From Streptomyces sp. NBC_00490 (lineage in GTDB: Bacteria > Actinomycetota > Actinomycetes > Streptomycetales > Streptomycetaceae), in assembly GCF_036013645.1 (NCBI RefSeq), contig NZ_CP107869.1, forward strand, positions 9,796,001 to 9,860,000: a DNA stretch of 64,000 nucleotides, read 5' to 3'. Position numbers and translations under genes: made by a program. The notes below the pieces were generated by a model. It was not told where the DNA came from. It worked only from the letters and a program-made list of their open reading frames with translations, and ran no database searches. Below are positions 1-64,000 of the stretch, piece after piece. The first letter of the stretch is position 1. The number at the start of each line of letters is the position of its first letter.

Positions 1-241
1 CAAGCGTGGCCCCTGCGTCCGGTGACGGTTACGAGAGGACTTCTCTCACCTGGAGCGAGCCGATCAGCTCGTGGCCGCGGTGCCTGGCGGAGGATGGCAG
101 CTGCATTGGAAGGACGAGGGCGCCGACGCCTTCATCCCACCGGGAGAGGACCCGTTGTCTTGGTCGCAGCCGGTCAGGCCACGTCGTTCTCTTGCTCGAT
201 GGCGTTGAGGCGGTTTCTCAGCCGGTAGCTGGGCCGTTTGA
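1..241. other. no recognisable gene
   Basis: The left edge has open frames on both strands, but none has a recognisable domain, a ribosome binding site or Streptomyces-like third-position composition. It may be the end of a gene cut by the window or intergenic DNA. Nothing is assigned. Confidence 0.4.
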
Positions 242-655
242 TCAGCGGATTCCGGAGTCGGGATGTTCGGCATCCCATTCCTGGCGTGATCGAGCGATGA
301 CGCCGCGGTGTTCTGACGACCAGTCGGCGAGGGCTTTCACCAGATGCGTGAGGCTGTGGCCCATCGCTGTGAGCTCGTACTCGACCTGCGGAGGCACGGT
401 CGGATACACGGTCCGGCTGACAAGCCCGTCCCGTTCCAGCCGACGCACGGTGAGCGTCAGCATCCGCTGTGAGATACCGGGTACGGCGCGTTGAAGCTGC
501 CGGAAACGGCGTACGCCCTGGGCCAGTTCGACCACCACCAGGACCGACCACTTGTCCCCGATCCGGTCGAGCACCTCGCGGATCCCGCAGTCCTCGTGCT
601 CGTCGCCGCAGCTGACGACGGGCTCGGTGGTTACCTCTGTGTGCCCCACTGACAT
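242..655 (-). CDS. HxlR-family transcriptional regulator
   Basis: A 137-residue MarR-like winged-helix DNA-binding protein of the HxlR type. The family hallmarks are visible: a Cys-containing N-terminus ([21 protein letters not shown]), a recognition region [18 protein letters not shown], and the wing [19 protein letters not shown] followed by [11 protein letters not shown]. The ATG at 655 follows AAGGAGG at normal spacing. It is divergent from the NAD(P)-binding protein at 741 with 85 bases between starts, so it probably controls that gene and itself. HxlR proteins often sense electrophiles or redox state through cysteines; C16 and C23 would be candidates here, which is inference. Confidence 0.93.
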
Positions 656-740
656 TGAAGTGCCTCCTTACGTGCCCTGACGCAAACCCGCAGGATGATC
701 CCGGTTACCGCAGAGAACCTACCGGAACGGGAAGACCTTC
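656..740. promoter_or_regulatory. divergent promoter region, hxlR-type / NmrA-like gene
   Basis: This 85-base gap holds both start regions: AAGGAGG on the minus strand for the HxlR regulator and GGGAAGA on the plus strand for the oxidoreductase. It is the expected place for the HxlR operator, but no convincing palindrome stands out by eye. Confidence 0.5.
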
Positions 741-1553
741 ATGATCCTGGTCACTGGAGCCACGGGCGCCCTGGGCGCACTGATCGCCGAACGGCTGGCC
801 GACCGCGACGACACCGTCCTTGGAACGCGCGAACCTCAGCGATTCAAGGCTCCGCTGCCTGTCCGCCGCATCGACTTCGACGCCCCCGACACGCTGATCA
901 CGGGCTTCCAGGGCGTGGATGTACTGCTGATGGTCTCGGCAGGCTACGGCGAGGACGACACCGTCATAGCCCGGCACGGCAATGCCATCGAGGCGGCCCA
1001 GGAGGCCGGTGTGGGGCATGTCGTCTATACGAGCTTGACCGCCGATGGCGACCACCTTCCCTATGCTCTGCCGCACCGCTGGACCGAGCGTCGTCTCCAG
1101 CAGAGCACCATGGGCTGGACGATCCTGCGCAATGGCCTCTACGCCGAGTTGTTGGCCTGGCTGGCGTCGCCGTCGGAGGACGGGCGGATCACTGCCCCGC
1201 TCGACGAGGGCCGACTGGCGGCCGTGGCACGCGCGGATCTGGCCGATGCGGCGGTACGGGTGACGGTGGACGCTGCCGCTCATGCGGGGCGTATCTATGA
1301 ACTCGTCGGTGAGCAGGCCATCGGCGGCACTGATCTGGCGCACGCCCACGGGCCGCACGTCGCCTACGAGCCGGAGACACTTGCCCAGGCCCGCTCCCGC
1401 CTCTCCGCTTCCGGCGCCGAGCCGTTCCAGGTGCCGATGCTCGTGGGCACCTACTCCGCCATCGCCGCCGGATTCCTGTGCCGCACCGGCGGTGACCTGC
1501 GCCAACTGCTGGGCCGCGAGCCCCGTTCCCCGCTCGCAGCGGCCCTTGCGTAG
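741..1553 (+). CDS. NmrA-like NAD(P)H-binding oxidoreductase (atypical SDR)
   Basis: A 270-residue cytosolic atypical short-chain dehydrogenase of the NmrA/QOR2-like group. The N-terminal nucleotide-binding motif is ILVTGATGALGALIAERL, and the typical GxxHVVYTSL segment follows at about residue 95. These proteins bind NAD(P)H as redox sensors or reduce quinones. It is divergent from the HxlR regulator, the classic arrangement for an HxlR/QOR2-type pair, so a role in quinone or electrophile detoxification is plausible. The ATG follows GGGAAGACC. Length is usual for the family. Confidence 0.88.
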   Translation: MILVTGATGALGALIAERLADRDDTVLGTREPQRFKAPLPVRRIDFDAPDTLITGFQGVDVLLMVSAGYGEDDTVIARHGNAIEAAQEAGVGHVVYTSLTADGDHLPYALPHRWTERRLQQSTMGWTILRNGLYAELLAWLASPSEDGRITAPLDEGRLAAVARADLADAAVRVTVDAAAHAGRIYELVGEQAIGGTDLAHAHGPHVAYEPETLAQARSRLSASGAEPFQVPMLVGTYSAIAAGFLCRTGGDLRQLLGREPRSPLAAALA

Positions 1554-1592
1554 TCCCCGGAGCTAGGAGCCGCGCGGCCAACGGAAAGTCCC

Positions 1593-2045
1593 ATGCCTTG
1601 TGCCACCAAGGCGGCTCCGGCGGCAGTGGTGCTGAAACTTGCCGAGCCGGCGCGAGCGCGTCTGCGGCAGGCGCTGCGGGCGAAGAACGTCCCCGCGGCG
1701 GCCGACGGTCCGGTCAACTCCGCGATCGCACGTGAGCCGAAGGCCAGCGTCACCACGGTGCGCAGGTGGTGGGGCCGCTTCGTCTCCGGTGGCCGGCCAC
1801 TCTCCACGACGCGAAACGGTTGGGCGGGCCTCGTACCTATGGGCCCCAGGTGGGCGTCCGCGTGGGGACCGCAGCCACCGGCGCGCCCGCGCATCCCTGA
1901 GTCGCCCAGGTCCCATCGCAGGATCGCCGCGCAGGTGGCGGGGACAGCCTTCGCCGCGATCTCGATGTCCCGCGTCAACACCGCGACGACCTGGCGCCGA
2001 AGCGGTCCTCCCAGCTGCGCAGGAGCGCACCCGACAAAGTCAGCG
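1593..2045 (+). pseudogene. IS630-family transposase relic, frameshifted
   Basis: The frame from 1593 gives an IS630-like N-terminal helix-turn-helix (PVNSAIAREPKASVTTVRRW, then GRFVSGG). The following family segment, GPRTYGPQVGVRVGTAA, is in another frame from 1826 and soon meets a stop. IAAQVAGTAFAAISMSRVNT then returns in the first frame. At least two frameshifts and loss of the whole DDE catalytic half make it non-functional. No clear terminal inverted repeats remain. Confidence 0.75.
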
Positions 2046-2340
2046 CTGCCTGCGCAGACCGACCGATCAACGCCGGAGCACCGCTGCCACGTGCCTTACG
2101 CGGCGGCCTCGATCCCGTACCTGACCAGCGGAATCCGCACACTGGGTGCGGAAGAGAACGCGCTCCAAGGCTGTGGCCCGGCGCAGGAAGGCTGCGAGCG
2201 TCTGTTCGGTCCGACATGCGGTTGGCTCTCGCCGCTCCTACCGTGGATGAGTAAACGGCTGGCGCGGGAGGGGCCCCGTGGCTGAGGAACGAGGAGTGTG
2301 TCGGCTCCGAACACCACCGGAAGGCGGCCTCGGGATGGCC

Positions 2341-2691
2341 ATGCAGTCAGACACTCCCGTTCTCGACACGCTCGTAGCCATGACGGTCGACTCGATCGAG
2401 CGCTGCGGCCTGGACGAGAAAACGTTCATTCTCACCCGCCTCGCCGCGCTCGCGGCCATGGACGCCCCGGCCATCTCCTACCTCGCGTATGTCGACCCTG
2501 CCCTCAAGGCCGACCTGACCCCCGAGGAATTGCAGGACGTTCTCGTCGCCATCGCGCCAGTCGTCGGCACCGCACGCGTCATGTCGGCCGCGACGCACAT
2601 CACCGAGGCACTCGGCATCACCATCGCGCTGGCCGAGGCCGAGGCCCAGTCGATGGCCGAGACGGAAGCCCAGACCCGGAGCAAGCCCTGA
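2341..2691 (+). CDS. carboxymuconolactone decarboxylase-like protein
   Basis: A roughly 116-residue alpha-helical protein resembling the CMD/AhpD-like fold (core RLAALAAMDAPAISYL, then LVAIAPVVGTARVMSAA). The CxxC motif of AhpD-type peroxidases is absent and there are no cysteines in the domain, so thiol peroxidase activity is unlikely. The frame is open from a GTG at 2278 but is uncharacteristic there; ATG 2335 or 2341 starts the conserved part. It sits 69 bases before the glutamine amidotransferase gene and may be co-transcribed with it. Confidence 0.75.
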   Translation: MQSDTPVLDTLVAMTVDSIERCGLDEKTFILTRLAALAAMDAPAISYLAYVDPALKADLTPEELQDVLVAIAPVVGTARVMSAATHITEALGITIALAEAEAQSMAETEAQTRSKP

Positions 2692-2760
2692 CCTGCTCTC
2701 TCGCTCTGTCTCGATGAACCATCACTCGATACCTCCGATACAAGAAACGGGGGAGCCGAC

Positions 2761-3606
2761 ATGTGCCGCTGGATCGCCTACTCCGGTACGCCCGTCCTTC
2801 TCAGCCAAGTCCTGTTCAAGCCGGAACACTCCTTGATCGACCAGAGCCTGCACTCCCGTATGGGGGTGGAGACGACCAACGGCGACGGTTTCGGCGTCGG
2901 CTGGTACGCGCGGGACACGGACACTCCGGCAGTGCTGCGGGAGATCGGTCCGGCTTGGAGCAACCGCAATCTGTCCGAGGTCGCCCACCACGTCCGCTCG
3001 GGCCTGTTCTTCGCGCACGTCAGGGCTTCGACCGGGACCGCCGTGCAGCAGACCAACTGCCACCCCTTCCGCCACGGTCGCTGGATGTGGATGCACAACG
3101 GGGCGATCAGCGGGTTCCACCTGTTCCGGCGTGATCTCGCTCTGGCCGTCGACCCGGCCCTGTATCCCGAGATCGAGGGTTCCACCGACTCCGAGGTGAT
3201 GTTCTTCCTGGCCCTCACGTTCGGCCTGGCGGAGAACCCTCCCGATGCCGTGGCGCGTATGGCCGCCCTGGTCGAGAAGGTGGGGCACGCGCACGGCATC
3301 CGTCACCCGCTGCAGATGACCCTCGCCGTGGCCGACGGGGAACGTGTATGGGCCTTTCGCTACTCCAGCGAGGGCCGCTCGCGGTCGTTGTACTTCAGCA
3401 CCAAGGTGGACGCCCTGCGTGCGCTCCACCCTGATGCCGCGTTCCTGCGGGACATCTCCGACGACACGCGCCTGGTCGTCTCCGAACCGCTGGGCGCCCT
3501 CTCCGGCGCCTGGAACGAGGTGCCGGAGAGCAGTTTCGGCATCATTCAGCCAGGCGGAGACGCGCTCCATGCCTTCCGGCCCTCCCTGCAAGGCGCACCG
3601 GCCTGA
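2761..3606 (+). CDS. class II glutamine amidotransferase (EgtC-like)
   Basis: A 281-residue Ntn-hydrolase. Cys2 directly follows the initiator Met (MCRWIAYSG) and would become the N-terminal nucleophile after Met removal. Other family signatures are HSRMGVETTNGDGFGVGWY, FFAHVRAST and NCHPFRHGRWMWMHNGAI, which shape the glutamine pocket. No synthetase domain is fused, so it is a stand-alone amidase or amidotransferase of the YafJ/EgtC type. EgtC acts in ergothioneine synthesis, but no egt genes are adjacent and the substrate is open. The start has a strong GGGGGAG ribosome binding site. Confidence 0.9.
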   Translation: MCRWIAYSGTPVLLSQVLFKPEHSLIDQSLHSRMGVETTNGDGFGVGWYARDTDTPAVLREIGPAWSNRNLSEVAHHVRSGLFFAHVRASTGTAVQQTNCHPFRHGRWMWMHNGAISGFHLFRRDLALAVDPALYPEIEGSTDSEVMFFLALTFGLAENPPDAVARMAALVEKVGHAHGIRHPLQMTLAVADGERVWAFRYSSEGRSRSLYFSTKVDALRALHPDAAFLRDISDDTRLVVSEPLGALSGAWNEVPESSFGIIQPGGDALHAFRPSLQGAPA

Positions 3607-3678
3607 AGCTGACCAGCAGGCCGGTGAACGGGCCATCGACCCGGTGGCGAGACCGTGGGCGGAAGGGTGGTGAGCTTG

Positions 3679-6360
3679 ATGGCCGGGACCCACGACAACG
3701 TGCAAGGGCCGACTGTTCCGGCCGTTCAGTGCGCCGATCCCCTCGGAAACCCGCTCCTGCGCACCCGGCTCGCCCTCCCCGCCAGGCCCGCGACGTTCCT
3801 TCGCCGGCAGCGACTGGTCCAGCACCTCGACCAGGCTCTGCGGACGCCGCTGACACTGGTCAACGGTGCGGCCGGAGCCGGTAAAACCCTGCTGGTCGCC
3901 GACTGGGCTGCCGGACTGCGCCCGCCGGTCGCCTGGCTCACCGTCGAAGTCGGGGACCGGCGACCGGGGGTCTTCTGGGCTTACGTCCTTCAGGCACTGC
4001 GCGCCTGCGGTGCACCGGTGTCCGAGGCGGTCGGGACCCCCGCGGACGCGGCCGGGGTGGACCAAAAGCTGCTGGCGGCCCTCGCCGCCGAGCTGAACGA
4101 CCGCAACCGGCCCCTGGTCCTGGTGCTCGACGAATACGACCGCGTGACCGCCCCGGAGGTCGCGGAGCAGCTGGAGTTCGTCCTGCACCACGCGGGGGGC
4201 GGCCTGCACCTCGTCCTTGTCACCCGCACCGAGCCGCTGCTTCCGCTGCACCGCTACCGCGCGGCCGGCGAGCTGACGGAGATCCGCGGCGCTGAGCTGG
4301 CCTTCACCGCCGAGGAGGCCGTCGCCCTGCTGGATCTGCACGGTCTGAGCCTTCCGCTCCACGCCGCAGGGGCTCTGGTGGACCGACTGCGAGGCTGGGC
4401 CGCCGGCCTGCGCCTGTCCGCTCTGGCTGCTCGGGAGAGCGCCGACCCGGAGCTCTACCTGAAGGAGTTCGAAGCGGACCGCAGTACGGTCGCGGATTTC
4501 CTGCTGGCCGAGGTTCTCAAAGGACAGCCGGACGAAACGCAGGACCTTCTGATGCGGGTGAGCGTCCTGGAGCGTTTCTGCCCGGACCTGGCCAACGCCC
4601 TGACCTTGCGTGCCGATGCCGAGCCCATCCTCGCCGGGCTGCATCGCGACAACGCTTTCGTCGAGCACCTCGGGCATACGTGGTACCAGCTGCACCCCCT
4701 GTTCGGGGAGATACTCCGGGCCCACCTGCGGGTGCGCCTGCCCGGGGTCGAGCCGGAACTGCACCGGCGGGGCGCGCGATGGCTGCGCCGGCACGGCTTC
4801 CTGACGGAGACACTCGCCCACGGCGCCGCCGCGGGAGACTGGAATTTCGCCGCCGGCGCGCTGATCGACGACCTGGCGATCGGGCAGCTCTTCACCGGCC
4901 TGCGCTCGGATGACCTGACCCAGTTGTTCTCCCTCATGGGGCCCGAGGCCAGGGGTCCTGCGACGGACCTCGTGCGCGCGGCGCACGACCTGTCCCGGCG
5001 TGACCTCGACCGCGGTCTGGCCCGCCTGCGCCAGGCTGAGGAGCACCTGGCCGACGACCCGGGCAGCCTCGCGGCGGCCCGGCTGAGCTGTGCACTGCTG
5101 GAGGCTTTGGCGGCCCGGTTCGCCGGGTGTCCTCCGCAGGCCGAGAAGGCCGCCGCGGCGGCCGACGAGCTGCTGCGGGAAGTCCCCGGGCACCTCCTGG
5201 ACAAGCATCCTGAACTGCACGCTCTGCTGCTGACCCATCTGGGCTCGGTGCGCCTGTGGGCCGGGCGTTTCGATGACGCGCGCGCTGCCCTGACCGTCGT
5301 GGCCGCTACCGACGACGGAGCCTGCACCGGGCTGCCTCGGGAAGAGTCGATGGGGCACCTGGCCCTGCTGGACTACCTGAACGGCTGGCTCGGCCGGGCG
5401 GAACGCAAGGCCCTGGCGGCGATGTCCGAGGCGGAGCGGATCGGTCTGCCCCGGTCGGCCGGATCCGGCATCGAACGGCTGGTCCTGGCCGCCGTGGCCG
5501 TCGACCGCCATGAACTGGCCCGGGCCCAGGCCCTCCTCGACGAGGTGGACCTCCCCTCGGGAGCGCATGATCCGGTGCTGACGGCGGGACAGGCGCTCGT
5601 CACAGCTCGTCTGCTGCTGGTCAGGGGCAAGGTACGAGCCGCCGTCGAGGCGGCGAACCCGGCCGTTTCCACCGCCGTGGCATCACCTTGGGCGGCAAGC
5701 CATGAAGCACTCGTGATCTCCGCCGCCCATCTGGCCGAAGGACGGCCGGACGAAGCCGGCGCGGTGCTCGAGCAGGTGTCCGTCGACCAGCCGGCGTGCG
5801 CGGTGGAGGCCGCGGGGCTCCAGCTTGCCGCAGGGCGTTCCGAGGCGGCCGTCGACCTGCTCGACAGCATCCGCGCCCAGGGCGGGACAGGTCCTGCCGT
5901 GACGGTGCGGGCAGCGCTGGTGAGGGCTCAGGCCGCGGAGTGGGCGGGAGACACCGCCACCGCCCGCAGACTCCTGGCCCAGGCGCTCCTCGACGCCCGG
6001 CGTGAGCGGCTGAGGCGTCCGTTCCTCGATGCCGGAGCGTGGATCCGGCCCCTTCTGGCGACGGCCTCTCTGAACGAGCTGGCAGCGGGCTGGCTCACGC
6101 CCGGTCCGGCTCCGGCGCGACGGGGCGGGCGGTCCGGCGCGGATTCGCCGTCCTCGCCGCTTGTCGCGGTGGAGCTGAGCGGACGCGAGCGGGATGTCCT
6201 GGAGCGGCTGGCCGGGATGATGTCGACGGAGGAGATCGCCGCTGATCTGTACGTGTCGGTGAACACGGTGAAGACTCACCTCAAGAGCGTGTTCCGCAAG
6301 CTCGCGGTGAACCGGCGGGGTGACGCGGTGCGCCGCGCACGCGAGCTGCGCCTCTTGTGA
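3679..6360 (+). CDS. LuxR-family regulator with ATPase domain (MalT/LAL type)
   Basis: About 893 residues. Walker A is GAAGAGKT at residues 63-70, and a Walker B-like LVLVLDEYDR follows about 80 residues later, typical of the STAND ATPase in MalT-like regulators. The middle is helical, TPR-like and rich in Ala/Leu. The last 65 residues are a LuxR helix-turn-helix (LSGRERDVLERLAG, STEEIAADLYVSVNTVKTHL). Such proteins activate transcription after ligand-driven, ATP-dependent oligomerisation. The frame is open from GTG 3655; ATG 3679 is chosen because GGAAGGG precedes it, but GTG 3670 is possible. It ends four bases before the convergent SpoIIE-domain gene, so the two transcripts probably overlap. 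Confidence 0.9.
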   Translation: MAGTHDNVQGPTVPAVQCADPLGNPLLRTRLALPARPATFLRRQRLVQHLDQALRTPLTLVNGAAGAGKTLLVADWAAGLRPPVAWLTVEVGDRRPGVFWAYVLQALRACGAPVSEAVGTPADAAGVDQKLLAALAAELNDRNRPLVLVLDEYDRVTAPEVAEQLEFVLHHAGGGLHLVLVTRTEPLLPLHRYRAAGELTEIRGAELAFTAEEAVALLDLHGLSLPLHAAGALVDRLRGWAAGLRLSALAARESADPELYLKEFEADRSTVADFLLAEVLKGQPDETQDLLMRVSVLERFCPDLANALTLRADAEPILAGLHRDNAFVEHLGHTWYQLHPLFGEILRAHLRVRLPGVEPELHRRGARWLRRHGFLTETLAHGAAAGDWNFAAGALIDDLAIGQLFTGLRSDDLTQLFSLMGPEARGPATDLVRAAHDLSRRDLDRGLARLRQAEEHLADDPGSLAAARLSCALLEALAARFAGCPPQAEKAAAAADELLREVPGHLLDKHPELHALLLTHLGSVRLWAGRFDDARAALTVVAATDDGACTGLPREESMGHLALLDYLNGWLGRAERKALAAMSEAERIGLPRSAGSGIERLVLAAVAVDRHELARAQALLDEVDLPSGAHDPVLTAGQALVTARLLLVRGKVRAAVEAANPAVSTAVASPWAASHEALVISAAHLAEGRPDEAGAVLEQVSVDQPACAVEAAGLQLAAGRSEAAVDLLDSIRAQGGTGPAVTVRAALVRAQAAEWAGDTATARRLLAQALLDARRERLRRPFLDAGAWIRPLLATASLNELAAGWLTPGPAPARRGGRSGADSPSSPLVAVELSGRERDVLERLAGMMSTEEIAADLYVSVNTVKTHLKSVFRKLAVNRRGDAVRRARELRLL

Positions 6361-6364
6361 CCGT

Positions 6365-8434
6365 TCAGGGAACGGGCGGCAGCGTCTGCTCGGTCCAGAT
6401 CGTTTTGCCCGGGGCCGCGTACCGGGTGCCCCATGCCTGGGCGAGCTGGGCGGCGATGAACAGGCCGCGTCCACCCTCCTCCGCCGCGCCGGCGTGCCGC
6501 AGATGGGGGGAGGCCGAGCCGGCGTCCCGCACCTCGCACGTCAGGCTGCGGTCAAGGATCAGGCGGAGCTCGATGGGCGGGCTGCCGTAGCGCACGGCAT
6601 TGGTGACGAGCTCGCTGATGATGAGCAGGGTGTCGTCCGCGGTCTCGTCGTCCACGTCCCACGCGGCGAGCCGTTCGCGGGTACGGCGCCGGGCGACGGC
6701 GACGGCCGCGGGGTCGGGGTCGAGCTGCCACGCGGCGTATCGCTCGGGTGGAAACGACCGGGTGCGCGCGACGAGCACAGCCGCGTCGCCGATGCCCAAG
6801 TCCGCCGGAAGCGCGTACACGAGTGCGTCGCACAGGTCCTGGAGCGTGCGGTCGCGCAGGTGGGGCGCCAAGGGCAGCGGTCCTGAGACTTCTGCCAGGT
6901 ACGAGGTGAGAATTGGATCGCTGGTGAAGACGAGCACGCTGCCGTCCGGCACTTCCACCTCGCAGGCCGCGAAGGGCGCGTCCTGAGCTGTGCCCAGGCG
7001 AGGCCCGGCCGTCGTGGCGGGGACGGCGACGGTGGCGTCGGGGCGTACGACGAGTGGGGTGAGATCGCCGGCCGCGGCCAGGGTGCAGGTGCCGGTGAGG
7101 GGGTCGTGGACCGCGTACACGCAGTCGGCGGTGAGGGCTTCGCGGCGCAGCGGATCCGCGAGGGGGAGGTTGGCGCGTTCGGCGGCCAGCTGTCCGGCGG
7201 TGCCGTGCATCCGCGCCAAGAGTTCCTCGGGGGGCAGGTCGAACGTCGCCAACGAGCGTACGGCGGTGCGCAACTGGCCCATGGTCGCGGCGGCGTTGAG
7301 GCCGTGTCCGGACACGTTGCCGACGACCAGGGCGGTGCGGGCGCTGGAGAGGGCGATCGTGTCGTACCAGGCGCCGGGGTTGGCGCCCGTGAGGGAGAGG
7401 TAGGCGGCCTCGAGCCAGGCGTGGGTTTCCGGGCGGCGGGGCAGCAACTGCCGCTGCACCGTTGCCGCGACGGTGTGCTCGCGCGAGTAGCGGCGCGCGT
7501 TGTCGATGCACAGGGCCGTGTGGGCGGCCAGTTCGACGGCCAGTTCCTGGTCGCCGGGGTCGAAGGCGGGCGATTGCCCGGCGCGATACAGACTGACCAG
7601 GCCGAGGGCCGCGTCGCGCAGTGCCAGGGGGACGACGAGGAGGGAGTGGGCCTGCGTCGAGCGGATCGTCTCCGCACGCGCGGGATCGACGGACAGCCAC
7701 GGGGCGGCGGCATCCAGGGGGACCACGCGGGGCCGCAGGTCGGCGAGGGCCTGGGTGAAGGGCGTGGGGACGGGCAGGCCGCATACGTCCCCCACCAAAG
7801 GGGCCTGGGGTGGGTGCGTGCGGCTGCTGCCGAACGCGGTGCGCATCAGGGGTGTGCCCGGCGGCAGTGGGGCCAGCGGCGGGTCGTTGCCGCGGATCAC
7901 CGCGTCCACCACCTCCACGACCGCGACATCGGCGAATGCGGGGACCACGGCGGTCACGAACTCCTCGCCGGTCACCGTGGGATCCAGCGTGAGGCCCACG
8001 CCCCTGCGTACGGCGTCGAGCACGTCGGCACGGGCCCGGGCCCGCTCGCGTGCGGTGACGTCGACCACGGCGACCGCCACACCGAGCACCGGTCCGTGCG
8101 GACTGTGCAGGCGTAGCGCGGTCACCTCGTAGTCCCGCGGATCTCCGTCGACGCGGGCACGGACGATGCGTCCCAGCACCGGCACGCCGGTGTCCAGGAC
8201 CTCGTTCAGCAGTGCCTCGACATCGGCATCGACCATGTCGTAGACCTCTCGGGCCGGGCGCCCGGTCAGCTCGTCCGCGGCCAGGCCCCGCATCGCGGGA
8301 GTCGCGGTGTTGACCCGTACCACCCGCAACGCGGTGTCCAGCAGATGCAGCCCGATCGGTGACTGCTCGAACATCGCGTCCAGCATCGCAAGGGCCGTCT
8401 CCGCCGCCAGCCGGCCGGCAGCGTCGTGTGCCAT
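6365..8434 (-). CDS. PAS-GAF-SpoIIE(degenerate)-HATPase signalling protein
   Basis: 689 residues. Domain order is PAS (about 15-130), GAF (about 150-320), a PP2C/SpoIIE-type domain (about 325-560) and an RsbW-like GHKL kinase domain (about 575-689). The kinase part looks intact, with N-box LLIISELVTNAV, G1 EVRDAG and G2 GRGLFIAAQL. The phosphatase part is not: the usual GGDWYD reads PGAWYD, VGDV reads VGNV, TDG reads TSDP, and the late DD reads GD, so the expected metal-binding aspartates are replaced. It is likely a sensor with anti-sigma-factor kinase output and a pseudophosphatase core. The start is divergent from the GH15 gene, with a palindrome between them. Confidence 0.9.
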   Translation of the reverse strand: MAHDAAGRLAAETALAMLDAMFEQSPIGLHLLDTALRVVRVNTATPAMRGLAADELTGRPAREVYDMVDADVEALLNEVLDTGVPVLGRIVRARVDGDPRDYEVTALRLHSPHGPVLGVAVAVVDVTARERARARADVLDAVRRGVGLTLDPTVTGEEFVTAVVPAFADVAVVEVVDAVIRGNDPPLAPLPPGTPLMRTAFGSSRTHPPQAPLVGDVCGLPVPTPFTQALADLRPRVVPLDAAAPWLSVDPARAETIRSTQAHSLLVVPLALRDAALGLVSLYRAGQSPAFDPGDQELAVELAAHTALCIDNARRYSREHTVAATVQRQLLPRRPETHAWLEAAYLSLTGANPGAWYDTIALSSARTALVVGNVSGHGLNAAATMGQLRTAVRSLATFDLPPEELLARMHGTAGQLAAERANLPLADPLRREALTADCVYAVHDPLTGTCTLAAAGDLTPLVVRPDATVAVPATTAGPRLGTAQDAPFAACEVEVPDGSVLVFTSDPILTSYLAEVSGPLPLAPHLRDRTLQDLCDALVYALPADLGIGDAAVLVARTRSFPPERYAAWQLDPDPAAVAVARRRTRERLAAWDVDDETADDTLLIISELVTNAVRYGSPPIELRLILDRSLTCEVRDAGSASPHLRHAGAAEEGGRGLFIAAQLAQAWGTRYAAPGKTIWTEQTLPPVP

Positions 8435-8577
8435 GAAGATCGCCTCCCGATACCGTCGCGCGCTCGCTCCGGCCCGCCGCCGCCGCGCACCCGGACGTCT
8501 TCCAGCGTCCCCCGCACACCGGGCCCCTGCATCCGCGGGCGCGAGCCGTGGCCGCAGGACGGCAGTCCTCGGGAGGA

Positions 8578-8596
8578 CTCACCCGCAGCGGGGGAG
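8578..8596. promoter_or_regulatory. palindrome site d, CTCACCCG-N3-CGGGTGAG family
   Basis: CTCACCCG-CAG-CGGGGGAG, with 7 of 8 arm positions complementary. It lies between the divergent SpoIIE-domain and GH15 genes, 85 bases before the GH15 ATG. It belongs to a family of four sites in this window sharing an 8-3-8 geometry. Confidence 0.5.
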
Positions 8597-8681
8597 GCCG
8601 GCACGGTCCGAGGTGGCCATGGTGGGCATACACCGGGCGCTCCATGGCGACCGGCACGTGCCGCCGGAAGGAGCACCGATC

Positions 8682-10502
8682 ATGCGACGCTATCCCCCGA
8701 TCGCCGATCACGGGATGGTCGGCGACTTGCAGACCGCCGCACTGGTCTCCTCCGACGGCACGGTCGACTGGCTGTGCTCGCCCAGGTTCGACTCGCCCAG
8801 CGTGTTCGCCTCGCTGCTCGACCACGACCGCGGCGGCCACTTCAGTATCCGGGCCGACACTCCACGGCCTCCGATCCAGCTGTACCTGCAGGACACCGCT
8901 GTGCTGGTGACGCGGTTCCTCGCGGAGGAAGGCGTGGGTGAGGTGGTCGACTTCATGCCGGTGGAGAACCCGGAGCGGGCGGCGGGGCGGCATCGGCTGG
9001 TCCGCATCCTGCGGGTGACGCGCGGCCGGGTCCGCTTCACCCTTCAGTGCCGCCCTCGCTTCGACTACGGCCGTGCCGGACACCGGCTCGATCTCGCCGA
9101 GGACGCCGTCCGTTTCGACGGGCCCGCCGTCCGGGCCACGCTGCAGACCGTCGGCCCGGTGATATGGACCGGGGAGGGCGATGACGCCCAGGGCGAGGTG
9201 TTCCTGGGCCCGGACGACTTCGCCGCCGTCGTCCTGACGATCGAGGACTCGCCCGATGCCCCGCAGCCACCGGTGAGCCGGGCGGACGTGGTGACGCTGT
9301 TCGAGCAGACCCGGGACTTCTGGCACGCGTGGGTCCGCCGCAGCCGGTACCAGGGACGCTGGCAGGACATGGTGAACCGCGCGGCCATCACACTCAAACT
9401 GCTCACTTACGCACCCACCGGAGCACCCGTCGCGGCCCCCACGATGGGACTGCCGGAGCAGATCGGCGGCGGACGCAACTGGGACTACCGCTACACGTGG
9501 GTCCGGGACGGCTCGATGTCGGTCGGTGCGCTGCTCGGGCTCGGCTATCGCGAGGAGGCGCACGCCTTTCGCAGCTGGCTGGGTGACCGGCTGAAGGCGA
9601 ACGGTACGGTCAGTGGTGAACCCCTGCAGATCATGTACCGGATCGACGGCGACCCGAACCTGCCGGAAGAGGTCCTGGACCACCTGGAGGGCTACCGGGG
9701 ATCGGCACCGGTACGCGTGGGCAACGGCGCGGCGGGCCAGCTCCAGCTCGACATCTACGGAGAGGCGGCCCTCGCCCTGTCCCAGGCGGTCCAGGACGCC
9801 GGCGAGATCCCGCCGTACGACGGCTGGCAGTCCCTTGCCGGTGTGCTCGACTGGCTGGTCAAAGCGTGGGACCGGCCCGACGAGGGAATCTGGGAGACGC
9901 GGGGCGGGCAGAAGGACTTCACCTACAGCCGGCTGATGTGCTGGGCGGCCTTCGACCGGGGCATCCGGATGGCCCGCGAGTTCGCCCGTCCCGCCGACAT
10001 CGCGGGGTGGAGCGCGGCACGGGACGACATCCTGCGCCAGGTGATGGAGCGAGGCTGGAGTCCCGGGCGCCAGGCCTTCGTCCAGCACTACGACGACGTC
10101 ACCCTCGACGCGTCCCTGCTGCTCATGCCCTCCGTCGGATTCATCGCGCCGGACGATCCGCGCTGGCTGTCCACGTTGGACGCGATGGACCAGGAGCTCG
10201 TCTCCGACAGCCTCGTCTACCGCTACGACCCCGAGGCGTCCCCGGACGGCCTGCGCGGCAGCGAGGGCACCTTCTCGCTGTGCAGCTTCCTCCACGTGGA
10301 CGCGCTCGCCCGGGCGGGACGGCTCGGGCAGGCCCGGTACGCCTTCGACAAGATGCTGACGTACGCCAATCACGGCGGTCTGTTCGCGGAGGAGATAGGG
10401 CCCACGGGAGAGCAACTCGGCAACTTCCCGCAGGCTTTCACCCACCTCGCGCTGATCACGGCCGCTCTCTCCCTCGACGAGCAGATGGACACCGCTCGCT
10501 GA
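8682..10502 (+). CDS. glycoside hydrolase family 15 protein
   Basis: A 606-residue GH15 glucoamylase/trehalase-like enzyme with no signal peptide, so probably cytosolic. It starts with the family signature (IADHGMVGDLQTAALVSSDG, then SIDWLC-like GTVDWLC). The (alpha/alpha)6 catalytic domain carries the general acid in GIWETRGG and the base region in GGLFAEEIGPTGEQLGNFPQ. Actinobacterial relatives hydrolyse alpha-glucosides or trehalose; the exact substrate is not visible. The ATG at 8682 follows GGAAGGAG. The frame is open far upstream but unlike coding sequence there. The MFS gene follows after a short gap, suggesting one transcript. Confidence 0.92.
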   Translation: MRRYPPIADHGMVGDLQTAALVSSDGTVDWLCSPRFDSPSVFASLLDHDRGGHFSIRADTPRPPIQLYLQDTAVLVTRFLAEEGVGEVVDFMPVENPERAAGRHRLVRILRVTRGRVRFTLQCRPRFDYGRAGHRLDLAEDAVRFDGPAVRATLQTVGPVIWTGEGDDAQGEVFLGPDDFAAVVLTIEDSPDAPQPPVSRADVVTLFEQTRDFWHAWVRRSRYQGRWQDMVNRAAITLKLLTYAPTGAPVAAPTMGLPEQIGGGRNWDYRYTWVRDGSMSVGALLGLGYREEAHAFRSWLGDRLKANGTVSGEPLQIMYRIDGDPNLPEEVLDHLEGYRGSAPVRVGNGAAGQLQLDIYGEAALALSQAVQDAGEIPPYDGWQSLAGVLDWLVKAWDRPDEGIWETRGGQKDFTYSRLMCWAAFDRGIRMAREFARPADIAGWSAARDDILRQVMERGWSPGRQAFVQHYDDVTLDASLLLMPSVGFIAPDDPRWLSTLDAMDQELVSDSLVYRYDPEASPDGLRGSEGTFSLCSFLHVDALARAGRLGQARYAFDKMLTYANHGGLFAEEIGPTGEQLGNFPQAFTHLALITAALSLDEQMDTAR

Positions 10503-10538
10503 AGCATCACTTGGGACCTACCTGGCGAGGTGGACAGC

Positions 10539-12167
10539 GTGAAGCACTGGCGGGCTCTGATCGTCCTCGGTACGGCCCAGTTCCTGATGGTTCTGGACAC
10601 CTCCGTCATGAACGTGTCCATCAGCCAGTTGGTCGAGGACTTCGACACAGAGGTCACCGCCATCCAGGCCGTCATCACGCTGTACGCGCTGGTCATGGCC
10701 GCGTTCATGATCATCGGTGGCAGGTTCGGGGACATCCTGGGGCGCCGCCGCATGTTCCTTACGGGGCTCGCCGTCTACGGTGTGGGGTCCGCTCTGACCG
10801 CGGTGGCGCCCACGCTGTGGGTGCTCACGCTGGGCTGGTCGGTCATCGAGGGGCTCGGGGCGGCCATGGTGCTGCCGGCCATGGCCGCCCTCGTCGCGGA
10901 GGCGTACCGCGGGCGGGACCGTGCCATCGCCTACGCGGTCATCGGCGGGCTCGCCGGCGCCGGAATCGCGGTCGGTCCGCTCCTGGGCGGCTGGGTGACG
11001 ACGTATCTCACCTGGCGGCTGGTCTTCGCCGGCGAGGTCGTGGTCGTCGTGGCCGTCCTGCTGTGCCGCGGGGTGATCGCGCCGTCCGCCCCGACCGGCC
11101 CGCGTCCCCGGCTGGACTGGGTGGGGGCGGTGCTCTCCGCGACCGGGCTGGGGCTGGGTGTGCTCGGGGTCCTGCAGAGCAGCACCTGGGGATGGGTGCA
11201 GCCGCGCAACCCACCCTTCACCGTCCTCGGTTTCGCCCCGACGCTGTTCGTCGTCGGCCTGGGAGTGGCCGTCCTGGCCCTCTTCCGGTGGTGGGAGCGG
11301 CGGCGGGAGCTGCACGGGGCCGACCCCCTGATGCATCTTTCCCTGCTGGGCAGGCCCGTGCTGCGGTCCGGGCTGATGACGCTGCTGAGCCAGAACCTCA
11401 TCCTGCTGGGGCTGTTCTTCACCATCCCGCTGTACTTGCAGGTGGTGCAGGGGTTCGACGCGTTCGAGACGGGGCTGCGTCTGCTTCCGGTGTCCGCCAC
11501 CATGCTGGTGACCTCCCTGTCCGCGTCCTCGCTGGGCCGGAGGTGGGGCGCTCGCCGGGTGGTCCGGCTGGCGCTGGCGACCCTGACGGCGGCCATCGTG
11601 TGGCTGCTGGCCACCATCGACCCGGTCATCGACGACGGGCAGTTCGCCGGAGCGATGGCCCTGCTGGGCGTGGGCGTCGGCCTGCTCGCCTCACAACTGG
11701 GCAACGTCGTCCAGTCCGGCGTCGGCGAGGCGGAACGCAGTGAGGCGGGAGGGCTTCAGTTCACGGCACAGAATCTGGGTTCCGCGCTGGGCACCGCACT
11801 CATCGGCTCGATCCTGATCGGTGCGCTGGCCCACGCCTTCACCTCGCAGGTGACCGACCATCCGCAGCTGTCCGAACAGACCCGTGACGAGGTCGGTGTC
11901 GCTCTCGAGGCCGGAGTCACCTTCGTCCCCACCGATCAGGTGCGCTCGGCGGCCGAGCGTGCCGGGCTGCCGCCGTCCGAGGTCGACGCCGTCGCGGACT
12001 CCTACGCCTCCGCGCAGCTGGACGGCCTGAAGGCGGCGGTCCTGGCCACCGGTGGGATCGCCCTCGCCAGTTTCCTCGTCACGCCGAACCTGCCGACCGC
12101 CCGGCAAAGCCGTCAGCGGCAGCCGGATACCGATCTTCCGGCCGGTACGGCCGGAGAGACGCGCTGA
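10539..12167 (+). CDS. MFS transporter, DHA2 drug:H+ antiporter type
   Basis: About 542 residues with 14 predicted transmembrane helices. It has the DHA2 signature near the first helix (LMVLDTSVMNVSISQL) and motif A GGRFGDILGRRRMF between helices 2 and 3. It probably exports hydrophobic compounds using the proton gradient. GTG codons at 10530 and 10539 are both possible; the second has GAGG at better spacing. It lies 36 bases behind the GH15 gene and 17 before the next membrane protein, so the three are likely one operon. Confidence 0.9.
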   Translation: MKHWRALIVLGTAQFLMVLDTSVMNVSISQLVEDFDTEVTAIQAVITLYALVMAAFMIIGGRFGDILGRRRMFLTGLAVYGVGSALTAVAPTLWVLTLGWSVIEGLGAAMVLPAMAALVAEAYRGRDRAIAYAVIGGLAGAGIAVGPLLGGWVTTYLTWRLVFAGEVVVVVAVLLCRGVIAPSAPTGPRPRLDWVGAVLSATGLGLGVLGVLQSSTWGWVQPRNPPFTVLGFAPTLFVVGLGVAVLALFRWWERRRELHGADPLMHLSLLGRPVLRSGLMTLLSQNLILLGLFFTIPLYLQVVQGFDAFETGLRLLPVSATMLVTSLSASSLGRRWGARRVVRLALATLTAAIVWLLATIDPVIDDGQFAGAMALLGVGVGLLASQLGNVVQSGVGEAERSEAGGLQFTAQNLGSALGTALIGSILIGALAHAFTSQVTDHPQLSEQTRDEVGVALEAGVTFVPTDQVRSAAERAGLPPSEVDAVADSYASAQLDGLKAAVLATGGIALASFLVTPNLPTARQSRQRQPDTDLPAGTAGETR

Positions 12168-12184
12168 GTCCGGAGGGGGCACCA

Positions 12185-12712
12185 GTGTCCAGGATGAGAG
12201 TCACGAGCGGCCCGGCCCGGCGGGAGCACCGTGCCGAGCGCCGGGCCCGCGCGGACTACACGGGCGGCGTCTACGGATCCATGCTGGCGGCCTCCGTGGT
12301 GGTCGGCGCCGGTTCCCTGGGCTCGTACCCCCGCGCCGAGTTGGTGTTGTTGCTGCTGCTCACCGGCGTGGTGTTCTGGATCGGGCACGTGCATGCCCAG
12401 CTCTTCGGGGCGCGCCTGGCACAACAGGCTCCGGACCGTCGGGTCGTATGGAACGTGTGCTGCGAGGAGTGGCCGATCGTCAAGGCGGCCATCCCGCCGG
12501 CCGCCGCGATGCTTGCCGGTCCGCTCTTCGGTCTGGACGTGCGAGGTTCCCTCTGGCTGGCTCTCTGCGTCGCTGTGGCCGGCCAGGTGGGCTGGTCCGT
12601 GGCTGCGGCACGCCGCGCCGGCGCTTCGCCACGGCTCATGGTCGTCACCGCATCGGTCAACCTGCTGCTCGGCCTGCTGATCATTTCCTTCAAGATCTTT
12701 CTGAAGCATTGA
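12185..12712 (+). CDS. uncharacterised integral membrane protein
   Basis: 175 residues. A basic N-terminus (RREHRAERRARADYTGG) is followed by four or five hydrophobic segments, for example ELVLLLLLTGVVFWIGHVHA and VNLLLGLLIISFKIFL. No known catalytic motif is visible. The GTG start has a very strong GGAGGGGG site, 17 bases after the MFS stop, so it is translationally close to the exporter. Streptomyces has many such small membrane proteins in stress-related clusters. Function unknown. Confidence 0.75.
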   Translation: MSRMRVTSGPARREHRAERRARADYTGGVYGSMLAASVVVGAGSLGSYPRAELVLLLLLTGVVFWIGHVHAQLFGARLAQQAPDRRVVWNVCCEEWPIVKAAIPPAAAMLAGPLFGLDVRGSLWLALCVAVAGQVGWSVAAARRAGASPRLMVVTASVNLLLGLLIISFKIFLKH

Positions 12713-12714
12713 GC

Positions 12715-12734
12715 CCCGGCGTCCTCTCGCCGGG
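12715..12734 (+). terminator. hairpin after the 12185-12712 gene
   Basis: CCCGGCG, a six-base loop, then CGCCGGG begins two bases after the stop codon. There is no U-run, which is common for Streptomyces terminators. It would end the GH15-MFS-membrane protein operon. Confidence 0.55.
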
Positions 12735-12739
12735 CGACG

Positions 12740-12758
12740 CTCACCTGTACCGGGTGAG
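12740..12758. promoter_or_regulatory. palindrome site a, CTCACCCG-N3-CGGGTGAG family
   Basis: CTCACCTG-TAC-CGGGTGAG, 7 of 8 arm positions paired, 81 bases before the GTG of the 65-residue gene. It has the same 8-3-8 geometry as the sites at 8578, 13298 and 15689. Confidence 0.5.
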
Positions 12759-12839
12759 GCCCCAAGCAGCACAAACACCGACGATCGGTAGGGAAGGGGC
12801 GCCGTCCACCTGTTCGAGACAGTCCAGGAAGGACCGTTC

Positions 12840-13037
12840 GTGCGCTACGAGATCCGAGTCGAGGGACACCTGTCGGAAACGATGGCCAAGGCGTTTCCGG
12901 AACTTGGTCATGTGGTGATGTCCGGCCAGACCATCCTGTTCGGACCCGTCGTGGACGAAGCGCACCTGTACGGACTGCTGGCCCGCTGCCAGTCACTGGG
13001 ACTGCGGGTATTGGAGATGCGCCCCCTGCCGGAGTGA
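12840..13037 (+). CDS. small uncharacterised protein (65 aa)
   Basis: A 65-residue soluble protein starting MRYEIRVEGHLSET and ending LRVLEMRPLPE. The alternating pattern suggests a small alpha/beta domain, perhaps ferredoxin-like (beta strand RYEIRVEG, helix MAKAFPEL, strand TILFGPV, helix AHLYGLLARCQSLG). The GTG start follows GGAAGGA at good spacing. It has its own upstream palindrome, so it is probably transcribed alone. No function can be assigned. Confidence 0.75.
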   Translation: MRYEIRVEGHLSETMAKAFPELGHVVMSGQTILFGPVVDEAHLYGLLARCQSLGLRVLEMRPLPE

Positions 13038-13297
13038 CGGGGTGGGCCGTGCTCAGAGCCGCTCCGTCTTGATCCGACCGACCTGGTGGGCGGCTCACAC
13101 CAGCAGCACCGTCAAGCAGGCCGCCCAGGAGCAGAGCCGACGCTCCAGCCGTACGGTGCTCGTTCGGAGGCGTCAGGGAGTAGGCGGTCGACCAGGCCGA
13201 CCTCGGGCGATGGCGACGATCGCCGCCTTCCGACCGGCCAGAAGGTGCCAGCCGGGCGCCGGGGCCCTCCACCCCTCCGCCGTGGCGGAATCGATGG

Positions 13298-13316
13298 CTC
13301 ACCCGTGGTGGGTGAG
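13298..13316. promoter_or_regulatory. palindrome site b, CTCACCCG-N3-CGGGTGAG family
   Basis: CTCACCCG-TGG-TGGGTGAG, extended by GG and CC to an 18-base paired core. It lies 109 bases before the ATG of the DUF308/HdeD-like gene in an otherwise featureless 390-base gap. Confidence 0.5.
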
Positions 13317-13425
13317 CCGGTCACCGAGCAGCAGCCTGACCCTGGAGCGGTCAGGCGCTCGCACACTGCCCTCCCCCCGCCTCGTCAGCTTGCGGAGGCG
13401 ACGGCTGATCACGTGAGGAGGAGCC

Positions 13426-14085
13426 ATGTCCATGCCGCATGGCCCGGCATCACATACCCGGCAGGAACACAGGCCCGACGGCGCGGCCCCCGATCCGATG
13501 GGCGACTCCGCGGACGTACTCGGGCGGCTCGGCCGTTCCTGGACCTGGATCTTGGGCGCGGCCCTGGCGACATTGGTGCCGGGCCTGCTGATACTCGTCT
13601 GGCCGGACGCGACCCTGCACGTCGTGGCGGTCCTCATCGGCCTGTACCTGTTGGTGACCGGGGCGTTCCGGTTCGTGGGCGTCTTCGCGCGGGCGGCGGA
13701 CGAACGGCTGCCGGGGCTGCTCCTGGCCGTGCTGTACGTCCTTGCCGGGGTGCTCTGCCTGCGCAACCCGCTGCAGACGATCGCCGCGCTGTCATTGATC
13801 ACCGGGGGTGTCTGGCTCGTGTCCGGCATCCTCACCCTCTACACGGCCGTCGCCGTCCAGGACCTGCCGCACCGTGGCGTCGTCATGCTCGTCGGGGTGC
13901 TCGGGATCGTCGCGGGGATCGTGGTGCTCGCCCTTCCTACCGAGTCGGCCCGCGCGCTCACGCGGCTGCTCGGCCTGTGGCTCGTCCTGCTCGGCCTCGG
14001 CGAGGCGCTGGTCGCTTTCGCGTGGCGGGCCGCGCTCGCAAAGACGTCCGCGGCAGGACCGCGCGCCCCCGCCGGCAGCGCCTGA
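13426..14085 (+). CDS. HdeD/DUF308-family membrane protein
   Basis: 219 residues. A hydrophilic 40-residue N-terminus is followed by six hydrophobic helices in three similar pairs, as in the HdeD acid-resistance family (LATLVPGLLILVWPDATLHV, VLAGVLCLRNPLQTIAAL, VLGIVAGIVVLALP). Repeats of the G-x-x-L-x-x-W/R-P type are visible. HdeD proteins are stress-induced inner-membrane proteins of unclear mechanism. GAGGAG lies just before the ATG. The gene is monocistronic, with a palindrome upstream and a hairpin after the stop. Confidence 0.88.
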   Translation: MSMPHGPASHTRQEHRPDGAAPDPMGDSADVLGRLGRSWTWILGAALATLVPGLLILVWPDATLHVVAVLIGLYLLVTGAFRFVGVFARAADERLPGLLLAVLYVLAGVLCLRNPLQTIAALSLITGGVWLVSGILTLYTAVAVQDLPHRGVVMLVGVLGIVAGIVVLALPTESARALTRLLGLWLVLLGLGEALVAFAWRAALAKTSAAGPRAPAGSA

Positions 14086-14091
14086 CACCGT

Positions 14092-14110
14092 GCCCGCCGC
14101 TCCGGCGGGC
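14092..14110 (+). terminator. hairpin after HdeD-like gene
   Basis: GCCCGCC, loop GCTCC, GGCGGGC, seven bases after the stop codon. It is a plausible Streptomyces-style terminator without a T-run. Confidence 0.5.
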
Positions 14111-14208
14111 GTGACAGACGCACCGGCCCCGCACGGTCTTTCCCGCTGCGTCACCCCGAGCGGCGACCGTCGCGGCCGGGGCGGCGCACTCACGGACAGG
14201 GAGTATCC

Positions 14209-15567
14209 ATGAACCCGGCCGCCACCCCGGACCCGCCGGATCCCGGCGGAGCCTCCCATCAGGAACAGGTCATGACCGCCGAGGAACGAGCGGAGTACGA
14301 GCGACTGCGCCGTCACGCGGCGACACGCCACCGGCGGCTGCGCCAGGTCGGCTCCTCGGTCCTGCTCCTGCTGGCCCTGCTGCTCGCGCCTCTGGCCGTC
14401 GCCGCGGCCTGGGTCCAGGACACGGTCTCCGACACCGACCGGTACGTCGAGACCGTCGCTCCGCTGGCGTCCGATCCGGCCGTGCAGGAGGTCGTGATCA
14501 ACCGGCTCACGAACCGCGTCGTCGACAACGTGGACGTCGCTGCGGTGACGGACTCGCTCAGCAAGGCGCTCCAGGAGTCCGGTGCGTCACCGCGCGTCGT
14601 GGCGGGGGCAGACTCCCTCGAAGGGCCGCTGCGCAGCGCGGTCAGAAGCGTCGTCGACCGCATCATCACCCGTGTGATCACCGGCGATGCCTTCCAGCAG
14701 GTGTGGGAGGGCGCCAACCGGCGCTCGCACGCCGCGGTGGTGAACATGCTCACCGGCCAACGCGAAGGTGCCGTGCGCGCCGAGGGCGACACGGTCCAGC
14801 TGGACGTGGGAGAGGTCATCAACGAAGTACGGGAGCGGCTCGTCGACGCGGGATTCGACAAGGCAGCCGCCATCCCGAACACGGACCGGACCATCACGCT
14901 CTTCCAGGCCGAGGAACTGGGCAAAGCACAGGACACGATGCGGCTGCTGGACATCCTCGGTACCTGGCTGCCCGTCCTGACCGTCGCGCTCGCCGCGCTC
15001 GCCGTCTGGACCAATCCGGCACACCGGGTGATGGTGATGATCACCGCGATCGGCGTGGGCGTGATGATGGGGGTGCTGCTCGTCGCGCTCGTCGTCGCCA
15101 GAAGGGTCTACCTGGACTCGGTCCCGCCCACGGCACTGCCCACCGACGCGGCCGCGGCGATCTACGACACGTTCATCCGCTTCCTGCGCGACAGCGCGCG
15201 CACCCTGCTGGTCCTGGCAGTGATTACCGCGCTGGTCGCCTACCTGTACGGTCCCGGACGCCCCGCCCGCGCCCTCCGCACGGTCACGGACCGGGGAACG
15301 ACGGCCGCTGGCCGCGGTCTGAGCCACGCCGGACTGCGCACCGGGGCCACCGGCCGCTGGCTGACAGACAACCGGGCATGGACCACCGGTGCCGTCATCG
15401 CGGCCGGAGGGCTCGCCCTGGTCCTCTGGAACCACCCCACGGTCGGGGGAGTGGTGCTCGTTCTCGGCATCGCCCTGGCGGTCGTGATCATCCTGGCCAT
15501 CCTCGCGGCGGCCGCCGGACCGGCCGGCCATGCGGGGGACCGGGCGACGGAACGGGCGGCCCCATGA
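14209..15567 (+). CDS. large uncharacterised membrane protein
   Basis: 452 residues. A charged N-terminus with a YERLRRHAATRHRRLR stretch precedes a signal-anchor helix (VLLLLALLLAPLAVAAAW). A long extracytoplasmic region beginning TDRYVETVAPLASDPAVQEV follows. At least four helices then occupy residues 245-350 and 400-445. This layout is common in actinobacterial proteins annotated only as integral membrane proteins. An alternative ATG at 14272 (MTAEERAEYERL) is possible. Function unknown; an envelope role is inferred only from topology. Confidence 0.8.
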   Translation: MNPAATPDPPDPGGASHQEQVMTAEERAEYERLRRHAATRHRRLRQVGSSVLLLLALLLAPLAVAAAWVQDTVSDTDRYVETVAPLASDPAVQEVVINRLTNRVVDNVDVAAVTDSLSKALQESGASPRVVAGADSLEGPLRSAVRSVVDRIITRVITGDAFQQVWEGANRRSHAAVVNMLTGQREGAVRAEGDTVQLDVGEVINEVRERLVDAGFDKAAAIPNTDRTITLFQAEELGKAQDTMRLLDILGTWLPVLTVALAALAVWTNPAHRVMVMITAIGVGVMMGVLLVALVVARRVYLDSVPPTALPTDAAAAIYDTFIRFLRDSARTLLVLAVITALVAYLYGPGRPARALRTVTDRGTTAAGRGLSHAGLRTGATGRWLTDNRAWTTGAVIAAGGLALVLWNHPTVGGVVLVLGIALAVVIILAILAAAAGPAGHAGDRATERAAP

Positions 15568-15688
15568 GCCATGAGCGGGAAACCCGGCCCCAGACACGCA
15601 TCCCGAGGCCGCACGGTCGCACGGGTCGCGGCAGCCCTGCAGTCCGGGGGCTGGAGCGCGTCAACCGGGACTGTGGAGCTGCCGCAGG

Positions 15689-15707
15689 CTCACCCGCGTC
15701 GGGTGAG
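15689..15707. promoter_or_regulatory. palindrome site c, CTCACCCG-N3-CGGGTGAG family
   Basis: CTCACCCG-CGT-CGGGTGAG, a perfect 8-3-8 palindrome 81 bases before the ATG of the SHOCT protein. It is the best match of the four related sites. A hairpin alone could also be an attenuator, but the constant spacing argues for a protein-binding site. Confidence 0.55.
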
Positions 15708-15787
15708 GCGCAGCGGTCCTTGTCCTGCGCACGCTGAACACAAGCAGGCTACGGCGGCCGGGCGGACGCCCGGGACGGAGGAGAGAC

Positions 15788-16252
15788 ATGAGCACGCAGA
15801 CGTACCTGGCGTACGACTATCCCCTGCTGAGCGTTTTCTGGAGCATGCTCCTGTTCTTCCTGTGGATCATGTGGTTCGTCCTGCTCTTCCGGATCATCAC
15901 CGACATCTTCCGTGACGACACCATGAGCGGCTGGGCGAAGGCCGGATGGATGGTGCTCACCATCCTGCTGCCCTTCCTGGGCGTCTTCATCTACGTGATC
16001 GCCCGCGGCAAGAACATGGGCCGCCGGGAGGTGGCGCAGGCGCGTGCGCAGCAGGAGGAGTTCAACAGCTACATCAGGCAGACCGCGGCCGGCGGCGGGA
16101 CCAGCAGCGTCGACGAACTCGCCAGGCTGTCCGAGATCCGCTCCCACGGCGACATCACGGACGAGGAGTTCCGCAGGGCGAAGGAACTGGTCCTCGCCGG
16201 CCACGGCCCGACGGAACCCACGGGCTCCACCTCCCGGACCGCCCCTCACTGA
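15788..16252 (+). CDS. SHOCT-domain membrane protein with PLDc_N-like anchor
   Basis: 154 residues. Two N-terminal helices (SVFWSMLLFFLWIMWFVLLF and GWMVLTILLPFLGVFIYVIA) resemble the phospholipase D nuclease N-terminal anchor. A linker follows, then a C-terminal SHOCT motif at about residues 110-138 (LARLSEIRSHGDITDEEFRR). SHOCT is a short oligomerisation module common in stress-related actinobacterial membrane proteins. The start follows GGAGGAGAG. The next membrane protein begins 30 bases after the stop, so the two are probably co-transcribed under palindrome c. Confidence 0.88.
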   Translation: MSTQTYLAYDYPLLSVFWSMLLFFLWIMWFVLLFRIITDIFRDDTMSGWAKAGWMVLTILLPFLGVFIYVIARGKNMGRREVAQARAQQEEFNSYIRQTAAGGGTSSVDELARLSEIRSHGDITDEEFRRAKELVLAGHGPTEPTGSTSRTAPH

Positions 16253-16282
16253 GCATCCGGACCACACGAAACGAGGCTCAAG

Positions 16283-16723
16283 ATGACCGCCACACACACC
16301 CGGCCGGCACACACGGCGAAGCAGGAATGGGCAACCGGACTGACAGCCTTCGCGGCCGTGATGCTCTTCCTCGTCGGCCTGCTCGACCTCTTCCGGGGCA
16401 TCATGGCCATCGCCGAGGACGACATCTTCCTCACCACACGCAACTACGTGTTCGAGTTCGACCTGACCGGCTGGGGCTGGATCCACCTCGCGCTGGGCGT
16501 GGTGGCCGTGCTCGTCAGCATCGGGCTGCTCCGGACCGCGACCTGGGCGCGCGTTCTCGGCGTGGCCATCGCCGGACTCGTCATCATCGCCAACTTCCTC
16601 TCCCTTCCGTACTACCCGGTGTGGTCGGTCGTGATGATCGCCATCTCGGCCTTCATCATCTGGGCGCTGTGCGTGGTCCAGCGCGGCAACCTCTACGACC
16701 TGTCAGAGGAGCGCCCGCTGTAG
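16283..16723 (+). CDS. DUF7144-like four-helix membrane protein
   Basis: 146 residues with four transmembrane segments: FAAVMLFLVGLLDLFRGIMA, HLALGVVAVLVSIGLL, VLGVAIAGLVIIANFLSLPY and VVMIAISAFIIWALCV. It ends in a short cytosolic tail. This pattern with GWGWIHL and PVWS motifs is typical of a Streptomyces family of unknown function (DUF7144-like, by memory). It probably forms an operon with the SHOCT gene. Confidence 0.8.
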   Translation: MTATHTRPAHTAKQEWATGLTAFAAVMLFLVGLLDLFRGIMAIAEDDIFLTTRNYVFEFDLTGWGWIHLALGVVAVLVSIGLLRTATWARVLGVAIAGLVIIANFLSLPYYPVWSVVMIAISAFIIWALCVVQRGNLYDLSEERPL

Positions 16724-17035
16724 CACGAGCTGCCGAACTGCCGTCCTGGTCGGTGAGAGCCCGGTGATGAGAGAACCCGCCCCTCGTGATCTTCGATACC
16801 CAGTCCGTGCACGCGGCCGCGGGTGTCCCGAAGACCACGAGGGGGCGGCATGTCGGCGAGAAGGCGTCGGGGCGCGAACGCGGACTTGCCGTGAACGTCC
16901 TGGGACCGGTCATTGGTGCCGTGGTGCCGGCTGCATCCTGGGAAGCGGTGGTCCGGAGGCGCCGCGAGCCATCAGTTCAGTTGTCGCGCTGGTCACGCAA
17001 CGTCCCGTCCTGCGACGAACTTTCCCTTGTGAGTG
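16724..17035. other. gene-poor gap
   Basis: No credible gene. Open frames on both strands here have no domain and atypical codon use. No clear palindrome or IS end was seen. Confidence 0.4.
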
Positions 17036-17235
17036 TCAGCCCACCACGCCCGTCGCATAAAGCAGCCCGAGGGCGGCCATGGCCGTCCCGATCAGGCGAA
17101 AGGCGAGCGCGTTGGACGTTTCGAATCGCCCGTTGGACCGGCCGCTGAGTGGTTCAGCGACGATGTTTGGCGTAGATGATGCCGACGAGGATGACGGCCG
17201 CGACGAACAGGCCGACAGGCTCCGGCCCGCTTGGG
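17036..17235 (-). pseudogene. traces of small membrane protein coding sequence
   Basis: Two short minus-strand traces look like ends of membrane proteins but lack starts: PVGLFVAAVILVGIIYAKHR ending at a stop at 17154, and NALAFRLIGTAMAALGLLYA ending at 17036. The first follows in frame directly after the stop of the 61-residue gene at 17238, so it may be a broken continuation or a separate tiny gene. Confidence 0.35.
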
Positions 17236-17237
17236 GT

Positions 17238-17423
17238 TCAGGAGCGGGTCTTGCGGTGGGCGAGGAAGGCAAGGGCCGCCAGAATCGCGCCGCATGCTGC
17301 GCCAACTGCTCCGAGCACTATCGGCACCGTGTCACCGGTGACCACCCCTGCCACGCACCCGCAGAGTCCTCCCAGGAGCGCAATCGCGGCAAAATTCCGC
17401 GTTCCCCTAATTGCATCCTCCAT
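17238..17423 (-). CDS. small membrane protein (61 aa)
   Basis: 61 residues, MEDAIRGTRNFAAIALLG then two hydrophobic stretches (CGCVAGVVTGDTVPIVLG and ACGAILAALAFLAH) and a basic end. The ATG has an AAGGAGG site inside the preceding gene and overlaps its end by 17 bases, which argues for translational coupling. The frame is open further upstream but without membrane-protein character. No function known. Confidence 0.65.
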   Translation of the reverse strand: MEDAIRGTRNFAAIALLGGLCGCVAGVVTGDTVPIVLGAVGAACGAILAALAFLAHRKTRS

Positions 17424-17673
17424 CGACGTCCTCCTTCGTCGCATTGCGTTCCAATTCCCTTCTCCGCCGCTGCCGCCAGCGGATGGCGAGGAGAGCAAGG
17501 TAATGGCCGAGTGACGCGAAGAAGAGCACACTGACCGTGAGGCGTGCCGCCCTCCACACTGTCCCGTTCGGATGCCAGATGGCAGCGGCAAGGTTCATGG
17601 CGACGGCGACGGTGAAGACGACGTTGAGGAGTTTGGCAGCCCCCGCCACTTTGCGAGAAGACACATTCCGCAT
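17407..17673 (-). CDS. small membrane protein (88 aa)
   Basis: Two transmembrane helices (LLNVVFTVAVAMNLAAAIWH and LTVSVLFFASLGHYLALLAI) with a very basic tail RWRQRRRRELERNA. ATG 17673 is preferred to ATG 17679 because AGGGA is eight bases upstream. It overlaps the following 61-residue gene. With the 43-residue gene upstream it makes a mini-operon of three tiny membrane proteins. Function unknown. Confidence 0.65.
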   Translation of the reverse strand: MRNVSSRKVAGAAKLLNVVFTVAVAMNLAAAIWHPNGTVWRAARLTVSVLFFASLGHYLALLAIRWRQRRRRELERNATKEDVDGGCN

Positions 17674-17713
17674 GGTCATTTCCCTGGTGCCAGCTCGTGA
17701 TGTCCGGTCTCTC

Positions 17714-17845
17714 TTACCTGCTGCGGCTCCGCCAGACGACCGCACAGACTACGAACACGAGGATCACCACGACTCCGAACACCCAACTGCTCCATGGACC
17801 GCCGCCGGTGATAACGGCAGCGATACTGGATCCCGTTTCCTTCAT
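17714..17845 (-). CDS. very small membrane protein (43 aa)
   Basis: 43 residues: a short N-terminus (MKETGSSIAAVITGGGP), one strong helix (WVFGVVVILVFVVCAVVW) and the tail RSRSR. GGAG lies five bases before the ATG, a good ribosome binding site, which supports translation despite the size. It is the first gene of a three-gene set and starts just after an Rhs relic on the same strand. A toxin, immunity or regulatory micropeptide is possible but unproven. Confidence 0.55.
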   Translation of the reverse strand: MKETGSSIAAVITGGGPWSSWVFGVVVILVFVVCAVVWRSRSR

Positions 17846-17879
17846 CTCAACTCCAGTTAGGAGAGCCGGTGTTGAGGCC

Positions 17880-18135
17880 TGTGACCTCGGGGCCTGATCC
17901 GCAGCGACAGCAGCCTGGTGGGGTCTCTGCTGCTGATGAAGGCGCCGTTCGCGGACAGGTAGGGGTGGGACTCCTGTCCCGACGGCGCGGGTTGGGTGAA
18001 GCGGCCGAGATGGGCGTCGTAGGCGCAGATGCGGGTGCGCTTGCCCGAGTCGTCGACCAGGCCCAGGTCGTGTCGGCGGCGTCGGTGAGGTAGTAGTAGG
18101 ACTTCCCCCCCCAGTCGTCATGGAATTCAAGTGCC
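17880..18135 (-). pseudogene. Rhs/YD-repeat core relic
   Basis: One minus-strand frame gives EFHDDWGGKSYYYLTDAADT. A shift then gives LVDDSGKRTRICAYDAHLGR followed by FTQPAPSGQES. Together they match the conserved YYLTDALGS...VDDxGxRxxxYxYD...GRFxQPDPSG end of Rhs-associated cores. The frameshift lies near 18060, beside a run of seven G. No N-terminal repeats remain, so this is a stub of a polymorphic-toxin-type gene. Confidence 0.7.
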
Positions 18136-18502
18136 CCTGGGTTCGCGGATGAATCCGGTGCCCACACCGGCAGCAAGTATGTGCGCCCGTTCCACCCAGT
18201 CTTGCGGCACGCGCTGTCCGGCCGGCCCGCCGATTGGGGGTAATCGAGGCGAGGCGAAGACACCTGACCCAGCGAGATCAGTGTGCCGCCTCGACGCACA
18301 CGCCTGGTGGACTGCAGGAGCCAAGACCAAATGCCGCGGGGTCGTACGGGCGATCCGGTGCCGGACCACGGAAACCGACTTGAGGAGACGCAGAGCCAAC
18401 AACCTGTGTACTCGCTGCACACGACACACCAAGGTCCCCTTCCTCATACTGGTCGAGATTTTCCGCAGGCCGCGTGTCGAATTGCTGACCCTGGAGAGAC
18501 CC

Positions 18503-18991
18503 ATGTCCCTTGTCCTGAAGGCGGCGCGAAGAGCCGGCGCCGTGGCACTTGCGCTCGTTTCCCTCATGTTCCTGTCGCCGACACCGGCGCAGGCCGCCAC
18601 GTACGTGGAGTTGCGCAACGACAAGACCCTCAAGTGCCTGGCCATTCCCGGTTCCGACGACAGCTTCGGCGTCGCGGCCGTCCAATGGACGTGCAACGAC
18701 AACGACGACCAGCGTTGGGAGCTGCGCAACAAGGACCAGGGGGACAATGAGGTCTGGCTGGTCAACAAGGCAACCGGCAGATGCCTCGGCGCCGGCAACG
18801 CCGACCGCATGGCGACCTTCCAGTACTCCTGCGGTTCCGGCTCCGAATTCCTGTGGATCTACGACAGCATCGGCCGCCTGCGTCACCCGTACGGCGACTA
18901 CTGCCTCGCCGTTCCCAACTCCCAAACTGCCAGCGGCGTCCAGCCGATCCTGTGGACCTGCACCCTCAACCAGGACCAGCGGTGGAGCTGA
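18503..18991 (+). CDS. secreted ricin-type (RICIN) lectin domain protein
   Basis: 162 residues. Residues 1-32 are a Sec signal peptide (RRAGAVALALVSLMFLSP, cleavage after AQA). The mature protein is one beta-trefoil ricin B lectin domain with repeated CLAIPGS, WTCNDNDDQRWEL, GRCLGAGN and WTCTLNQDQRWS, i.e. the QxW repeats that bind sugars. No enzyme domain is attached, so it is a small secreted carbohydrate-binding protein. The ATG has GGAGAG upstream. The frame is open earlier but without coding character. Confidence 0.88.
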   Translation: MSLVLKAARRAGAVALALVSLMFLSPTPAQAATYVELRNDKTLKCLAIPGSDDSFGVAAVQWTCNDNDDQRWELRNKDQGDNEVWLVNKATGRCLGAGNADRMATFQYSCGSGSEFLWIYDSIGRLRHPYGDYCLAVPNSQTASGVQPILWTCTLNQDQRWS

Positions 18992-19004
18992 CCCGCCCTC
19001 AGGC

Positions 19005-19190
19005 CGCAGCTTCGGTCTCATCGTCGGCCACAGTTCCACCTGGACGTCCGGGTCGCCCAAAGAGCGGCTCAGGAGGGTTGCGACGCCGCGGATGAGGTAG
19101 CCCAGGGTGTGGCGGTGGACGCCGAAGTCGACCGCCGCCGCGTCCTATCGGCCGTGGCGGGCGAGCCGTCTGCGCAGGGAGACCGCCGAT
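19005..19190 (-). pseudogene. PucR-type C-terminal helix-turn-helix relic
   Basis: The minus strand reads SLRRRLARHGR, a stop, then DAAAVDFGVHRHTLGYLIRG and SLGDPDVQVELWPTMR. This is the conserved C-terminal DNA-binding end of PucR/CdaR regulators (GVHRHTLRNRLRRIEELxxxDLDDPDVRVELWLAL). The in-frame stop and the absence of upstream domains show it is a relic. Confidence 0.7.
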
Positions 19191-19434
19191 CGCCACGGCC
19201 CCGTCGCATCGCCTTCGTGCATGGTGTCCCGCTGGGGACACCGTTGGCGAATGCGGGCGTGGTCGCAAAATGACCTTGCGTGGTGGGATGACGGCCGGGC
19301 ACGGCGTGAGGACGCGAGCGTCGGGTGATCGGAGTGCCGCTGTCCACGTCTGCCGGGTGGAGGGACAGTGATCGGGCCGTTAGGAACTGTCCGATGGGTG
19401 ATGTGAGCTGGTCAGAGCCGTGCCCTAGTGTTCG

Positions 19435-19851
19435 ATGCTGAACGAAGGGGGCCGCTTGTCACCCGATACGGCTGAAGCAGAGGCGGGGATGAAGGGGATC
19501 ACGTTCCCCGCCTGGCAGGGAAAGCACTACGTGACCCTGGCTGAACTCCTGGTTCGCCTCGGCAGCTTCGGCCTGGACCTGACGTGGCGCGTCGAATTCG
19601 ACGAGATCGTCGACCCTCGCTGTGCCGAGTTGGAGAGACTGTCTGCCGACGGCGGCATGGACACGTTGACGCTGTTGTCGCTGACGACCCCTTTCCTTCA
19701 GTTGATCGACGCCGAAGCGCGCGGGTTCGCCGGGGACGAGGTGCAGGTCGTCCTGACTGAAGCAGACAGCTCGTTGTGGGACGTCCGGGCTCTCGACGAG
19801 CGCGTTCTCACGGAGCTACGTCGCCACTACCCGGATGCAACGGACCTCTGA
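19435..19851 (+). CDS. uncharacterised protein (138 aa)
   Basis: 138 residues, soluble, acidic, mixed alpha/beta (FPAWQGKHYVTLAELLVRLG, then FDLTWRV-like GLDLTWRVEFDEIVDP). The first reliable start is ATG 19435; ATG 19489 (MKGITFPAW) is an alternative. Codon use is Streptomyces-like. It may be an immunity-type or housekeeping orphan. No function assigned. Confidence 0.6.
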   Translation: MLNEGGRLSPDTAEAEAGMKGITFPAWQGKHYVTLAELLVRLGSFGLDLTWRVEFDEIVDPRCAELERLSADGGMDTLTLLSLTTPFLQLIDAEARGFAGDEVQVVLTEADSSLWDVRALDERVLTELRRHYPDATDL

Positions 19852-20192
19852 GCGGGGCGTTTTGCTTCCCGTGGAGCCACAGACGGATCGAGGCCACGGC
19901 CTCCGTGCCATGAAAGACGTAGGCCCTCTTGTCGGCGGAGGCCGCTCAATAGTGCGCCCGGTCCGAGAAGTTGGCATGTGGCGCCGGCAACAGGGCCGAC
20001 ATCCGTCGTCTTATCGCCCGTGTCATGAACATCGCGCGGTCCGGTAAACGCCGAACCGCCGACGTTCCTCGGCCATTGTGTTGCTGTCCGCTCCTCGAGC
20101 TCGTGCCCGGCGCCAGGATCCACGCCCAGAGGAAGCCTGTACACAGGCCAGGCGGCGAAAGAGCTGGATGTGCCCGGGCACACCTCTGGTAC
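19852..20192. other. gene-poor gap
   Basis: No credible coding sequence, RNA or repeat was recognised between the 138-residue gene and the convergent acetyltransferase. Confidence 0.4.
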
Positions 20193-20750
20193 TCAGCTCG
20201 GCAGGGACCTGGTGAGCACCAGATATACGGAATCCCCGGTGCCAGGACGGAGTTCCCCGAGCGGCTCCCAACCCCATGCCCGAAGGGCGGCCTGCGCCAC
20301 CCTGTTGGCGGGGTCGACCAGGATGACAGCCAGTTCCGCGTGGCTGGCGGAGAGCAGCGTTTCTACAAGGCGACCGCCGATTCCGCGACGACGGTGCTCC
20401 GGCAGCACCATCAGCTCGGCTATGACGAACGCCTTGCCAGAGGCGGTGAGTTCCTCGACCTCGTCGGGAACGACACCGACGAACCCCCGCCACCACGAGC
20501 CGTCACGGTGCAGCGGATACCCGTACGTCACCCCCGCGGGTTCGTCGTCATCGCCTTCCTCATCGTCAGCCGCCACCATGGCGAAGCCCTGACGTTGGAC
20601 ATCCTCCGCGAGTCTGGCCAGGAACCGTTCGCGATTGCGGTACTCCTCACCCGGGGGTTCCTCATAGGCAGCCACGTACAGGTCCGCCAGCTTTTCCCGG
20701 TCACCGTCAGCCTGCCACCGGCTCAGCTTGCGGAAGAACACCTGCCCCAT
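20193..20750 (-). CDS. GNAT N-acetyltransferase
   Basis: 185 residues. The acetyl-CoA pyrophosphate-binding motif A is LMVLPEHRRRGIGGRLVE (R/QxxGxG/A), followed by the family's beta-bulge ILVDPANRVAQAALRAWGWE. The long acidic insert VAADDEEGDDDEPAG is unusual. ATG 20750 is chosen for its upstream AGGGG; the frame is open to 20768. Substrate unknown. Confidence 0.88.
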   Translation of the reverse strand: MGQVFFRKLSRWQADGDREKLADLYVAAYEEPPGEEYRNRERFLARLAEDVQRQGFAMVAADDEEGDDDEPAGVTYGYPLHRDGSWWRGFVGVVPDEVEELTASGKAFVIAELMVLPEHRRRGIGGRLVETLLSASHAELAVILVDPANRVAQAALRAWGWEPLGELRPGTGDSVYLVLTRSLPS

Positions 20751-20831
20751 ACCATTCCCCTCGCCCACGGCTCCCGGCAGTCAGACTGCCCCATCGCCGC
20801 TGATCCTATGCGGGGGCGCCAGGCACACTCG

Positions 20832-21261
20832 ATGGCCATGCCCCTGCTTTACCCGCCGCAGCGAGGTACCTCTTTTCGAAGGCCGTCAGCCTGGGTCAAC
20901 CTTCTCACCGGCATCGTCATCAACGCCCTCGGCGAAGCCCGCGAACTCGAAGCAGCAACCCTCCAGCCACAGGAACAACCCGCCACACCCGACGCCTGTA
21001 CGAGCGCAACGCAACAGCTCGCCACTCGACGCCCGGAAGCCGAGTCGGCCGCTCTGCCCGGGCCCCGGCCCTCGCGAACAGGCGGCCCCATCGCGACACC
21101 CATCGCGCCGCGCCTCGAAGCAGACGCTCAAGGATCGTGTCGCCGCAGGCTGCTGTCCACCGTGCACCGCCAGATCGACGCGGCCGAAGCGGGGCGGAAC
21201 CTCACCGCTGCCCGACCGACGGTGAACGCGGCCTGGGCAGAAGCTGTTTCGCACGGGCCGT
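20832..21261 (+). pseudogene. fragment of an unidentified gene
   Basis: The plus frame around 20832-21261 contains coding-like stretches ([28 protein letters not shown]) but runs straight into the IS5 relic without a natural end and has no convincing start. It may be the 5' part of a gene truncated by the IS5 insertion. Confidence 0.3.
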
Positions 21262-21505
21262 GCCAGTGGCCAGCGGAGATCTGCCGGACGAGCAACGGGC
21301 CGTGCTGGAGCCACAGTTACCGAACGACAGGCAGCCTGGCCGCCCGCCGAAGTTCAACCCACATGTCTTCCAGGATCGGCACGCCGTCGAGTGCGGCATC
21401 AATCGACTCAAAAGGCACCGCGTCGTGGCCGCGAGGGACGGACTACCAGGAGCAGTCCGCTACGAGGCAACCGTCCTTGTCGCGGCCATCAACGAATTGC
21501 GGTGA
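21262..21505 (+). pseudogene. IS5-family transposase relic with internal deletion
   Basis: The frame reads [20 protein letters not shown] and GRPPKF, the IS5 N-terminus. It then jumps directly to [20 protein letters not shown] and [14 protein letters not shown], the C-terminus. The whole central DDE region (about 200 residues) is deleted in frame. The stop is at 21503-21505. The end overlaps the 3' end of the minus-strand acetyltransferase. Confidence 0.8.
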
Positions 21506-22044
21506 CCAGCGTCATCGAGAGCGATCCAGTAGCGACGCTTGACCCCGATTTCGGTGCTGCGCACGTCTTCGAGGACGCCGCCATTGCTTTCGATGGTGCG
21601 CGCGGAGCCGACGTTGCCCTCGTCACAGGTGAGGAGGACCCGGTCCAGACCGAGCGCAGGTGCCTTGAGTAGAACCGTTCCCAGCGCCCACGTGGCCAGT
21701 CCGCGTCTCCTGGCAGAAGGCCGAATGCTGTAGCCGATGTGTCCGCCGCCTTCCAACAGAAGGGCGTTCAGATAGTGCCGAAGGTCGATGGCCCCGAGGT
21801 ACGTCTCGCCGTCGACGATCCACCAGTGGGTGGCGTGGACGCGCCCTTCCCCGACCGGCAGCGACCGGTCCGATTGCTGCCGCAGTCGCTCGACCCATGA
21901 GGCGAACTCTTCCGGGCTGTCCAGATCACCGTCACCAACCAGCCGCAGACCGGCCCCGTCCTGGTGAGCACCGGGCTGCCACTCGTCACGCGCCGTGAGC
22001 CACGAGGAATGCAGCCGTCCAGTGGGCGCGATCAGTTCAGCCAT
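21460..22044 (-). CDS. GNAT N-acetyltransferase, C-terminus altered by IS5 relic
   Basis: 194 residues. Motif A is [20 protein letters not shown] and motif [19 protein letters not shown], typical of GNATs with a KRRYWI end. About the last 15 residues after [10 protein letters not shown] lie over the end of the IS5 relic, so the natural C-terminus was probably replaced. The catalytic core is complete. ATG 22044 begins the conserved part; 22086 is the longest start. Confidence 0.85.
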
Positions 22045-22162
22045 GCGAGGGACGATAACACCCGCACCCCCTATGTGATCAGGCACTTTTATGTCAGATC
22101 GGAAGCCTGGGCCGTCGGATGGAGTGCAGCGGGTAAGCGGGCTCGAGGCGAGATCGGCTCAT

Positions 22163-23549
22163 CGGGTCTGTCCTTCGTGGATACCCCGGCCTTCAGGCCG
22201 GGGAGGAAATGAAGCTCCTGCGGAGCAGGGCAGGGAAAGCCGGTTGGCCGCCGCGGCGGACCGGGGTCCACCGCCCCCCGGACGACACCCGCTGCCCATA
22301 CGGAAGTTGATAGAGTGTGAGACGTGACGCGGCAGGTCAAGCGGGCGTTCAAGTACCGCTTTTATCCCACCGGCGTGCAGGCGGCTGAGTTGTCGCGCAC
22401 GTTCGGCTGTGTCCGCCTCGTCTACAACAAGGCCTTGGAGGAGCGCACCCGGGCCTGGTACGGCGAGCAGCGCCGCATCTCCTACGTGCAGTCCTCGGCC
22501 GCGCTGACGCAGTGGAAGAAGACCGAGGAACTGGCCTTCCTGGCGGAGGTGTCCTCGGTTCCGTTGCAGCAGGCGCTGCGCCATTTGCAGACGGCGTTCG
22601 GGAACTTCTTCGCCCAGCGTGCGAAGTACCCGCGCTACAAGTCCCGTAAGAAGTCCCGCGCGTCGGCCGAGTACACGCGTAGCGCCTTCACCTGGCGCGA
22701 CGGGCGCCTGACGCTGGCGAAGATGGCCGGCCCTTTGGACATCCGCTGGTCGCGCCCGCTGCCCGAGGGGACGGAGCCGAGCACGGTGACGGTGTCCCGT
22801 GACGCGGCGGGTCGCTGGTTCGTGTCCCTGCTGTGCGAGGACACCATCGCCCCGGCCCCCGCCACCACGGCGGCCGTCGGCCTGGACGCCGGGATCACCT
22901 CCCTGGTGACCCTGTCCACCGGGGAAAAGGTCGCCAACCCGAGGCATGAGAGGCGGGATCGAACACGGCTGGCCCGTGCGCAGCGGGAGTTGTCGCGCAA
23001 GGCGAAGGGCTCGGCGAACCGGGAGAAGGCCCGCCGCAAGGTCGCCCGCGTGCATGCGCGGATCGCCGACCGGCGCCGCGACGTCCTGCACAAGCTATCG
23101 ACTCGACTCGTCCGCGAGAACCAAACGGTCGTGATCGAGGACCTGAGCGTGCGCAACCTGCTGAAGAACGGCACGCTCGCACGCGCCATCTCGGACGCGG
23201 CCTGGACGGACCTGCGTTCCATGCTGGAGTACAAGTGCGCCTGGTACGGGCGCGAGCTCGTCGTGATCGACCGATGGTTCCCCAGCAGCAAGCTGTGCGG
23301 GAACTGCGGCACGGTCGCGGCGAAGATGCCGCTGAACGTCCGCGAATGGACGTGCGCCTGCGGCGTCGTGCATGACCGTGACGTGAACGCGGCACGTAAC
23401 ATCCTGGCCGCCGGGCTGGCGGCATCTGCCTGTGGAGACGGTGTAAGACCTCAACGGGAGTCCTCCCGGACGGGGCAGTCGTCGGTGAAACAGGAACCCC
23501 AGCGGGCGACCGCTGGAATCCCCCGCCTTTAGGCGGGGGAGGAAGTCAA
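22163..23549 (+). mobile_element. IS200/IS605-group element, tnpB only (IS1341 type), copy 1
   Basis: A 1387-base element preceded by TCAT. The left end carries hairpin CCCCGGCC-TTCA-GGCCGGGG and the right end CCCCCGCC-TTTA-GGCGGGGG followed by AGGAAGTCAA. Copy 2 at 55686 has identical length, the same ends and the same preceding TCAT, which fixes the boundaries. There is no tnpA transposase and no target duplication, as expected for this group. Mobilisation would need TnpA in trans. Confidence 0.85.
22324..23532 (+). CDS. tnpB: TnpB RNA-guided nuclease, copy 1
   Basis: 402 residues. The RuvC triad appears intact: D188 in VGLDAGI, E272 in VIEDLSVRN and D353 in HDRDVNAARN. The four-Cys zinc finger is C325-x2-C328...C344-x-C346, and the N-terminus KRAFKYRFYPTGVQ is the family signature. 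TnpB cleaves DNA next to a target-adjacent motif, guided by an RNA from the element's right end, which helps retain the element. The start is GTG. The stop codon TAG lies inside the loop of the right-end hairpin. About 96% identical to copy 2 by eye. Confidence 0.93.
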   Translation: MTRQVKRAFKYRFYPTGVQAAELSRTFGCVRLVYNKALEERTRAWYGEQRRISYVQSSAALTQWKKTEELAFLAEVSSVPLQQALRHLQTAFGNFFAQRAKYPRYKSRKKSRASAEYTRSAFTWRDGRLTLAKMAGPLDIRWSRPLPEGTEPSTVTVSRDAAGRWFVSLLCEDTIAPAPATTAAVGLDAGITSLVTLSTGEKVANPRHERRDRTRLARAQRELSRKAKGSANREKARRKVARVHARIADRRRDVLHKLSTRLVRENQTVVIEDLSVRNLLKNGTLARAISDAAWTDLRSMLEYKCAWYGRELVVIDRWFPSSKLCGNCGTVAAKMPLNVREWTCACGVVHDRDVNAARNILAAGLAASACGDGVRPQRESSRTGQSSVKQEPQRATAGIPRL

Positions 23550-23569
23550 TTGGCCGCGATTGCTCGTGG
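23400..23569 (+). ncRNA. predicted right-end guide RNA (reRNA/omega RNA) of TnpB copy 1
   Basis: Inferred from family knowledge: the guide RNA covers the tnpB 3' end and right end, then runs into the flank. The scaffold would end at ...GTCAA (23549) and the guide would be TGGCCGCGATTGCTCGTGGG. The 5' limit is a guess; the hairpin at 23519-23540 is seen directly. Confidence 0.45.
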
Positions 23570-23599
23570 GCGCTGGACGGGCTTTCGGCGGTGCCTCGT

Positions 23600-24116
23600 C
23601 TATCGGGTGTTGTCGGGGCTGCCTGCCAGAGAGCCGCCTATCCAGAAGGGCAGTGCCTTTTGATCTTTGCTCAGGGACCGGCGTATGGCGTTGACCAACT
23701 GCACCTGCGCCTGGGCGGGTGCCCTGCTGGCCTGGGCGAACTCTTCCTGGCTCAACGGATCACGCGCCGGGTCGCGTGCCGGGTCACGCGCCACCTGGTC
23801 CAGGAAGACGCCGATGGCCTTGCCGAAGCTGTCGATCTCCGTCGCGACGGCCGCGGGAGCGACCAGGCTGGCACGGGTCAGGGCCGCGCTCCACTCGCTC
23901 CAGTCGTAGTCCCATCCCTGCCGATCGGCATGGGCGCGACTGATGACCATCGTGAACTTCGTAGTGGCTGATCAGTTCCTGATAGGCGAGCAACTGCTTG
24001 TCCCGCAGCCACTGACGGTCCTGAGCCCGGTGCGTGACGATGCCCCCGACCAGAACCCCGACCGTGGCGGCCAGCGCCCCAGCGGCTGTGGTGACCAGTG
24101 TGTCCAGCAGCGCCAC
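23600..24116 (-). pseudogene. frameshifted uncharacterised membrane-anchored protein
   Basis: The N-terminal frame from 24116 gives MALLDTLVTTAAGALAATVG, a single helix, then RAQDRQWLRDKQLLAYQELI ending at SHYE. The continuation FTMVISRAHADRQGWDYDWS and LTRASLVAPAAVATEID is in a different frame, reading to 23600. A two-base deletion near 23955 explains this. Streptomyces has many intact proteins with this plan (one anchor, then a helical cytosolic domain). A DPARDPARDP repeat is present near the C-terminus. Confidence 0.65.
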
Positions 24117-24313
24117 CCCAGGCCCCGCATTCCCCGTCGCTTGAACAAAAGCGGATCGAACCTACTGGCAACCAACCGCTGATGACAATCCTCAACTACG
24201 GTCACAGGAGCCAGATCGGCGGGTCCGCGAGCAGGATCATCTCCGCAACAGGTTGACTTCGGTACGGAGCCCAGGGGGCACACACCCCGAGGGTCACCTC
24301 GGTGGAGGTCACG

Positions 24314-24898
24314 TCATCCTTCGGAGGCGTGGTCACCAGGGTCGGCCTGGAAGCCGGCGATCAGGGTGTCGATGAGGAAGTGGAAACTCCGCGTGACGTC
24401 GCGGGCCATTTTGAAGCCGTCGGCGCCTTCAAGGGTGACGAACCCGTGAAGTGCTGATCGCATTGCCCGTGCGGAGTCGACTACGCGGGCGTCGGGCAGG
24501 CCGAAACCGGCGAGGACGTCGAGCAGAACCTGCAATGCCGCTTCGCTGACGCGGCGGTCCTCCTCGTCATCGGGCGCTGGGGCGGGGAGGGTGGCGGCGT
24601 AGCGGCCGGGATGCTCCAGGGCCCAGCGGCGGTAGCTGTCGGCGAACGCCCGGACCGCGTCCGGGCCGGAACGGCCGACGGACTCCCGGGCCAGTTGATG
24701 GGCGAATTCGCGCTTGGCCTGGACGGAGATGCCGTGCCGCAGTTCGTGCAGGGAGCCGACGTGCTTGTACAGGGACGGCGGCCGTACGCCGAGCCTGTCG
24801 GCCAGCAGCCCCATGGTCAGGCCCGCCAGACCGACCTCGTCGGCGAGCTCCGCTCCTGCCGCGACGACGGAGCTCGTATCGAGGCCCGCTCTAGGCAC
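24314..24898 (-). CDS. TetR-family regulator
   Basis: 194 residues. The N-terminal helix-turn-helix is GLAGLTMGLLADRLGVRPPS followed by LYKHV, the TetR signature, with a WHG-type C-terminal ligand domain (SALHGFVTLE). Its ATG overlaps the stop of the upstream hydrolase gene by eight bases, so it is the second gene of that operon. A 9-1-9 palindrome upstream of the hydrolase is the obvious autoregulatory operator. Confidence 0.92.
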   Translation of the reverse strand: MPRAGLDTSSVVAAGAELADEVGLAGLTMGLLADRLGVRPPSLYKHVGSLHELRHGISVQAKREFAHQLARESVGRSGPDAVRAFADSYRRWALEHPGRYAATLPAPAPDDEEDRRVSEAALQVLLDVLAGFGLPDARVVDSARAMRSALHGFVTLEGADGFKMARDVTRSFHFLIDTLIAGFQADPGDHASEG

Positions 24899-25727
24899 GG
24901 GCGTGTGCTTCCAGGAAGGCCAGCAGCAGGGACACCGTCTCCTCGGGGTATTGGTCGTGCGGGTAGTGGCCGGCTCCCTCGATCACCGCGAGCTCACCGA
25001 CACCGGCCGGCATCGCGGCCACGATCGCCTCGCCCTCGGCGCGCGGATCGACCCAGTCGGGGTCGAGCGAGCCCTGCACGATCAGGGCAGGGCACCGTAC
25101 GTTGCCCAACTGGGCGCCGGCGTCGGTCGGCGCCGACTGCCCCATCTTCTGCAGCGCCCGCATCCGGCCGGGCTCACCCAGCATCGCCTCGATGCGGGCC
25201 AGCCGGTCGGTCCAGTCGGCTGGCTTGCGGCCCGGGTAGGCGTGGTCGAGGTAGCGGGACCACAGTCCCACGCTGCCGAACAGGCTGGCGCCGAGCAGCC
25301 GGAAGGCACCCTTGCGGTAGCTCTTCGAGCGGAAGTCGCCGAGCCTGATCGACTGCGCGCGCGTGAAGGGGGCCAGCTCGATGATGCCCCGGACCAGGCC
25401 GGAATCCTGGGCGGCCGCGATGGTGGCGGCGCCGCCGGAGATCGAGTGGCCGACCAGGACGGCCGGGCCGCTGTCGATGTGGCGGATCACCGCGAGCAGA
25501 TCGCCCGCGATGTCGGTGCGCGAGTAGGAAGGCCATTGCCCGCTCGACTCACCACAGCCCCGCAGGTCGACCGCGGCCACCCGGTACCCCGCCGCCACCA
25601 GGCGCGGCAGGACGAACCTGTACGCGGCGCGGCTGTCCCCCATGCCGTGGGCCAGGACGATCAGCGGCCCTTCTCCGGCGACCTCGTAGGCGATGGTGCC
25701 GTCCGGGACGGAGACAAACTCAGCCAT
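24891..25727 (-). CDS. alpha/beta-fold hydrolase
   Basis: 278 residues. The nucleophile elbow is GHSISGG (Ser about 99), the acid is in QGSLDPDW and the histidine in IEGAGHYPHDQ; the oxyanion segment is AHGMGDS. This is the complete triad of a soluble esterase or C-C hydrolase-like enzyme. It is followed, with overlap, by the TetR gene and preceded by an operator, so the enzyme is probably induced by its substrate or a related compound. Confidence 0.92.
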   Translation of the reverse strand: MAEFVSVPDGTIAYEVAGEGPLIVLAHGMGDSRAAYRFVLPRLVAAGYRVAAVDLRGCGESSGQWPSYSRTDIAGDLLAVIRHIDSGPAVLVGHSISGGAATIAAAQDSGLVRGIIELAPFTRAQSIRLGDFRSKSYRKGAFRLLGASLFGSVGLWSRYLDHAYPGRKPADWTDRLARIEAMLGEPGRMRALQKMGQSAPTDAGAQLGNVRCPALIVQGSLDPDWVDPRAEGEAIVAAMPAGVGELAVIEGAGHYPHDQYPEETVSLLLAFLEAHARA

Positions 25728-25758
25728 GACATCTCCTGCTCGTTCAAATGCAACAACG

Positions 25759-25788
25759 GTTAGCTAATCTGATTAGCTAGAAGCTAAC
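25759..25788. promoter_or_regulatory. palindromic TetR-type operator
   Basis: TAGCTAATC-T-GATTAGCTA (25761-25779) is a perfect 9-1-9 inverted repeat. An outer repeat GTTAGCT (25759-25765) pairs with AGCTAAC (25782-25788). The AT-rich block stands out strongly in a 70%-GC region, 30-60 bases upstream of the hydrolase ATG. It most likely binds the co-encoded TetR protein. Confidence 0.8.
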
Positions 25789-25974
25789 GCCAATAGCCAA
25801 GGGGGTCAACCCAGGTCGGGTATCAGGTGAGGGGGAGGGCGAGGGGGAGGACATGGCCGAGCCGGTGACACTTCAGGAGCCGGTGGAACCCTCGACGAGG
25901 TGCGGGTGATGGGGGCGATCAGGGTGTCGCACTGGCGGGAAGGTCTCACGACGGACGTCCTGCCGATGTGCACC

Positions 25975-26210
25975 AGGACATCGTGAAGGTGATCGCGGAC
26001 GCGTGAGGGTCGATGCAGGCTCATCAGATCGCGACCCGGATCGGGCTGCCCTCGGTGACCGCGAAGATGGAGGGGGCGCGGGGGAACTGAAGCGGTTGGT
26101 AGCGCGGGGCTGGCTGATCAAGGACCAACCCGGACGGTTCGCGCCGGCTCACCCGGCGCCGGACGGGGAATCGGTGAACTCGCGGGACGACAAAGGCTCT
26201 TCTCTTTGAC
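25975..26210 (+). pseudogene. winged-helix protein relic
   Basis: Frames read DIVKVIADA, a stop, MQAHQIATRIGLPSVTAKME, then after a shift LKRLVARGWLIKDQPGRFA. The pattern resembles a small helix-turn-helix protein with a LKRLVxRGWLxExxPGxF ending found near Streptomyces IS elements. It is broken by a stop and a frameshift. Confidence 0.45.
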
Positions 26211-26284
26211 TTCGGAGGTACCACACCAAGCCGAAGCCGCAGATGGAAGAGTCGGCGTGACGGTTCGGCAGGTCACCATCGCGC

Positions 26285-26412
26285 GGACCGCACGGCGGGC
26301 AAGGACCAGACCAACGTCCACCCGGCAGGCGCGGAACTCTCACTGCCCGCCCACCTGCACTCCCACGGCCCGCGTCGACTCGCCGTCCTCGAAGCCGTCG
26401 TACCGGCGCTCT
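26285..26412 (+). pseudogene. possible transposase trace (ISKra4-like)
   Basis: A short plus-strand trace reads AELSLPAHLHSHGPRRLAVL then EAVVPAL and a stop, similar in pattern to the N-terminal ELxLPxxxHSHGLRRLAxxE segment of ISKra4-type transposases as remembered. Low certainty; nothing else of the element is visible. The remaining sequence to 26589 holds no gene. Confidence 0.3.
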
Positions 26413-26589
26413 GACTCGGTCCGCGTCCGCGGCCAGCCGCCGAAGCGGCCCCGCGCCTGGTCCCGGCCTCGTACCGCCGACAGTACGAGGCCGGGGACTC
26501 TCGGCCGGCGTGCGGACGCAGCCGGATCATGGCGGAACCATCGTGGCTGGCGGCAGGTTGCATCACCGTTGCAGGAGCGGGCGCCGGGG

Positions 26590-27519
26590 CTACCGGCCCA
26601 TCCGTCCCGTCACCGTCGCGTGCACCACGTGCGCGGCGGCGACGTCGAGGGCCGCGTGTCCGGTGGACTTGAAGACCGTCAGGGCCTCGGGGGAGTGCCG
26701 TCCGGGGGCTTCGCCGGCCAGGACTGAGCCGAGGAGGGTGATTCGGCGTTCGGTCGGCAGGTCCTGCAACTCGTGGGCGCCGGACGGCGGCGGGGTCGTG
26801 GCGGCGCCGGGCCATTCGGTGAAGAGGTCGGCGTCGTGGACGGTTTCGGCGTCGAGTTCGGGGCCGTGGGAGCCGCCGACGGAACTCACGTGGGTGCCCG
26901 GAGCGAGCCAGGCGCGGCGTATGACCGGGCGGGTGGCGCCCGTGCAGCAGTACACCGTCGCGGCCTGGCGCACGGCGCCTTCGATGTTCGGCGCCGCCTG
27001 ACCCTCGGGATGCAGTGCGGCGGTCGCGCGGGCCGCCTCGGGGTCGCGGCCCGCGACGGTGACGGGTACGCCGGGCCGCACCACGGCCAGCAGGGAGACC
27101 TGCGCGCGGGCCTGGGCGCCGGTGCCGACCACCACGACAGGGCCGGGAGCGGCGAGGGCCAGGGCGCTGTGCGTGGCGGAAGCGGCGGTGCGCCAGGCCG
27201 TGATCGGCTCGGCGTCCAGGACCGCCAGCGGGCTGCCGTCCTCGGGGGCGAACAGCACGACCACCCCCCGGTGGCTGCTGCGGCCGGGCCGGTCGGGGTC
27301 GCGGAACACCGACACGAGTTTTGCCGCGAGGCCGAGGCCGGGGACGTATCCGGGCATGGCGCCGAGCAGCCCGTTCGGGGCGAAGGCGGCGGTCCGTGCC
27401 GGGGCGGACACCCGGTCCTGGGCCACGGCGACGAGGGCGTCGGAGACGGCACTCATGAGCCGGTGCGGGTCGAGGGCGGCGAGGGTGGCGGCCCGGTCGA
27501 GGACGAGGACGTCGTTCAC
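26590..27519 (-). CDS. ornithine cyclodeaminase / mu-crystallin family protein
   Basis: 309 residues. The Rossmann nucleotide-binding motif VVVVGTGAQARAQVSLLA is at about residue 120. The substrate region carries AKLVSVF and RTAAASA-like RTAASATHS, and the family ending FKSTGHAALDVAAAHVV is present. Members reduce imines or deaminate amino acids with NAD(P)H. The GTG start overlaps the stop of the IclR gene (GTGA), so they form one operon. An open frame continues antisense far upstream but is not coding. It probably acts with the divergent amidohydrolase and dipeptidase on a peptide or amino acid derivative. Confidence 0.9.
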   Translation of the reverse strand: MNDVLVLDRAATLAALDPHRLMSAVSDALVAVAQDRVSAPARTAAFAPNGLLGAMPGYVPGLGLAAKLVSVFRDPDRPGRSSHRGVVVLFAPEDGSPLAVLDAEPITAWRTAASATHSALALAAPGPVVVVGTGAQARAQVSLLAVVRPGVPVTVAGRDPEAARATAALHPEGQAAPNIEGAVRQAATVYCCTGATRPVIRRAWLAPGTHVSSVGGSHGPELDAETVHDADLFTEWPGAATTPPPSGAHELQDLPTERRITLLGSVLAGEAPGRHSPEALTVFKSTGHAALDVAAAHVVHATVTGRMGR

Positions 27520-28277
27520 GCCCCGACCTCCTGGTGTGACCCGGAGAGCAGGCCTGCCAGCGTGTCGACCGCGGCGGCGAGCTCGGAGCGGAGCCGTCCG
27601 AGGCGGTCGTCGTCGATTTCCGCCGACGGTCCGACGACGGTGAGCGCGCACACGGGCACTCCCTCGGCGGGTACGACAGCCCGACTGAGCGAGGCGACGA
27701 ACTGGTCGTTGCGCCCGTCCTCGGCCGCGAAGCCGTCGGCCTCGGCGCGTGCGAGGTCGGCGAGCAGCCCCGCGTCGCCGTCGAGCGGATGGCCGGCGTC
27801 CACGGCGGGTTCGAGGTAGGGGGCGCGGGCCTCCGGTGGCAGGGCGGCCACCAGGGCGAGTGGTCCGGCGAAGCGGTGCACGGGCAGGGTCTCGTCGAGC
27901 AGGGTGCTGATCATCGCCAGCCGGTCGGGCCGTACGACGTCCACCACCCGGGAGCCGGTGCGCTCCAGCACCTGGAGGTTGACCATCAGACCGGTGTGCC
28001 CGGACAGGTCCTCCAGCACCGGACGGGCCAGCGTGGTCAGCGAGTTGTGTGCCGCGCGGGCCGACAGGAGCAGTACGGCCGTACCGGGCAGATAGCGGTC
28101 GTCCGCGCGCAGCACCCAGCCGCGGCGCACTAGGTCCACCAGGATCCGGTAGGCGGTGGCGCGGTGCAGTCCGACCGTCTCGGCGAGATCGGTCAGCCGC
28201 GGCGGCCGGGGGGCGCGGGCGACCGCCTCGACGAGGTCCAGCGCTTTGTCCACGGCCGTGCGCTGCGCTTGCGGCAT
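27516..28277 (-). CDS. IclR-family regulator
   Basis: 253 residues. The N-terminal winged helix is RLTDLAETVGLHRATAYRIL followed by DLVRRGWVLR. A GAF-like effector domain follows (LMVNLQVLERTGSRVVDVV, then AEDGRNDQFVASLSRAVVP). ATG 28277 (MPQAQRTAVDKALDLVEAV) is chosen; the frame is open to 28328. It is the first gene of the minus-strand pair and divergent from the amidohydrolase, so it likely controls both operons through the palindrome at 28378. Confidence 0.92.
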   Translation of the reverse strand: MPQAQRTAVDKALDLVEAVARAPRPPRLTDLAETVGLHRATAYRILVDLVRRGWVLRADDRYLPGTAVLLLSARAAHNSLTTLARPVLEDLSGHTGLMVNLQVLERTGSRVVDVVRPDRLAMISTLLDETLPVHRFAGPLALVAALPPEARAPYLEPAVDAGHPLDGDAGLLADLARAEADGFAAEDGRNDQFVASLSRAVVPAEGVPVCALTVVGPSAEIDDDRLGRLRSELAAAVDTLAGLLSGSHQEVGA

Positions 28278-28377
28278 CGAAACCCTTCCGGAACGTCGGG
28301 CGAGAACGGCCCGGTGCGGCGTGTGCACCGCCCGGATCCGGAGGTAGGGTACCGGTTGTTTCGTTCAGCGAGAGCGA

Positions 28378-28396
28378 TGTTACATACACCGTAACA
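28378..28396. promoter_or_regulatory. palindrome in IclR/amidohydrolase divergent promoter
   Basis: TGTTAC-ATACACC-GTAACA, a 6-7-6 inverted repeat that is AT-rich against its surroundings. It lies 15 bases before the amidohydrolase ATG and about 100 bases before the IclR start. Position and size suit an IclR operator overlapping the plus-strand promoter or leader. Confidence 0.6.
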
Positions 28397-28410
28397 AGAG
28401 AGGGGTGTTC

Positions 28411-29739
28411 ATGACGAGAGACAGTGCCGGGGCGGCCACGCCGTACGCGCCGCCGGAGCGGGGCACGGGTCCGACGGTGGTCTACCGGGGCGCCACCCTC
28501 TTCGACGGGACGGGCAGCCCGCCCCGCGCCGGGATGTCGATCGTGGTGGACGGCCCCCTGATCCGCGCGGTCGTGGCCGACGCGGAGGCCGACGCACTCG
28601 CCGAGGGCGCCGAAGTCGTCGACCTCACCGGGCACTTCGTCACCCCGGGGCTCTTCGACGCCCATCAGCACCTCGCCACCCCGCCCGACCGCCCGGCCGC
28701 CGAGGCGGTGCTGGAACGGCTGGTGCACAGCGGTGTCACCGGCATCCGCGACATGGCCGACGACCTCCGTCAGATCGGCGACCTCGCCCGCGCCACCCGC
28801 GTCGGGGAGATCGCCGGTCCCGACATCCACTACGCGGCGCTCATGGCGGGCCCCGGCTTCTTCGACGACCCCCGCACCCACCAGGTCAGCCAGGGCGCGG
28901 TGCCCGGTGAGGTCCCCTGGATGCAGGCCGTCACGGACACGACCGACCTGACGCTCGCGGTGGCCGTCGCCCGCGGGACATACGCGTCCGCGATCAAGGT
29001 GTACGCCGACCTCGACGCGGGGCTCGTCGCGGCGATCACCGCGGAGGCACACCGGCAAGGGATCGCGGTCTGGGCGCACGCCGCCGTCTTCCCCGCCACG
29101 CCGGGCGAGGTCGTGGAGGCGGACGTGGACGCCGTCTCGCACGTGACCCTCCTCGCCCACGAGGCGGCGACCGAGCCGCTGACCTCGTACCGGGACAAGC
29201 CGCCCGTCGACCACGCAGCCCTGGTCACCGGGGAGGACGAGCGACTGGAGAAGCTCTTCGCCCGGATGCGGGAGCAGGGCGTCGTCCTGGACGCGACCGC
29301 CGGACTGTACGCCTCCCGCGAGTTCGCCGGCGACGACCCCGAGACCGCCGAACGGGCCGCCCGCAACAACGAGTTGGCGATCGCCCTGACGGCACAGGCG
29401 CACCGGGCCGGCGTCGAGATCGCCACCGGCACCGACTACGAGACCCCGCCCGAGGAGCCCTTCCCCGCCCTCTACGAAGAACTCGCCTTCCTGGTACGGC
29501 AATGCGGCATCCCCGAGCACGACGTCCTCAGGTCCGCCACCCTGATCGGTGCCCGCAGCGCCGGAGTGGGGGACCTGACCGGCAGCGTTGAACCGGGCAA
29601 GCTCGCCGACCTCGCGGTCTTCGCGCGCGACCCGCTGGCCGACATCGACCACCTGCGCACCATCACCCTGACCGTCAAGCGTGGCCGGCGCTTCCCACGC
29701 TCCGCCCACACCCCCGACCGCCCCCGGGAGAGCCGATGA
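28411..29739 (+). CDS. amidohydrolase-family protein (prolidase/imidazolonase-like)
   Basis: 442 residues. Metal-ligand motifs are complete for the family: HxH in GLFDAHQHLAT, Lys in ASAIKVYAD, His in IAVWAHA and VSHVTLL, Asp in TGTDYETP. The C-terminal SVEPGKLADLAVFARDPL is the usual composite-domain end. Relatives are Xaa-Pro dipeptidases, imidazolonepropionases and aryldialkylphosphatases. The ATG follows AGAGAGGGG. Its stop overlaps the dipeptidase start (ATGA), so the two are coupled and probably hydrolyse related amide bonds. Confidence 0.9.
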   Translation: MTRDSAGAATPYAPPERGTGPTVVYRGATLFDGTGSPPRAGMSIVVDGPLIRAVVADAEADALAEGAEVVDLTGHFVTPGLFDAHQHLATPPDRPAAEAVLERLVHSGVTGIRDMADDLRQIGDLARATRVGEIAGPDIHYAALMAGPGFFDDPRTHQVSQGAVPGEVPWMQAVTDTTDLTLAVAVARGTYASAIKVYADLDAGLVAAITAEAHRQGIAVWAHAAVFPATPGEVVEADVDAVSHVTLLAHEAATEPLTSYRDKPPVDHAALVTGEDERLEKLFARMREQGVVLDATAGLYASREFAGDDPETAERAARNNELAIALTAQAHRAGVEIATGTDYETPPEEPFPALYEELAFLVRQCGIPEHDVLRSATLIGARSAGVGDLTGSVEPGKLADLAVFARDPLADIDHLRTITLTVKRGRRFPRSAHTPDRPRESR

Positions 29740-30803
29740 CCGGCACACCGATGATCATCAACGCACTGGGTCAGCTCGACAACCCCAACGACCCGCGGTC
29801 GCAGGCGGCGGCGAGCGAACTCAACGCCACCAGCGAACAGTTCACCGTCGACGCCCGCACGCTCACCGAGGCCCGGGCCTCCGGCCTGACCGCCGTCAAC
29901 ATCACACTCGGCTACGTCATGGGCGACCTCCCGCCCTACGAGCACACCCTGCACGAGATCGGCGTCTGGGACGGCATCCTCGCCCGCCACCCCGACGACC
30001 TGCTCAAGGTCACCTCCGTCGCCGATGTCGAGACCGCGGCACGAGAGGGCCGCGTCGGCGTGATCTACGGCTTCCAGAACGCCGAGGCCGTCGGCGACGA
30101 CGCCGGCCGCATCGCCGTCTTCGCCGAACGCGGCGTGCGCGTGGTGCAGTTGACGTACAACCAGGCCAACCACCTCGGCGGCGGCTCGATGGCCCCCGCC
30201 GACACCGCACTGACCGACTTCGGGCGAGAGGTGATCGACGCCCTCAACGACCGGCACCTCATGGTCGACCTCTCACACAGCGGCGAACGCACCTGCCTGG
30301 AAGCCGCGCGCCACTCCCGCGTCCCCATCTCGATCAACCACACCGGATGCCGGGCACTGACCGACCTGCCACGCAACAAGACCGACGAGGAACTGCGACT
30401 GGTCGCCTCCCGGGGCGGGTTCGTCGGCATCTACTTCATGCCGTTCCTGAGCCCCACCGGCCACGCCCGCGCCGCCGACGTCGTCGAGCACATCGTCCAC
30501 GCCGTCAACGTCTGCGGGGAGGACCACGTCGGCATCGGCACCGACGGACCGGTCACCGCCATCGACGACCTCGACGCCTACCGGGCCCACCTGGCCGAGC
30601 ACGTCGCCCGGCGCCGGCAAGCCGGGGTCTCCTCCGCCGGGGAGCGCGCGGACACCTACCCCTTCGTGGTCGACCTGCGGGGCGAGGACCAGTTCCGGGA
30701 ACTGATCCGCCTGCTGGAGCGGCGCGGATTCTCCACCGAGCGCATCGAGAAGATCATGGGCCGGAACTTCGTCGACTACGCGCGACGCGTCTGGGCGGAG
30801 TGA
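29736..30803 (+). CDS. M19 (membrane/renal) dipeptidase-like protein
   Basis: 355 residues, no signal peptide. Family landmarks are VDLSHSGERT and SINHTGCRAL (two zinc-binding His), GIGTDGP (acid) and a C-terminal GRNFVDYARRVW. However, the N-terminal HxD pair of canonical M19 enzymes is missing (INALGQLDN instead of DGHND), and the bridging Glu segment reads IYGFQNAEA with Gln where Glu is expected. It may be a one-metal or altered-specificity branch. It is coupled to the amidohydrolase by ATGA overlap and is probably IclR-regulated. Confidence 0.85.
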   Translation: MTGTPMIINALGQLDNPNDPRSQAAASELNATSEQFTVDARTLTEARASGLTAVNITLGYVMGDLPPYEHTLHEIGVWDGILARHPDDLLKVTSVADVETAAREGRVGVIYGFQNAEAVGDDAGRIAVFAERGVRVVQLTYNQANHLGGGSMAPADTALTDFGREVIDALNDRHLMVDLSHSGERTCLEAARHSRVPISINHTGCRALTDLPRNKTDEELRLVASRGGFVGIYFMPFLSPTGHARAADVVEHIVHAVNVCGEDHVGIGTDGPVTAIDDLDAYRAHLAEHVARRRQAGVSSAGERADTYPFVVDLRGEDQFRELIRLLERRGFSTERIEKIMGRNFVDYARRVWAE

Positions 30804-31158
30804 CCGGCCGAGTCGGGGGCGCCGATGCGGTGTGACGCAGGTACCCGTCTCCACTGGCCCAGTTCGATGCGCATGCTGTCTGCCGGCGGTGGGGTCGAGT
30901 GCTCCTGGCGCACAGGGTGTCGATCTCGGCGTTGTCCTCCTCGCAGTGATGAACTCGTAGCCCAGGTCGGCCAAGACGTGGTGCCAGACTCCGACGGCCG
31001 TCTCCCCTTGGGACAGACCACCATCCGCACCGTCGCCGTCGAACACCGCCGGACCTCGTACGCCCTGGCCCCTCCCGACGTCGCCGCACTGGTCCGCCTC
31101 GAGTTCATAGGTGACGCCGGGTCCCAGCTTTTGGGGCCGTTCCGGTGGGCAGCTCGGG
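30804..31158. other. gene-poor gap
   Basis: Open frames exist on both strands but none shows a domain, start signal or coherent third-position bias. It may contain an eroded gene on the minus strand (LADLGYEFITAR-like stretch near 30950) that I cannot identify. Confidence 0.35.
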
Positions 31159-31461
31159 TCACTCGGGTCTGTGTCCCGAGGCGGAGTTGATAGCCGCATG
31201 TACCGCTTCCAGTAGCGCGGCCAGGCCGTGCGCTTGCTCCCACTCCGCGGCCGTGTACCTCCAGATGTGGCTTCCGCCCGGGAGTTCCGGCCGGCCATGT
31301 GCGATCTCCACTACCCGCTTCCCCTTCCGGTCCGGACCGGTCACGCGTAGGTGCAGGTGCCGTATGTGGAAACGGACAGGGTGACCGCCGAAGATCTCCA
31401 GTATCCGCCCGTCAAACGAGTAGAACTCTCTGCCGACCGTGGTCGTGATCTCGTCGTCCAT
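31159..31461 (-). CDS. uncharacterised protein (100 aa)
   Basis: 100 residues, MDDEITTTVGREFYSFDGRI then HIRHLHLRVTGPDRKGKRVV and IWRYTAAEWEQAHGLAALLE. It looks like a compact beta-rich domain with a C-terminal helix, possibly PH-like. Coding character is good. Function unknown; it sits just after a transposase trace. Confidence 0.6.
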   Translation of the reverse strand: MDDEITTTVGREFYSFDGRILEIFGGHPVRFHIRHLHLRVTGPDRKGKRVVEIAHGRPELPGGSHIWRYTAAEWEQAHGLAALLEAVHAAINSASGHRPE

Positions 31462-31473
31462 GCGGGAACCCTA

Positions 31474-31716
31474 TGCATGGTGATCAGTCGGTGCGAGGAC
31501 TCTTTCACGGGCCAGTCCACTGTCGGAGAACTCGTCCAGCCAGAACGGCAGGGGGTCGGCGTCACGGTTGTTGAGCACGGCGGCGAACCGGCGGACCAGG
31601 TCGTGGGCGTCGTGGACCGCAAGACTGTACACAGGTATGCACACGCGCCTACCGTCCGGCAGGTCACAAGCCGGCTCGCCGCCACCTCGCCGATCCCGGA
31701 CACACACGCGGCTCAC
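31474..31716 (-). pseudogene. possible ISL3-family transposase trace
   Basis: A minus-strand stretch AVHDAHDLVRRFAAVLNNRD followed by LPFWLDEFSDSGLA resembles the ISL3 region that precedes the last catalytic Glu (AxxLVRxFxxxLxxRxxxxLxxWLxxxxxSGL). The expected continuation TLPxSSGPVEGxxNRIK is absent. Low certainty. Confidence 0.4.
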
Positions 31717-31809
31717 CTTGATCTTTAATCTCTGGTCGTTCGTGAGGTCGGCGGGCGTGCGGGGATATTTGTTCGCGGTGCCTTGCGACGGCGGATTAGC
31801 GTCTGGCGC

Positions 31810-32427
31810 GTGGACATCTCAGATCCCAAGGACGTGGTCCGGCGTGGCTACGATGCGGTTTCCCTGCGTTATGACGAGGTGTACGGCGCTGAGACGAAGT
31901 ATCAGTCGTTGCTCGGTGACCTGTGCCGCCGCGTCCCGGCCGGCGGGACGGTGCTGGACGTGGGCTGCGGAAGCGGGGAGCCGGTCGCACGTACTCTGGC
32001 CGCCGCCGGCTACCGGATCACCGGAATCGACATCAGTGAGGTACAGGTCCGCCGCGCCCGCGAGCGGGTTCCCCACGCAGATTTCATCCCTGATGCCACG
32101 GCTGCGTGCTTCGATGACGCTTCCTTCGACGCCGTTGTCTGCCTCTTCGCCCTGATCCATATTCCGCAGGCCGAGCAACCGCCCCTGCTGCGCAAGATCT
32201 GCGGATGGCTGCGCCCGGGAGGCTGCTTCGTGGCCACCACGGGACACAGCGAGTGGACCGCGACCGAGGAAGACTGGCTCGGGGGCGGTGCTCCGATGTG
32301 GTGGAGTCATGCGGATGCTGCCACCAACCGTCAGTGGATCGAGCAGGCAGGTCTCACGGTTGAGCGGGAGGAGTTCGTCCCTGAAGGTGCCGGCGGGCAT
32401 GCCCTGTTCTGGGCGAGCCGTCCCTGA
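31810..32427 (+). CDS. class I SAM-dependent methyltransferase
   Basis: 205 residues. Motif I is VLDVGCGSGEPVARTLAA, motif II ITGIDISEVQVRRAR, and the acidic and hydrophobic strand is FDAVVCLFALIHIP followed by WLRPGGCFVATTGH. This is a Rossmann-fold small-molecule methyltransferase of the Methyltransf_11/25 type. GTG 31810 (MDISDPKDVVRRGYDAVSLR) is the family-typical start; the frame is open to 31783. Substrate unknown. Confidence 0.9.
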   Translation: MDISDPKDVVRRGYDAVSLRYDEVYGAETKYQSLLGDLCRRVPAGGTVLDVGCGSGEPVARTLAAAGYRITGIDISEVQVRRARERVPHADFIPDATAACFDDASFDAVVCLFALIHIPQAEQPPLLRKICGWLRPGGCFVATTGHSEWTATEEDWLGGGAPMWWSHADAATNRQWIEQAGLTVEREEFVPEGAGGHALFWASRP

Positions 32428-32487
32428 ATGATCAAGGAATGAATATGAGTGGTTCTGACGTACCCATGATCGCTAACCTCACCGGCT

Positions 32488-32913
32488 ATGAAGCAGCGGC
32501 AGCAGAAGAAGCTCTCCCACCGCCTTTTCGGGGCAATCCTGTCGGGTGACGCCGAGAGCGTGAAGGCACTGCTGCGCAGTGGAGCAAGTCCGGAGAGAAG
32601 GAACACTGACGGCACCACTCCTCTGTACCTGGCTTCGGTGCAGGGGGAGGCCGAGGTGGCCCGCTTGCTCATGCAGGCCGGGGCTTGCCCTGACACTGAA
32701 AGCAGCGGCCCCGGCTCGGAGGGCACACCGCTGTGCGCGGCTGCGTGCTGGGGACACACCGCAACGGTGCGGGAACTGCTGGCGCATGGCGCCGATCCCA
32801 CCCTCCGCGAAGACCACGGCACAGGCTGGTCCCCGCTGGACTGGGCGGACCATGGCCCCCACCCCGACACTGCCGAAGTCCTCAGAGCGGCAGGAGCGCG
32901 TCCGCCTGGCTGA
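32488..32913 (+). CDS. ankyrin-repeat protein
   Basis: 141 residues with three to four ankyrin repeats: LFGAILSGDAESVKALLRSG, TPLYLASVQGEAEVARLLMQ, TPLCAAACWGHTATVRELLA, and a final SPLDWADHGPHPDTAEVLRA. Each has the TPLxxAxxxGxxxxVxxLLxxGA pattern. It has no signal peptide and is probably a cytosolic protein-interaction module. Its partner is not evident from the neighbours. Confidence 0.88.
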   Translation: MKQRQQKKLSHRLFGAILSGDAESVKALLRSGASPERRNTDGTTPLYLASVQGEAEVARLLMQAGACPDTESSGPGSEGTPLCAAACWGHTATVRELLAHGADPTLREDHGTGWSPLDWADHGPHPDTAEVLRAAGARPPG

Positions 32914-33134
32914 AGCGTGTGGAATCCGGTCCGAGAGCCGGGGCCTCTCCGTCTGGCAGCGGACGCCGACTGATTGCACTCACTGCTCTTCGAGTTGGAG
33001 GGTCAGCCGGGCGGCGGCGGTGACGGTGGAGTCGAATTCCGGGCAGGCGACCACGGCGTGTGTCAGGACAGCCACTGGCCTGGGTCGATCCAGGGGCGCC
33101 GACGGAGGCCCATCTCCAGTCCACGACGCGCACC
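32914..33134. other. intergenic sequence before repeat A
   Basis: No gene recognised between the ankyrin gene and the repeated hairpin. Short frames here lack domains. Confidence 0.35.
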
Positions 33135-33210
33135 GCCGGCGACTTCGAACTCTGGACACTCAAGGCCACGAGCTGCCCGCCACGAGGGAAGCAGGCGGGC
33201 GGCTTCGTCA
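33135..33210 (+). repeat. repeated hairpin element, copy A
   Basis: A roughly 76-base segment that reappears in inverted orientation at 59644-59721 at about 85% identity. Its core is GCCCGCC, a 12-base loop, GGCGGGC, flanked by conserved TTCGAACTCTGGACACTCAA upstream. It could be a conserved terminator, small RNA or miniature element. Confidence 0.6.
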
Positions 33211-33439
33211 CGTACAGTCCCACGTTCTGCGGCTACACCAGCGAGGCCGACAAATGGACGGATGCCGCACTGGGGACACCGGGCTGTCCGCTTCACCAGA
33301 GCACCCTCGGTGGCCTGTCGTCCGCGGAACACTGCCTGCTTCGAGTGGTGGAGGGCGGGCCTTTCACAGGGCAGCCGTGCCCCGGGGCGCCGTGCCGTGT
33401 GTATGCGGGAAGCGTTCTACCGCTCCCGGTGCGGGAGAG

Positions 33440-34283
33440 GTACTGGTGTCGGTCGGGGCTTCCAGCGTGAACGGCCACGACGTGCTGGTCCGCGCCGGGG
33501 AGTTGAAGATCGTGTCGGGACGCTGGTTCCCGATCGGTGTGGGGCTGTACTTCGCGGGTGTCGTCGCCGCGACCGGCGCCGATGTCGAGGACTACCAGGT
33601 CGGGGAGCGGGTTGGGGCACGGGGCATCCCCGGCAGCGGCACAGCACCGGTGCGGCGGCCGAGTACGTGGTGCTCCCTGCGGACCGCATCGCGCCCGCCC
33701 CGGCGGGCATCTCGCCGGTTGACGCGGCCTCCCTGGTCGTCGCGGGCGCGACGGCACTGATCGCGCTGCGGGACATCGTGCACGTCGGGAGCGGGGAGCG
33801 GGTCCTGGTCCGGGGCGCGGCGGGCGGAGTCGGCACAGCCGCCGTGCAACTGGCACACGCGCTGGGCTGCCACGTCACCGCGCTGGCCCGCGACCGTCAC
33901 GCCCAGGCGCTCGCCGACCTCGGTGCCGACGAGGTCCTCGACTACGGCTCCACCACCTCGGACCAGATCGGACCCTTCGACGTCGTCGTCGACACGGTCG
34001 GCTCTGAACTGAACTGCTACCGAAGCCGGTTGGCCAGGGGCGGCCGGATGGTCACCATCGGGCCGTGATCGCGGCGTCGAGCGTGTACGGTGCCCGCCGC
34101 ATCCGAACTTTCAGCGCCAACCCCGACACCGCCGTGCTGCGTGATCTGGCGGATCACGTCACTTCGGGAGCACTGCGCCCGGTGGCCGACAGCGTGTACC
34201 CGCTCGCAGCCATCGCCGCGGCGCATCAGTCGTTCGAGCGAGGCGGCGCCGTGGGCAAGCATGTGGTCGCCGTGTCCGCGTAG
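33440..34283 (+). pseudogene. frameshifted zinc-type quinone oxidoreductase (MDR family)
   Basis: Three frames carry one protein: EVLVSVGASSVNGHDVLVRA...VEDYQVGERV, then EYVVLPADRIAPAPAGISPV with the cofactor motif RGAAGGVGTAAVQLAHALGC, then after 34065 TFSANPDTAVLRDLADHVTS ending GGAVGKHVVAVSA. Shifts lie near 33625 and 34065. The usual first 25 residues are also missing. The intact family reduces quinones or enones with NADPH. Two shifts plus truncation make a sequencing error unlikely. Confidence 0.85.
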
Positions 34284-34300
34284 CTCCTCATGGATCGGGC

Positions 34301-35860
34301 TCAGAGACCGGTTACCTTGCCGCTCGCCGAGAGTTCGTAGACGAGGGTGACGGTGCGGCGCCCGTTCGGCGGCAGGGCTACGTCCCAGCGGGCGATGCCC
34401 TCGGCGTCGACCGTGTCGGGGGCGGGGGAGCAGGCCTCCTTGCGCAGCCTCACGTCCACCGCGGAGACCTCGGAGACCGGGATGCGTTCCCGCAGCGCCA
34501 CCACCTGCTCGCCTTGTTCCCCGGGGGCGGAGAAACGGGACAGGTGCAGGCGCACCGTGCGAGTGACGGTGGTGCGCTGGGTCATGGTTGTGGTGTCGCG
34601 GTACTCCTCCGTGTCGCGGAGCACTCGATAGTCGTCGTGGCTGCCGAAAGCGAGCTCGAGGGGCGCGCCGGGTGCGGTGAAGTCGAGCGTTGCGCGGCCG
34701 CCGAACCCGCCGACGCCGACGAGGTCCACCGGGCCTGCCAGGAGCGCGTGACCGGTCGGGTTGTGGCAGCGCACCACGTGGGTGACGAGGGGGGACAGCT
34801 CCGGGGAGCAGGTGTATTCGCTGCTGACGGTCGTGGTGGTCGTGGAGAGCGGCACCCGGTGGGCGTGGCCATCCGCGGGGACGGAGACGGGGGCGGGGGA
34901 GCGCAGGACCCGCGTGCTGCCGCCGTCGTCCACTCCGGGCAGGCCGAGCACCGGCGCCGGGCCCAGCTCCGCGATCTCCTCGTTGCGCAGTTCGACGGCG
35001 ACGGTGCGGCGTTCCTCGGGGGAGCGGTCCGTGAGCGTCAGGCGGTCTTCGTCGAGACGGGGTGGTTCTGTGGACAGTGCCGTGCGGGCCGTCGACAGGG
35101 TCAGGCGTACGTCGGACCAGTCCTCGCCGGTGCGCTGCCAGACCATCGCGTCGCTTTCCAGGGTGAGTGAGTCCCCGTCGAGTACGGCCCGGTAGGCGGG
35201 GCGCCACAGCGCACACGCGGTGAGGTGGGTCAGCCGCAGTCGGGCCGGTCCGGCGACGGCGGCTTCCACGGTCAGTTCGACGTGACCGACCAGTTCGGTG
35301 GGACGCTGTTCGGAGAGCTCGACGGCGCGTTCGGCCTCTCGGAGTTCGGTGGTGAGGGCCTTGAGCCGGGCCTCGGTAGCCCGTAGATGTTCGGCGTGTG
35401 CGTCGCGCTCCTCGTCGACCCGGTCCAGTTCGGCGTTCCAGCGTGCGGTGTCGGTCTCTCCGTGTCCGGTGCCTTCGCCGATCTCCCGCAGCAGGTCTGT
35501 GGCGAGGCGGCCGAGGAGGTCGAGGCGGGCGCGCAGTCGGTCACGTCGCCGTTCCAGCGCGGTCTGTTCTTCTGTGATGTCGTGGACGCGCAGGCGTAGA
35601 GCCGAGTCGTCGGCGCCGGGCAACGGTTCTCGCGGCGTCCACGTGCGGACGATCCTGGCGTCGAGGACGGTTGCCCGGTGGTCGCCGGTCAGCTCGGCGT
35701 GGAGGGTGCGGTCGACCGCCAGGGCGCTGATCGGCCCGAGGCGCAGTCGTTGGACGCCGGCCCGCAGGTCGAGCGTGGTGGATCGCTCGATCTGGGAGCG
35801 GTCTTCCAGACAGGTCACGGCGGTGACGGGAAGGGGGATCGGCTCGAGGTCCGTGGACAT
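34301..35860 (-). CDS. DUF4139/MuiA-family protein, shorter paralogue
   Basis: 519 residues. An N-terminal DUF4140-like segment (VTAVTCLEDRSQIERSTTLD) is followed by a long coiled coil at about residues 90-180 (LERRRDRLRARLDLLG, ALTTELREAERAVELSEQR), then the DUF4139 beta-rich domain (LTACALWRPAYRAVLDGDSL, WQRTGEDWSDVRLTLSTA, YTCSPELSPLVTHVVRCHNP). MuiA family members are linked to mucoidy inhibition in some bacteria, but the biochemistry is unknown. It starts six bases after the stop of its paralogue, with GGAG in between, so the two are co-translated. Confidence 0.88.
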   Translation of the reverse strand: MSTDLEPIPLPVTAVTCLEDRSQIERSTTLDLRAGVQRLRLGPISALAVDRTLHAELTGDHRATVLDARIVRTWTPREPLPGADDSALRLRVHDITEEQTALERRRDRLRARLDLLGRLATDLLREIGEGTGHGETDTARWNAELDRVDEERDAHAEHLRATEARLKALTTELREAERAVELSEQRPTELVGHVELTVEAAVAGPARLRLTHLTACALWRPAYRAVLDGDSLTLESDAMVWQRTGEDWSDVRLTLSTARTALSTEPPRLDEDRLTLTDRSPEERRTVAVELRNEEIAELGPAPVLGLPGVDDGGSTRVLRSPAPVSVPADGHAHRVPLSTTTTTVSSEYTCSPELSPLVTHVVRCHNPTGHALLAGPVDLVGVGGFGGRATLDFTAPGAPLELAFGSHDDYRVLRDTEEYRDTTTMTQRTTVTRTVRLHLSRFSAPGEQGEQVVALRERIPVSEVSAVDVRLRKEACSPAPDTVDAEGIARWDVALPPNGRRTVTLVYELSASGKVTGL

Positions 35861-35866
35861 GATCTG

Positions 35867-37930
35867 TCAGCTCCTGCGGTTGCCGCCGACCAGGGCCTTT
35901 GCGGCCGGGATGCGGATCTCGTAGCCGCCGTGGCGGGCGGCGGTGGCTCCGGCGGGCAGGTCTACGCGCCACACGCGGGTGCCCGGGCCGAGGTGATCGG
36001 GCCCCTCGTTGTCCAGGGGAACCGTCCAGTCGGCCCGTTCCTCGATCCGTACGTCGGCTTCGGAGGTGACCGGTACTTGTTCGCGGACCTCGACCGTGAC
36101 GGCTCTGGTGAGACGGTTGGCCAGCTCCACGTGGACGCCGTGGTCGAGCACGCTGATGTTGTTGCGCAGCCCTGCCGTCGACTCCTGCAGGCTCGTGCGC
36201 CGGGTGACCTGGATGCCTTCCGCCGGTCCGAGCCCCATCCGGCGGACGCCGCCGGGGGCGAGGGTGGGCAGGGCGGCGGTCAGTACGAAGTCGTCGTCGA
36301 CGCCGACCTCCACGGGGCCGGCGAGCAGGGCCTGGTCGGTCGCGTTGGACAGCACCAGGGTCTGGTACACCCGCTGCTCCACCGACGGCACACAGACGTA
36401 CTCGGTGCGCAGACCGACCGGGATCTCGGTCACGGTGACGGTGTGCCAGGTGTCGTCCGAGGGAATGTCGGCGCGGGCGACGGCGTCGTAGCGGTGGTCG
36501 AAGGATCCCGCTGATGCACGGGGCCGCACGGCGTGGCCGGGCAGTGGCAGCGCGGCCACCGCTTCGGCCCGTCGGCGGTGTTCGACCGCCACCGGGTCGA
36601 AGCCTGCGGCGGGGAACAGCCTGCCCCTGCGGGCGGCGGGCTCGTCGGGACCGTTGAGGATGAGCGCGGCGTAGTCGAGTTCGTCGCCGCTGGGTTGCGG
36701 AGGACCGGCGGCCGGCGCGGGTGGGAGGGAACCCGGCGGTGCTGCCCGTCGTGCGGCCGGAGCACCTGCGGGTGCGCCGCCGCGCGGTGGCCCGCTGGGT
36801 CGGGGCCGTTCCGCTGGTGCGAAGGCGGGCATCGCGTCGGCTTGTCCGAAGACGGGCATCGCTTCCATGCCGCCAGGGGCAGCCGGCGCGGGTGGCGGGC
36901 CGCCGTAGGCCGCTGCGGCCGGGGGCAGGGGGACGGGAGGAGGTGGGACGGGGGCGCCGGTGGCGGGCGGGGGAGCGGACCCGACGGATACCGGTAGGGC
37001 GGTCGAAGTCTGGCGTGTACCCGCCGCGTCGTAGGGGGTGAAGAGGTCGGCGAGTCCGGCCGGAGGTTCACGCCACCCGGCCGGTTCGGGGGCGGGCTGA
37101 CGGCGCCCGATCCGCAGCGAGCGCAGCCGCGGCACCTCTGTGCGGCGCTTGAGATCGGCGGTGGCCAGGCCGATGCGCACCCCGGTCCAGTCCTCGCCGG
37201 TGCGCTGGGCCACGGAGGCGCGCAGTACGAGGGCGCCGCTGCCGTCACCCTGACGGTAGGAAAGCCGGTAGGCCGGTACCCACACGGCGCCCGGGACCGC
37301 GTACTCGATCTCCAGCTGTACCTCGCCGGTTCCGTCGAGGCTCAGGGCCGCGCAGACCGTGGTCTGCAGCTGTCCTGACGGTGTGTCGGTGGAGGCCCGG
37401 TTCCAACGGTCCTCGGCTACGGCGAGATCGTGCTCGAGGCGGAGCAGCTCCTCTTCCTGCGCGGCGAGACGGTCGTGGAGGCCCGTCAGCCGCTCGTCGA
37501 CGAAGTCCGCGAGCGTCAGCCAAGCTTCGGCAGGGGTGCGGCGGTGCGGGTTCTCACGCTTTCGGGCCGGGGGGACGGGGTGGAGATCGGTCATCTCCTT
37601 GATCCGCTGGAGGAGTCGGTCGCGCCGTCCTCGGGCCGCGGCGCACGCGTCCTGTGCCCGTTCCATGGTCTGCCGCAAGCCGTCGGAGGGCCCCGGACCG
37701 GACGGCTCGGCGCTCACCTCCACGCGCACCTCGGTGACCTGTGCACCGGAGTCGCCCACGACGCGGGCGCGCACCGAACCGGCGTCCAGGGAGCGGGGCA
37801 GCCCCGTCACCAGCACCCGGCCGCCGGACGGCACTGTGCCCCGCGCCAGACGGCTGCACAGCGCACCTTGCGCGTAGACCACGACCTTGTCGAGGGCCGA
37901 CGCCCATCGCGGTGCCTCTTCGGACTTCAT
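35867..37930 (-). CDS. DUF4139/MuiA-family protein, longer paralogue
   Basis: 687 residues with the same plan as its neighbour: N-terminal VVVYAQGALCSRLARGTVPS, a coiled coil, then YAVPGAVWVPAYRLSYRQGD and QRTGEDWTGVRIGLATADL. It differs by a roughly 150-residue Pro/Ala/Gly-rich insert (about 300-450) that is probably disordered. The C-terminal DUF4139 half ends VWRVDLPAGATAARHGGYEI. It is the first gene of the pair. The two may form a heteromeric complex; that is inference. Confidence 0.87.
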   Translation of the reverse strand: MKSEEAPRWASALDKVVVYAQGALCSRLARGTVPSGGRVLVTGLPRSLDAGSVRARVVGDSGAQVTEVRVEVSAEPSGPGPSDGLRQTMERAQDACAAARGRRDRLLQRIKEMTDLHPVPPARKRENPHRRTPAEAWLTLADFVDERLTGLHDRLAAQEEELLRLEHDLAVAEDRWNRASTDTPSGQLQTTVCAALSLDGTGEVQLEIEYAVPGAVWVPAYRLSYRQGDGSGALVLRASVAQRTGEDWTGVRIGLATADLKRRTEVPRLRSLRIGRRQPAPEPAGWREPPAGLADLFTPYDAAGTRQTSTALPVSVGSAPPPATGAPVPPPPVPLPPAAAAYGGPPPAPAAPGGMEAMPVFGQADAMPAFAPAERPRPSGPPRGGAPAGAPAARRAAPPGSLPPAPAAGPPQPSGDELDYAALILNGPDEPAARRGRLFPAAGFDPVAVEHRRRAEAVAALPLPGHAVRPRASAGSFDHRYDAVARADIPSDDTWHTVTVTEIPVGLRTEYVCVPSVEQRVYQTLVLSNATDQALLAGPVEVGVDDDFVLTAALPTLAPGGVRRMGLGPAEGIQVTRRTSLQESTAGLRNNISVLDHGVHVELANRLTRAVTVEVREQVPVTSEADVRIEERADWTVPLDNEGPDHLGPGTRVWRVDLPAGATAARHGGYEIRIPAAKALVGGNRRS

Positions 37931-38130
37931 GCGCTCTACCCCCGTCGTGTCCGTGCCGGGCGAAGCCTACTGACTTCCTCGGGGTGTTGTCGGGGGTGGG
38001 GACGGGTGGTCCCTGCGGTAGGCCGGTGGTTTGCGGTACGCGCAGGGTGGCGGGCTGCCCGCCGAGAGGCGGCTGCTTCGTGAGCGGATCGAGTAAATGG
38101 CAGGTGGTCAGTTCGGCCGTCATTACCTGG

Positions 38131-38172
38131 ACCGGCGCGGCTCCCAGGCCTTCGCCTGGGAGCCGCGCCGGT
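38131..38172. terminator. strong hairpin terminator
   Basis: A 19-base perfect stem closed by loop CTTC (arm ACCGGCGCGGCTCCCAGGC). It lies 10 bases downstream of the YihY gene on the minus strand and between two minus-strand transcription units. It is the strongest hairpin in the window. Confidence 0.85.
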
Positions 38173-38181
38173 CCCGCCGCC

Positions 38182-39240
38182 TCAGTCGAGGCGGCGGTGG
38201 TCCTCCTCGTCCCACTTGCGGGTGTCCCGCGGCTGCACGTAGGGCTCCTGTCCGGCCGGATGGCCGCCGGCGACGGCCCGCTGGCGGTGCATTTCGGCGT
38301 CGAGCTCCAGACCGAGCAGGATCGCCAGGTTGGTGATCCACAGCCACACCAGAAAAATGATCACGCCGGCGAAGGTGCCGTAGGTCTTGTTGTAGGAGGC
38401 GAAGCTCGCCACGTACAGGGCGAACCCGGCCGAGGCGATCATCCAGATCACCAGTGCCAGGAAACTGCCCGGCGTGATCCAGCGGAAGCCACGCACCCGG
38501 GCGTTCGGCGTCGCCCAGTACAGGATCGCGATCATGACCGTGACCAGGAGGATCAGCACCGGCCACTTCGCGATCGACCACACCGTCAAGAACGTGTCGC
38601 CGACCCCGAGCGCGGTGCCCACCTGGCGGGCCAGGCCGCCGGTGAACACCACGATCACCGCACTGATCACCGCGAGGACCATCAGGACCACCGTCACGCC
38701 GACGCGCACCGGCAGTACCTTCCACACCGGGCGGCCCTCCGGGATGTCGTAGACGGCGTTCGCGCTGCGGATGAACGCCGCGACATAGCCCGACGCCGAC
38801 CACACCGCGAGCACCAGACCCACGATTGCCATGACCGAACCGATCCCGGCGTTGCCCTGCACCTGCCTGACCGCGTTGCTGAGGACGTCTCGCGCCGCCC
38901 CTGGGGCGAGCTTCTGGATGTTGTCCAGAACCTGCTGCGTCGCCGACTGCCCGACGATTCCCAGCAGTGAGATCAGCGCCAACAGTGCCGGGAACAGCGC
39001 CAGGATCCCGTAGTAGGTCAGGGCCGCCGCCCGGTCGGTCAGCTCATCCTTCTTGAACTCCTTCACGGTGCCTTTCAGCACCGCCCCCCAGGAGTGCTTG
39101 GGCAGATCCGTCGGAGTATCCGGCGCCTGCCGCTCCACCTGCGCATCCGGCCCGGCCTCAGGCACCCGCCCGGTCCCGGCCTCCTCGCCGGTCACCTCGT
39201 GCCCGCCGTGCCTTCCATGCCGTTTCACAGTCCGCACCAT
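38182..39240 (-). CDS. YihY/BrkB-family inner-membrane protein
   Basis: 352 residues. The family signature DRAAALTYYGILALFPALLA opens the membrane domain, followed by about six helices (IGSVMAIVGLVLAVWSASGY, VTVVLMVLAVISAVIVVFTG, FAGVIIFLVWLWITNLAILL) and LGLELDAEMHRQR, the conserved end. A charged C-terminal tail follows. YihY/BrkB proteins are widespread, with unproven transport or envelope roles. ATG 39240 is chosen; an earlier start at 39297 is possible. The strong terminator follows the stop. Confidence 0.92.
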   Translation of the reverse strand: MVRTVKRHGRHGGHEVTGEEAGTGRVPEAGPDAQVERQAPDTPTDLPKHSWGAVLKGTVKEFKKDELTDRAAALTYYGILALFPALLALISLLGIVGQSATQQVLDNIQKLAPGAARDVLSNAVRQVQGNAGIGSVMAIVGLVLAVWSASGYVAAFIRSANAVYDIPEGRPVWKVLPVRVGVTVVLMVLAVISAVIVVFTGGLARQVGTALGVGDTFLTVWSIAKWPVLILLVTVMIAILYWATPNARVRGFRWITPGSFLALVIWMIASAGFALYVASFASYNKTYGTFAGVIIFLVWLWITNLAILLGLELDAEMHRQRAVAGGHPAGQEPYVQPRDTRKWDEEDHRRLD

Positions 39241-39488
39241 GGCGTACGGGTAGCCGGTGTCCGCATGACCCACACGCGCATTCACAACAAAACGCAAGAT
39301 TTTCGTGTGTTCTGTCGCAAACGCCGTGACGGCGGTCGTGACCGCCCACCGGCATCAGCCGACGCCAGGTGGTGGGTGCGGCACTCCTAGGAAGATCCCG
39401 ACCTTCTCCCGTCCTCGAAAACACGGCAAGTTCGCAGGTGAACGAACCGTCGACGGGGCTTGAGCCCTGACCGGACCAGGAGGACGCC

Positions 39489-40259
39489 GTGACACGGACA
39501 ACGTCTCAGACCACTCAGACCACAGACCAGGGCGACCGCAAAGTTGTACTCGTCACGGGTGCCACGAGCGGCATAGGCGAAGGCATCGTCAGGCGGCTCG
39601 CCGCCGAAGGGCACCACCTCGTTGCCGGTGGGCGTCGGGAGGATCGGCTGACCGACCTGGCCAAGAGCATCCGAGCTGACGGCGGCAGCATCGACGTACG
39701 CCGTCTCGACGTCACCGACCGGGCCGACGTGGCCAGGTTCGTCGACGAGACGGTTGCCGCTCAGGGGCACATCGACGTGATCGTCAACAACGCCGGTGTG
39801 ATGCCGTTGTCGCGTCTCGACTCGCTGCTGGTGGACGAGTGGGATCGGATGATCGACGTCAACGTCAAGGGTCTGCTGCACGGCATCGCCGCGGCCATGC
39901 CGCACTTCCAGCGCCAGAACAGCGGGCACTTCATCACCATCGCGTCGATCGGTGCCTACTCCGTGGTCCCCACGGCCGCGGTGTACTGCGCGACGAAGTA
40001 CGCGGCCTGGGCGATCACCGAGGGCCTGCGGCAGGAGGCCGAGCCGTTCATCCGGGTCACGACCGTCTCACCGGGCGTCGTCGAGACCGAACTGGCCGAC
40101 ACCATCACCGAACCAGGAGCCGCGGCGGCGATGAAGGCCTACCGCTCGGCTGCGATCCCGCCCGATGCCATTGCCCGTGCGATCTCCTACGCGATCAGCC
40201 AGCCCGCCGATGTCGACGTCAACGAGATGGTCATCCGGCCCGCGCGGCAACGGCCGTAG
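39489..40259 (+). CDS. SDR-family oxidoreductase
   Basis: 256 residues, classical short-chain dehydrogenase. Cofactor motif VVLVTGATSGIGEGIVRRLA, the NNAG motif VIVNNAGVMPLSRL, catalytic Ser in ITIASIGAYSV, and YCATKYAAW with the YxxxK pair. An Arg following the second strand (AGGRREDRL) favours NADP(H). The GTG start is preceded by AGGAGG. The gene stands alone, with a decayed ATPase downstream. Confidence 0.92.
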   Translation: MTRTTSQTTQTTDQGDRKVVLVTGATSGIGEGIVRRLAAEGHHLVAGGRREDRLTDLAKSIRADGGSIDVRRLDVTDRADVARFVDETVAAQGHIDVIVNNAGVMPLSRLDSLLVDEWDRMIDVNVKGLLHGIAAAMPHFQRQNSGHFITIASIGAYSVVPTAAVYCATKYAAWAITEGLRQEAEPFIRVTTVSPGVVETELADTITEPGAAAAMKAYRSAAIPPDAIARAISYAISQPADVDVNEMVIRPARQRP

Positions 40260-40349
40260 CGGCGCGGCCGTCGGCGGCGCTGCGGACCGGTTGGCTTTTC
40301 GCGGACGGCGTGAACTACCGCCCAGCGACGCGCCTTTCAGCCCGCTCTC

Positions 40350-40985
40350 TGGGTGACAGGGGGGCGCTGTGCGGAGACCGCGCGTTCGTCGGGCGTGCGG
40401 CGAATCGGGCCCTGGTCCGGTCCACATTGGACCAAGACCCCGGTTCTTCGCCCGTGTTCTATCTGCAAGGGCCCGGCGGCATCGGCGAGTCCACGCTGCT
40501 GAGGCGGTTCCTCTGGAGGCGCGGGAGGCTGGGCTGGTCGTCGAGGCGGAAGGACGGCCGGACGGGGTCCGCGACGCTGGAGGACTTCGAGAAGGCTGCA
40601 AGTAAGGTGCCGTGACTCCCGCTGGGCGCGGTAGTCGCCGGACGTACGGCCCCCGACCCGCGCTGGGTCGCGGACCCGGGACGGGTTGGACTGCTGCGCG
40701 TGGTGCCGCTGCGGAATCTGGCCCAGGACGACGCCACGACGTTCCTGTACGCACCGGGAGCCCCGGCCGGGGCCACACCAGGCGTGCTGTCATTCACGGG
40801 CGGCAATCCGCTGGCCCTGCCCCTGGCGGTGGCGATCGCCGACCGACAGGACGCGAACGGGACACTCCGGGGGTCCGACTGGCCGCCCGGCCTGGACATG
40901 ACCGCGACGCTGCTGCCGCAACTCGTGGGTGATCCTCCGAGTCCTGCTCCGATGATCGCCAGGATGGGCATGGGCCTCCAGGGAG
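40350..40985 (+). pseudogene. STAND-type ATPase/LuxR regulator relic
   Basis: The first frame reads GDRAFVGRAANRALV and GPGGIGESTLLRRFLW, a Walker A in which the essential Lys is Glu. A stop follows. A second frame from 40700 gives VPLRNLAQDDATTFLY, LSFTGGNPLALPLAVAIADR and LLPQLVGDPPSPA. Both match the AAA-ATPase part of LuxR/winged-helix regulators. The remaining half is deleted where it meets the SDR gene. Confidence 0.75.
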
Positions 40986-40997
40986 GGGCCGTTCGTG

Positions 40998-41858
40998 TCA
41001 GACGGTGGTGCGCTCGTCGGGGAAGTCGGCGCTGAGGGTGACGTCGCGCCAGGCGGTGAAGTTGGTCCGGAGGGTTTCGAGCCGGGCCAGGGCCACGTCG
41101 AGGGCGACCTTGCCCAACAGCAGGCGCAGCGGCGGGTTGTCGGACCGCACCGCTTCGATGATGGCTGCGGCGGCGCGGTCCGGGTCGCCGGGCTGGTGGC
41201 CGTAGGTGTCCAGGGTGCTCCTGCGGCGGGCGCCGGCGGTGTCCGCGTAGTCGTCGATCCGTGTGGCCGACTGGCGCATGGAGGGGCCGGACCAGTTGGT
41301 GCGGAAGGCTCCGGGCTCGACGATCGTCACGTTGATGCCCAGCGGTGACACCTCGGCCGCGAGCGACTCGGAGAGGCCTTCGACGGCGAATTTGGTGGCG
41401 TGGTAGTAGCCCGTGGCGCCGAAGGCGGCCAGGCCGCCGAGTGAGGAGACGTTGACGATGTGTCCGTGGCGGCGGGCGCGCATGCCCGGCAGGACACCGC
41501 GCGTGACGTCCACGAGACCGAAGACGTTGGTGTCGAACAGGGCGCGGATCTCGTTGTCCTCGCCCTCCTCGAGAGCGGCGAGGTAGCCGTAGCCCGCGTT
41601 GTTGACGAGTGCGTCTATGTGGCCGAAGGTCTCCTGCGCGGCCGCGACGGCCTGGTCGATCTGTTGGGCGTCGGTGACATCGAGGGCGAGGCCCAGCGCT
41701 TGGTCCTCGTGGCGGGCGACGATGTCCGCTATGGACCGCGGGTCGCGGGCGGTGACCACCGCTCGCCAGCCCCGCTCGAGGACCGCCTCTGCCAGGGAGC
41801 GGCCGAGTCCGGTCGAGCAGCCGGTGATGAACCAGACGGGCGTAGCATCTGCAGACAT
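40998..41858 (-). CDS. SDR-family oxidoreductase
   Basis: 286 residues, classical SDR of the long-tailed type. Motifs are WFITGCSTGLGRSLAEAVLE, NNAGYGYLAALEEG, VNVSSLGGLAAFG and YYHATKFAVEGLS (catalytic Tyr and Lys). The Cys in TGCSTGLG is characteristic of this subgroup in Streptomyces. GAAGGA lies upstream of the ATG. It follows the XRE regulator on the same strand with a 96-base gap. MmyB-type regulators are often next to such SDRs, so control by it is likely. Confidence 0.92.
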   Translation of the reverse strand: MSADATPVWFITGCSTGLGRSLAEAVLERGWRAVVTARDPRSIADIVARHEDQALGLALDVTDAQQIDQAVAAAQETFGHIDALVNNAGYGYLAALEEGEDNEIRALFDTNVFGLVDVTRGVLPGMRARRHGHIVNVSSLGGLAAFGATGYYHATKFAVEGLSESLAAEVSPLGINVTIVEPGAFRTNWSGPSMRQSATRIDDYADTAGARRRSTLDTYGHQPGDPDRAAAAIIEAVRSDNPPLRLLLGKVALDVALARLETLRTNFTAWRDVTLSADFPDERTTV

Positions 41859-41954
41859 GGGGGATATGTTCCTTCGTGACGTGCGTGGTTGAGTGAGGCA
41901 CCGCGGCGTACGGGCGCGGCGAACTCCAAGGAATGGCGGTCGTGGTGAGGCCGG

Positions 41955-42824
41955 TCAGTCCGTGGTGACGTCCTGTTGCGCGGAATCCGCAGCCCGCGCC
42001 GTCTCCGTCGCGGTGAGACTGCCGAGCAGCGACAGCGCGTGGGCGGATGGGCCGGCGGGCTCGGCCTGGTAGACGACCAGTTGCTGCCCCGGCGCGCTGT
42101 TGATGGTCAACGACTCGTAGGTCAGGGTGAGTTCGCCAACTACCGGATGCCGGAAGCGTTTCGTCTCGTGCCTCTTCTGGCGGATGTCATGGCGCGCCCA
42201 CAATCTGCGGAACTCTTCGCTCTTGAGCGACAGTTCGCCCACCAGCTCGATCAACTGCGGGTCGTCGTAGTCGGTTCCCGCCGCCTCGCGCAGACCGCCG
42301 ACCGTGTTCGCGGCGACGCGGTCCCAGTCCGGGTAGAAGTCCCGGGCGTCGGGGTCGAGGAAGACGAGCCGCATCAGGTCGCCGCTGTAGGTGTGTCCCG
42401 CGAACAGGGCGCCGCCCAGGGCGTTGTGGGCCAGTACGTCCATACAACGCCCCAGGATCACGGCAGGTGTGTCGGTCCAGCCGTTCATCATCTGCAGCAG
42501 AGAGGGACTGACCCGCTGGCGCCGGGTGCTCCTGCGGGAGCGTCCCGGCACGGGCCGGGCCAGCTGGTGCAGATGGGCGATCGCTTCGTCGTCCAGCATC
42601 AGCGTGCGGGCCAGCGCGTCGACCACCTGCACCGACGGGTTCCTCTCGCGCCCCTGCTCCAGGCGCACGTAGTAGTCGGTGCTCAGCCCGGACAGCATGG
42701 CCACTTCCTCCCGGCGCAGGCCCGCCACACGGCGGTGGCCGGAAACGGGCACGCCCTGGTCCTCGGGCCGCACAAGGCCGCGTCGAGCTCGCAGAAACTG
42801 CCCCAGGAGGTTGTCGCTGTCCAT
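41955..42824 (-). CDS. XRE-family regulator with MmyB-like ligand domain
   Basis: 289 residues. The N-terminal helix-turn-helix is GLRREEVAMLSGLSTDYYVR followed by LEQGRERNPS, a diagnostic Streptomyces string. The C-terminal MmyB-like domain has TPAVILGRCMDVLAHN, RLVFLDPDARDFYPDW and LTYESLTINSAPGQQLVVY. Such proteins bind a fatty-acid-like ligand and commonly regulate an adjacent SDR. Here the SDR is downstream on the same strand. Confidence 0.93.
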   Translation of the reverse strand: MDSDNLLGQFLRARRGLVRPEDQGVPVSGHRRVAGLRREEVAMLSGLSTDYYVRLEQGRERNPSVQVVDALARTLMLDDEAIAHLHQLARPVPGRSRRSTRRQRVSPSLLQMMNGWTDTPAVILGRCMDVLAHNALGGALFAGHTYSGDLMRLVFLDPDARDFYPDWDRVAANTVGGLREAAGTDYDDPQLIELVGELSLKSEEFRRLWARHDIRQKRHETKRFRHPVVGELTLTYESLTINSAPGQQLVVYQAEPAGPSAHALSLLGSLTATETARAADSAQQDVTTD

Positions 42825-42899
42825 GCCATCGACGGTAGCCCCGCCGTACGTCCGAAGCAGCAGCGCAAGGTGGCCGCGATACTCCTAGGCTCCTCGGAC

Positions 42900-43160
42900 T
42901 CAGGCTTGCGGGCGTCCGAGTTCGTGCGCGCGGGGAGTTGTGTCCTGGGCGCCGATGGCGGACAGAAGCTTCTCGTCCACCGAGTGCAGGCCGAAGACGT
43001 CGTAGACCGTCTCGATGAACAGCGGGTCCGTCGACAGCTCGAAGGTGTCCGCCCGATGCGCCTTGAGCGGGAACTGCCGCCAGCTCCGGCCCACGGTGAA
43101 CTGCGACAGGCCACTGTGCTCGGCCATGGCGACCTGGTCCGCACCGACGCACTGCCGCAG
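42900..43160 (-). pseudogene. IS630-family transposase relic
   Basis: The minus strand reads AEHSGLSQFTVGRSWRQFPL, then KAHRADTFELSTDPLFIETV and YDVFGLHSVDEKLLSAIGAQ. This is the middle of IS630 transposases (SxSTVxRIWxxFxLKPHRxDTFKLSTDPxF...VDVVGLY...VDEK). It contains the DEK catalytic start but nothing after it. The N-terminal helix-turn-helix and the rest of the catalytic domain are gone. Confidence 0.8.
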
Positions 43161-43415
43161 TCATGAGCAGTGCCCGACCGCCTCCTGCGGACCGTGCCCG
43201 ACCGCGGCCGCAACCGACTGCTGAGAGGCCTGCCCCGCCCACCCCGAGGACGTTCCGGGCCTTGGGTGAACCGAGCGCCGGGCGATCACACGTCCGAGCA
43301 GGCGAAACCACGGGAAAGAGCCCGGCCCCGGGGGTGCCGGTTGGACTCGCCAGGCTCGGGCACTCGGGGCACCGCCGACGGGCAACCCGCTCCGGACAGT
43401 CCCTTGGAGGTATCC

Positions 43416-43913
43416 GTGGCCGTTCGCCACCGTCTGATCAAAGTCAGCCCGAGCGCTGTGTGGGCCGTCCTCGCCGACGGCCACCGGTACGCGGAGTGGG
43501 TGGTGGGAACCTCCCATTCCGAGCCGGTTCGCGGGCAGTGGCCGCACCGGGACGCGGCGATCCGCTTCCAGGTCCCGCTCGGCCCGCTCAAGCTGGTCAA
43601 CGAGACAGTCGTACGCCGCTGCGAGGAAGGCGTGGACCTGGAACTGGAGGCCCACGCCGGACCGCTGGGCACCGCACGCATCGCGATCGAACTACGGCCG
43701 TGGGGCGAGCACTGCCTGGTGATCGTGGACGAGCACCCCCTCCAGGGCGCGGGCGGCCGGCTGCACAACGTCGGCTTCGAAGCGCTGATCCAGATGCGCC
43801 ACCGCACCATGCTGGCCCGCCTCGCCCGGCTGTGCGAGAACGAGGTGCGAGAAGCCCGGGAGGCTCCGCGACAGGCGTCGGTGCAGGGTGTGGCGGGAGC
43901 CGGGCATGCCTGA
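43416..43913 (+). CDS. SRPBCC (START-like) family protein
   Basis: 165 residues. MAVRHRLIKVSPSAVWAVLA, then DGHRYAEWVVGTSHS, is the characteristic start of polyketide-cyclase/START-like lipid-binding proteins. The long C-terminal helix LIQMRHRTMLARLARLCENE closes the hydrophobic cavity. The GTG has GGAGG five bases upstream; the frame is open earlier but non-coding. Its stop overlaps the ATG of the FAD enzyme by eight bases. It is probably a ligand-binding or carrier partner in the following pathway. Confidence 0.88.
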   Translation: MAVRHRLIKVSPSAVWAVLADGHRYAEWVVGTSHSEPVRGQWPHRDAAIRFQVPLGPLKLVNETVVRRCEEGVDLELEAHAGPLGTARIAIELRPWGEHCLVIVDEHPLQGAGGRLHNVGFEALIQMRHRTMLARLARLCENEVREAREAPRQASVQGVAGAGHA

Positions 43914-45525
43914 CGCCGTGGTGATCGGAGCGGGCCCCAACGGCCTGGTCGCCGCCAACCTGCTCGCGGACGCCGGATGGAGCGTCGAGGTGCTGGAGGA
44001 GCAGCCGGAGCCGGGCGGCGCCGTCCGCCACGACCGAGGCGTCGATCCCGCCTACGTCAGCGACATCTTCAGCGCCTTCTACCCGCTCGCGGCCGCCTCG
44101 CCGATCCTGACCGCACTGCGCCTGGACCGGTACGGGCTGCGCTGGAGTCACGCGCCCAGCGTGCTCGCCCACCCGCTCACCGACGGCAGCTGCGCCCTCC
44201 TGGACCGTGACATCGACACCACCGCCGCGTCCCTCGACGCCTTCGCACCGGGCGACGGGGCCGCCTGGCGGCGACTGCACGACGTCTGGGAATCTCTGCG
44301 CCCCGACATCCTGGACGCCCTGTTCACGCCCTTCCCGCCCGTGCGCGCGACGGCACGGCTGGCCCGGCGGCTGCGGGTCGCGGGCGGACTGCGCCTGGCA
44401 CGCACCCTGGTCCTGCCGGTGCGCCGCATGGGCGAGGAGGAGTTCCGCGGGCAGGGCGGCCGGCTGCTGCTGGCCGGCAACGCCCTGCACGCCGATCTCG
44501 CCCCTGAGTCGGCCGGCAGCGGCGGCTTCGGCTGGCTGATGGGCATGCTGGGACAGACGTACGGCTTTCCTGTCCCGGTCGGCGGTTCCGGCGCCCTGAT
44601 CGAGGCGCTCGCGCGCCGCCTGGAGGATCGGGGCGGGCGGATCCGCTGCGGGCAGCGCGTCGAGCGGATCGTCGTGCGCGGCGGGCGGGCCGTCGGCGTA
44701 CGGACTGCGACCGGTGATGGGGTGGTGGCTCGCCGGGCGGTGCTGGCGGACGTGTCGGTGCCCGCCCTGTACGGCGATCTCCTCGACCCCGAGCACCTGC
44801 CCGCGCAGCTTCAGGAGGACCTGCGCCGCTTCCAGTGGGACTTCGCCACGTTCAAGGTGGACTGGGCGCTGGACGGCCCGGTGCCCTGGCAGGCCGAGCA
44901 GGCGTCCCGGGCGGGCACCGTGCACCTCGCCGACGGCGTGGACGAGCTCACTCGTTTCGCCGCGCAGATCGCCATGCGGGAGGTACCGGACCGGCCCTTC
45001 CTGCTGTTCGGCCAGATGACCACCGCGGATGCCACCCGTTCCCCGCGGGGCACCGAATCGGCGTGGGCCTACACCCACCTCCCCCACGAGATCCGCGCCG
45101 ACGCCGGCGACGAGGGCATCACCGGCCGTTGGGACACCAAGGACCAGGAACTCATGGCCGACCGGGTCGAACGCCAGGTGGAACGCTTCGCGCCCGGCTT
45201 CCGCTCCCTTGTCCGCGCCCGCCGCATCCTGGCGCCCCCGACCCTGGAGTCCCTCGACGCCAATCTGCACGGCGGCGCCATCAACGGAGGCACGACCGCG
45301 ATCCACCAGCAGCTCGTCTTCCGCCCCGCCCCCGGCACCGGGCGCCCCGAGACCGCCGTCCCCGGCCTCTTCCTCGCCTCCGCGGGGGCCCACCCGGGCG
45401 GCGGCGTCCACGGCGCACCGGGCGCCAACGCCGCCCGGGCCGCACTGAACCGCCACCGGCCACCCGGTCTGGCCCGCGCCCAACGCCTGCTGACCCGCCG
45501 CGACCGCACCGGAGCCCGCCGCTGA
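43906..45525 (+). CDS. NAD(P)/FAD-dependent oxidoreductase (phytoene desaturase-like)
   Basis: 539 residues. The N-terminal FAD motif is VVIGAGPNGLVAANLLADAG followed by WSVEVLEEQPEPGGAV, diagnostic of the CrtI-like/carotenoid isomerase branch. The C-terminal LFLASAGAHPGGGVHGAPGA is the second FAD signature of the same branch. Substrates in this branch are polyenes or long-chain lipids. It is translationally coupled to the SRPBCC gene. Without other carotenoid genes nearby, a carotenoid role is unproven. Confidence 0.9.
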   Translation: MPDAVVIGAGPNGLVAANLLADAGWSVEVLEEQPEPGGAVRHDRGVDPAYVSDIFSAFYPLAAASPILTALRLDRYGLRWSHAPSVLAHPLTDGSCALLDRDIDTTAASLDAFAPGDGAAWRRLHDVWESLRPDILDALFTPFPPVRATARLARRLRVAGGLRLARTLVLPVRRMGEEEFRGQGGRLLLAGNALHADLAPESAGSGGFGWLMGMLGQTYGFPVPVGGSGALIEALARRLEDRGGRIRCGQRVERIVVRGGRAVGVRTATGDGVVARRAVLADVSVPALYGDLLDPEHLPAQLQEDLRRFQWDFATFKVDWALDGPVPWQAEQASRAGTVHLADGVDELTRFAAQIAMREVPDRPFLLFGQMTTADATRSPRGTESAWAYTHLPHEIRADAGDEGITGRWDTKDQELMADRVERQVERFAPGFRSLVRARRILAPPTLESLDANLHGGAINGGTTAIHQQLVFRPAPGTGRPETAVPGLFLASAGAHPGGGVHGAPGANAARAALNRHRPPGLARAQRLLTRRDRTGARR

Positions 45526-45540
45526 CGCCCAGGAGAACCC

Positions 45541-46020
45541 GTGAACCACGACCAGGAAGCCCCCGACAGCCCCGACAGCCCGGACGGCCCCGACCGCGAC
45601 CACCGGCGGCCGCCCGGGGTCGACGACAAGACCGTCGAGGCCCTCGGCGCGCTGTCCAAGGCCCTGGAGACGACCGAGCGGGCCAGAGGCAGTCTGTACG
45701 CCTTCCACCAGCTGACCGGTGGCGCCGACCTGGAGCTGGACCGTGCCGTCCGGCTGCTGCGCGAAGCCGGCCACCCCGAATGGGCCGAGAAGGTCCGCGC
45801 GGAAATCCTGGGACGCAATGTCATCCCCGGGCACTGGACCTTCCAGATCGTCGAGGCCTACAACGCCACCTACTACCGCCCCTTCCAGCAGCTGGAGTCG
45901 AGCGCGGTGGCGGAGCTCGCGCAGGGCCGCGACCACCTGTACGAGGCCGAGATGAAGGAAGAGCGCCGCACCCCCGGCCACCCCGACCACGCCGCGTGCC
46001 CACCGGGCCCGCAGTCCTGA
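45541..46020 (+). CDS. uncharacterised conserved-looking protein (159 aa)
   Basis: 159 residues. The N-terminal 30 residues are a Pro/Asp-rich linker (SPDSPDGPDRDH). A helical domain follows: TVEALGALSKALETTERARG, LDRAVRLLREAGHPEWAEKV and GHWTFQIVEAYNATYYRPFQ. The GTG has AGGAGA upstream, 15 bases after the FAD enzyme stop. No known motif; perhaps a small helical accessory protein of the operon. Confidence 0.75.
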   Translation: MNHDQEAPDSPDSPDGPDRDHRRPPGVDDKTVEALGALSKALETTERARGSLYAFHQLTGGADLELDRAVRLLREAGHPEWAEKVRAEILGRNVIPGHWTFQIVEAYNATYYRPFQQLESSAVAELAQGRDHLYEAEMKEERRTPGHPDHAACPPGPQS

Positions 46021-46092
46021 GGTGCATCCGAACACCCCGTTGGCACGGAAGTGTCGGCAGAGGCACAGTCCGACGGAAAGGAAGGTCAGCCC

Positions 46093-46974
46093 GTGAGCAG
46101 TCCGCTCGCCGGCCGGACGGTCGCCGTCACCGGAGCAGCCCGTGGTCTGGGCGCGGCCATGGCCCGCGAGATCGCCCGCCGCGGCGCGAGGGTCGCGCTG
46201 CTCGGTCACGAGAAGGCCGCCCTGGACACGGTGGCCGCGTCCCTGCCGGGCCCGGCGCTGGCCATCGAGGTCGACGTCACCGACCCGGCCGCGCTCGACG
46301 CGGCGGCCGCCGCCGTGCGAGCTCATCTCGGCCCGCCCTCGGCCGTCGTGGCGAACGCGGGCATCGCGGAAGGAGGCCCGTTCCTGGCCTCGGATCCGGC
46401 TGCCTGGAGCCGCGTCATCGACGTCAACCTCACCGGCAGCGCCCACACAGCCCGGGCCTTCCTGCCGGACCTCCTCGACACGGCCGGCTACTTCCTCCAG
46501 ATCGCCTCGCTGGCATCGCTGGGAGCCGCTCCGCTGATGAGCGCCTACTGCGCATCCAAAGCGGGGGTCGAAGCCTTCGCGCACTCCCTGCGGGCGGAGG
46601 TGGCGCACCGGGGCGTCGCCGTGGGCATCGGCTACCTCAACTGGACCGACACCGACATGATCCGCGACGCCGACCGGTATGCGGTGCTGCGCGAACTGCG
46701 CACCCACATGCCCCCGCCGGCCCGCCGCGTCCACCCGGTGGAAACGATTGCAGCACGCCTGGTGACAGGTCTGGAGCGGCGCCGTACGACCGTGTACGCG
46801 CCGGCCTGGCTGCGGCTGGCCCAACCGGTGCGCGCGGCCCTGCCACCCCTGGTGCTGCGGGTGTCACGCCGCGCGCTGCCCCGTCTGGAGGCCGAGGAGC
46901 CCGTCCAATACACCGGCCCCCTCGGCGCAGGAGGCCTCGCCGACCGCGCGGCCCGCGCGCCGGACACGAAGTGA
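46093..46974 (+). CDS. SDR-family oxidoreductase
   Basis: 293 residues, classical SDR. Motifs: VAVTGAARGLGAAMAREIAR, VVANAGIAEGGPFL (NAG motif with A), IASLASLGAAPLMS, and SAYCASKAGVEAFAHSLRAE (catalytic Tyr and Lys). The C-terminal extension TVYAPAWLRLAQPVRAALPP suggests membrane association, as in lipid-modifying SDRs. GTG 46093 has AAGGAAGG upstream. It lies within the same six-gene run and is likely co-transcribed. Confidence 0.9.
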   Translation: MSSPLAGRTVAVTGAARGLGAAMAREIARRGARVALLGHEKAALDTVAASLPGPALAIEVDVTDPAALDAAAAAVRAHLGPPSAVVANAGIAEGGPFLASDPAAWSRVIDVNLTGSAHTARAFLPDLLDTAGYFLQIASLASLGAAPLMSAYCASKAGVEAFAHSLRAEVAHRGVAVGIGYLNWTDTDMIRDADRYAVLRELRTHMPPPARRVHPVETIAARLVTGLERRRTTVYAPAWLRLAQPVRAALPPLVLRVSRRALPRLEAEEPVQYTGPLGAGGLADRAARAPDTK

Positions 46975-46985
46975 GCAGGTGAGCC

Positions 46986-47477
46986 ATGCAGACCTTCCTG
47001 CCCCACCCCGACTTCCGGGAGACGGCCCTGGTGCTGGACCGGCGCAGGCTGGGCAAACAGCGGGTCGAGGCCCTGCAGGTGCTGCGCGGCCTGACCGTCC
47101 CCGGATACGGCTGGCGCAGACACCCGGCCGTACGGATGTGGACGGGGTACGAGGAGGCACTCGTACGGTACGGCCTGGAGATCTGCCGGGTCTGGCGCGC
47201 GCAGGGACACCAGGACAGCTGTGCCGCCTCGCTCGTCGCCGGCCTGGCCGCACACCGGCCCGGCGCCGCGGTGCGCGAGCAGTCGCAACTGGCCGCCGTC
47301 CGCGAACTGCCGCCCTGGCTCGGCGACGAAGCCTTCCACGAAAGCCACCGCTCGGCACTAATCCGCAAGGAACCGGAGGTGTACGCCGCTCTGTTCCCCG
47401 ACACACCAGCTGACCTGCCCTATGTGTGGCCGGCATCGGACCGTGAGCCGCAGCAGGCACCCGTCGGCGGCCGGTAA
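46986..47477 (+). CDS. MSMEG_6728-family protein (pyrimidine-dimer glycosylase-like)
   Basis: 163 residues. MQTFLPHPDFRETALVLDRR followed by RLGKQRVEALQVLRGL is the family signature, related to the T4 endonuclease V-type pyrimidine-dimer DNA glycosylase fold. The conserved WRRHPAVRMWTGYEEALVRY and HESHRSALIRKEPE also match. It starts 11 bases after the SDR gene. A DNA-repair role after UV or oxidative damage is suggested by family relations only. Confidence 0.88.
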   Translation: MQTFLPHPDFRETALVLDRRRLGKQRVEALQVLRGLTVPGYGWRRHPAVRMWTGYEEALVRYGLEICRVWRAQGHQDSCAASLVAGLAAHRPGAAVREQSQLAAVRELPPWLGDEAFHESHRSALIRKEPEVYAALFPDTPADLPYVWPASDREPQQAPVGGR

Positions 47478-47531
47478 CCCCATGCACGGGCCCGCGCACA
47501 CTGGAAAGCAGCAGAAGAGGGGAGGCCGACC

Positions 47532-48386
47532 ATGCTGACGACAGTCCGTGAACAGTTGGGCCAGGCCCTGTTCCGCCGCGTCGCGGGCCCCGACGGACCG
47601 GCCAACCGCGCCCGCATCCATGACACCCCGGGCCCACGCTGGTTCGCACCCGACCACCCGATCCGCACCGTCCACGGCGACGCCTCCATGTTCATCGGCG
47701 GCCTCAGCGCACTTCTCCTGCAGTCCCTGCACCCCCTCGCCATGGCGGCGGTGGCCGGGCACTCCGGCTACCGCGGCGACCCATGGGGCCGCCTCCAGCG
47801 CACCAGCACCTTCCTGGCCGTGACGACCTACGGCACCGCGCAAGATGCCCAGCGGGCCGTCGACCACGTCCGCGGCATCCACGACCGCATCCGCGGGACG
47901 ACCACCGACGGAACGCCGTACCACGCGGCCGACCCGCACCTGCTCGCCTGGGTTCACGCCGCCGAGACGGACAGCTTCCTGCGCGCCCACCAACGGTATG
48001 GAGCCCACCCGCTGGACCCTGCCGGCTACGACGCCTACGTCGCTGACACCGCACGGGTCGCCGAAGCACTGGGCGTCATCGCGCCACCCCGAGACCGCCG
48101 CGAACTGTCGGAGCGCCTGGCCGCCTACCTCCCCGAACTGCACGCCACCCCGCAAGCCCGAGCCGCCGCCCGTTTCCTCCTCCTCCGGCCCCCACTACCC
48201 CTGGTGGTGCGCCCGTTCTACGGCGGCCTCGCCGCCAGCGCCGTAGCTCTCCTGCCTTCCTGGGCCCGCGACATGCTGTGGCTGCCACGCCTGCCCTTGC
48301 TGGACGACCTCGCCGTGCGTCCCACCGGCCAGGCCCTGACCCGGACCATCCGCTGGGCCATGACCCCACGAGAGGCCCGCGGCTAG
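47532..48386 (+). CDS. MpaB-like oxygenase (DUF2236)
   Basis: 284 residues. The family hallmarks are ASMFIGGLSALLLQSLHPLA, GRLQRTSTFLAVTTYGTAQD, and YHAADPHLLAWVHAAETDSF with its conserved His residues. Latex-clearing protein and MpaB relatives are heme or metal oxygenases; the HA-type His and DP.LLxWVH motif are visible. GGGAGG lies upstream of the ATG. It is the last gene of the run starting at 43416. It probably oxidises a hydrophobic polyene or lipid together with the FAD enzyme and SDR. Confidence 0.9.
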   Translation: MLTTVREQLGQALFRRVAGPDGPANRARIHDTPGPRWFAPDHPIRTVHGDASMFIGGLSALLLQSLHPLAMAAVAGHSGYRGDPWGRLQRTSTFLAVTTYGTAQDAQRAVDHVRGIHDRIRGTTTDGTPYHAADPHLLAWVHAAETDSFLRAHQRYGAHPLDPAGYDAYVADTARVAEALGVIAPPRDRRELSERLAAYLPELHATPQARAAARFLLLRPPLPLVVRPFYGGLAASAVALLPSWARDMLWLPRLPLLDDLAVRPTGQALTRTIRWAMTPREARG

Positions 48387-48589
48387 GGTCGGCTGGGACG
48401 TGTACCGAAGGGGTTCGGGTTCGCACCGGCATCCCCTGGCGGACCTGCCAGCTGAGTTCCGACCGTGGGGCCGGACGTACGACCTGTGCAGGCTCGGGCC
48501 GACGCGAACGAGGTGATCACCTGGGACATCAGCGTCGGTTGCACGGTGTACCGGGCCCACCAGCACGCCGCCGGGGCGAGGGAAAGGGG

Positions 48590-48850
48590 GAACTGCAGAC
48601 GGAGCCGCCCGGCAGCGTCGCCGTCGAGCCGGATGACCACGGCCTCGGACACTCGCGCGGTGGCCTGACCACCAAGCTGCACCTGACCGTCGAACGAGGC
48701 CGAAAGCCCATGTCCATCGTGATCACGGCCGGACAGCGCGCGGATTCCCCGCAGTTCGACTCGGCCCTGGGGGCCGTAGCCACGAGGTACGAGAAACTCG
48801 CGGTCCGCGACGACGCCCCTGTCCTCGCCGCCGTCAACGAGTGGTGCTGA
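48590..48850 (+). pseudogene. IS5-family transposase relic with internal deletion
   Basis: The frame gives GLTTKLHLTVERGRKPMSIV and ITAGQRADSPQFDS, the central IS5 region. It then jumps to LGAVATRYEKLAVRDDAPVL and AAVNEWC, a variant of the C-terminus [23 protein letters not shown]. About 100 residues, including the last catalytic Glu, are missing. The stop lies within the 3' end of the adjacent acetyltransferase. Confidence 0.8.
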
Positions 48851-49376
48851 CGTACTGGTCCGACGACAACTCGAACACCCGCACCCGCCGGCCCCCGGTG
48901 GGATTGACCGTCTCACGAACCGGATGCATCCCCAATTTGGTCATGATTCGTTCGGAGGCCTCATTGCCGACTTGAGTGATGCTGACGATCCGCTCCAGCC
49001 CTCGCTCCTCGAACCCGAACCGGACAGCAGCCGCAGCGGCCTCGGTGGCCAAGCCCTGCCCCCAATGGGAACGCCCCAGCCGCCAGCCGACCTCAACCGC
49101 CGGCAGTACCTCCGGCAAGAAGTTGGGCACCGACAGGCCGGTGAACCCGGCAAGCTGGCCAGTGGACCGGATCTCCACGGCGAACAGGCCGAAGCCCTGC
49201 GACTCCCACTCGCTCTCCCATGCCCGGACCCGGACGCGAGTCTGCTGTTCGTCAAGGACGCTGCCGTCACGGATCCACCGCATGACGGCGGGGTCGGCGT
49301 TGACGGCAGCCATGGGCGCAACGTCTTCCTCGCGCCAGCGACGCAGGATCAATCGGGGAGTCTCAAGCGTGACCAT
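48834..49376 (-). CDS. GNAT N-acetyltransferase (RimJ/RimL type)
   Basis: 180 residues. MVTLETPRLILRRWREEDVA is the family start. Motif A is VGWRLGRSHWGQGLATEAAA and motif B ITQVGNEASERIMTKLGMHP. Members acetylate protein N-termini or small amines. The last residues (QYVSTTR) extend over the end of the IS5 relic by 16 bases, as also happens for the acetyltransferase at 21460. ATG 49394 is an alternative start. Confidence 0.9.
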   Translation of the reverse strand: MVTLETPRLILRRWREEDVAPMAAVNADPAVMRWIRDGSVLDEQQTRVRVRAWESEWESQGFGLFAVEIRSTGQLAGFTGLSVPNFLPEVLPAVEVGWRLGRSHWGQGLATEAAAAAVRFGFEERGLERIVSITQVGNEASERIMTKLGMHPVRETVNPTGGRRVRVFELSSDQYVSTTR

Positions 49377-49519
49377 CCAATCATTCTGGATCACTCATGA
49401 GCTCTCCAGGGCTAGATGGGGCGCCTGCCTGCCGTGGCCGTCAGTCGTCCCCGGCCGGTCCGCCGTCCGGGTCCGCAGTACCCGGTCCTGACGGGTGGGT
49501 TCCGGGCCTCGGTGGCGTC

Positions 49520-49725
49520 AGATGCAGGCTCTTGGGCAGGGCCCGCTGTCGGCTGGAGCGTGACCGGGGGCGGGCAAGTGTGTCGGAGCCTTCCTGGGCC
49601 TGGGCCAGGTGGAGCAGGTGGGCCCGTTCGACCTCGTCCAACTGGAGTGCGCGGGCGATCGATTCGAGCACGGCGGGGGAGACGCCGGTGAGGTTGCCGC
49701 GCTCCAGGGGCAGACGCCCCTTCGC
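49520..49725 (-). pseudogene. XRE/MmyB-type regulator fragment
   Basis: The minus strand reads LPLERGNLTGVSPAVLESIA, RALQLDEVERAHLLHLAQAQ and SSRQRALPKSLH. This is the end of a helix-turn-helix and the linker of a MmyB-type regulator (LERGNLxGVSExVLxxxAxALxLDExErxHLxxLA). The DNA-binding start and entire ligand domain are missing. Confidence 0.75.
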
Positions 49726-49768
49726 CGCCGCGGTCTGAACGACCCGGCGAACCCATGCGCTCACAGCA

Positions 49769-50197
49769 CTAGCCAGCCGAACTGACCAAGGTCTCGAAAC
49801 CTGAGCTATCGCAGTAGGACACTGCACGACCCTCAGCCCCGATGTCGCCGCCGACCGCGTTGACGGTGTCATCGAGGATGTCGGTGCCACCGTGTTCCAG
49901 GCCTGCCCGGTCAAGCCTTTTCGAGGCCTCGATGACCGCATGCCCTGCCGATTCGGTGTTATCGAACTCGGGCGACTGGACACTCTGTCCGTCACCGGCA
50001 TCGGCGTCTGGCTCGCCGGTTGTTGTGGCGTGCGCCGCGTCCTGCCAGGACCCCAGCTTGGTGCAGTAATCCCGTTGCCGCTCCTTGGCCTGCGCTGGAT
50101 CGTCCGACGAACAACTGCTCATCAGGACAGCGGCAACGACAACGGCCGCTGCTCGCCTGACTGCTCGTGTAATCCCACCGCTGTGCTGCAAGGACAT
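49769..50197 (-). CDS. putative lipoprotein (142 aa)
   Basis: 142 residues. A basic N-region, the hydrophobic stretch AVVVAAVLMSSCSSDDPAQA and a lipobox LMSSC place the lipidated Cys at residue 29. The mature part is small and helical (YCTKLGSWQDAAHATTTGEP, AGHAVIEASKRLDRAGLEHG) with two Cys that could pair. GGGGAGGG precedes the ATG. It resembles orphan Streptomyces lipoproteins; function unknown. Confidence 0.8.
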   Translation of the reverse strand: MSLQHSGGITRAVRRAAAVVVAAVLMSSCSSDDPAQAKERQRDYCTKLGSWQDAAHATTTGEPDADAGDGQSVQSPEFDNTESAGHAVIEASKRLDRAGLEHGGTDILDDTVNAVGGDIGAEGRAVSYCDSSGFETLVSSAG

Positions 50198-50269
50198 GCC
50201 CTCCCCGAAGCTTCCGCCACAGAGTATGGATCACGAAGGTGTCGCCTTGCGCAGATCTCCGCGCATCAT

Positions 50270-50700
50270 CAGCAACGGATCGGCGAGGAGCTGAGCACAC
50301 GACCACCCCGGCGAGGCAAGGTGCCTGGGCACCGAGGCGGTTCTCCACAGGACCTCGCCCTCCTCGATGACCTCACCCTCTGGCAGAACATGTTCATCGG
50401 CCGGCAAGCCCGCCGCCGAGCGGCCCCGCTGACCCTGCCGGCCAAGTGGGAGACGGCAGGGCGCGCCGACAAGCCGACAAGAGGGCCAGCCGACTCAGTG
50501 GCAGCGTTCCCAACGCGAGGCGCGCGGTGCGCTCGATATCCGGTGGCCATGGCCCGGGCCCTCGCGCGGGGCTCCGGAACTCGTCAGCACGGAGGTCGGG
50601 GAGGTCATCCTCGGCCTGCGTACCGAGCAGCGCTCCCACTGCCAATCAGCCACCGCTTCGACCGAGGAACTCGCCCCCCTGGTCATCGGCGTCAAGCGCG
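50270..50700 (+). pseudogene. sugar ABC-transporter ATPase relic
   Basis: Scrambled frames give SPQDLALLDDLTLWQNMFIG and VAMARALARGS, then EVGEVILGLRTEQRSH, which match the Q-loop, signature-following and Walker B-following parts of ribose/xylose-type ATPases (HQDLALFDDLTLWQNLFIGRE...AIARALARGS...EVxxxIxGLRxxGxS). Several frameshifts and missing Walker motifs make it non-functional. It seems part of a lost sugar-utilisation locus. Confidence 0.6.
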
Positions 50701-50750
50701 CCGAGCGGTGACCGACGGGCCAGCCGATACCCGTACGCACGCAAGGAGTT

Positions 50751-50865
50751 CTGTGAGCATCCTGCCTCCCACCCCCACCAAGCCCGTGGTGGTCCTGCGC
50801 CCCGCCCCACAGTGCACGGACCGTATCTTCACCTCCGCCGCCCTGGAGATGCTGTGTTCCTGTAC
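50751..50865 (+). pseudogene. N-terminal fragment, possible hydroxyacid dehydrogenase
   Basis: The GTG-started frame MSILPPTPTKPVVVLRPAPQ followed by CTDRIFTSAALEML resembles the start of Streptomyces D-2-hydroxyacid dehydrogenases, then turns into unrelated sequence. It directly follows the ABC ATPase relic, consistent with a decayed sugar locus. Identification is tentative. Confidence 0.4.
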
Positions 50866-50954
50866 GCGAGGTTGCGGTCGGGCCTCGAGTGGAAGCCAGT
50901 GGTTCCGGCACGCTAGACTTGATCACGAGCTGGTGGCCGCAACTCGGGCCAACC

Positions 50955-51066
50955 GGTGTTGCGTTGGTGGTCCAAGGAAAGACGCCCCGCTTCCTGCGGG
51001 GAGATGCAGGTGCAAGGCCTGCCCGGCGCTCGAGTGTGGGGCCCGTCCGCAAGCGCGGACGGGCCC
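50955..51066 (+). ncRNA. structured RNA-like segment, possible cobalamin-type riboswitch relic
   Basis: Successive foldable elements: GCGT...ACGC (50962-50986), CCCCG-CTTCCTG-CGGGG (50986-51002), GCAGG-TGCAAGG-CCTGC (51006-51022), then the terminator at 51039. The string GGGGAGATGCAGGTGCAAGG recalls the GGTGxAAxxCC box of cobalamin riboswitches, but the expected CCCGCxACTG is absent and no B12 gene follows. It is probably a decayed or variant regulatory RNA. Confidence 0.35.
51039..51066 (+). terminator. 12-bp terminator-like hairpin
   Basis: GGGCCCGTCCGC, loop AAGC, GCGGACGGGCCC, followed by TGCGGCTTTCTC with a short T-run. It fits a rho-independent terminator or attenuator directly after the structured segment. 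The following 270 bases to 51337 contain no recognisable gene. Confidence 0.7.
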
Positions 51067-51337
51067 TGCGGCTTTCTCGGCTCACGGCCCGGGGCCAGGC
51101 CCGGCCCTGTAGGGATGTCGCCGACGCTGTGAGGCACTACATCCCCGGCACCAGCGAGGCACTGCACGCACGCCGACTTTTGTTCCCGGACCCGTACGGC
51201 TCAGGCTTTGGCCACGCTTGAACCGGCCGGGAGGCAGCCCAACGGCAGACCGGTGACAGGCTGTTCACACCCGGGCGGCTCGCTGGCCGCGTGCGGCGGC
51301 CGCGCGCAAGGCGTAGATCTCCAGGGAGCGCCAGCGG

Positions 51338-52029
51338 TCAGGAAGAGCGATGGGCCGTCACCAGAAGGGTGGCGGCGCAACGAGGCCCAGCGGCCGGCGA
51401 GGGCAGGAGGTCCACGTCGATGCCGGCGAACCCGGCCTCGCCCAGGAGCTTCACCCACACATGTTGCTGAAGCACCCAGCGACGCATCGTGGTCTCCGTC
51501 CCCTCGGGGGTCCGCGCCGGGATGTCGGCAGCCACGACGTCAGGCTGCGCGGGCAGGCCGCTTAGACAGTGCGCCAGGGTGGAGAACACCAAACGGCCAC
51601 CCGGGCGCAGAGCAGCTGCGGTTGCTGGCAGCAGCGAACGCGGGTCGGTGAAGTCGACGGCGCCGAAAAGACGCTGTACAGCACGTCGTAGGTGTCAGGA
51701 TGCGCTGTCAGATGACGTACGGCGTCGGCTGAGGCAATGCGCAGCCGCGGTGCGAGGTGGCCGAACAGCGTGGCAGGCCTGTCGTACTGGGCGGGTGAGC
51801 CGTCGACGGCGACGACGCCGGCGGGGAGGTGGTGAACCGCCAGATGGGCGGCGTGCCGGGCAGATCCGGCCCCCAGGTCGCCGACGATGCGGCCCGTCAG
51901 ATGGCCGAGGGCCTCCGAGCCGGGACCGCCGTCTTGACTGCAGGTCCAGTGGAAGGTTTGCGGGACGGCGCGATCGCGTTCGGCGCGGACGCGACCGTAG
52001 TGGTGCGAGAGATCTGCGGTACTCGTCAC
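51338..52029 (-). pseudogene. frameshifted class I SAM methyltransferase
   Basis: GTG 52029 starts VTSTADLSHHYGRVRAERDR, then RIVGDLGAGSARHAAHLAV (motif I with GAGSA), VVAVDGSPAQYDRP and YDVLYSVFSA. One frame then becomes nonsense and the protein continues in another from about 51600: FSTLAHCLSGLPAQPDVVAA, MRRWVLQQHVWVKLLGEAGF. One single-base deletion near 51655 explains it. It could also be a sequencing error; otherwise complete. Confidence 0.75.
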
Positions 52030-52427
52030 TGCCTCATCCTGGTGGCGACGGCCGGCCGGGTGGCAGCTCCCGGGGAATCTCACCTCGAAGGACACTTGAC
52101 GGCCAGGCCGCCCGCCAAGGAGGACCCGATGCACCGCCGCCCGCTGCGCACCGCCACAGCGACCGCCGGGCCTGTGGTCCTGGTGCTCGGCGTGGACCAG
52201 ACACCAGCCGCCGCTCCGCCACCGACCGGTAGGGTCGCTGGACGCCCGCATGGCCACTGTCCATGACCCTGTACGACCACGGCACGTTGCCACTCTGGAG
52301 GTCATGCCGACCTCCCCGCCGCGGAGGAAAGCTGTCCGCGCCATCCTGGTGGACGGCGACGATCGCGTCCCTGTCGGCCGGCTCGTCTCCGCAGGCAGCC
52401 CTTGGGCCACACCACCAGGAGGAACCA

Positions 52428-52817
52428 GTGTCATATCCGCAAGTGCTCACCCCTGAGGAGAAGCTCGCCGAGGCGAAGAAGCTGTTGAGCCTCCCGCGTA
52501 TCGTCGTGATCTGCGGTTCCACCCGCTTCATGACCGAGATGACCGAGGCCGATCTGCGGGAGACCAAAGCCGGAAAGATTGTCGTCAAGCCGGGCTGTGA
52601 CATGAAGTCGCCGCACGCACTCTGGTCCGGTCCTGTCGAGGCCGAGGCGCTGAAGGTTCGACTCGACGATCTGCACCGGGCGAAGATCCGGCTTGCTGAT
52701 GAGGTGCTCGTAGTCGGCGGCTACATCGGAGACAGCACCCGAGCCGAAATCGCCTACGCCCGGTCGCTGGGCAAGCCCGTGCGGTTCACGCACCCCGAAG
52801 TCGACCCTGACGCCTGA
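52428..52817 (+). CDS. nucleoside deoxyribosyltransferase-like/DUF4406-type protein
   Basis: 129 residues. A Rossmann-like start (RIVVICGSTRFMTEMTEADL) with the conserved CGSTRF, followed by GCDMKSPHALW and LADEVLVVGGYIGDSTRAEI, then AYARSLGKPVRF. The GSTRF and DEVLVV...ST..EI..A pattern resembles nucleoside 2-deoxyribosyltransferase-fold proteins common in phages and plasmids. The GTG has a perfect AGGAGG site. It may act on nucleotides; unproven. Confidence 0.75.
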   Translation: MSYPQVLTPEEKLAEAKKLLSLPRIVVICGSTRFMTEMTEADLRETKAGKIVVKPGCDMKSPHALWSGPVEAEALKVRLDDLHRAKIRLADEVLVVGGYIGDSTRAEIAYARSLGKPVRFTHPEVDPDA

Positions 52818-53604
52818 CCGCCTGCTGCTACCACGAGAACCACGACCGGCAGCCCGCCGCCTGAGGGTCTCGCGGTGGCTTCGGCCGTCGACCACCTCCA
52901 GGCATCCTTTGGAATCGATCATTCAGGGACACTGCCGCGTGTTGGCTGCTGTGAAGGCGGTGCAACACCCGGAGCTGGTGCGGCCGATATTTCACCGCCG
53001 CAGCCCCTCTCGTCGGGTCTCGTCGGGCTTCCCAGTGCACCACCGCCTTGGCGGTGCTGATCGCGGGTTCGCGCCGCACACATCTGCGCAGTGAGTGGCA
53101 GGCGATCCTGGCGAGCAGCGATGCCCCGGACGCAGGGCTGACCCCAAGGCAGCGTCACCGCCTGGCCCGCGGATTTCTCCTCGCCGCCCTGCTCATCCGT
53201 CGGCCTGACCTGTCGGGATGGCTGGGCCCCTAGCGACTGGGTCATCGCATCTCCGTCACGCTCCAACAGCCTTGTCGCCACCGGCGTTGGCGCGCATGTT
53301 CTCTACATTCAGCACGCCGATGGCCTTCACGCCCTGCTCACCGAGGGCCGGGGCTGGTGTGCGGGATCGCCATGCGCCTGTTCCTCAACTGGCTTCGTCG
53401 CGTGCGCGGCATCGAACTCGCGGCTGCGCGCAGTGACTCCGAGGGTCCTTAAAGCACTCATCCTCGCCCGCGCAGTGGGCCGCAGAGCGCGGCCGACGCG
53501 CGAGGCCTGCAGTCACTCCGCCCCAGAAGCCGAAAGAATGTTCCATTTGTAAGGGGTGGCGGGTTAAGGTCACGTTCTGCTGATCTTGTATGGAGGTGCC
53601 CCGG
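52818..53604. other. 787-base gap without recognisable gene
   Basis: Multiple short open frames on both strands, none with a domain or coherent codon use. The last 60 bases before the LexA-like gene are AT-rich (GAATGTTCCATTTGTAAG) and probably hold its promoter. I see no clear actinobacterial SOS box of the TCGAAC-N4-GTTCGA type. Confidence 0.4.
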
Positions 53605-54282
53605 ATGGATGCCACCAGCCACGCTCGTCGAGGCCGCCCTCCGGGCCCGCGGACCGCCGCGGGCGAGCTGACGGAGCGCCAGGCCGCGATCGTCCGCTAC
53701 ATCACGGAGTTCGTCGGCCGGCAGGGCTATCCGCCGTCGATGCGGGAAATCGGCGCAGCCGTGGATCTCGCCAGCACCTCCTCGGTCGCCCACCAACTGA
53801 TGGCGCTCGAGAGCAAGGGCGTTCTCTACCGCGACCCGCACCGTCCTCGCGCCTACCGGGTCAGGCCCTCATGGGCACCCGACTTGAACAACCGCGGTGA
53901 GGCGCCCGTCGACGTACCGCTCGTCGGCCGGATCGCCGCCGGCGCGCCGCTTCTCGCCGAGGAGATGGTCGAGGACGTGTACTCCTTGCCCCGCCAAGTC
54001 GTGGGCGACGGGGACCTGTTCGCCCTGACGGTGTCCGGGGACTCCATGATCGACGCGGCGATCTGCGACGGCGACATCGTGACCGTCAGGCGCCAGGACA
54101 GCGCCGACCACGGCGACATCGTCGCCGCGCTGCTGGACGACGAAGCAACCGTCAAGGTGCTGCGGCGGAGAGAAGAGGACGGGAGGGTGTGGCTCATGCC
54201 CCGCAATCCCGCCTATGCGCCGATCCCGGGCGACCAGGCGCAGATCCTCGGCAAGGTCGTCGGCGTCCTGCGCCTGCTCTGA
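53605..54282 (+). CDS. lexA: LexA-type repressor (paralogue)
   Basis: 225 residues, full LexA architecture. The N-terminal winged helix is [20 protein letters not shown] followed by [20 protein letters not shown]; the cleavage site is Ala-Gly in [12 protein letters not shown]; the self-cleavage Ser is in [12 protein letters not shown] and Lys in EATVKVLRR. It would repress SOS genes until RecA-stimulated autocleavage. ATG 53605 is preferred over 53590 because GGAGG lies eight bases before it. No lexA partner such as nrdR is adjacent, and an accessory location suggests a second copy. Confidence 0.92.
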
Positions 54283-54928
54283 TCACCCACACAAGACGGC
54301 GGCTGCCCAGCAGCGGACCGACAGCCTGGCCGAACGCAGCCCAGCCAACGGTGTCTGACGGGATACCTGTCAACGCCCGTGATGTCAGGAAGACGTCAGG
54401 CGGAAAAGGTGGCCAGCCGGTCCCAGAGTACCCGCCAGTCCATCGCCGGGCTGATGGTCCGGTCTGGCCGCGCCGAGTTCCAGGGCCGGCTCTTCCTTGC
54501 AACCAGGTCGCCGCGCGGAAATTCCGGTGGAACTGTTGTGGCACGTTCTGACCCGGCCACTGCGGCGCGGGGCGGGTGGCAGCCCAGTTCGTTCCAGCGA
54601 TGTCCGCTCGCTGCGAGTGCTGTGCCACACACCATGGATCCGTTCGCGCGGGCGTTTTCCCGCTCCGTCGCACCCGAGCCGAACTCCGCCAGGCCGAACC
54701 CGACGGCACCGCGCCTCACGACGTTCTGGCCCTGAAGGGTCAGCAGCGCCGCGAAGCGGAAGTCCCGGGCTTCGAAGGCGAGATCGGACACGGCCAGCAT
54801 CAACACGTCGATGATGAACACCGCAGTGGACGTCATGGCACAGGTCCAGGTCGCGGCTACCGCCGGAGAAGATGCCCCTCACCGACCTATGATGCGATCC
54901 CGGCCCTCCACCTCCCTGGAGAAGACGC
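54283..54928. other. 646-base gap without recognisable gene
   Basis: An open minus-strand frame of 146 codons (54396-54836) has no recognised domain and poor coding character. No IS ends, palindromes or RNA were identified. Confidence 0.4.
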
Positions 54929-55465
54929 ATGACGAATGCGAGCACCGGCAAGGTGGTCGTGAACAGGGTGATGTCCCTCGACGGGTTCATCGCCGGTCCC
55001 GGCCACACGATGGACTGGATCTTCGAGCACATGACGTCGGCGACGTTCCCGGAAGTCATGGCGGCCACGGGCGCCATGCTCATCGGCCGGGGCACGTACG
55101 AGGTCGGCAAGCGCATGTCCGACGAGAACACCGGCTACGACGGCGGGGCGCAGTTCGTCCTCACCCACCGCCCGCCCGACGAGCCGGACCCCAACGTCAC
55201 CTTCCTCACCTGCGACGTCCAGGAAGCCGTGGCCACGGCACGCCGCGCCGCCGGCGACAAGAACCTGGAGATCCTCGGCGCCGACGTGGCCGCCCAGTGC
55301 CTGCAACGCGGCCTCGTCGACGAGATCCTGGTGTACGTGCTGCCGGTGCTGTTGGGCGACGGCGTCCGCTTCGCGCCGCCAGGCCTCGACCGGATCGACC
55401 TGGAACCGTTCAGCAACGTCCAGTCGGGCGGGGTCACCATGCTGCGCTTCCACGTGCGCAAATAG
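54929..55465 (+). CDS. dihydrofolate reductase-family protein (RibD C-terminal-like)
   Basis: 178 residues. VNRVMSLDGFIAGPGHTMDW is the diagnostic N-terminus of the stand-alone RibD-C/YwjB family; MLIGRGTYEVGKRMSDE and LEILGADVAAQCLQRGLVDE with ILVYVLPVLLGDGVRF complete the DHFR-like fold with its NADPH-binding loop. These are NADPH-dependent reductases of unknown substrates in actinomycetes. GGAG lies upstream of the ATG. Solitary gene, 220 bases before IS copy 2. Confidence 0.9.
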   Translation: MTNASTGKVVVNRVMSLDGFIAGPGHTMDWIFEHMTSATFPEVMAATGAMLIGRGTYEVGKRMSDENTGYDGGAQFVLTHRPPDEPDPNVTFLTCDVQEAVATARRAAGDKNLEILGADVAAQCLQRGLVDEILVYVLPVLLGDGVRFAPPGLDRIDLEPFSNVQSGGVTMLRFHVRK

Positions 55466-55685
55466 GCGCGGTCGCAACTACTGGCCTGCTGTCATGGCCC
55501 TCATCCCGTGGGGCAAGTCGCCCCCAGCGCGGCGCCCGAGGCCGCTCGGATCGCGGCGCCGTGGTCGTGGCGGAAGTGGGCCAAACTCGAAGGACGAAGG
55601 CCGTGGCGTCGTTACCCGGACTGCGTTTCTGCTTGGCGGGGCTCAGCATGTAGTCAGCGGACCGGGTCACTACGATTCTGATCAT

Positions 55686-57072
55686 CGGGTCTGTCCTTCG
55701 TGGATACCCCGGCCTTCAGGCCGGGGAGGAATCGAAGCTCTGGCGGAGCAGGGCAGGGGAAGCCGGTTCGCCGCCCAGGCGGACCGGCGTGCGCCGTCTG
55801 CCGGCCGACTCCCTTTGTCCACACGGAAATTGATACGCTGTGAGGTGTGGCGGAGCAGGTCAAGCGGGCGTTCAAGTACCGCTTTTACCCCACCGGCGTG
55901 CAGGCGGCTGAGTTGTCGCGCACGTTCGGCTGTGTCCGCCTCGTCTACAACAAGGCCTTGGAGGAGCGCACGCGGGCCTGGTACGGCGAGCAGCGCCGCA
56001 TCTCCTACGTGCAGTCCTCCGCCGCGTTGACGCAGTGGAAGAAGACCGAGGAACTCGCTTTTCTGGCGGAGGTGTCCTCGGTTCCGTTGCAGCAGGCGCT
56101 GCGCCATTTGCAGACGGCGTTCGGGAACTTCTTCGCCAAGCGTGCGAAGTACCCGCGCTACAAGTCCCGTAAGAAGTCGCGGGCGTCGGCCGAGTACACG
56201 CGTAGTGCCTTCACCTGGCGCGACGGACAGCTGACCTTGGCGAAGATGGCCGGCCCTTTGGACATCCGCTGGTCGCGCCCCCTGCCCGAGGGGACGGAGC
56301 CGAGCACGGTGACGGTGTCCCGAGACGCGGCGGGTCGCTGGTTCGTGTCCCTGCTGTGCCAGGACACCATCGCCCCGGCCCCCGCCACCACGAACGCGGT
56401 GGGCCTGGACGCCGGGATCACCTCCCTGGTGACCCTGTCCACCGGCGAGAAGGTCGCCAATCCCCGGCACGAACGGCGTGACCGTGCCCGCCTGGCGAAG
56501 GCGCAGCGGGAGTTGTCGCGCAAGGCGAAGGGTTCGGCGAACCGGGAGAAGGCCCGCCGTAAGGTGGCCCGGGTGCATGCGCGGATCGCCGACCGGCGCC
56601 GCGATGTTCTGCACAAGCTGTCGACTCGACTCGTCCGCGAGAATCAAACGGTCGTGATCGAGGACCTGAGCGTGCGCAACCTGCTGAAGAACGGCACGCT
56701 CGCACGCGCCATCAGTGATGCGGCCTGGACGGACCTGCGCTCCCTGCTGGAGTACAAGTGCGCCTGGTACGGGCGTGAACTTCTGGTGATCGACCGATTC
56801 TTTCCCAGCAGCAAGCTGTGTGGGAACTGCGGGACGGTCGCGGCGAAGATGCCGCTGAACGTCCGCGTGTGGACGTGCGTGTGCGGCGCGGTGCATGACC
56901 GCGACGTGAATGCGGCACGCAACATTTTGGCCGCCGGGCTGGCGGCGTCTGCCTGTGGAGACGGTGTAAGACCTCAACGGGAGTCCTCCCGGACGGGGCG
57001 GTCGTCGGTGAAGCAGGAACCCCAGCGGGCGACCGCTGGAATCCCCCGCCTTTAGGCGGGGGAGGAAGTCAA
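55686..57072 (+). mobile_element. IS200/IS605-group element, tnpB only (IS1341 type), copy 2
   Basis: 1387 bases, the same length as copy 1. The left end CGGGTCTG with hairpin CCCCGGCC-TTCA-GGCCGGGG follows TCAT. The right end is CCCCCGCC-TTTA-GGCGGGGG then AGGAAGTCAA. The leader between the left hairpin and tnpB differs clearly from copy 1, so this is an independent insertion of a related element. Removing it joins TCAT to GTGGAGAG and recreates the ATG of an SMI1/KNR4 gene. Confidence 0.87.
55847..57055 (+). CDS. tnpB: TnpB RNA-guided nuclease, copy 2
   Basis: 402 residues; the RuvC Asp (VGLDAGI), Glu (VIEDLSVRN) and Asp (HDRDVNAARN) and four zinc-finger Cys are all intact. It differs from copy 1 at about 16 positions, e.g. 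VREWTCACGVV versus VRVWTCVCGAV. The GTG start is exactly 161 bases inside the element, as in copy 1. The stop lies in the right-end hairpin loop. Its frame continues into the interrupted SMI1 gene, separated only by the TAG stop. Confidence 0.93.
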   Translation: MAEQVKRAFKYRFYPTGVQAAELSRTFGCVRLVYNKALEERTRAWYGEQRRISYVQSSAALTQWKKTEELAFLAEVSSVPLQQALRHLQTAFGNFFAKRAKYPRYKSRKKSRASAEYTRSAFTWRDGQLTLAKMAGPLDIRWSRPLPEGTEPSTVTVSRDAAGRWFVSLLCQDTIAPAPATTNAVGLDAGITSLVTLSTGEKVANPRHERRDRARLAKAQRELSRKAKGSANREKARRKVARVHARIADRRRDVLHKLSTRLVRENQTVVIEDLSVRNLLKNGTLARAISDAAWTDLRSLLEYKCAWYGRELLVIDRFFPSSKLCGNCGTVAAKMPLNVRVWTCVCGAVHDRDVNAARNILAAGLAASACGDGVRPQRESSRTGRSSVKQEPQRATAGIPRL

Positions 57073-57092
57073 GTGGAGAGAGACGGCCCTGC
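56923..57092 (+). ncRNA. predicted right-end guide RNA of TnpB copy 2
   Basis: By analogy with copy 1, the scaffold should end at GTCAA (57072) and the guide would begin GTGGAGAGAGACGGCCCTGC, which is the 5' end of the interrupted SMI1 gene. Extent is inferred; the hairpin is seen directly. Confidence 0.45.
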
Positions 57093-57508
57093 AGGCCTTT
57101 CCCGATGTCGGCTTCCGGGAGCCGGTTCATGACGCCGAACTCGCCGCGGCCGAGCGACGGTTGGGCCGTGAGCTCCCCGCAGAGCTGCGGCACATGCTCC
57201 TGGAGAGCAACGGGGTGATCGGACCAACTTCGGTCGACACCGTCTGGGCACTCGACCAGATCGTCGAGCGGAACCGTCTCTTCTGGTCCGACCCGTCCTT
57301 TGCCCAGTTGTATATGCCGTTTGATGCCCTGTTGTTCTTCGGAGACAACGGGGGTGGTGATCATTTCGCCTTCGTGCAGAGACCGCAGCGTCCCGACATC
57401 TTCGTGTGGGAGCACGCGAGCGACAGCAGACGGTGGGTGGCCGGCGACCTGCGGGACTACCTCATGCGCTCGCTTCGCGAAGGTGGCGACGACTGGTATC
57501 AGCTGTAG
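57074..57508 (+). pseudogene. SMI1/KNR4-family gene, start codon split by IS insertion
   Basis: From TGG 57074 the protein reads WRETALQAFPDVGFREPVHD, then AELAAAERRLGRELPAELRH and MLLESNGVIGPTSVDTVW, the typical SMI1/KNR4 start, ending LREGGDDWYQL. The native ATG is missing: joining the IS flanks gives tcATG-TGG-AGA. No in-frame ATG or GTG remains before residue about 40. SMI1/KNR4 proteins are often immunity proteins of toxin systems. The rest of the frame is intact, so the element alone caused the inactivation. Confidence 0.85.
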
Positions 57509-57514
57509 TCGCCG

Positions 57515-57980
57515 GGATCGACTCGTGCTCTTCGCGGTGTCGCGCAGGTGCTGTATCTGGTCCGGCGCGAGACGGCGGACGTCCCAGATGAGGCCGGTCA
57601 CGTCGACGACGGCCTGCGACGGGGACGCCGTGCGGTCCTGCAGCTTGAGGCCGCTCAGTGTGGCCAGGTCGTCGGCGCGTATGCCTAGCACGATGGCGTA
57701 GTCGACCAGGAGATCGCGTGTCAGCTCTATCCGGCCGTGGCCGACCGGCGTGGTGCGGGAGGCCGCGCTGCGGGCCCTCGCGGATGGCGTGGATCCGTGC
57801 CCGCACTGCCGACCCGACTCGCACATCGACCGATGATGAGGCGCTCTTTCGAGGCTTGTGGGCTGCCTTCTTCGCTGCTGGAGCCATTTTGCCTGTATCC
57901 GCTGCTTCCTCCTTCGCCCCGATCCCGCCCGAGGTGGCCGTCTGGTCGAGTTCTGCGGCCATCTCGTTGACCGCATTGCT
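57515..57980 (-). pseudogene. helix-turn-helix protein relic
   Basis: A minus-strand frame carries LTRDLLVDYAIVLGIRADDL and VVDVTGLIWDVRRLAPDQIQ followed by HLRDTAKS, the C-terminal half of a Streptomyces XRE-like family. The upstream part MAPAAKKAAHKPRKSAS and VRARIHAIREG is in another frame, and the intervening helix-turn-helix is missing. A deletion and a frameshift are the simplest explanation. Confidence 0.55.
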
Positions 57981-58288
57981 CAGGCAGGGGGGGCGGGAGG
58001 GCTGGCAGGGCGACATAGAAGGACTTTGCTTCAGTCGGAGATGGGCCGGTACTCCTCGGCACGCCTGCACGCCGATAGCCTCTCGGCACCCCTGCGAGGT
58101 GGTCGCAGTTCCCTTTCTGGCTCATGCGCCTCGTATCCCATGGTGGTCGCGTCGACTATCGGAACTGATGCAGATAAACACGCATGAAATGACCGTTTTA
58201 CGTGACTCTTTCTGGCAAAGTCGCTGCGTGTTCAGGGGTGCGTCAGGTGAGGCGCCCCAAGCGTCAATTGACCAGGGAAATGCCATGA

Positions 58289-59569
58289 GTGACGCAGGAG
58301 GCTTCTCCGGCCGGAACGCAGACCGGAGTACGGATCCCGGTGAGCCTGATGGGCCCGGTCGGCACCCTGCTCACCGTCGTCGTCACCGTCGTCGTCTTCT
58401 TCTTCGGCAAGCCCTCCACCGCAGGAGGCAACGCAGCCGCCTGCTTGCCGGTCTTGAGGCAGTGCCCTGTCCCGGCCCTGCCCCCGTGGAGCGGGTCAAC
58501 CCTGGTCGGCAACACGTGGCGCGGCACCACACGACACCCGCCCATCGGCCCCGGGGAAGGGGGCGGTATCGCGGCCATCCCGCCCGCATGGACCGGCCAC
58601 GTTGCGCATCCCACCGCCGAGACCAGGCGGGGGAGCCACCATGCCCCACCCCCGCAGGCCGCGGCGACGGCCCGGCAGGACGTCTCACCCCTCCTGCGAT
58701 CGTGCCTGACGTTCTCGGCTGGGCCTGTGGCACAGCCTGAGCAGCGCGCCGATGGCGCGGGACCGTTCACCACCCGGCTCACCTGGCGCCCGCCCGGCGG
58801 CGGCACCGCCGTGTGGGAGTCGCGGCTGGCCCGCCGGCGCGGAGTACTGGCTCTGCGTCCCCACGGTGCGGCGGCCGCTCGGCACATCCGTGCGGACGCC
58901 GTTGCCATCGCCCGTCTGAACAGACTCAACGTCATCGCGGCGATCGCTTTCGTCATCGGCGGGGCCCTTTTCGCCGCCGGTGCGGCCGTCGCCCAGTTCG
59001 GCTCTGGCGATGCCACCGAGTGCGCCTCGATCTACTTCGCGGGCGGCCTCTTCTTCAGTACCGGCGGGTACGTGTCACTGCTCCAGGTGATCAATGCGCC
59101 CCGCCACGAGGGCGGCGGCGAAGGCCGGCTGGTCACCGGCGGCTGGCGGTGGTGGAGTTACGAGCCGATGCGGGTGGACTGGCTGAGCACGTTCGTCCTG
59201 TTCGCGGGCACACTCGTCTTCGCCGTCGACTTGCTGGATTCCTTCCTGCAGGGTCTGAACGCCCATCAGGTCAACCGGCTGATCTGGGTGCCCGATGTGA
59301 TCGGTTGCGCCCTGTTCCTGGTCTCCGGCCACTTGGGCTTCGTTGAGGTCTGCCATGGTCGGCCCTGTTTGCGCCCGCGCAGCCTCGGCTGGTGGATCGT
59401 CGCCGTGAATCAGTTCGGCTCCGGCCTCTTCATGATTTCCGCGCTCGCTGCCTACACTCGCCCCGCCACCGACAGCCTCGTCAACGCCGACATCGCCAAC
59501 TGGGGCACCCTGACCGGCGCCCTGTGTTTCTCCCTCGCAGGGCTCCTCCAACTCGGCGAACACCCGTAG
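58289..59569 (+). CDS. multi-helix membrane protein, uncertain N-terminus
   Basis: The C-terminal 270 residues are clearly a membrane domain with six helices (VIAAIAFVIGGALFAAGAAV, LSTFVLFAGTLVFAVDLL, VIGCALFLVSGHLGFVEVCH, LGWWIVAVNQFGSGLFMISA). They are preceded by RLTWRPPGGGTAVWESRLAR. Residues 1-140 from the GTG at 58289 are of low complexity apart from one helix (TLLTVVVTVVVFFF) and may not be part of the gene; GTG 58727 is a plausible alternative start. Function unknown. Confidence 0.65.
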   Translation: MTQEASPAGTQTGVRIPVSLMGPVGTLLTVVVTVVVFFFGKPSTAGGNAAACLPVLRQCPVPALPPWSGSTLVGNTWRGTTRHPPIGPGEGGGIAAIPPAWTGHVAHPTAETRRGSHHAPPPQAAATARQDVSPLLRSCLTFSAGPVAQPEQRADGAGPFTTRLTWRPPGGGTAVWESRLARRRGVLALRPHGAAAARHIRADAVAIARLNRLNVIAAIAFVIGGALFAAGAAVAQFGSGDATECASIYFAGGLFFSTGGYVSLLQVINAPRHEGGGEGRLVTGGWRWWSYEPMRVDWLSTFVLFAGTLVFAVDLLDSFLQGLNAHQVNRLIWVPDVIGCALFLVSGHLGFVEVCHGRPCLRPRSLGWWIVAVNQFGSGLFMISALAAYTRPATDSLVNADIANWGTLTGALCFSLAGLLQLGEHP

Positions 59570-59643
59570 CTGGTGCTGTTGCGCGTCGGCGAGACGCCGG
59601 TGTGAGCAGTCCGTACGCCGACAGCTGTGCCGGTTGCTGTGGC

Positions 59644-59721
59644 GACATGACGAGGCCGCCCGCCGGTTTCCCCCGTGGCGGGCGGCTCGTGGTCTTGAGC
59701 GTCCAGAGATCGAAGTCGGCG
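59644..59721 (-). repeat. repeated hairpin element, copy B
   Basis: The inverted counterpart of the element at 33135. Read on the minus strand it has the same TTCGATCTCTGGACGCTCAA lead, then GCCGCCCGCC, a 12-base loop and GGCGGGCGGC with additional CGAG/CTCG pairing. It lies 75 bases after the membrane-protein stop and could act as its terminator. The rest of the gap to 60020 holds no gene. Confidence 0.6.
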
Positions 59722-60020
59722 GCGGTACGGATTCTTTACAGGAGAAGTAACCGCAGCCTGCGCACCTGAACAGGGGCCACCGTAGCGGGGTGGCCCGCGG
59801 GCGGGCATCTGAATTACACCGGAGTGCGAGCTTGAGTTGACCTTCTTCGCTGCGTGTCTGCCCCTGGATGATCGAGACCGTCACGTAGGCGACGCCTGTG
59901 ATCGCCCTCTCTCTGAGCTGAGCGGCAAATGGTTTCGGAACACCGGTGAGGCGAATCCTCGTTCTGCCGTGTTTCCCAACTCGTTCTTCACAGAGCGCAG
60001 CGATCAACCAGGAGTTTCCA

Positions 60021-61604
60021 CTACGCCGGCGGCCGTGCCTGTCGGCCGTCCGTCGCCACCAGTCGGCGGATCGTGTCCATGTCCAGAGCCGGGTTCGCAG
60101 CTGCAGGGTGGGCCAACTCCTCGTCGTTGAGGAGTACTGCCAGCCGGGACTGCGGAAGGTTCGGGTGGCGCGTCGCCGCAAACCTCACGTCAGGGTCCGG
60201 GTCCTGGGTGAGCCGCTCTATGGCTTCCGGCTCAGTTTCGGGGTCGCGTGTAGCCAAGGCCCGGACCTCGGGGTCCTCGTGGTCGGCGAAGGCGGCCAGT
60301 CCGTCGGTCGGAAAGTTCGGCCGGGTGGTGAGGTGGCTGCGCTCGGGTCCGGTGTACTCGAGGAAGCTGCGCAGCAGAAGCGGCGCGGGAGCGTCTGGAT
60401 GGTTCTGGGCCAGCAGGACGCGCACGCCGAGGTCGTCGTCGGCGGCCAGGCGCACTACAAGGTCCGGTGGCAGCAGATGGTCCCTGGCTGCTTGCCGGCG
60501 CAGCAGTGGGTGGTTGGAGAGCGCGTTCCGGCGGGTGGTCCCGGGATCCCGCGGCACCTCGGGCGCAGGGTGGAAGAGGAAGAGATGGTCCATGGGGACC
60601 TGGTAGTCGATCCGGTCCCGTTCCTCCTCGCTCAATGCTGGGTGGACGGATACGGCCAGCCGCACGTTGGGGTCGGGATCCGTCGCGAGTACGCGGCGCT
60701 CTGCCGGTCCCAAGTCCGCGCGGTACGCGACCTTCGTGCGCACGTCCGGGTCTGGATCGCCGACGAGTGCGCGGCGCTCGGCGGGTCTGAGGTCTGCGTG
60801 CTGCGCGATCAGGCTCCGTATCTCCGGAATCGGATCGGCGGCCAGGAGGACCACTGCGTCGGGAGGGAGGGTGGGGTTGACGGCGATCATCGCCTTGTCC
60901 TCTTCGCCGGCCGGACTGGCGAGGACGCTGTGCACTACGCCTGTGCTGAGGGCGTGGTGGAGCAGCATGTCCGAGCGGGCGTGGCACGGTCGGTCAGGGA
61001 GCGCGCTCTCCACCCACGCCGGATCCTGGTGGCGCGCATGCCGCTGCGCTGTCTCCCGGACCGTGTCGTCGGGGTCGCTCAGCAGGGCGGCACGTGTCTC
61101 CGCGGACAGGACCGTCCACCTGCCGACCCCCCAGCGGCGGACCTTCGCGACCGGATGCGTGGGCATGGATCGGCGTAGCCCGGTGGAGATCTGCCGGTAG
61201 AAGAAACCGCCCAGGAATTCGTCGTCATACGTGCTGATCATGTGGACGACGGCCTCGTCGGGCAAAGGTCTGGGCGAGGCGGGGGCAGCCGCTCGGGGTC
61301 CGTCGGCGAGGTGGGCGCGGACGAACCAGTCGGGATCGTCCAGCAGTCGAACTCGCTGGGCCGGATCAACATAGGGGTTACGCGCGAAGAAGCTGCGGGT
61401 GTAGGCGTCAGGATGCTCGATCACCGCGTCGACGACGGCGTCGGGCAGGATGCGGTCCCGGCACAGCACCATCCGTACTGCGAGCGGACCGACGGCGAGC
61501 AGCTGCAGCAGGATGCTCTCCGGCGCGGACGGGTTGAGAGCCAGCCCGGCGAGCCGACGTGTGGGGAGATCAGCGTCCGCCCAAATCCGCTCAGGCGTCC
61601 GCAT
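60021..61604 (-). CDS. LRV/HEAT-like repeat protein
   Basis: 527 residues built of about 15 irregular 22-24-residue helical repeats of the leucine-rich-repeat-variant type, e.g. NPALSEEERDRI-like NPTLPPDAVVLLAADPIPEI, DPDPDVRTKVAYRADLGPAE and DPDPNVRLAVSVHPALSEEE. No signal peptide or enzyme domain. Such solenoids mediate protein interactions. It stands alone between a membrane protein and a decayed toxin-antitoxin pair. Confidence 0.85.
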   Translation of the reverse strand: MRTPERIWADADLPTRRLAGLALNPSAPESILLQLLAVGPLAVRMVLCRDRILPDAVVDAVIEHPDAYTRSFFARNPYVDPAQRVRLLDDPDWFVRAHLADGPRAAAPASPRPLPDEAVVHMISTYDDEFLGGFFYRQISTGLRRSMPTHPVAKVRRWGVGRWTVLSAETRAALLSDPDDTVRETAQRHARHQDPAWVESALPDRPCHARSDMLLHHALSTGVVHSVLASPAGEEDKAMIAVNPTLPPDAVVLLAADPIPEIRSLIAQHADLRPAERRALVGDPDPDVRTKVAYRADLGPAERRVLATDPDPNVRLAVSVHPALSEEERDRIDYQVPMDHLFLFHPAPEVPRDPGTTRRNALSNHPLLRRQAARDHLLPPDLVVRLAADDDLGVRVLLAQNHPDAPAPLLLRSFLEYTGPERSHLTTRPNFPTDGLAAFADHEDPEVRALATRDPETEPEAIERLTQDPDPDVRFAATRHPNLPQSRLAVLLNDEELAHPAAANPALDMDTIRRLVATDGRQARPPA

Positions 61605-61700
61605 GTTTGTGCCCCCGAGGTGTCAACCGGCCTATTGGCTCTCCCTGTCCGCGATCTTAGCCGCCTTACTCGGATACGACCTGTCAGGAGGGTCCGATGA

Positions 61701-61938
61701 GTGCGCAGCCCCGAGGAAGCCCCCGCCGCGTCGGCCCCCGCCCAGCTGCTTCAGGAGTTGCGCGCCGACCGGTGCGCCGACGCATGGGTGCCCGCTTTCG
61801 AGCAGGACTGGGCACGCAGTCGTACGCACCTGGCGGTCTCGCCTCATCTCCGCCCCGGCTGTCGACGCATTCCTCGCGGGCCGGAGCGACGACTCCGACG
61901 GCATCGATCTGGACCAGGTCCTCGGAGCCTGTACGTGA
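61701..61938 (+). pseudogene. antitoxin-like gene, frameshifted (DUF6247-like)
   Basis: The first frame reads APAQLLQELRADRCADAWVP and AFEQDWARS. The continuation RTWRSRLISAPAVDAFLAGR, SDDSDGIDLDQVLG is in another frame ending at 61938. Comparison with similar Streptomyces antitoxins suggests a small deletion with frameshift near 61825. The stop TGA overlaps the following GTG (GTGA), the typical coupled layout of a toxin-antitoxin operon. Confidence 0.6.
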
Positions 61939-62220
61939 GCGACGCCGGGCTGCCCTGGCTCGCCCGCCTGTCGCCCCAAGCGGCAGGCACAGCCAAGGAG
62001 TTGACCGACCACGCACGCGAGATACTGAGGGATGTTTCCCGCCCTTCAATTCCCGCGACCCTGAAGGCGAGGCTGTCCGCTCCGCCTCGGTCGGACAGCT
62101 CACTGTTGTCTACTGGATCAACCGATCGGCCGGACACCTGTATCGGCTGAGTCAGACGATGGCCACGGCATCGGCCCCTACGTCCATGAGTTTTCGGCCG
62201 ACCGGCAGGGCCGCTGCCTG
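61935..62220 (+). pseudogene. RelE-like toxin gene, frameshifted
   Basis: GTG 61935 starts MSDAGLPWLARLSPQAAGTA and KELTDHAREILRDV. The remainder DPEGEAVRSASVGQLTVVYW, INRSAGHLYRLS is in a different frame after about 62030. The second half has the RelE/ParE-like pattern (variable helices, then REGEAxRxxVGxxxVxYxI). The shift breaks the protein before its C-terminal strands. Confidence 0.6.
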
Positions 62221-62272
62221 ACCATGTGCCCTCGGCCAGGAGGCAGCTGATCGGCTGCCCTATCCTCCTGCT

Positions 62273-62572
62273 GTGGCGAACTGGCGGTCTCTCGGCAAGG
62301 CGTTCTGGGCTGTGGACGGGGCCTTGGGCGGGCAGCGGCGTCCGACTCGGACGCAGAAATGGGCCGCCCGGCACCCGATCGGCCTCGGTTTCTGCGTGGC
62401 CATTCCCTTGACGCTCCTCCTGCTGATGCTGTCGCGTGAGGAGGAGCCCGACGATCCAGTATTCGCGGTGTTCGCCGGGCTGGCTATGGGACTCGTCTTC
62501 GCGCTCTCTGCCGTTTTGGAGCGACTTCGGCAGCGCCGGCTCAGGCGTTTGGGAATGTGGGACGGATCGTGA
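62273..62572 (+). CDS. small membrane protein (99 aa)
   Basis: 99 residues. A basic N-terminus MANWRSLGKAFWAVDGALGG, two helices (GLGFCVAIPLTLLLLMLSRE and FAVFAGLAMGLVFALSAVLE) and the tail RLRQRRLRRLGMWDGS. GTG 62273 is preceded by an unremarkable site. Coding character is good; function unknown. Confidence 0.7.
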   Translation: MANWRSLGKAFWAVDGALGGQRRPTRTQKWAARHPIGLGFCVAIPLTLLLLMLSREEEPDDPVFAVFAGLAMGLVFALSAVLERLRQRRLRRLGMWDGS

Positions 62573-62719
62573 GGCGCCCGGTGGGTGGAAGGGGTTTTGG
62601 CTCTGGCTCAATTTCCATGATCGCGTGGCTGTGAGTGACACCGGCTGGGTAGGCAGCGAAGGCCTTTCCAAATGCGTGTGCTGCCCGGGTGTCGACCGAG
62701 AGCTGCTGACGAGCGAGTC

Positions 62720-63154
62720 TCAGTCAGCAAGGTCTCTCGCTTTGTAGCTGGCCAGCCCCAGGGCAAGCAGGGGCGGCACGAGTGCGTTGAGATACCAGGC
62801 CATGTCCGTGAGGCCCGCGGCTCCGGAGAGGCCCCGCCGGTCGATCGTCGGGATGAAGGAACAGTGCGATCGGCCAGCATAAAGAAGTAGTTGGCCACCG
62901 GTTTCCGCAGTTGAGTGATAGATGCAGACCCCGACGTGGTGGTCGACGTTGGTCGGTGAATCAACCAAGGCCAGGACCTCAGCTGCCCGGTCGGTTGAAG
63001 TCGACTGCCAGTTGAACAGGTCGTCGTTGTTGACCACGTAGGAGATGCCGAGCGGTTCCTGCAGCGACCATCCCTCACCGGTCAGAGTTCGCACCACGGC
63101 GCCTGCGGTGACGGGGCATGCGAACACGAGATCGATGTCGGCGGTCCTGGACAT
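62720..63154 (-). CDS. uncharacterised protein (144 aa)
   Basis: 144 residues, MSRTADIDLVFACPVTAGAV followed by VRTLTGEGWSLQEPLGISYV and HVGVCIYHSTAETGGQLLLY. A mixed alpha/beta soluble domain reminiscent of small immunity-like proteins, without a diagnostic motif. ATG 63154 starts the coherent part; the frame is open to 63199. It lies between a membrane protein and an ISL3 relic. Confidence 0.6.
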   Translation of the reverse strand: MSRTADIDLVFACPVTAGAVVRTLTGEGWSLQEPLGISYVVNNDDLFNWQSTSTDRAAEVLALVDSPTNVDHHVGVCIYHSTAETGGQLLLYAGRSHCSFIPTIDRRGLSGAAGLTDMAWYLNALVPPLLALGLASYKARDLAD

Positions 63155-63212
63155 TCGCGGCTCCTGCGGTGGGGTTGATCGTTGTCGGAAGCGTTGCACG
63201 TGTTGGCATCCG

Positions 63213-63500
63213 TCATGGAGCGAGGAGCCCTCGTAACCTCAGGAGTGCGAAGCCTGCTGGGGTCGCGATCGATGCCGGCGGCGAGGGTGTGTGGAGACCG
63301 GGCAGGTGGTCCTGGCGGACTGCGACGAGCCACTCGGTCAGCCGTTGGCCCTGCCGCTCGGTGAGGATCTGGGCGAAGGAGCGGACATGTCCGGCGAGGG
63401 CTTCCAGTTCGGGACGGCCGTTTCTCCGGATCAATCCCGGCACCTGCTCAACGAACGTCCGTCGCCTGGACGAAGCGACGGGGCAGGCAAAGCGACGGCC
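63213..63500 (-). pseudogene. ISL3-family transposase relic
   Basis: The minus strand reads EQVPGLIRRNGRPELEALAG, HVRSFAQILTERQGQRLTEW and LVAVRQDHLPGLHT. This is the helical insertion region of ISL3 transposases just before the final DDE Glu. The expected NGLxxDxxAVxAGLTLPxSSGxVEGxxNRIK is missing. The rest of the element is not present on either side. Confidence 0.7.
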
Positions 63501-63570
63501 CCGAAGGCGAAGCACCACCAGCGCCCTGCGCTGGGGACATCCGCAGGAAACCGCAGCTAGTAGGGCTTGG

Positions 63571-64000
63571 TCAGGTTCGTAGTGGTGTGGGTATGTCGCG
63601 GTGGCAGGTGGGGCAGGCGCCGGTCCAGGTGGCGAGGAGGGTCTGCAGGTCGCGGACCACTTGGTAGAGGCTCAGGCCTGCGCGGTGTCTTTTGGGTCTG
63701 GTGCCAGTCGTTGCAGGGTGCAGAAGGCGTGGGCGGCGGAGACGAGAGTGACGTGGTGGTGCCATCCGTTGAAGGTGCGGCCTTCGAAGTGGGCCAGTCC
63801 CAGGGCCTGTTTCATCTCGCGGTAGTCGTGTTCGATGCGCCAGCGGAGCTTGGCCAGCCGCACCAGTGTGGCCAGTGGCATGCCGGAGGGCAGGTTCGAG
63901 AGCCAGAACTGGACCGGCTCGGGCTCGGTCGCGGGCCATTCCGCCAGCAGCCACCGCACGGGTAGTTCAGGATCGTCGGTGGCCTGGCGGATGCCGCGGC
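63571..64000 (-). pseudogene. IS701-family transposase, frameshifted, cut by window edge
   Basis: The minus strand from the window edge reads PVRWLLAEWPATEPEPVQFW, LRWRIEHDYREMKQALGLAH and FEGRTFNGWHHHVTLVSAAH (the last E of the DDE site lies in DYREMKQALG), then QRLAPDPKD. The end GLSLYQVVRDLQTLLATWTG, ACPTCHRDIPT is in another frame, giving a frameshift near 63680. IS701 elements are common in Streptomyces. Catalytic parts upstream lie outside the window. Confidence 0.8.

Follow-up and report, generated by a model that had tools for sequence, protein, structure and literature searches.

A tnpB-only IS200/IS605 element interrupts an SMI1/KNR4 start codon in a Streptomyces genome and, in sampled relatives, usually adjoins the start or the stop/start overlap of an opposite-strand gene

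IStrons are chimeras of IS605 elements and group I introns that act by RNA splicing, and TldRs are nuclease-dead TnpB repressors. Closer to the element studied here are those of the IS1341 type, which have only tnpB between their left end (LE) and right end (RE); according to the sections of PMC9956272 consulted, 10 of 18 such elements are 1252-1393 bp long and their TnpBs have 362-489 aa. In IS608, the sites TTAC and TCAA go with the guide tetranucleotides AAAG and GAAT, each guide lying 5' of a hairpin (PMC5934647, in part). In ISDra2, the target of TnpA doubles as the target-adjacent motif (TAM) of TnpB, and about 16 nt of the right flank serve as the guide (PMC8612924, in part).

We analysed a stretch of 64,000 nucleotides from Streptomyces sp. 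NBC_00490 (the window), which holds two copies of a tnpB-only element with the following features:

55686..57072, + strand: tnpB-only IS200/IS605 (IS1341-type) element, copy 2 of the window, its boundaries fixed by 17 copies and empty alleles
22163..23549, + strand: copy 1 of the element, after TCAT at 22159-22162
55682..55685, + strand: TCAT insertion motif, also seen in all 17 copies of the genome and in empty alleles; its last two bases (55684-55685) give the SUKH start codon its A and T
57069..57072, + strand: TCAA right cleavage motif, whose complement TTGA holds TGA in the ATGA register
55703..55706, + strand: GATA, which by its place 5' of the LE hairpin (compare IS608) is the putative left guide tetranucleotide for TCAT
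55707..55726, + strand: LE subterminal hairpin CCCCGGCC-TTCA-GGCCGGGG, from the sequence
57039..57042, + strand: GAAT, right guide tetranucleotide from the sequence and comparison with IS608, with the same letters as there
57043..57062, + strand: RE hairpin, from the sequence, with the TAG of tnpB (57053-57055) at its loop
55694..55698, - strand: AAGGA, outward Shine-Dalgarno-like core in the sequence, 8 nt from the ATG of the reverse-complemented TCAT

The original prediction was that both tnpB elements follow TCAT and end at GTCAA, and this holds for copies 1 and 2 and for all 17 near-full copies in the same genome, which also contains fragments (L012 was counted after a small LE deletion). 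Copy 2 ends in GTCAA at 57068-57072, after which the right flank begins at 57073 with GTGGAGAGAG; its boundaries had been claimed exact to the base, and the 17 copies and the empty alleles agree on them. Insertion takes place 3' of the fixed short motif and without target duplication (17/17 own copies, three empty alleles). TCAT was correctly identified as the insertion motif, for which the IS608 guide scheme gives separate support. By sequence, the subterminal hairpins carry matching guide tetranucleotides (GATA for TCAT, GAAT for TCAA), with the pairing rule read from IS608: as we read it, in each of the four guide-site pairs the first and fourth letters of the guide complement the second and fourth of the site.

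The element thus resembles IS608, as far as the source consulted describes it, in its short target motif, in a guide tetranucleotide 5' of each hairpin, in the TCAA right site and in the GAAT right guide, and it differs from both IS608 and ISDra2 in the target TCAT, the left guide GATA and the lack of tnpA, as tnpB takes up most of its length. With IS1341-type elements it shares that only tnpB lies between LE and RE, whereas the part of PMC9956272 consulted reports roughly 1-3 copies in each genome across six species, in contrast to the 17 here. These 17 near-full copies all lie within 0.83 Mb of one end or 0.75 Mb of the other end of the 10.57-Mb contig. A peel-and-paste strand bias was considered and rejected, as the orientations are mixed (7 plus, 10 minus). 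An element of this type would be mobilised in trans by a Y1 TnpA; the same genome has two Y1 transposase frames, both outside the element, and neither was identified as a tnpA with ends matching it. One candidate helper, the tnpA of L029, was rejected because a simple pattern search found no end motif in common with the element. L029 (C1:560071) is an IS200/IS605-like locus with a divergent pair of genes, tnpA and a different tnpB, situated between two copies of the element; GAAC can be read near its hairpin and TCAG upstream, and by the IS608 scheme TCAG could be its own target. Among the shorter derivatives, L028 (C1:10075405-10075640) is a deletion form of about 236 bp with both ends and short internal pieces, resembling a miniature non-autonomous copy, and L026 and L027 (C1:435099 and 447440) are 3' fragments that read CTTCAG for CTTTAG in the RE loop, through which the tnpB stop is absent and the frame would continue.

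The coding part of the element and the RNA that it likely encodes are placed as follows:

55847..57055, + strand: tnpB, 402 codons from GTG, with PF01385, PF07282 and PF12323 and intact RuvC motifs GLDAG / IEDL / DRDVNAA
56927..57072, + strand: likely omegaRNA scaffold, overlapping the 3' end of tnpB and of low nucleotide diversity

The protein matches the TnpB profile NF040570 above its cut-off and NF038281 below its own, and has the RuvC acidic residues, whose roles we assume by analogy, together with an HTH and a TNB domain. The frame is intact, with 403 codons in each of the 17 own copies, and the median pairwise dN/dS is 0.17 (136 pairs). TldRs share the TnpB fold and the guide logic, but membership among them was rejected since the catalytic motifs are not lost: GLDAG, IE and DRD are kept in 17/17 copies, L024 and L025 reading IEH for IED with the E retained. 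Computed on the 17 own copies, third-position diversity is 0.07-0.24 in blocks over codons 1-360 and 0.042 over codons 361-402, and diversity after the stop is 0.012, which is expected if this stretch also encodes an omegaRNA. The 3' end of tnpB is conserved at the nucleotide level in a way that fits an omegaRNA. Rfam gave only sub-threshold matches over window positions 50000-60000, five at E up to 1, and with no group I intron family among these five, membership among the IStrons was rejected. The likeness to IStrons lies in a tnpB element that limits the harm to the invaded gene, although here the repair would be at translation. HgcC, an archaeal RNA, matched below threshold at both element ends (56976-57084 and 55619-55740), perhaps through a shared IS605-type hairpin.

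Copy 2 lies in the start codon of a SUKH (SMI1/KNR4) gene, with these features around the junction:

55671..55676, + strand: TACGAT, likely -10 of the SUKH promoter, 7 nt upstream of the split start codon, with TANNNT in homologues
57073..57088, + strand: predicted 16-nt guide by analogy with the ISDra2 reRNA (source seen in part), equal to the SUKH coding bases after A and T
57074..57508, + strand: start-less SUKH/SMI1-KNR4 frame, codon 2 to stop (PF09346 2e-16, PF14568 9e-14; intact homologue P0001, 96%)

As predicted, joining A55684-T55685 to G57073 restores ATG TGG AGA GAG in the SUKH frame, and the rebuilt empty site exists in nature. Alignment of the joined flanks showed a junction free of the insert in S. 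canus (L079; 92.8% over 765 columns with one gap, the match reaching 87 bases to the left of the junction), S. katrae (L080; 87.5% with 5 gaps, reaching only 10 bases) and the relative G266 (L050; 84% with one gap, reaching 22 bases). The flank further to the left is absent or elsewhere in the empty alleles, and because in S. canus it matches elsewhere in the locus, synteny is not simple. Given left-side matches of 87, 10 and 22 bases with what lies beyond elsewhere or absent, the S. canus allele carries the most weight. Streptomyces sp. NBC_00124 has the best SUKH homologue, which shares 96% identity and begins MWRE.

Homologues were also used to examine the start codon. The protein search matched 70 of 392 genomes, and 30 loci were fetched; from 55 loci, 40 distinct homologues that reached 55% identity were retained, the rest being repeated, below 55% or unmatched from residue 1. 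The check on homologue start codons went in favour of the prediction, with ATG at the split position in 37 of the 40, and in 37 of 40 TANNNT stands 6-8 nt upstream of the start (shuffled upstream sequences: mean 1.2, maximum 5). In S. lividans, 4-9 nt separate the -10 element TAnnnT from the transcription start, and leaderless transcripts make up 17% (PMC8079986, in part). Most likely, judging from the promoter spacing, the SUKH gene is leaderless and its transcript begins at the A of the ATG, and the element would then be inserted two bases after the likely transcription start, removing the start codon. We infer that the element is transcribed from the SUKH promoter in place of SUKH. No similar promoter precedes the other own copies, TANNNT occurring in 0 of 16 within the 40 nt of left flank next to the element. 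At SMI1 the insertion struck the sense strand and was destructive; candidate sense-strand starts besides it number 4 of 107 sites under a looser criterion. A gene resembling lexA (Peptidase_S24 and LexA DNA-binding domains) is found at window positions 53590-54282, 1.4 kb upstream of the element.

If SUKH were instead a live gene read from the downstream TTG at 57161, the element would sit in its leader. That TTG opens the last 115 codons, and a few homologues among the matches listed are only about 126 aa long, but the ATG at the split position and the TANNNT right before it, each in 37/40 homologues, and a Pfam match that begins at residue 17 of 144, ahead of the TTG at residue 30, make this improbable. 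Another reading is that the element adapts the locus, tnpB and SUKH forming one regulated unit through read-through of the TAG or reinitiation. The original prediction had pointed out that tnpB runs in phase into the SMI1 frame with a lone TAG in the loop of the RE hairpin, and this was confirmed: codon 2 of SUKH is at 57074, no stop occurs between the TAG and SUKH, and GGGGGAGGAA stands ahead of the junction. The phase is nevertheless incidental, as a match of one in three and an equal tnpB length of 403 codons in 17/17 copies imply no fusion. The first in-frame ATG, GTG or TTG is the TTG at 57161, and the GTG after RE is out of frame and opens a frame of 19 codons. That RE supplies a GTG start was tried as an idea and rejected, since such a GTG follows 4/17 own copies compared with 4/255 background TCATs, but only 1/28 sites of other genomes. 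Of all the readings that we weighed, the single tnpB-SUKH unit appears the least credible, and we regard the SMI1 site as a destroyed start.

By analogy with ISDra2 (PMC8612924, in part), from whose description we also take the likeness of a guide drawn from the right flank, TCAT would serve as the TAM of TnpB as well. The predicted guide has as its closest match in its own genome the occupied site itself, the sole one below three mismatches, with four others at three; this site is without a TAM because it reads TCAA. The exact target of TCAT and 16 nt is present in 1 of 391 other genomes of the genus (G266) and is also readable in S. katrae, which agrees with the original prediction that the guide would match the start of an SMI1 allele.

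What was overlooked in that prediction, which is supported in part, is the leaderless gene, the incidental phase and the fact that TCAT is the complement of ATGA. We counted a site as a start when an opposite-strand coding frame began exactly at that ATG, and as an overlap when, in addition, the upstream frame ended exactly in the TGA register. Frames were called coding on codon GC pattern and not on annotation (60 codons or more, with a third-position GC of 0.8 or more that exceeded the first position and lay 0.2 over the second). In the first sample of other genomes, opposite-strand starts were found at 44 of 64 sites compared with 298 of 1465 background TCATs (20.3%; p = 6e-16), and ATGA overlaps at 17 of 64 compared with 9 of 1465 (0.6%; p = 9e-19). 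Only two of the 64 were in-frame interior sites. In a second sample, with criteria unchanged, starts were 18/26 (p = 1e-7) and overlaps 9/26 (p = 1e-12), and as the first 43 sites had suggested the rule, these 26 are the cleaner test, although they include new sites from some genomes sampled earlier and all counted sites belong to one genus. The first sample kept 64 of 89 loci (L106-L194), leaving out those with no TCAT or TCAA near the expected place, the duplicate sites L121, L135, L136 and L148, and L149, in which LE did not align; for L174, with two tandem TCATs, the outer one was used. The second kept 26 of 36 loci (L235-L270), the ten dropped including L263, L264 and L265, which have TCAT but GCCAA at RE. 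Among the genomes sampled, the family usually sits at the start or the stop/start overlap of an opposite-strand gene. In the own genome the rule is weak, with starts at 5/17 (p = 0.26; p = 0.055 when interior sites are left out) and overlaps at 1/17 (p = 0.11).

The left proteins include one related pair among the first 44 and three over all 107 sites; one of the three is the amtB|glnB junction, where two species each have an element and the two elements share only 78% identity. When the proteins at ten overlaps were compared with Pfam, 19 of the 20 received a name: shikimate kinase|dehydroquinate synthase, ammonium transporter|PII, nucleotidyltransferase|dehydratase, permease|glycosidase, histidine kinase|response regulator, sigma factor|unnamed, OB-fold|thiolase, ABC|ABC, luciferase-like|luciferase-like and permease|melibiase-like. 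In G213 and G168, two species, the same luciferase-like|luciferase-like junction is occupied (L120, L121, L135), in one of them near both contig ends.

It could be argued that this is an ordinary insertion sequence, with TCAT as the TnpA target, an excess at starts that reflects survivorship or motif bias, since ATGA often occurs at starts when a genome is GC-rich, and an SD-like core that is merely a structural part of LE. Already 12.6% of background TCATs are non-interior starts, and the own genome shows little excess. Yet the sites surpass the measured background about 5-fold for non-interior starts and about 40-fold for overlaps, and the preference for overlaps over simple starts (17/42 vs 9/184; p = 2e-8, all nine background overlaps counted as non-interior) is not produced by motif bias. 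Survival at starts, moreover, would be most easily explained if the displaced ribosome-binding site is replaced.

Pairing with the anti-SD at -6 kcal/mol or better was found in 81/81 LEs when 16 nt were considered, a value that 21% of shuffles reach. Median duplex energies were -9.5 kcal/mol at 64 sites of other genomes, -6.2 in own copies (also -6.2 in window copy 2) and -4.0 in shuffled sequences. The core lies 3-8 nt from the ATG at 106 of 107 sites and 11 nt from it at one (L174); some cores are weak (AAAGA, AAGGG), and the LE of the own genome has a weaker AAGGAC. The core is at the same time the outer arm of a covarying LE stem, TTYG/CGAA in 63/76 and TCCG/CGGA in 27/28 (3/107 unclassified), so it may be kept for transposition, and this covariation also speaks for an ordinary insertion sequence. 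Start and non-start sites could not be told apart by SD strength within other genomes (p = 0.078). Over all 81 they could (p = 0.004), but that set includes the own copies, weaker and mostly off starts. Translational and structural constraints on the core may act together. Given the overlap excess, we consider the ordinary insertion sequence an unlikely explanation, though a more serious one than either alternative for SUKH, and prefer the reading in which the ends of the element would keep the invaded genes translatable.

At the right end, TTGA restores TGA in register (NNA TGA to NNT TGA), and the change of the last codon is synonymous at 23 of 27 overlap sites. The aroK|aroB junction of G267 illustrates this. 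The occupied allele reads GAAGC|TTGA...element...CCACGGAGGAATCTTG|ATGAGTGAG, so that the end of aroK goes from GCA TGA to GCT TGA, both Ala-stop, and GGAGG stands ahead of the native aroB ATG. When loci from 19 of 40 relatives were compared, the upstream gene was ungapped up to ATGA and without an insert in 10. In the occupied genome aroB has a single DNA match (E up to 1e-20), a threshold that a diverged second gene could escape. Of the 19 relatives, 5 carry a perfect match to TCAT and the guide of this element, and 9 a match with no more than one mismatch. At amtB|glnB the empty overlap is ungapped in 9/19 relatives, with a less conserved guide (two mismatches at best).

The consulted part of PMC9956272 makes no mention of ATGA-junction positions with an outward SD, and none of the matches listed from the open-licence literature, by titles and beginnings of abstracts, describes an IS200/IS605 element that inserts at ATGA overlaps and brings a ribosome-binding site with it. 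Among those matches, placement at ATGA junctions with a stop and an SD borne by the ends appears to be new for tnpB-only IS200/IS605 elements.

We find it quite probable, taken as a whole, that this is a TCAT-targeted tnpB element that was destructive in SMI1 and whose ends in relatives rebuild a stop and an SD at an opposite-strand ATGA. The element goes in 3' of TCAT; about 16 nt of its right flank would act as guide and TCAT as TAM, both as in known TnpB systems; TnpB would then cut empty alleles, leading to the element being copied back, and the occupied site, reading TCAA, would be safe. In the window, the motif is on the sense strand at the start of the probably leaderless SUKH gene, so that the start codon is lost and the promoter points into tnpB. 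At most sampled sites of relatives it is on the antisense strand of a gene start, placing the element exactly 5' of ATGA, where the left end offers a Shine-Dalgarno sequence at a working distance from the native ATG and the right end a TTGA that ends the coupled upstream gene in the same register. As both neighbours would be kept translatable, the family would accumulate at ATGA junctions.

With less assurance, we lean towards the view that a common Streptomyces TnpB lineage is adapted to translational silence, is thereby able to occupy conserved operon junctions, including those of biosynthetic genes like aroB, and has a guide that homes to the same junction in other strains and species. If true, this would be a homing strategy comparable to those of introns and inteins, acting at translation, and an insertion sequence adjoining a start codon need not signal an inactivated gene. 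The TCAT target motif would be explained by gene architecture, which predicts where such elements sit, and tnpB-only elements would persist by choosing junctions common to relatives and repairing two reading frames.
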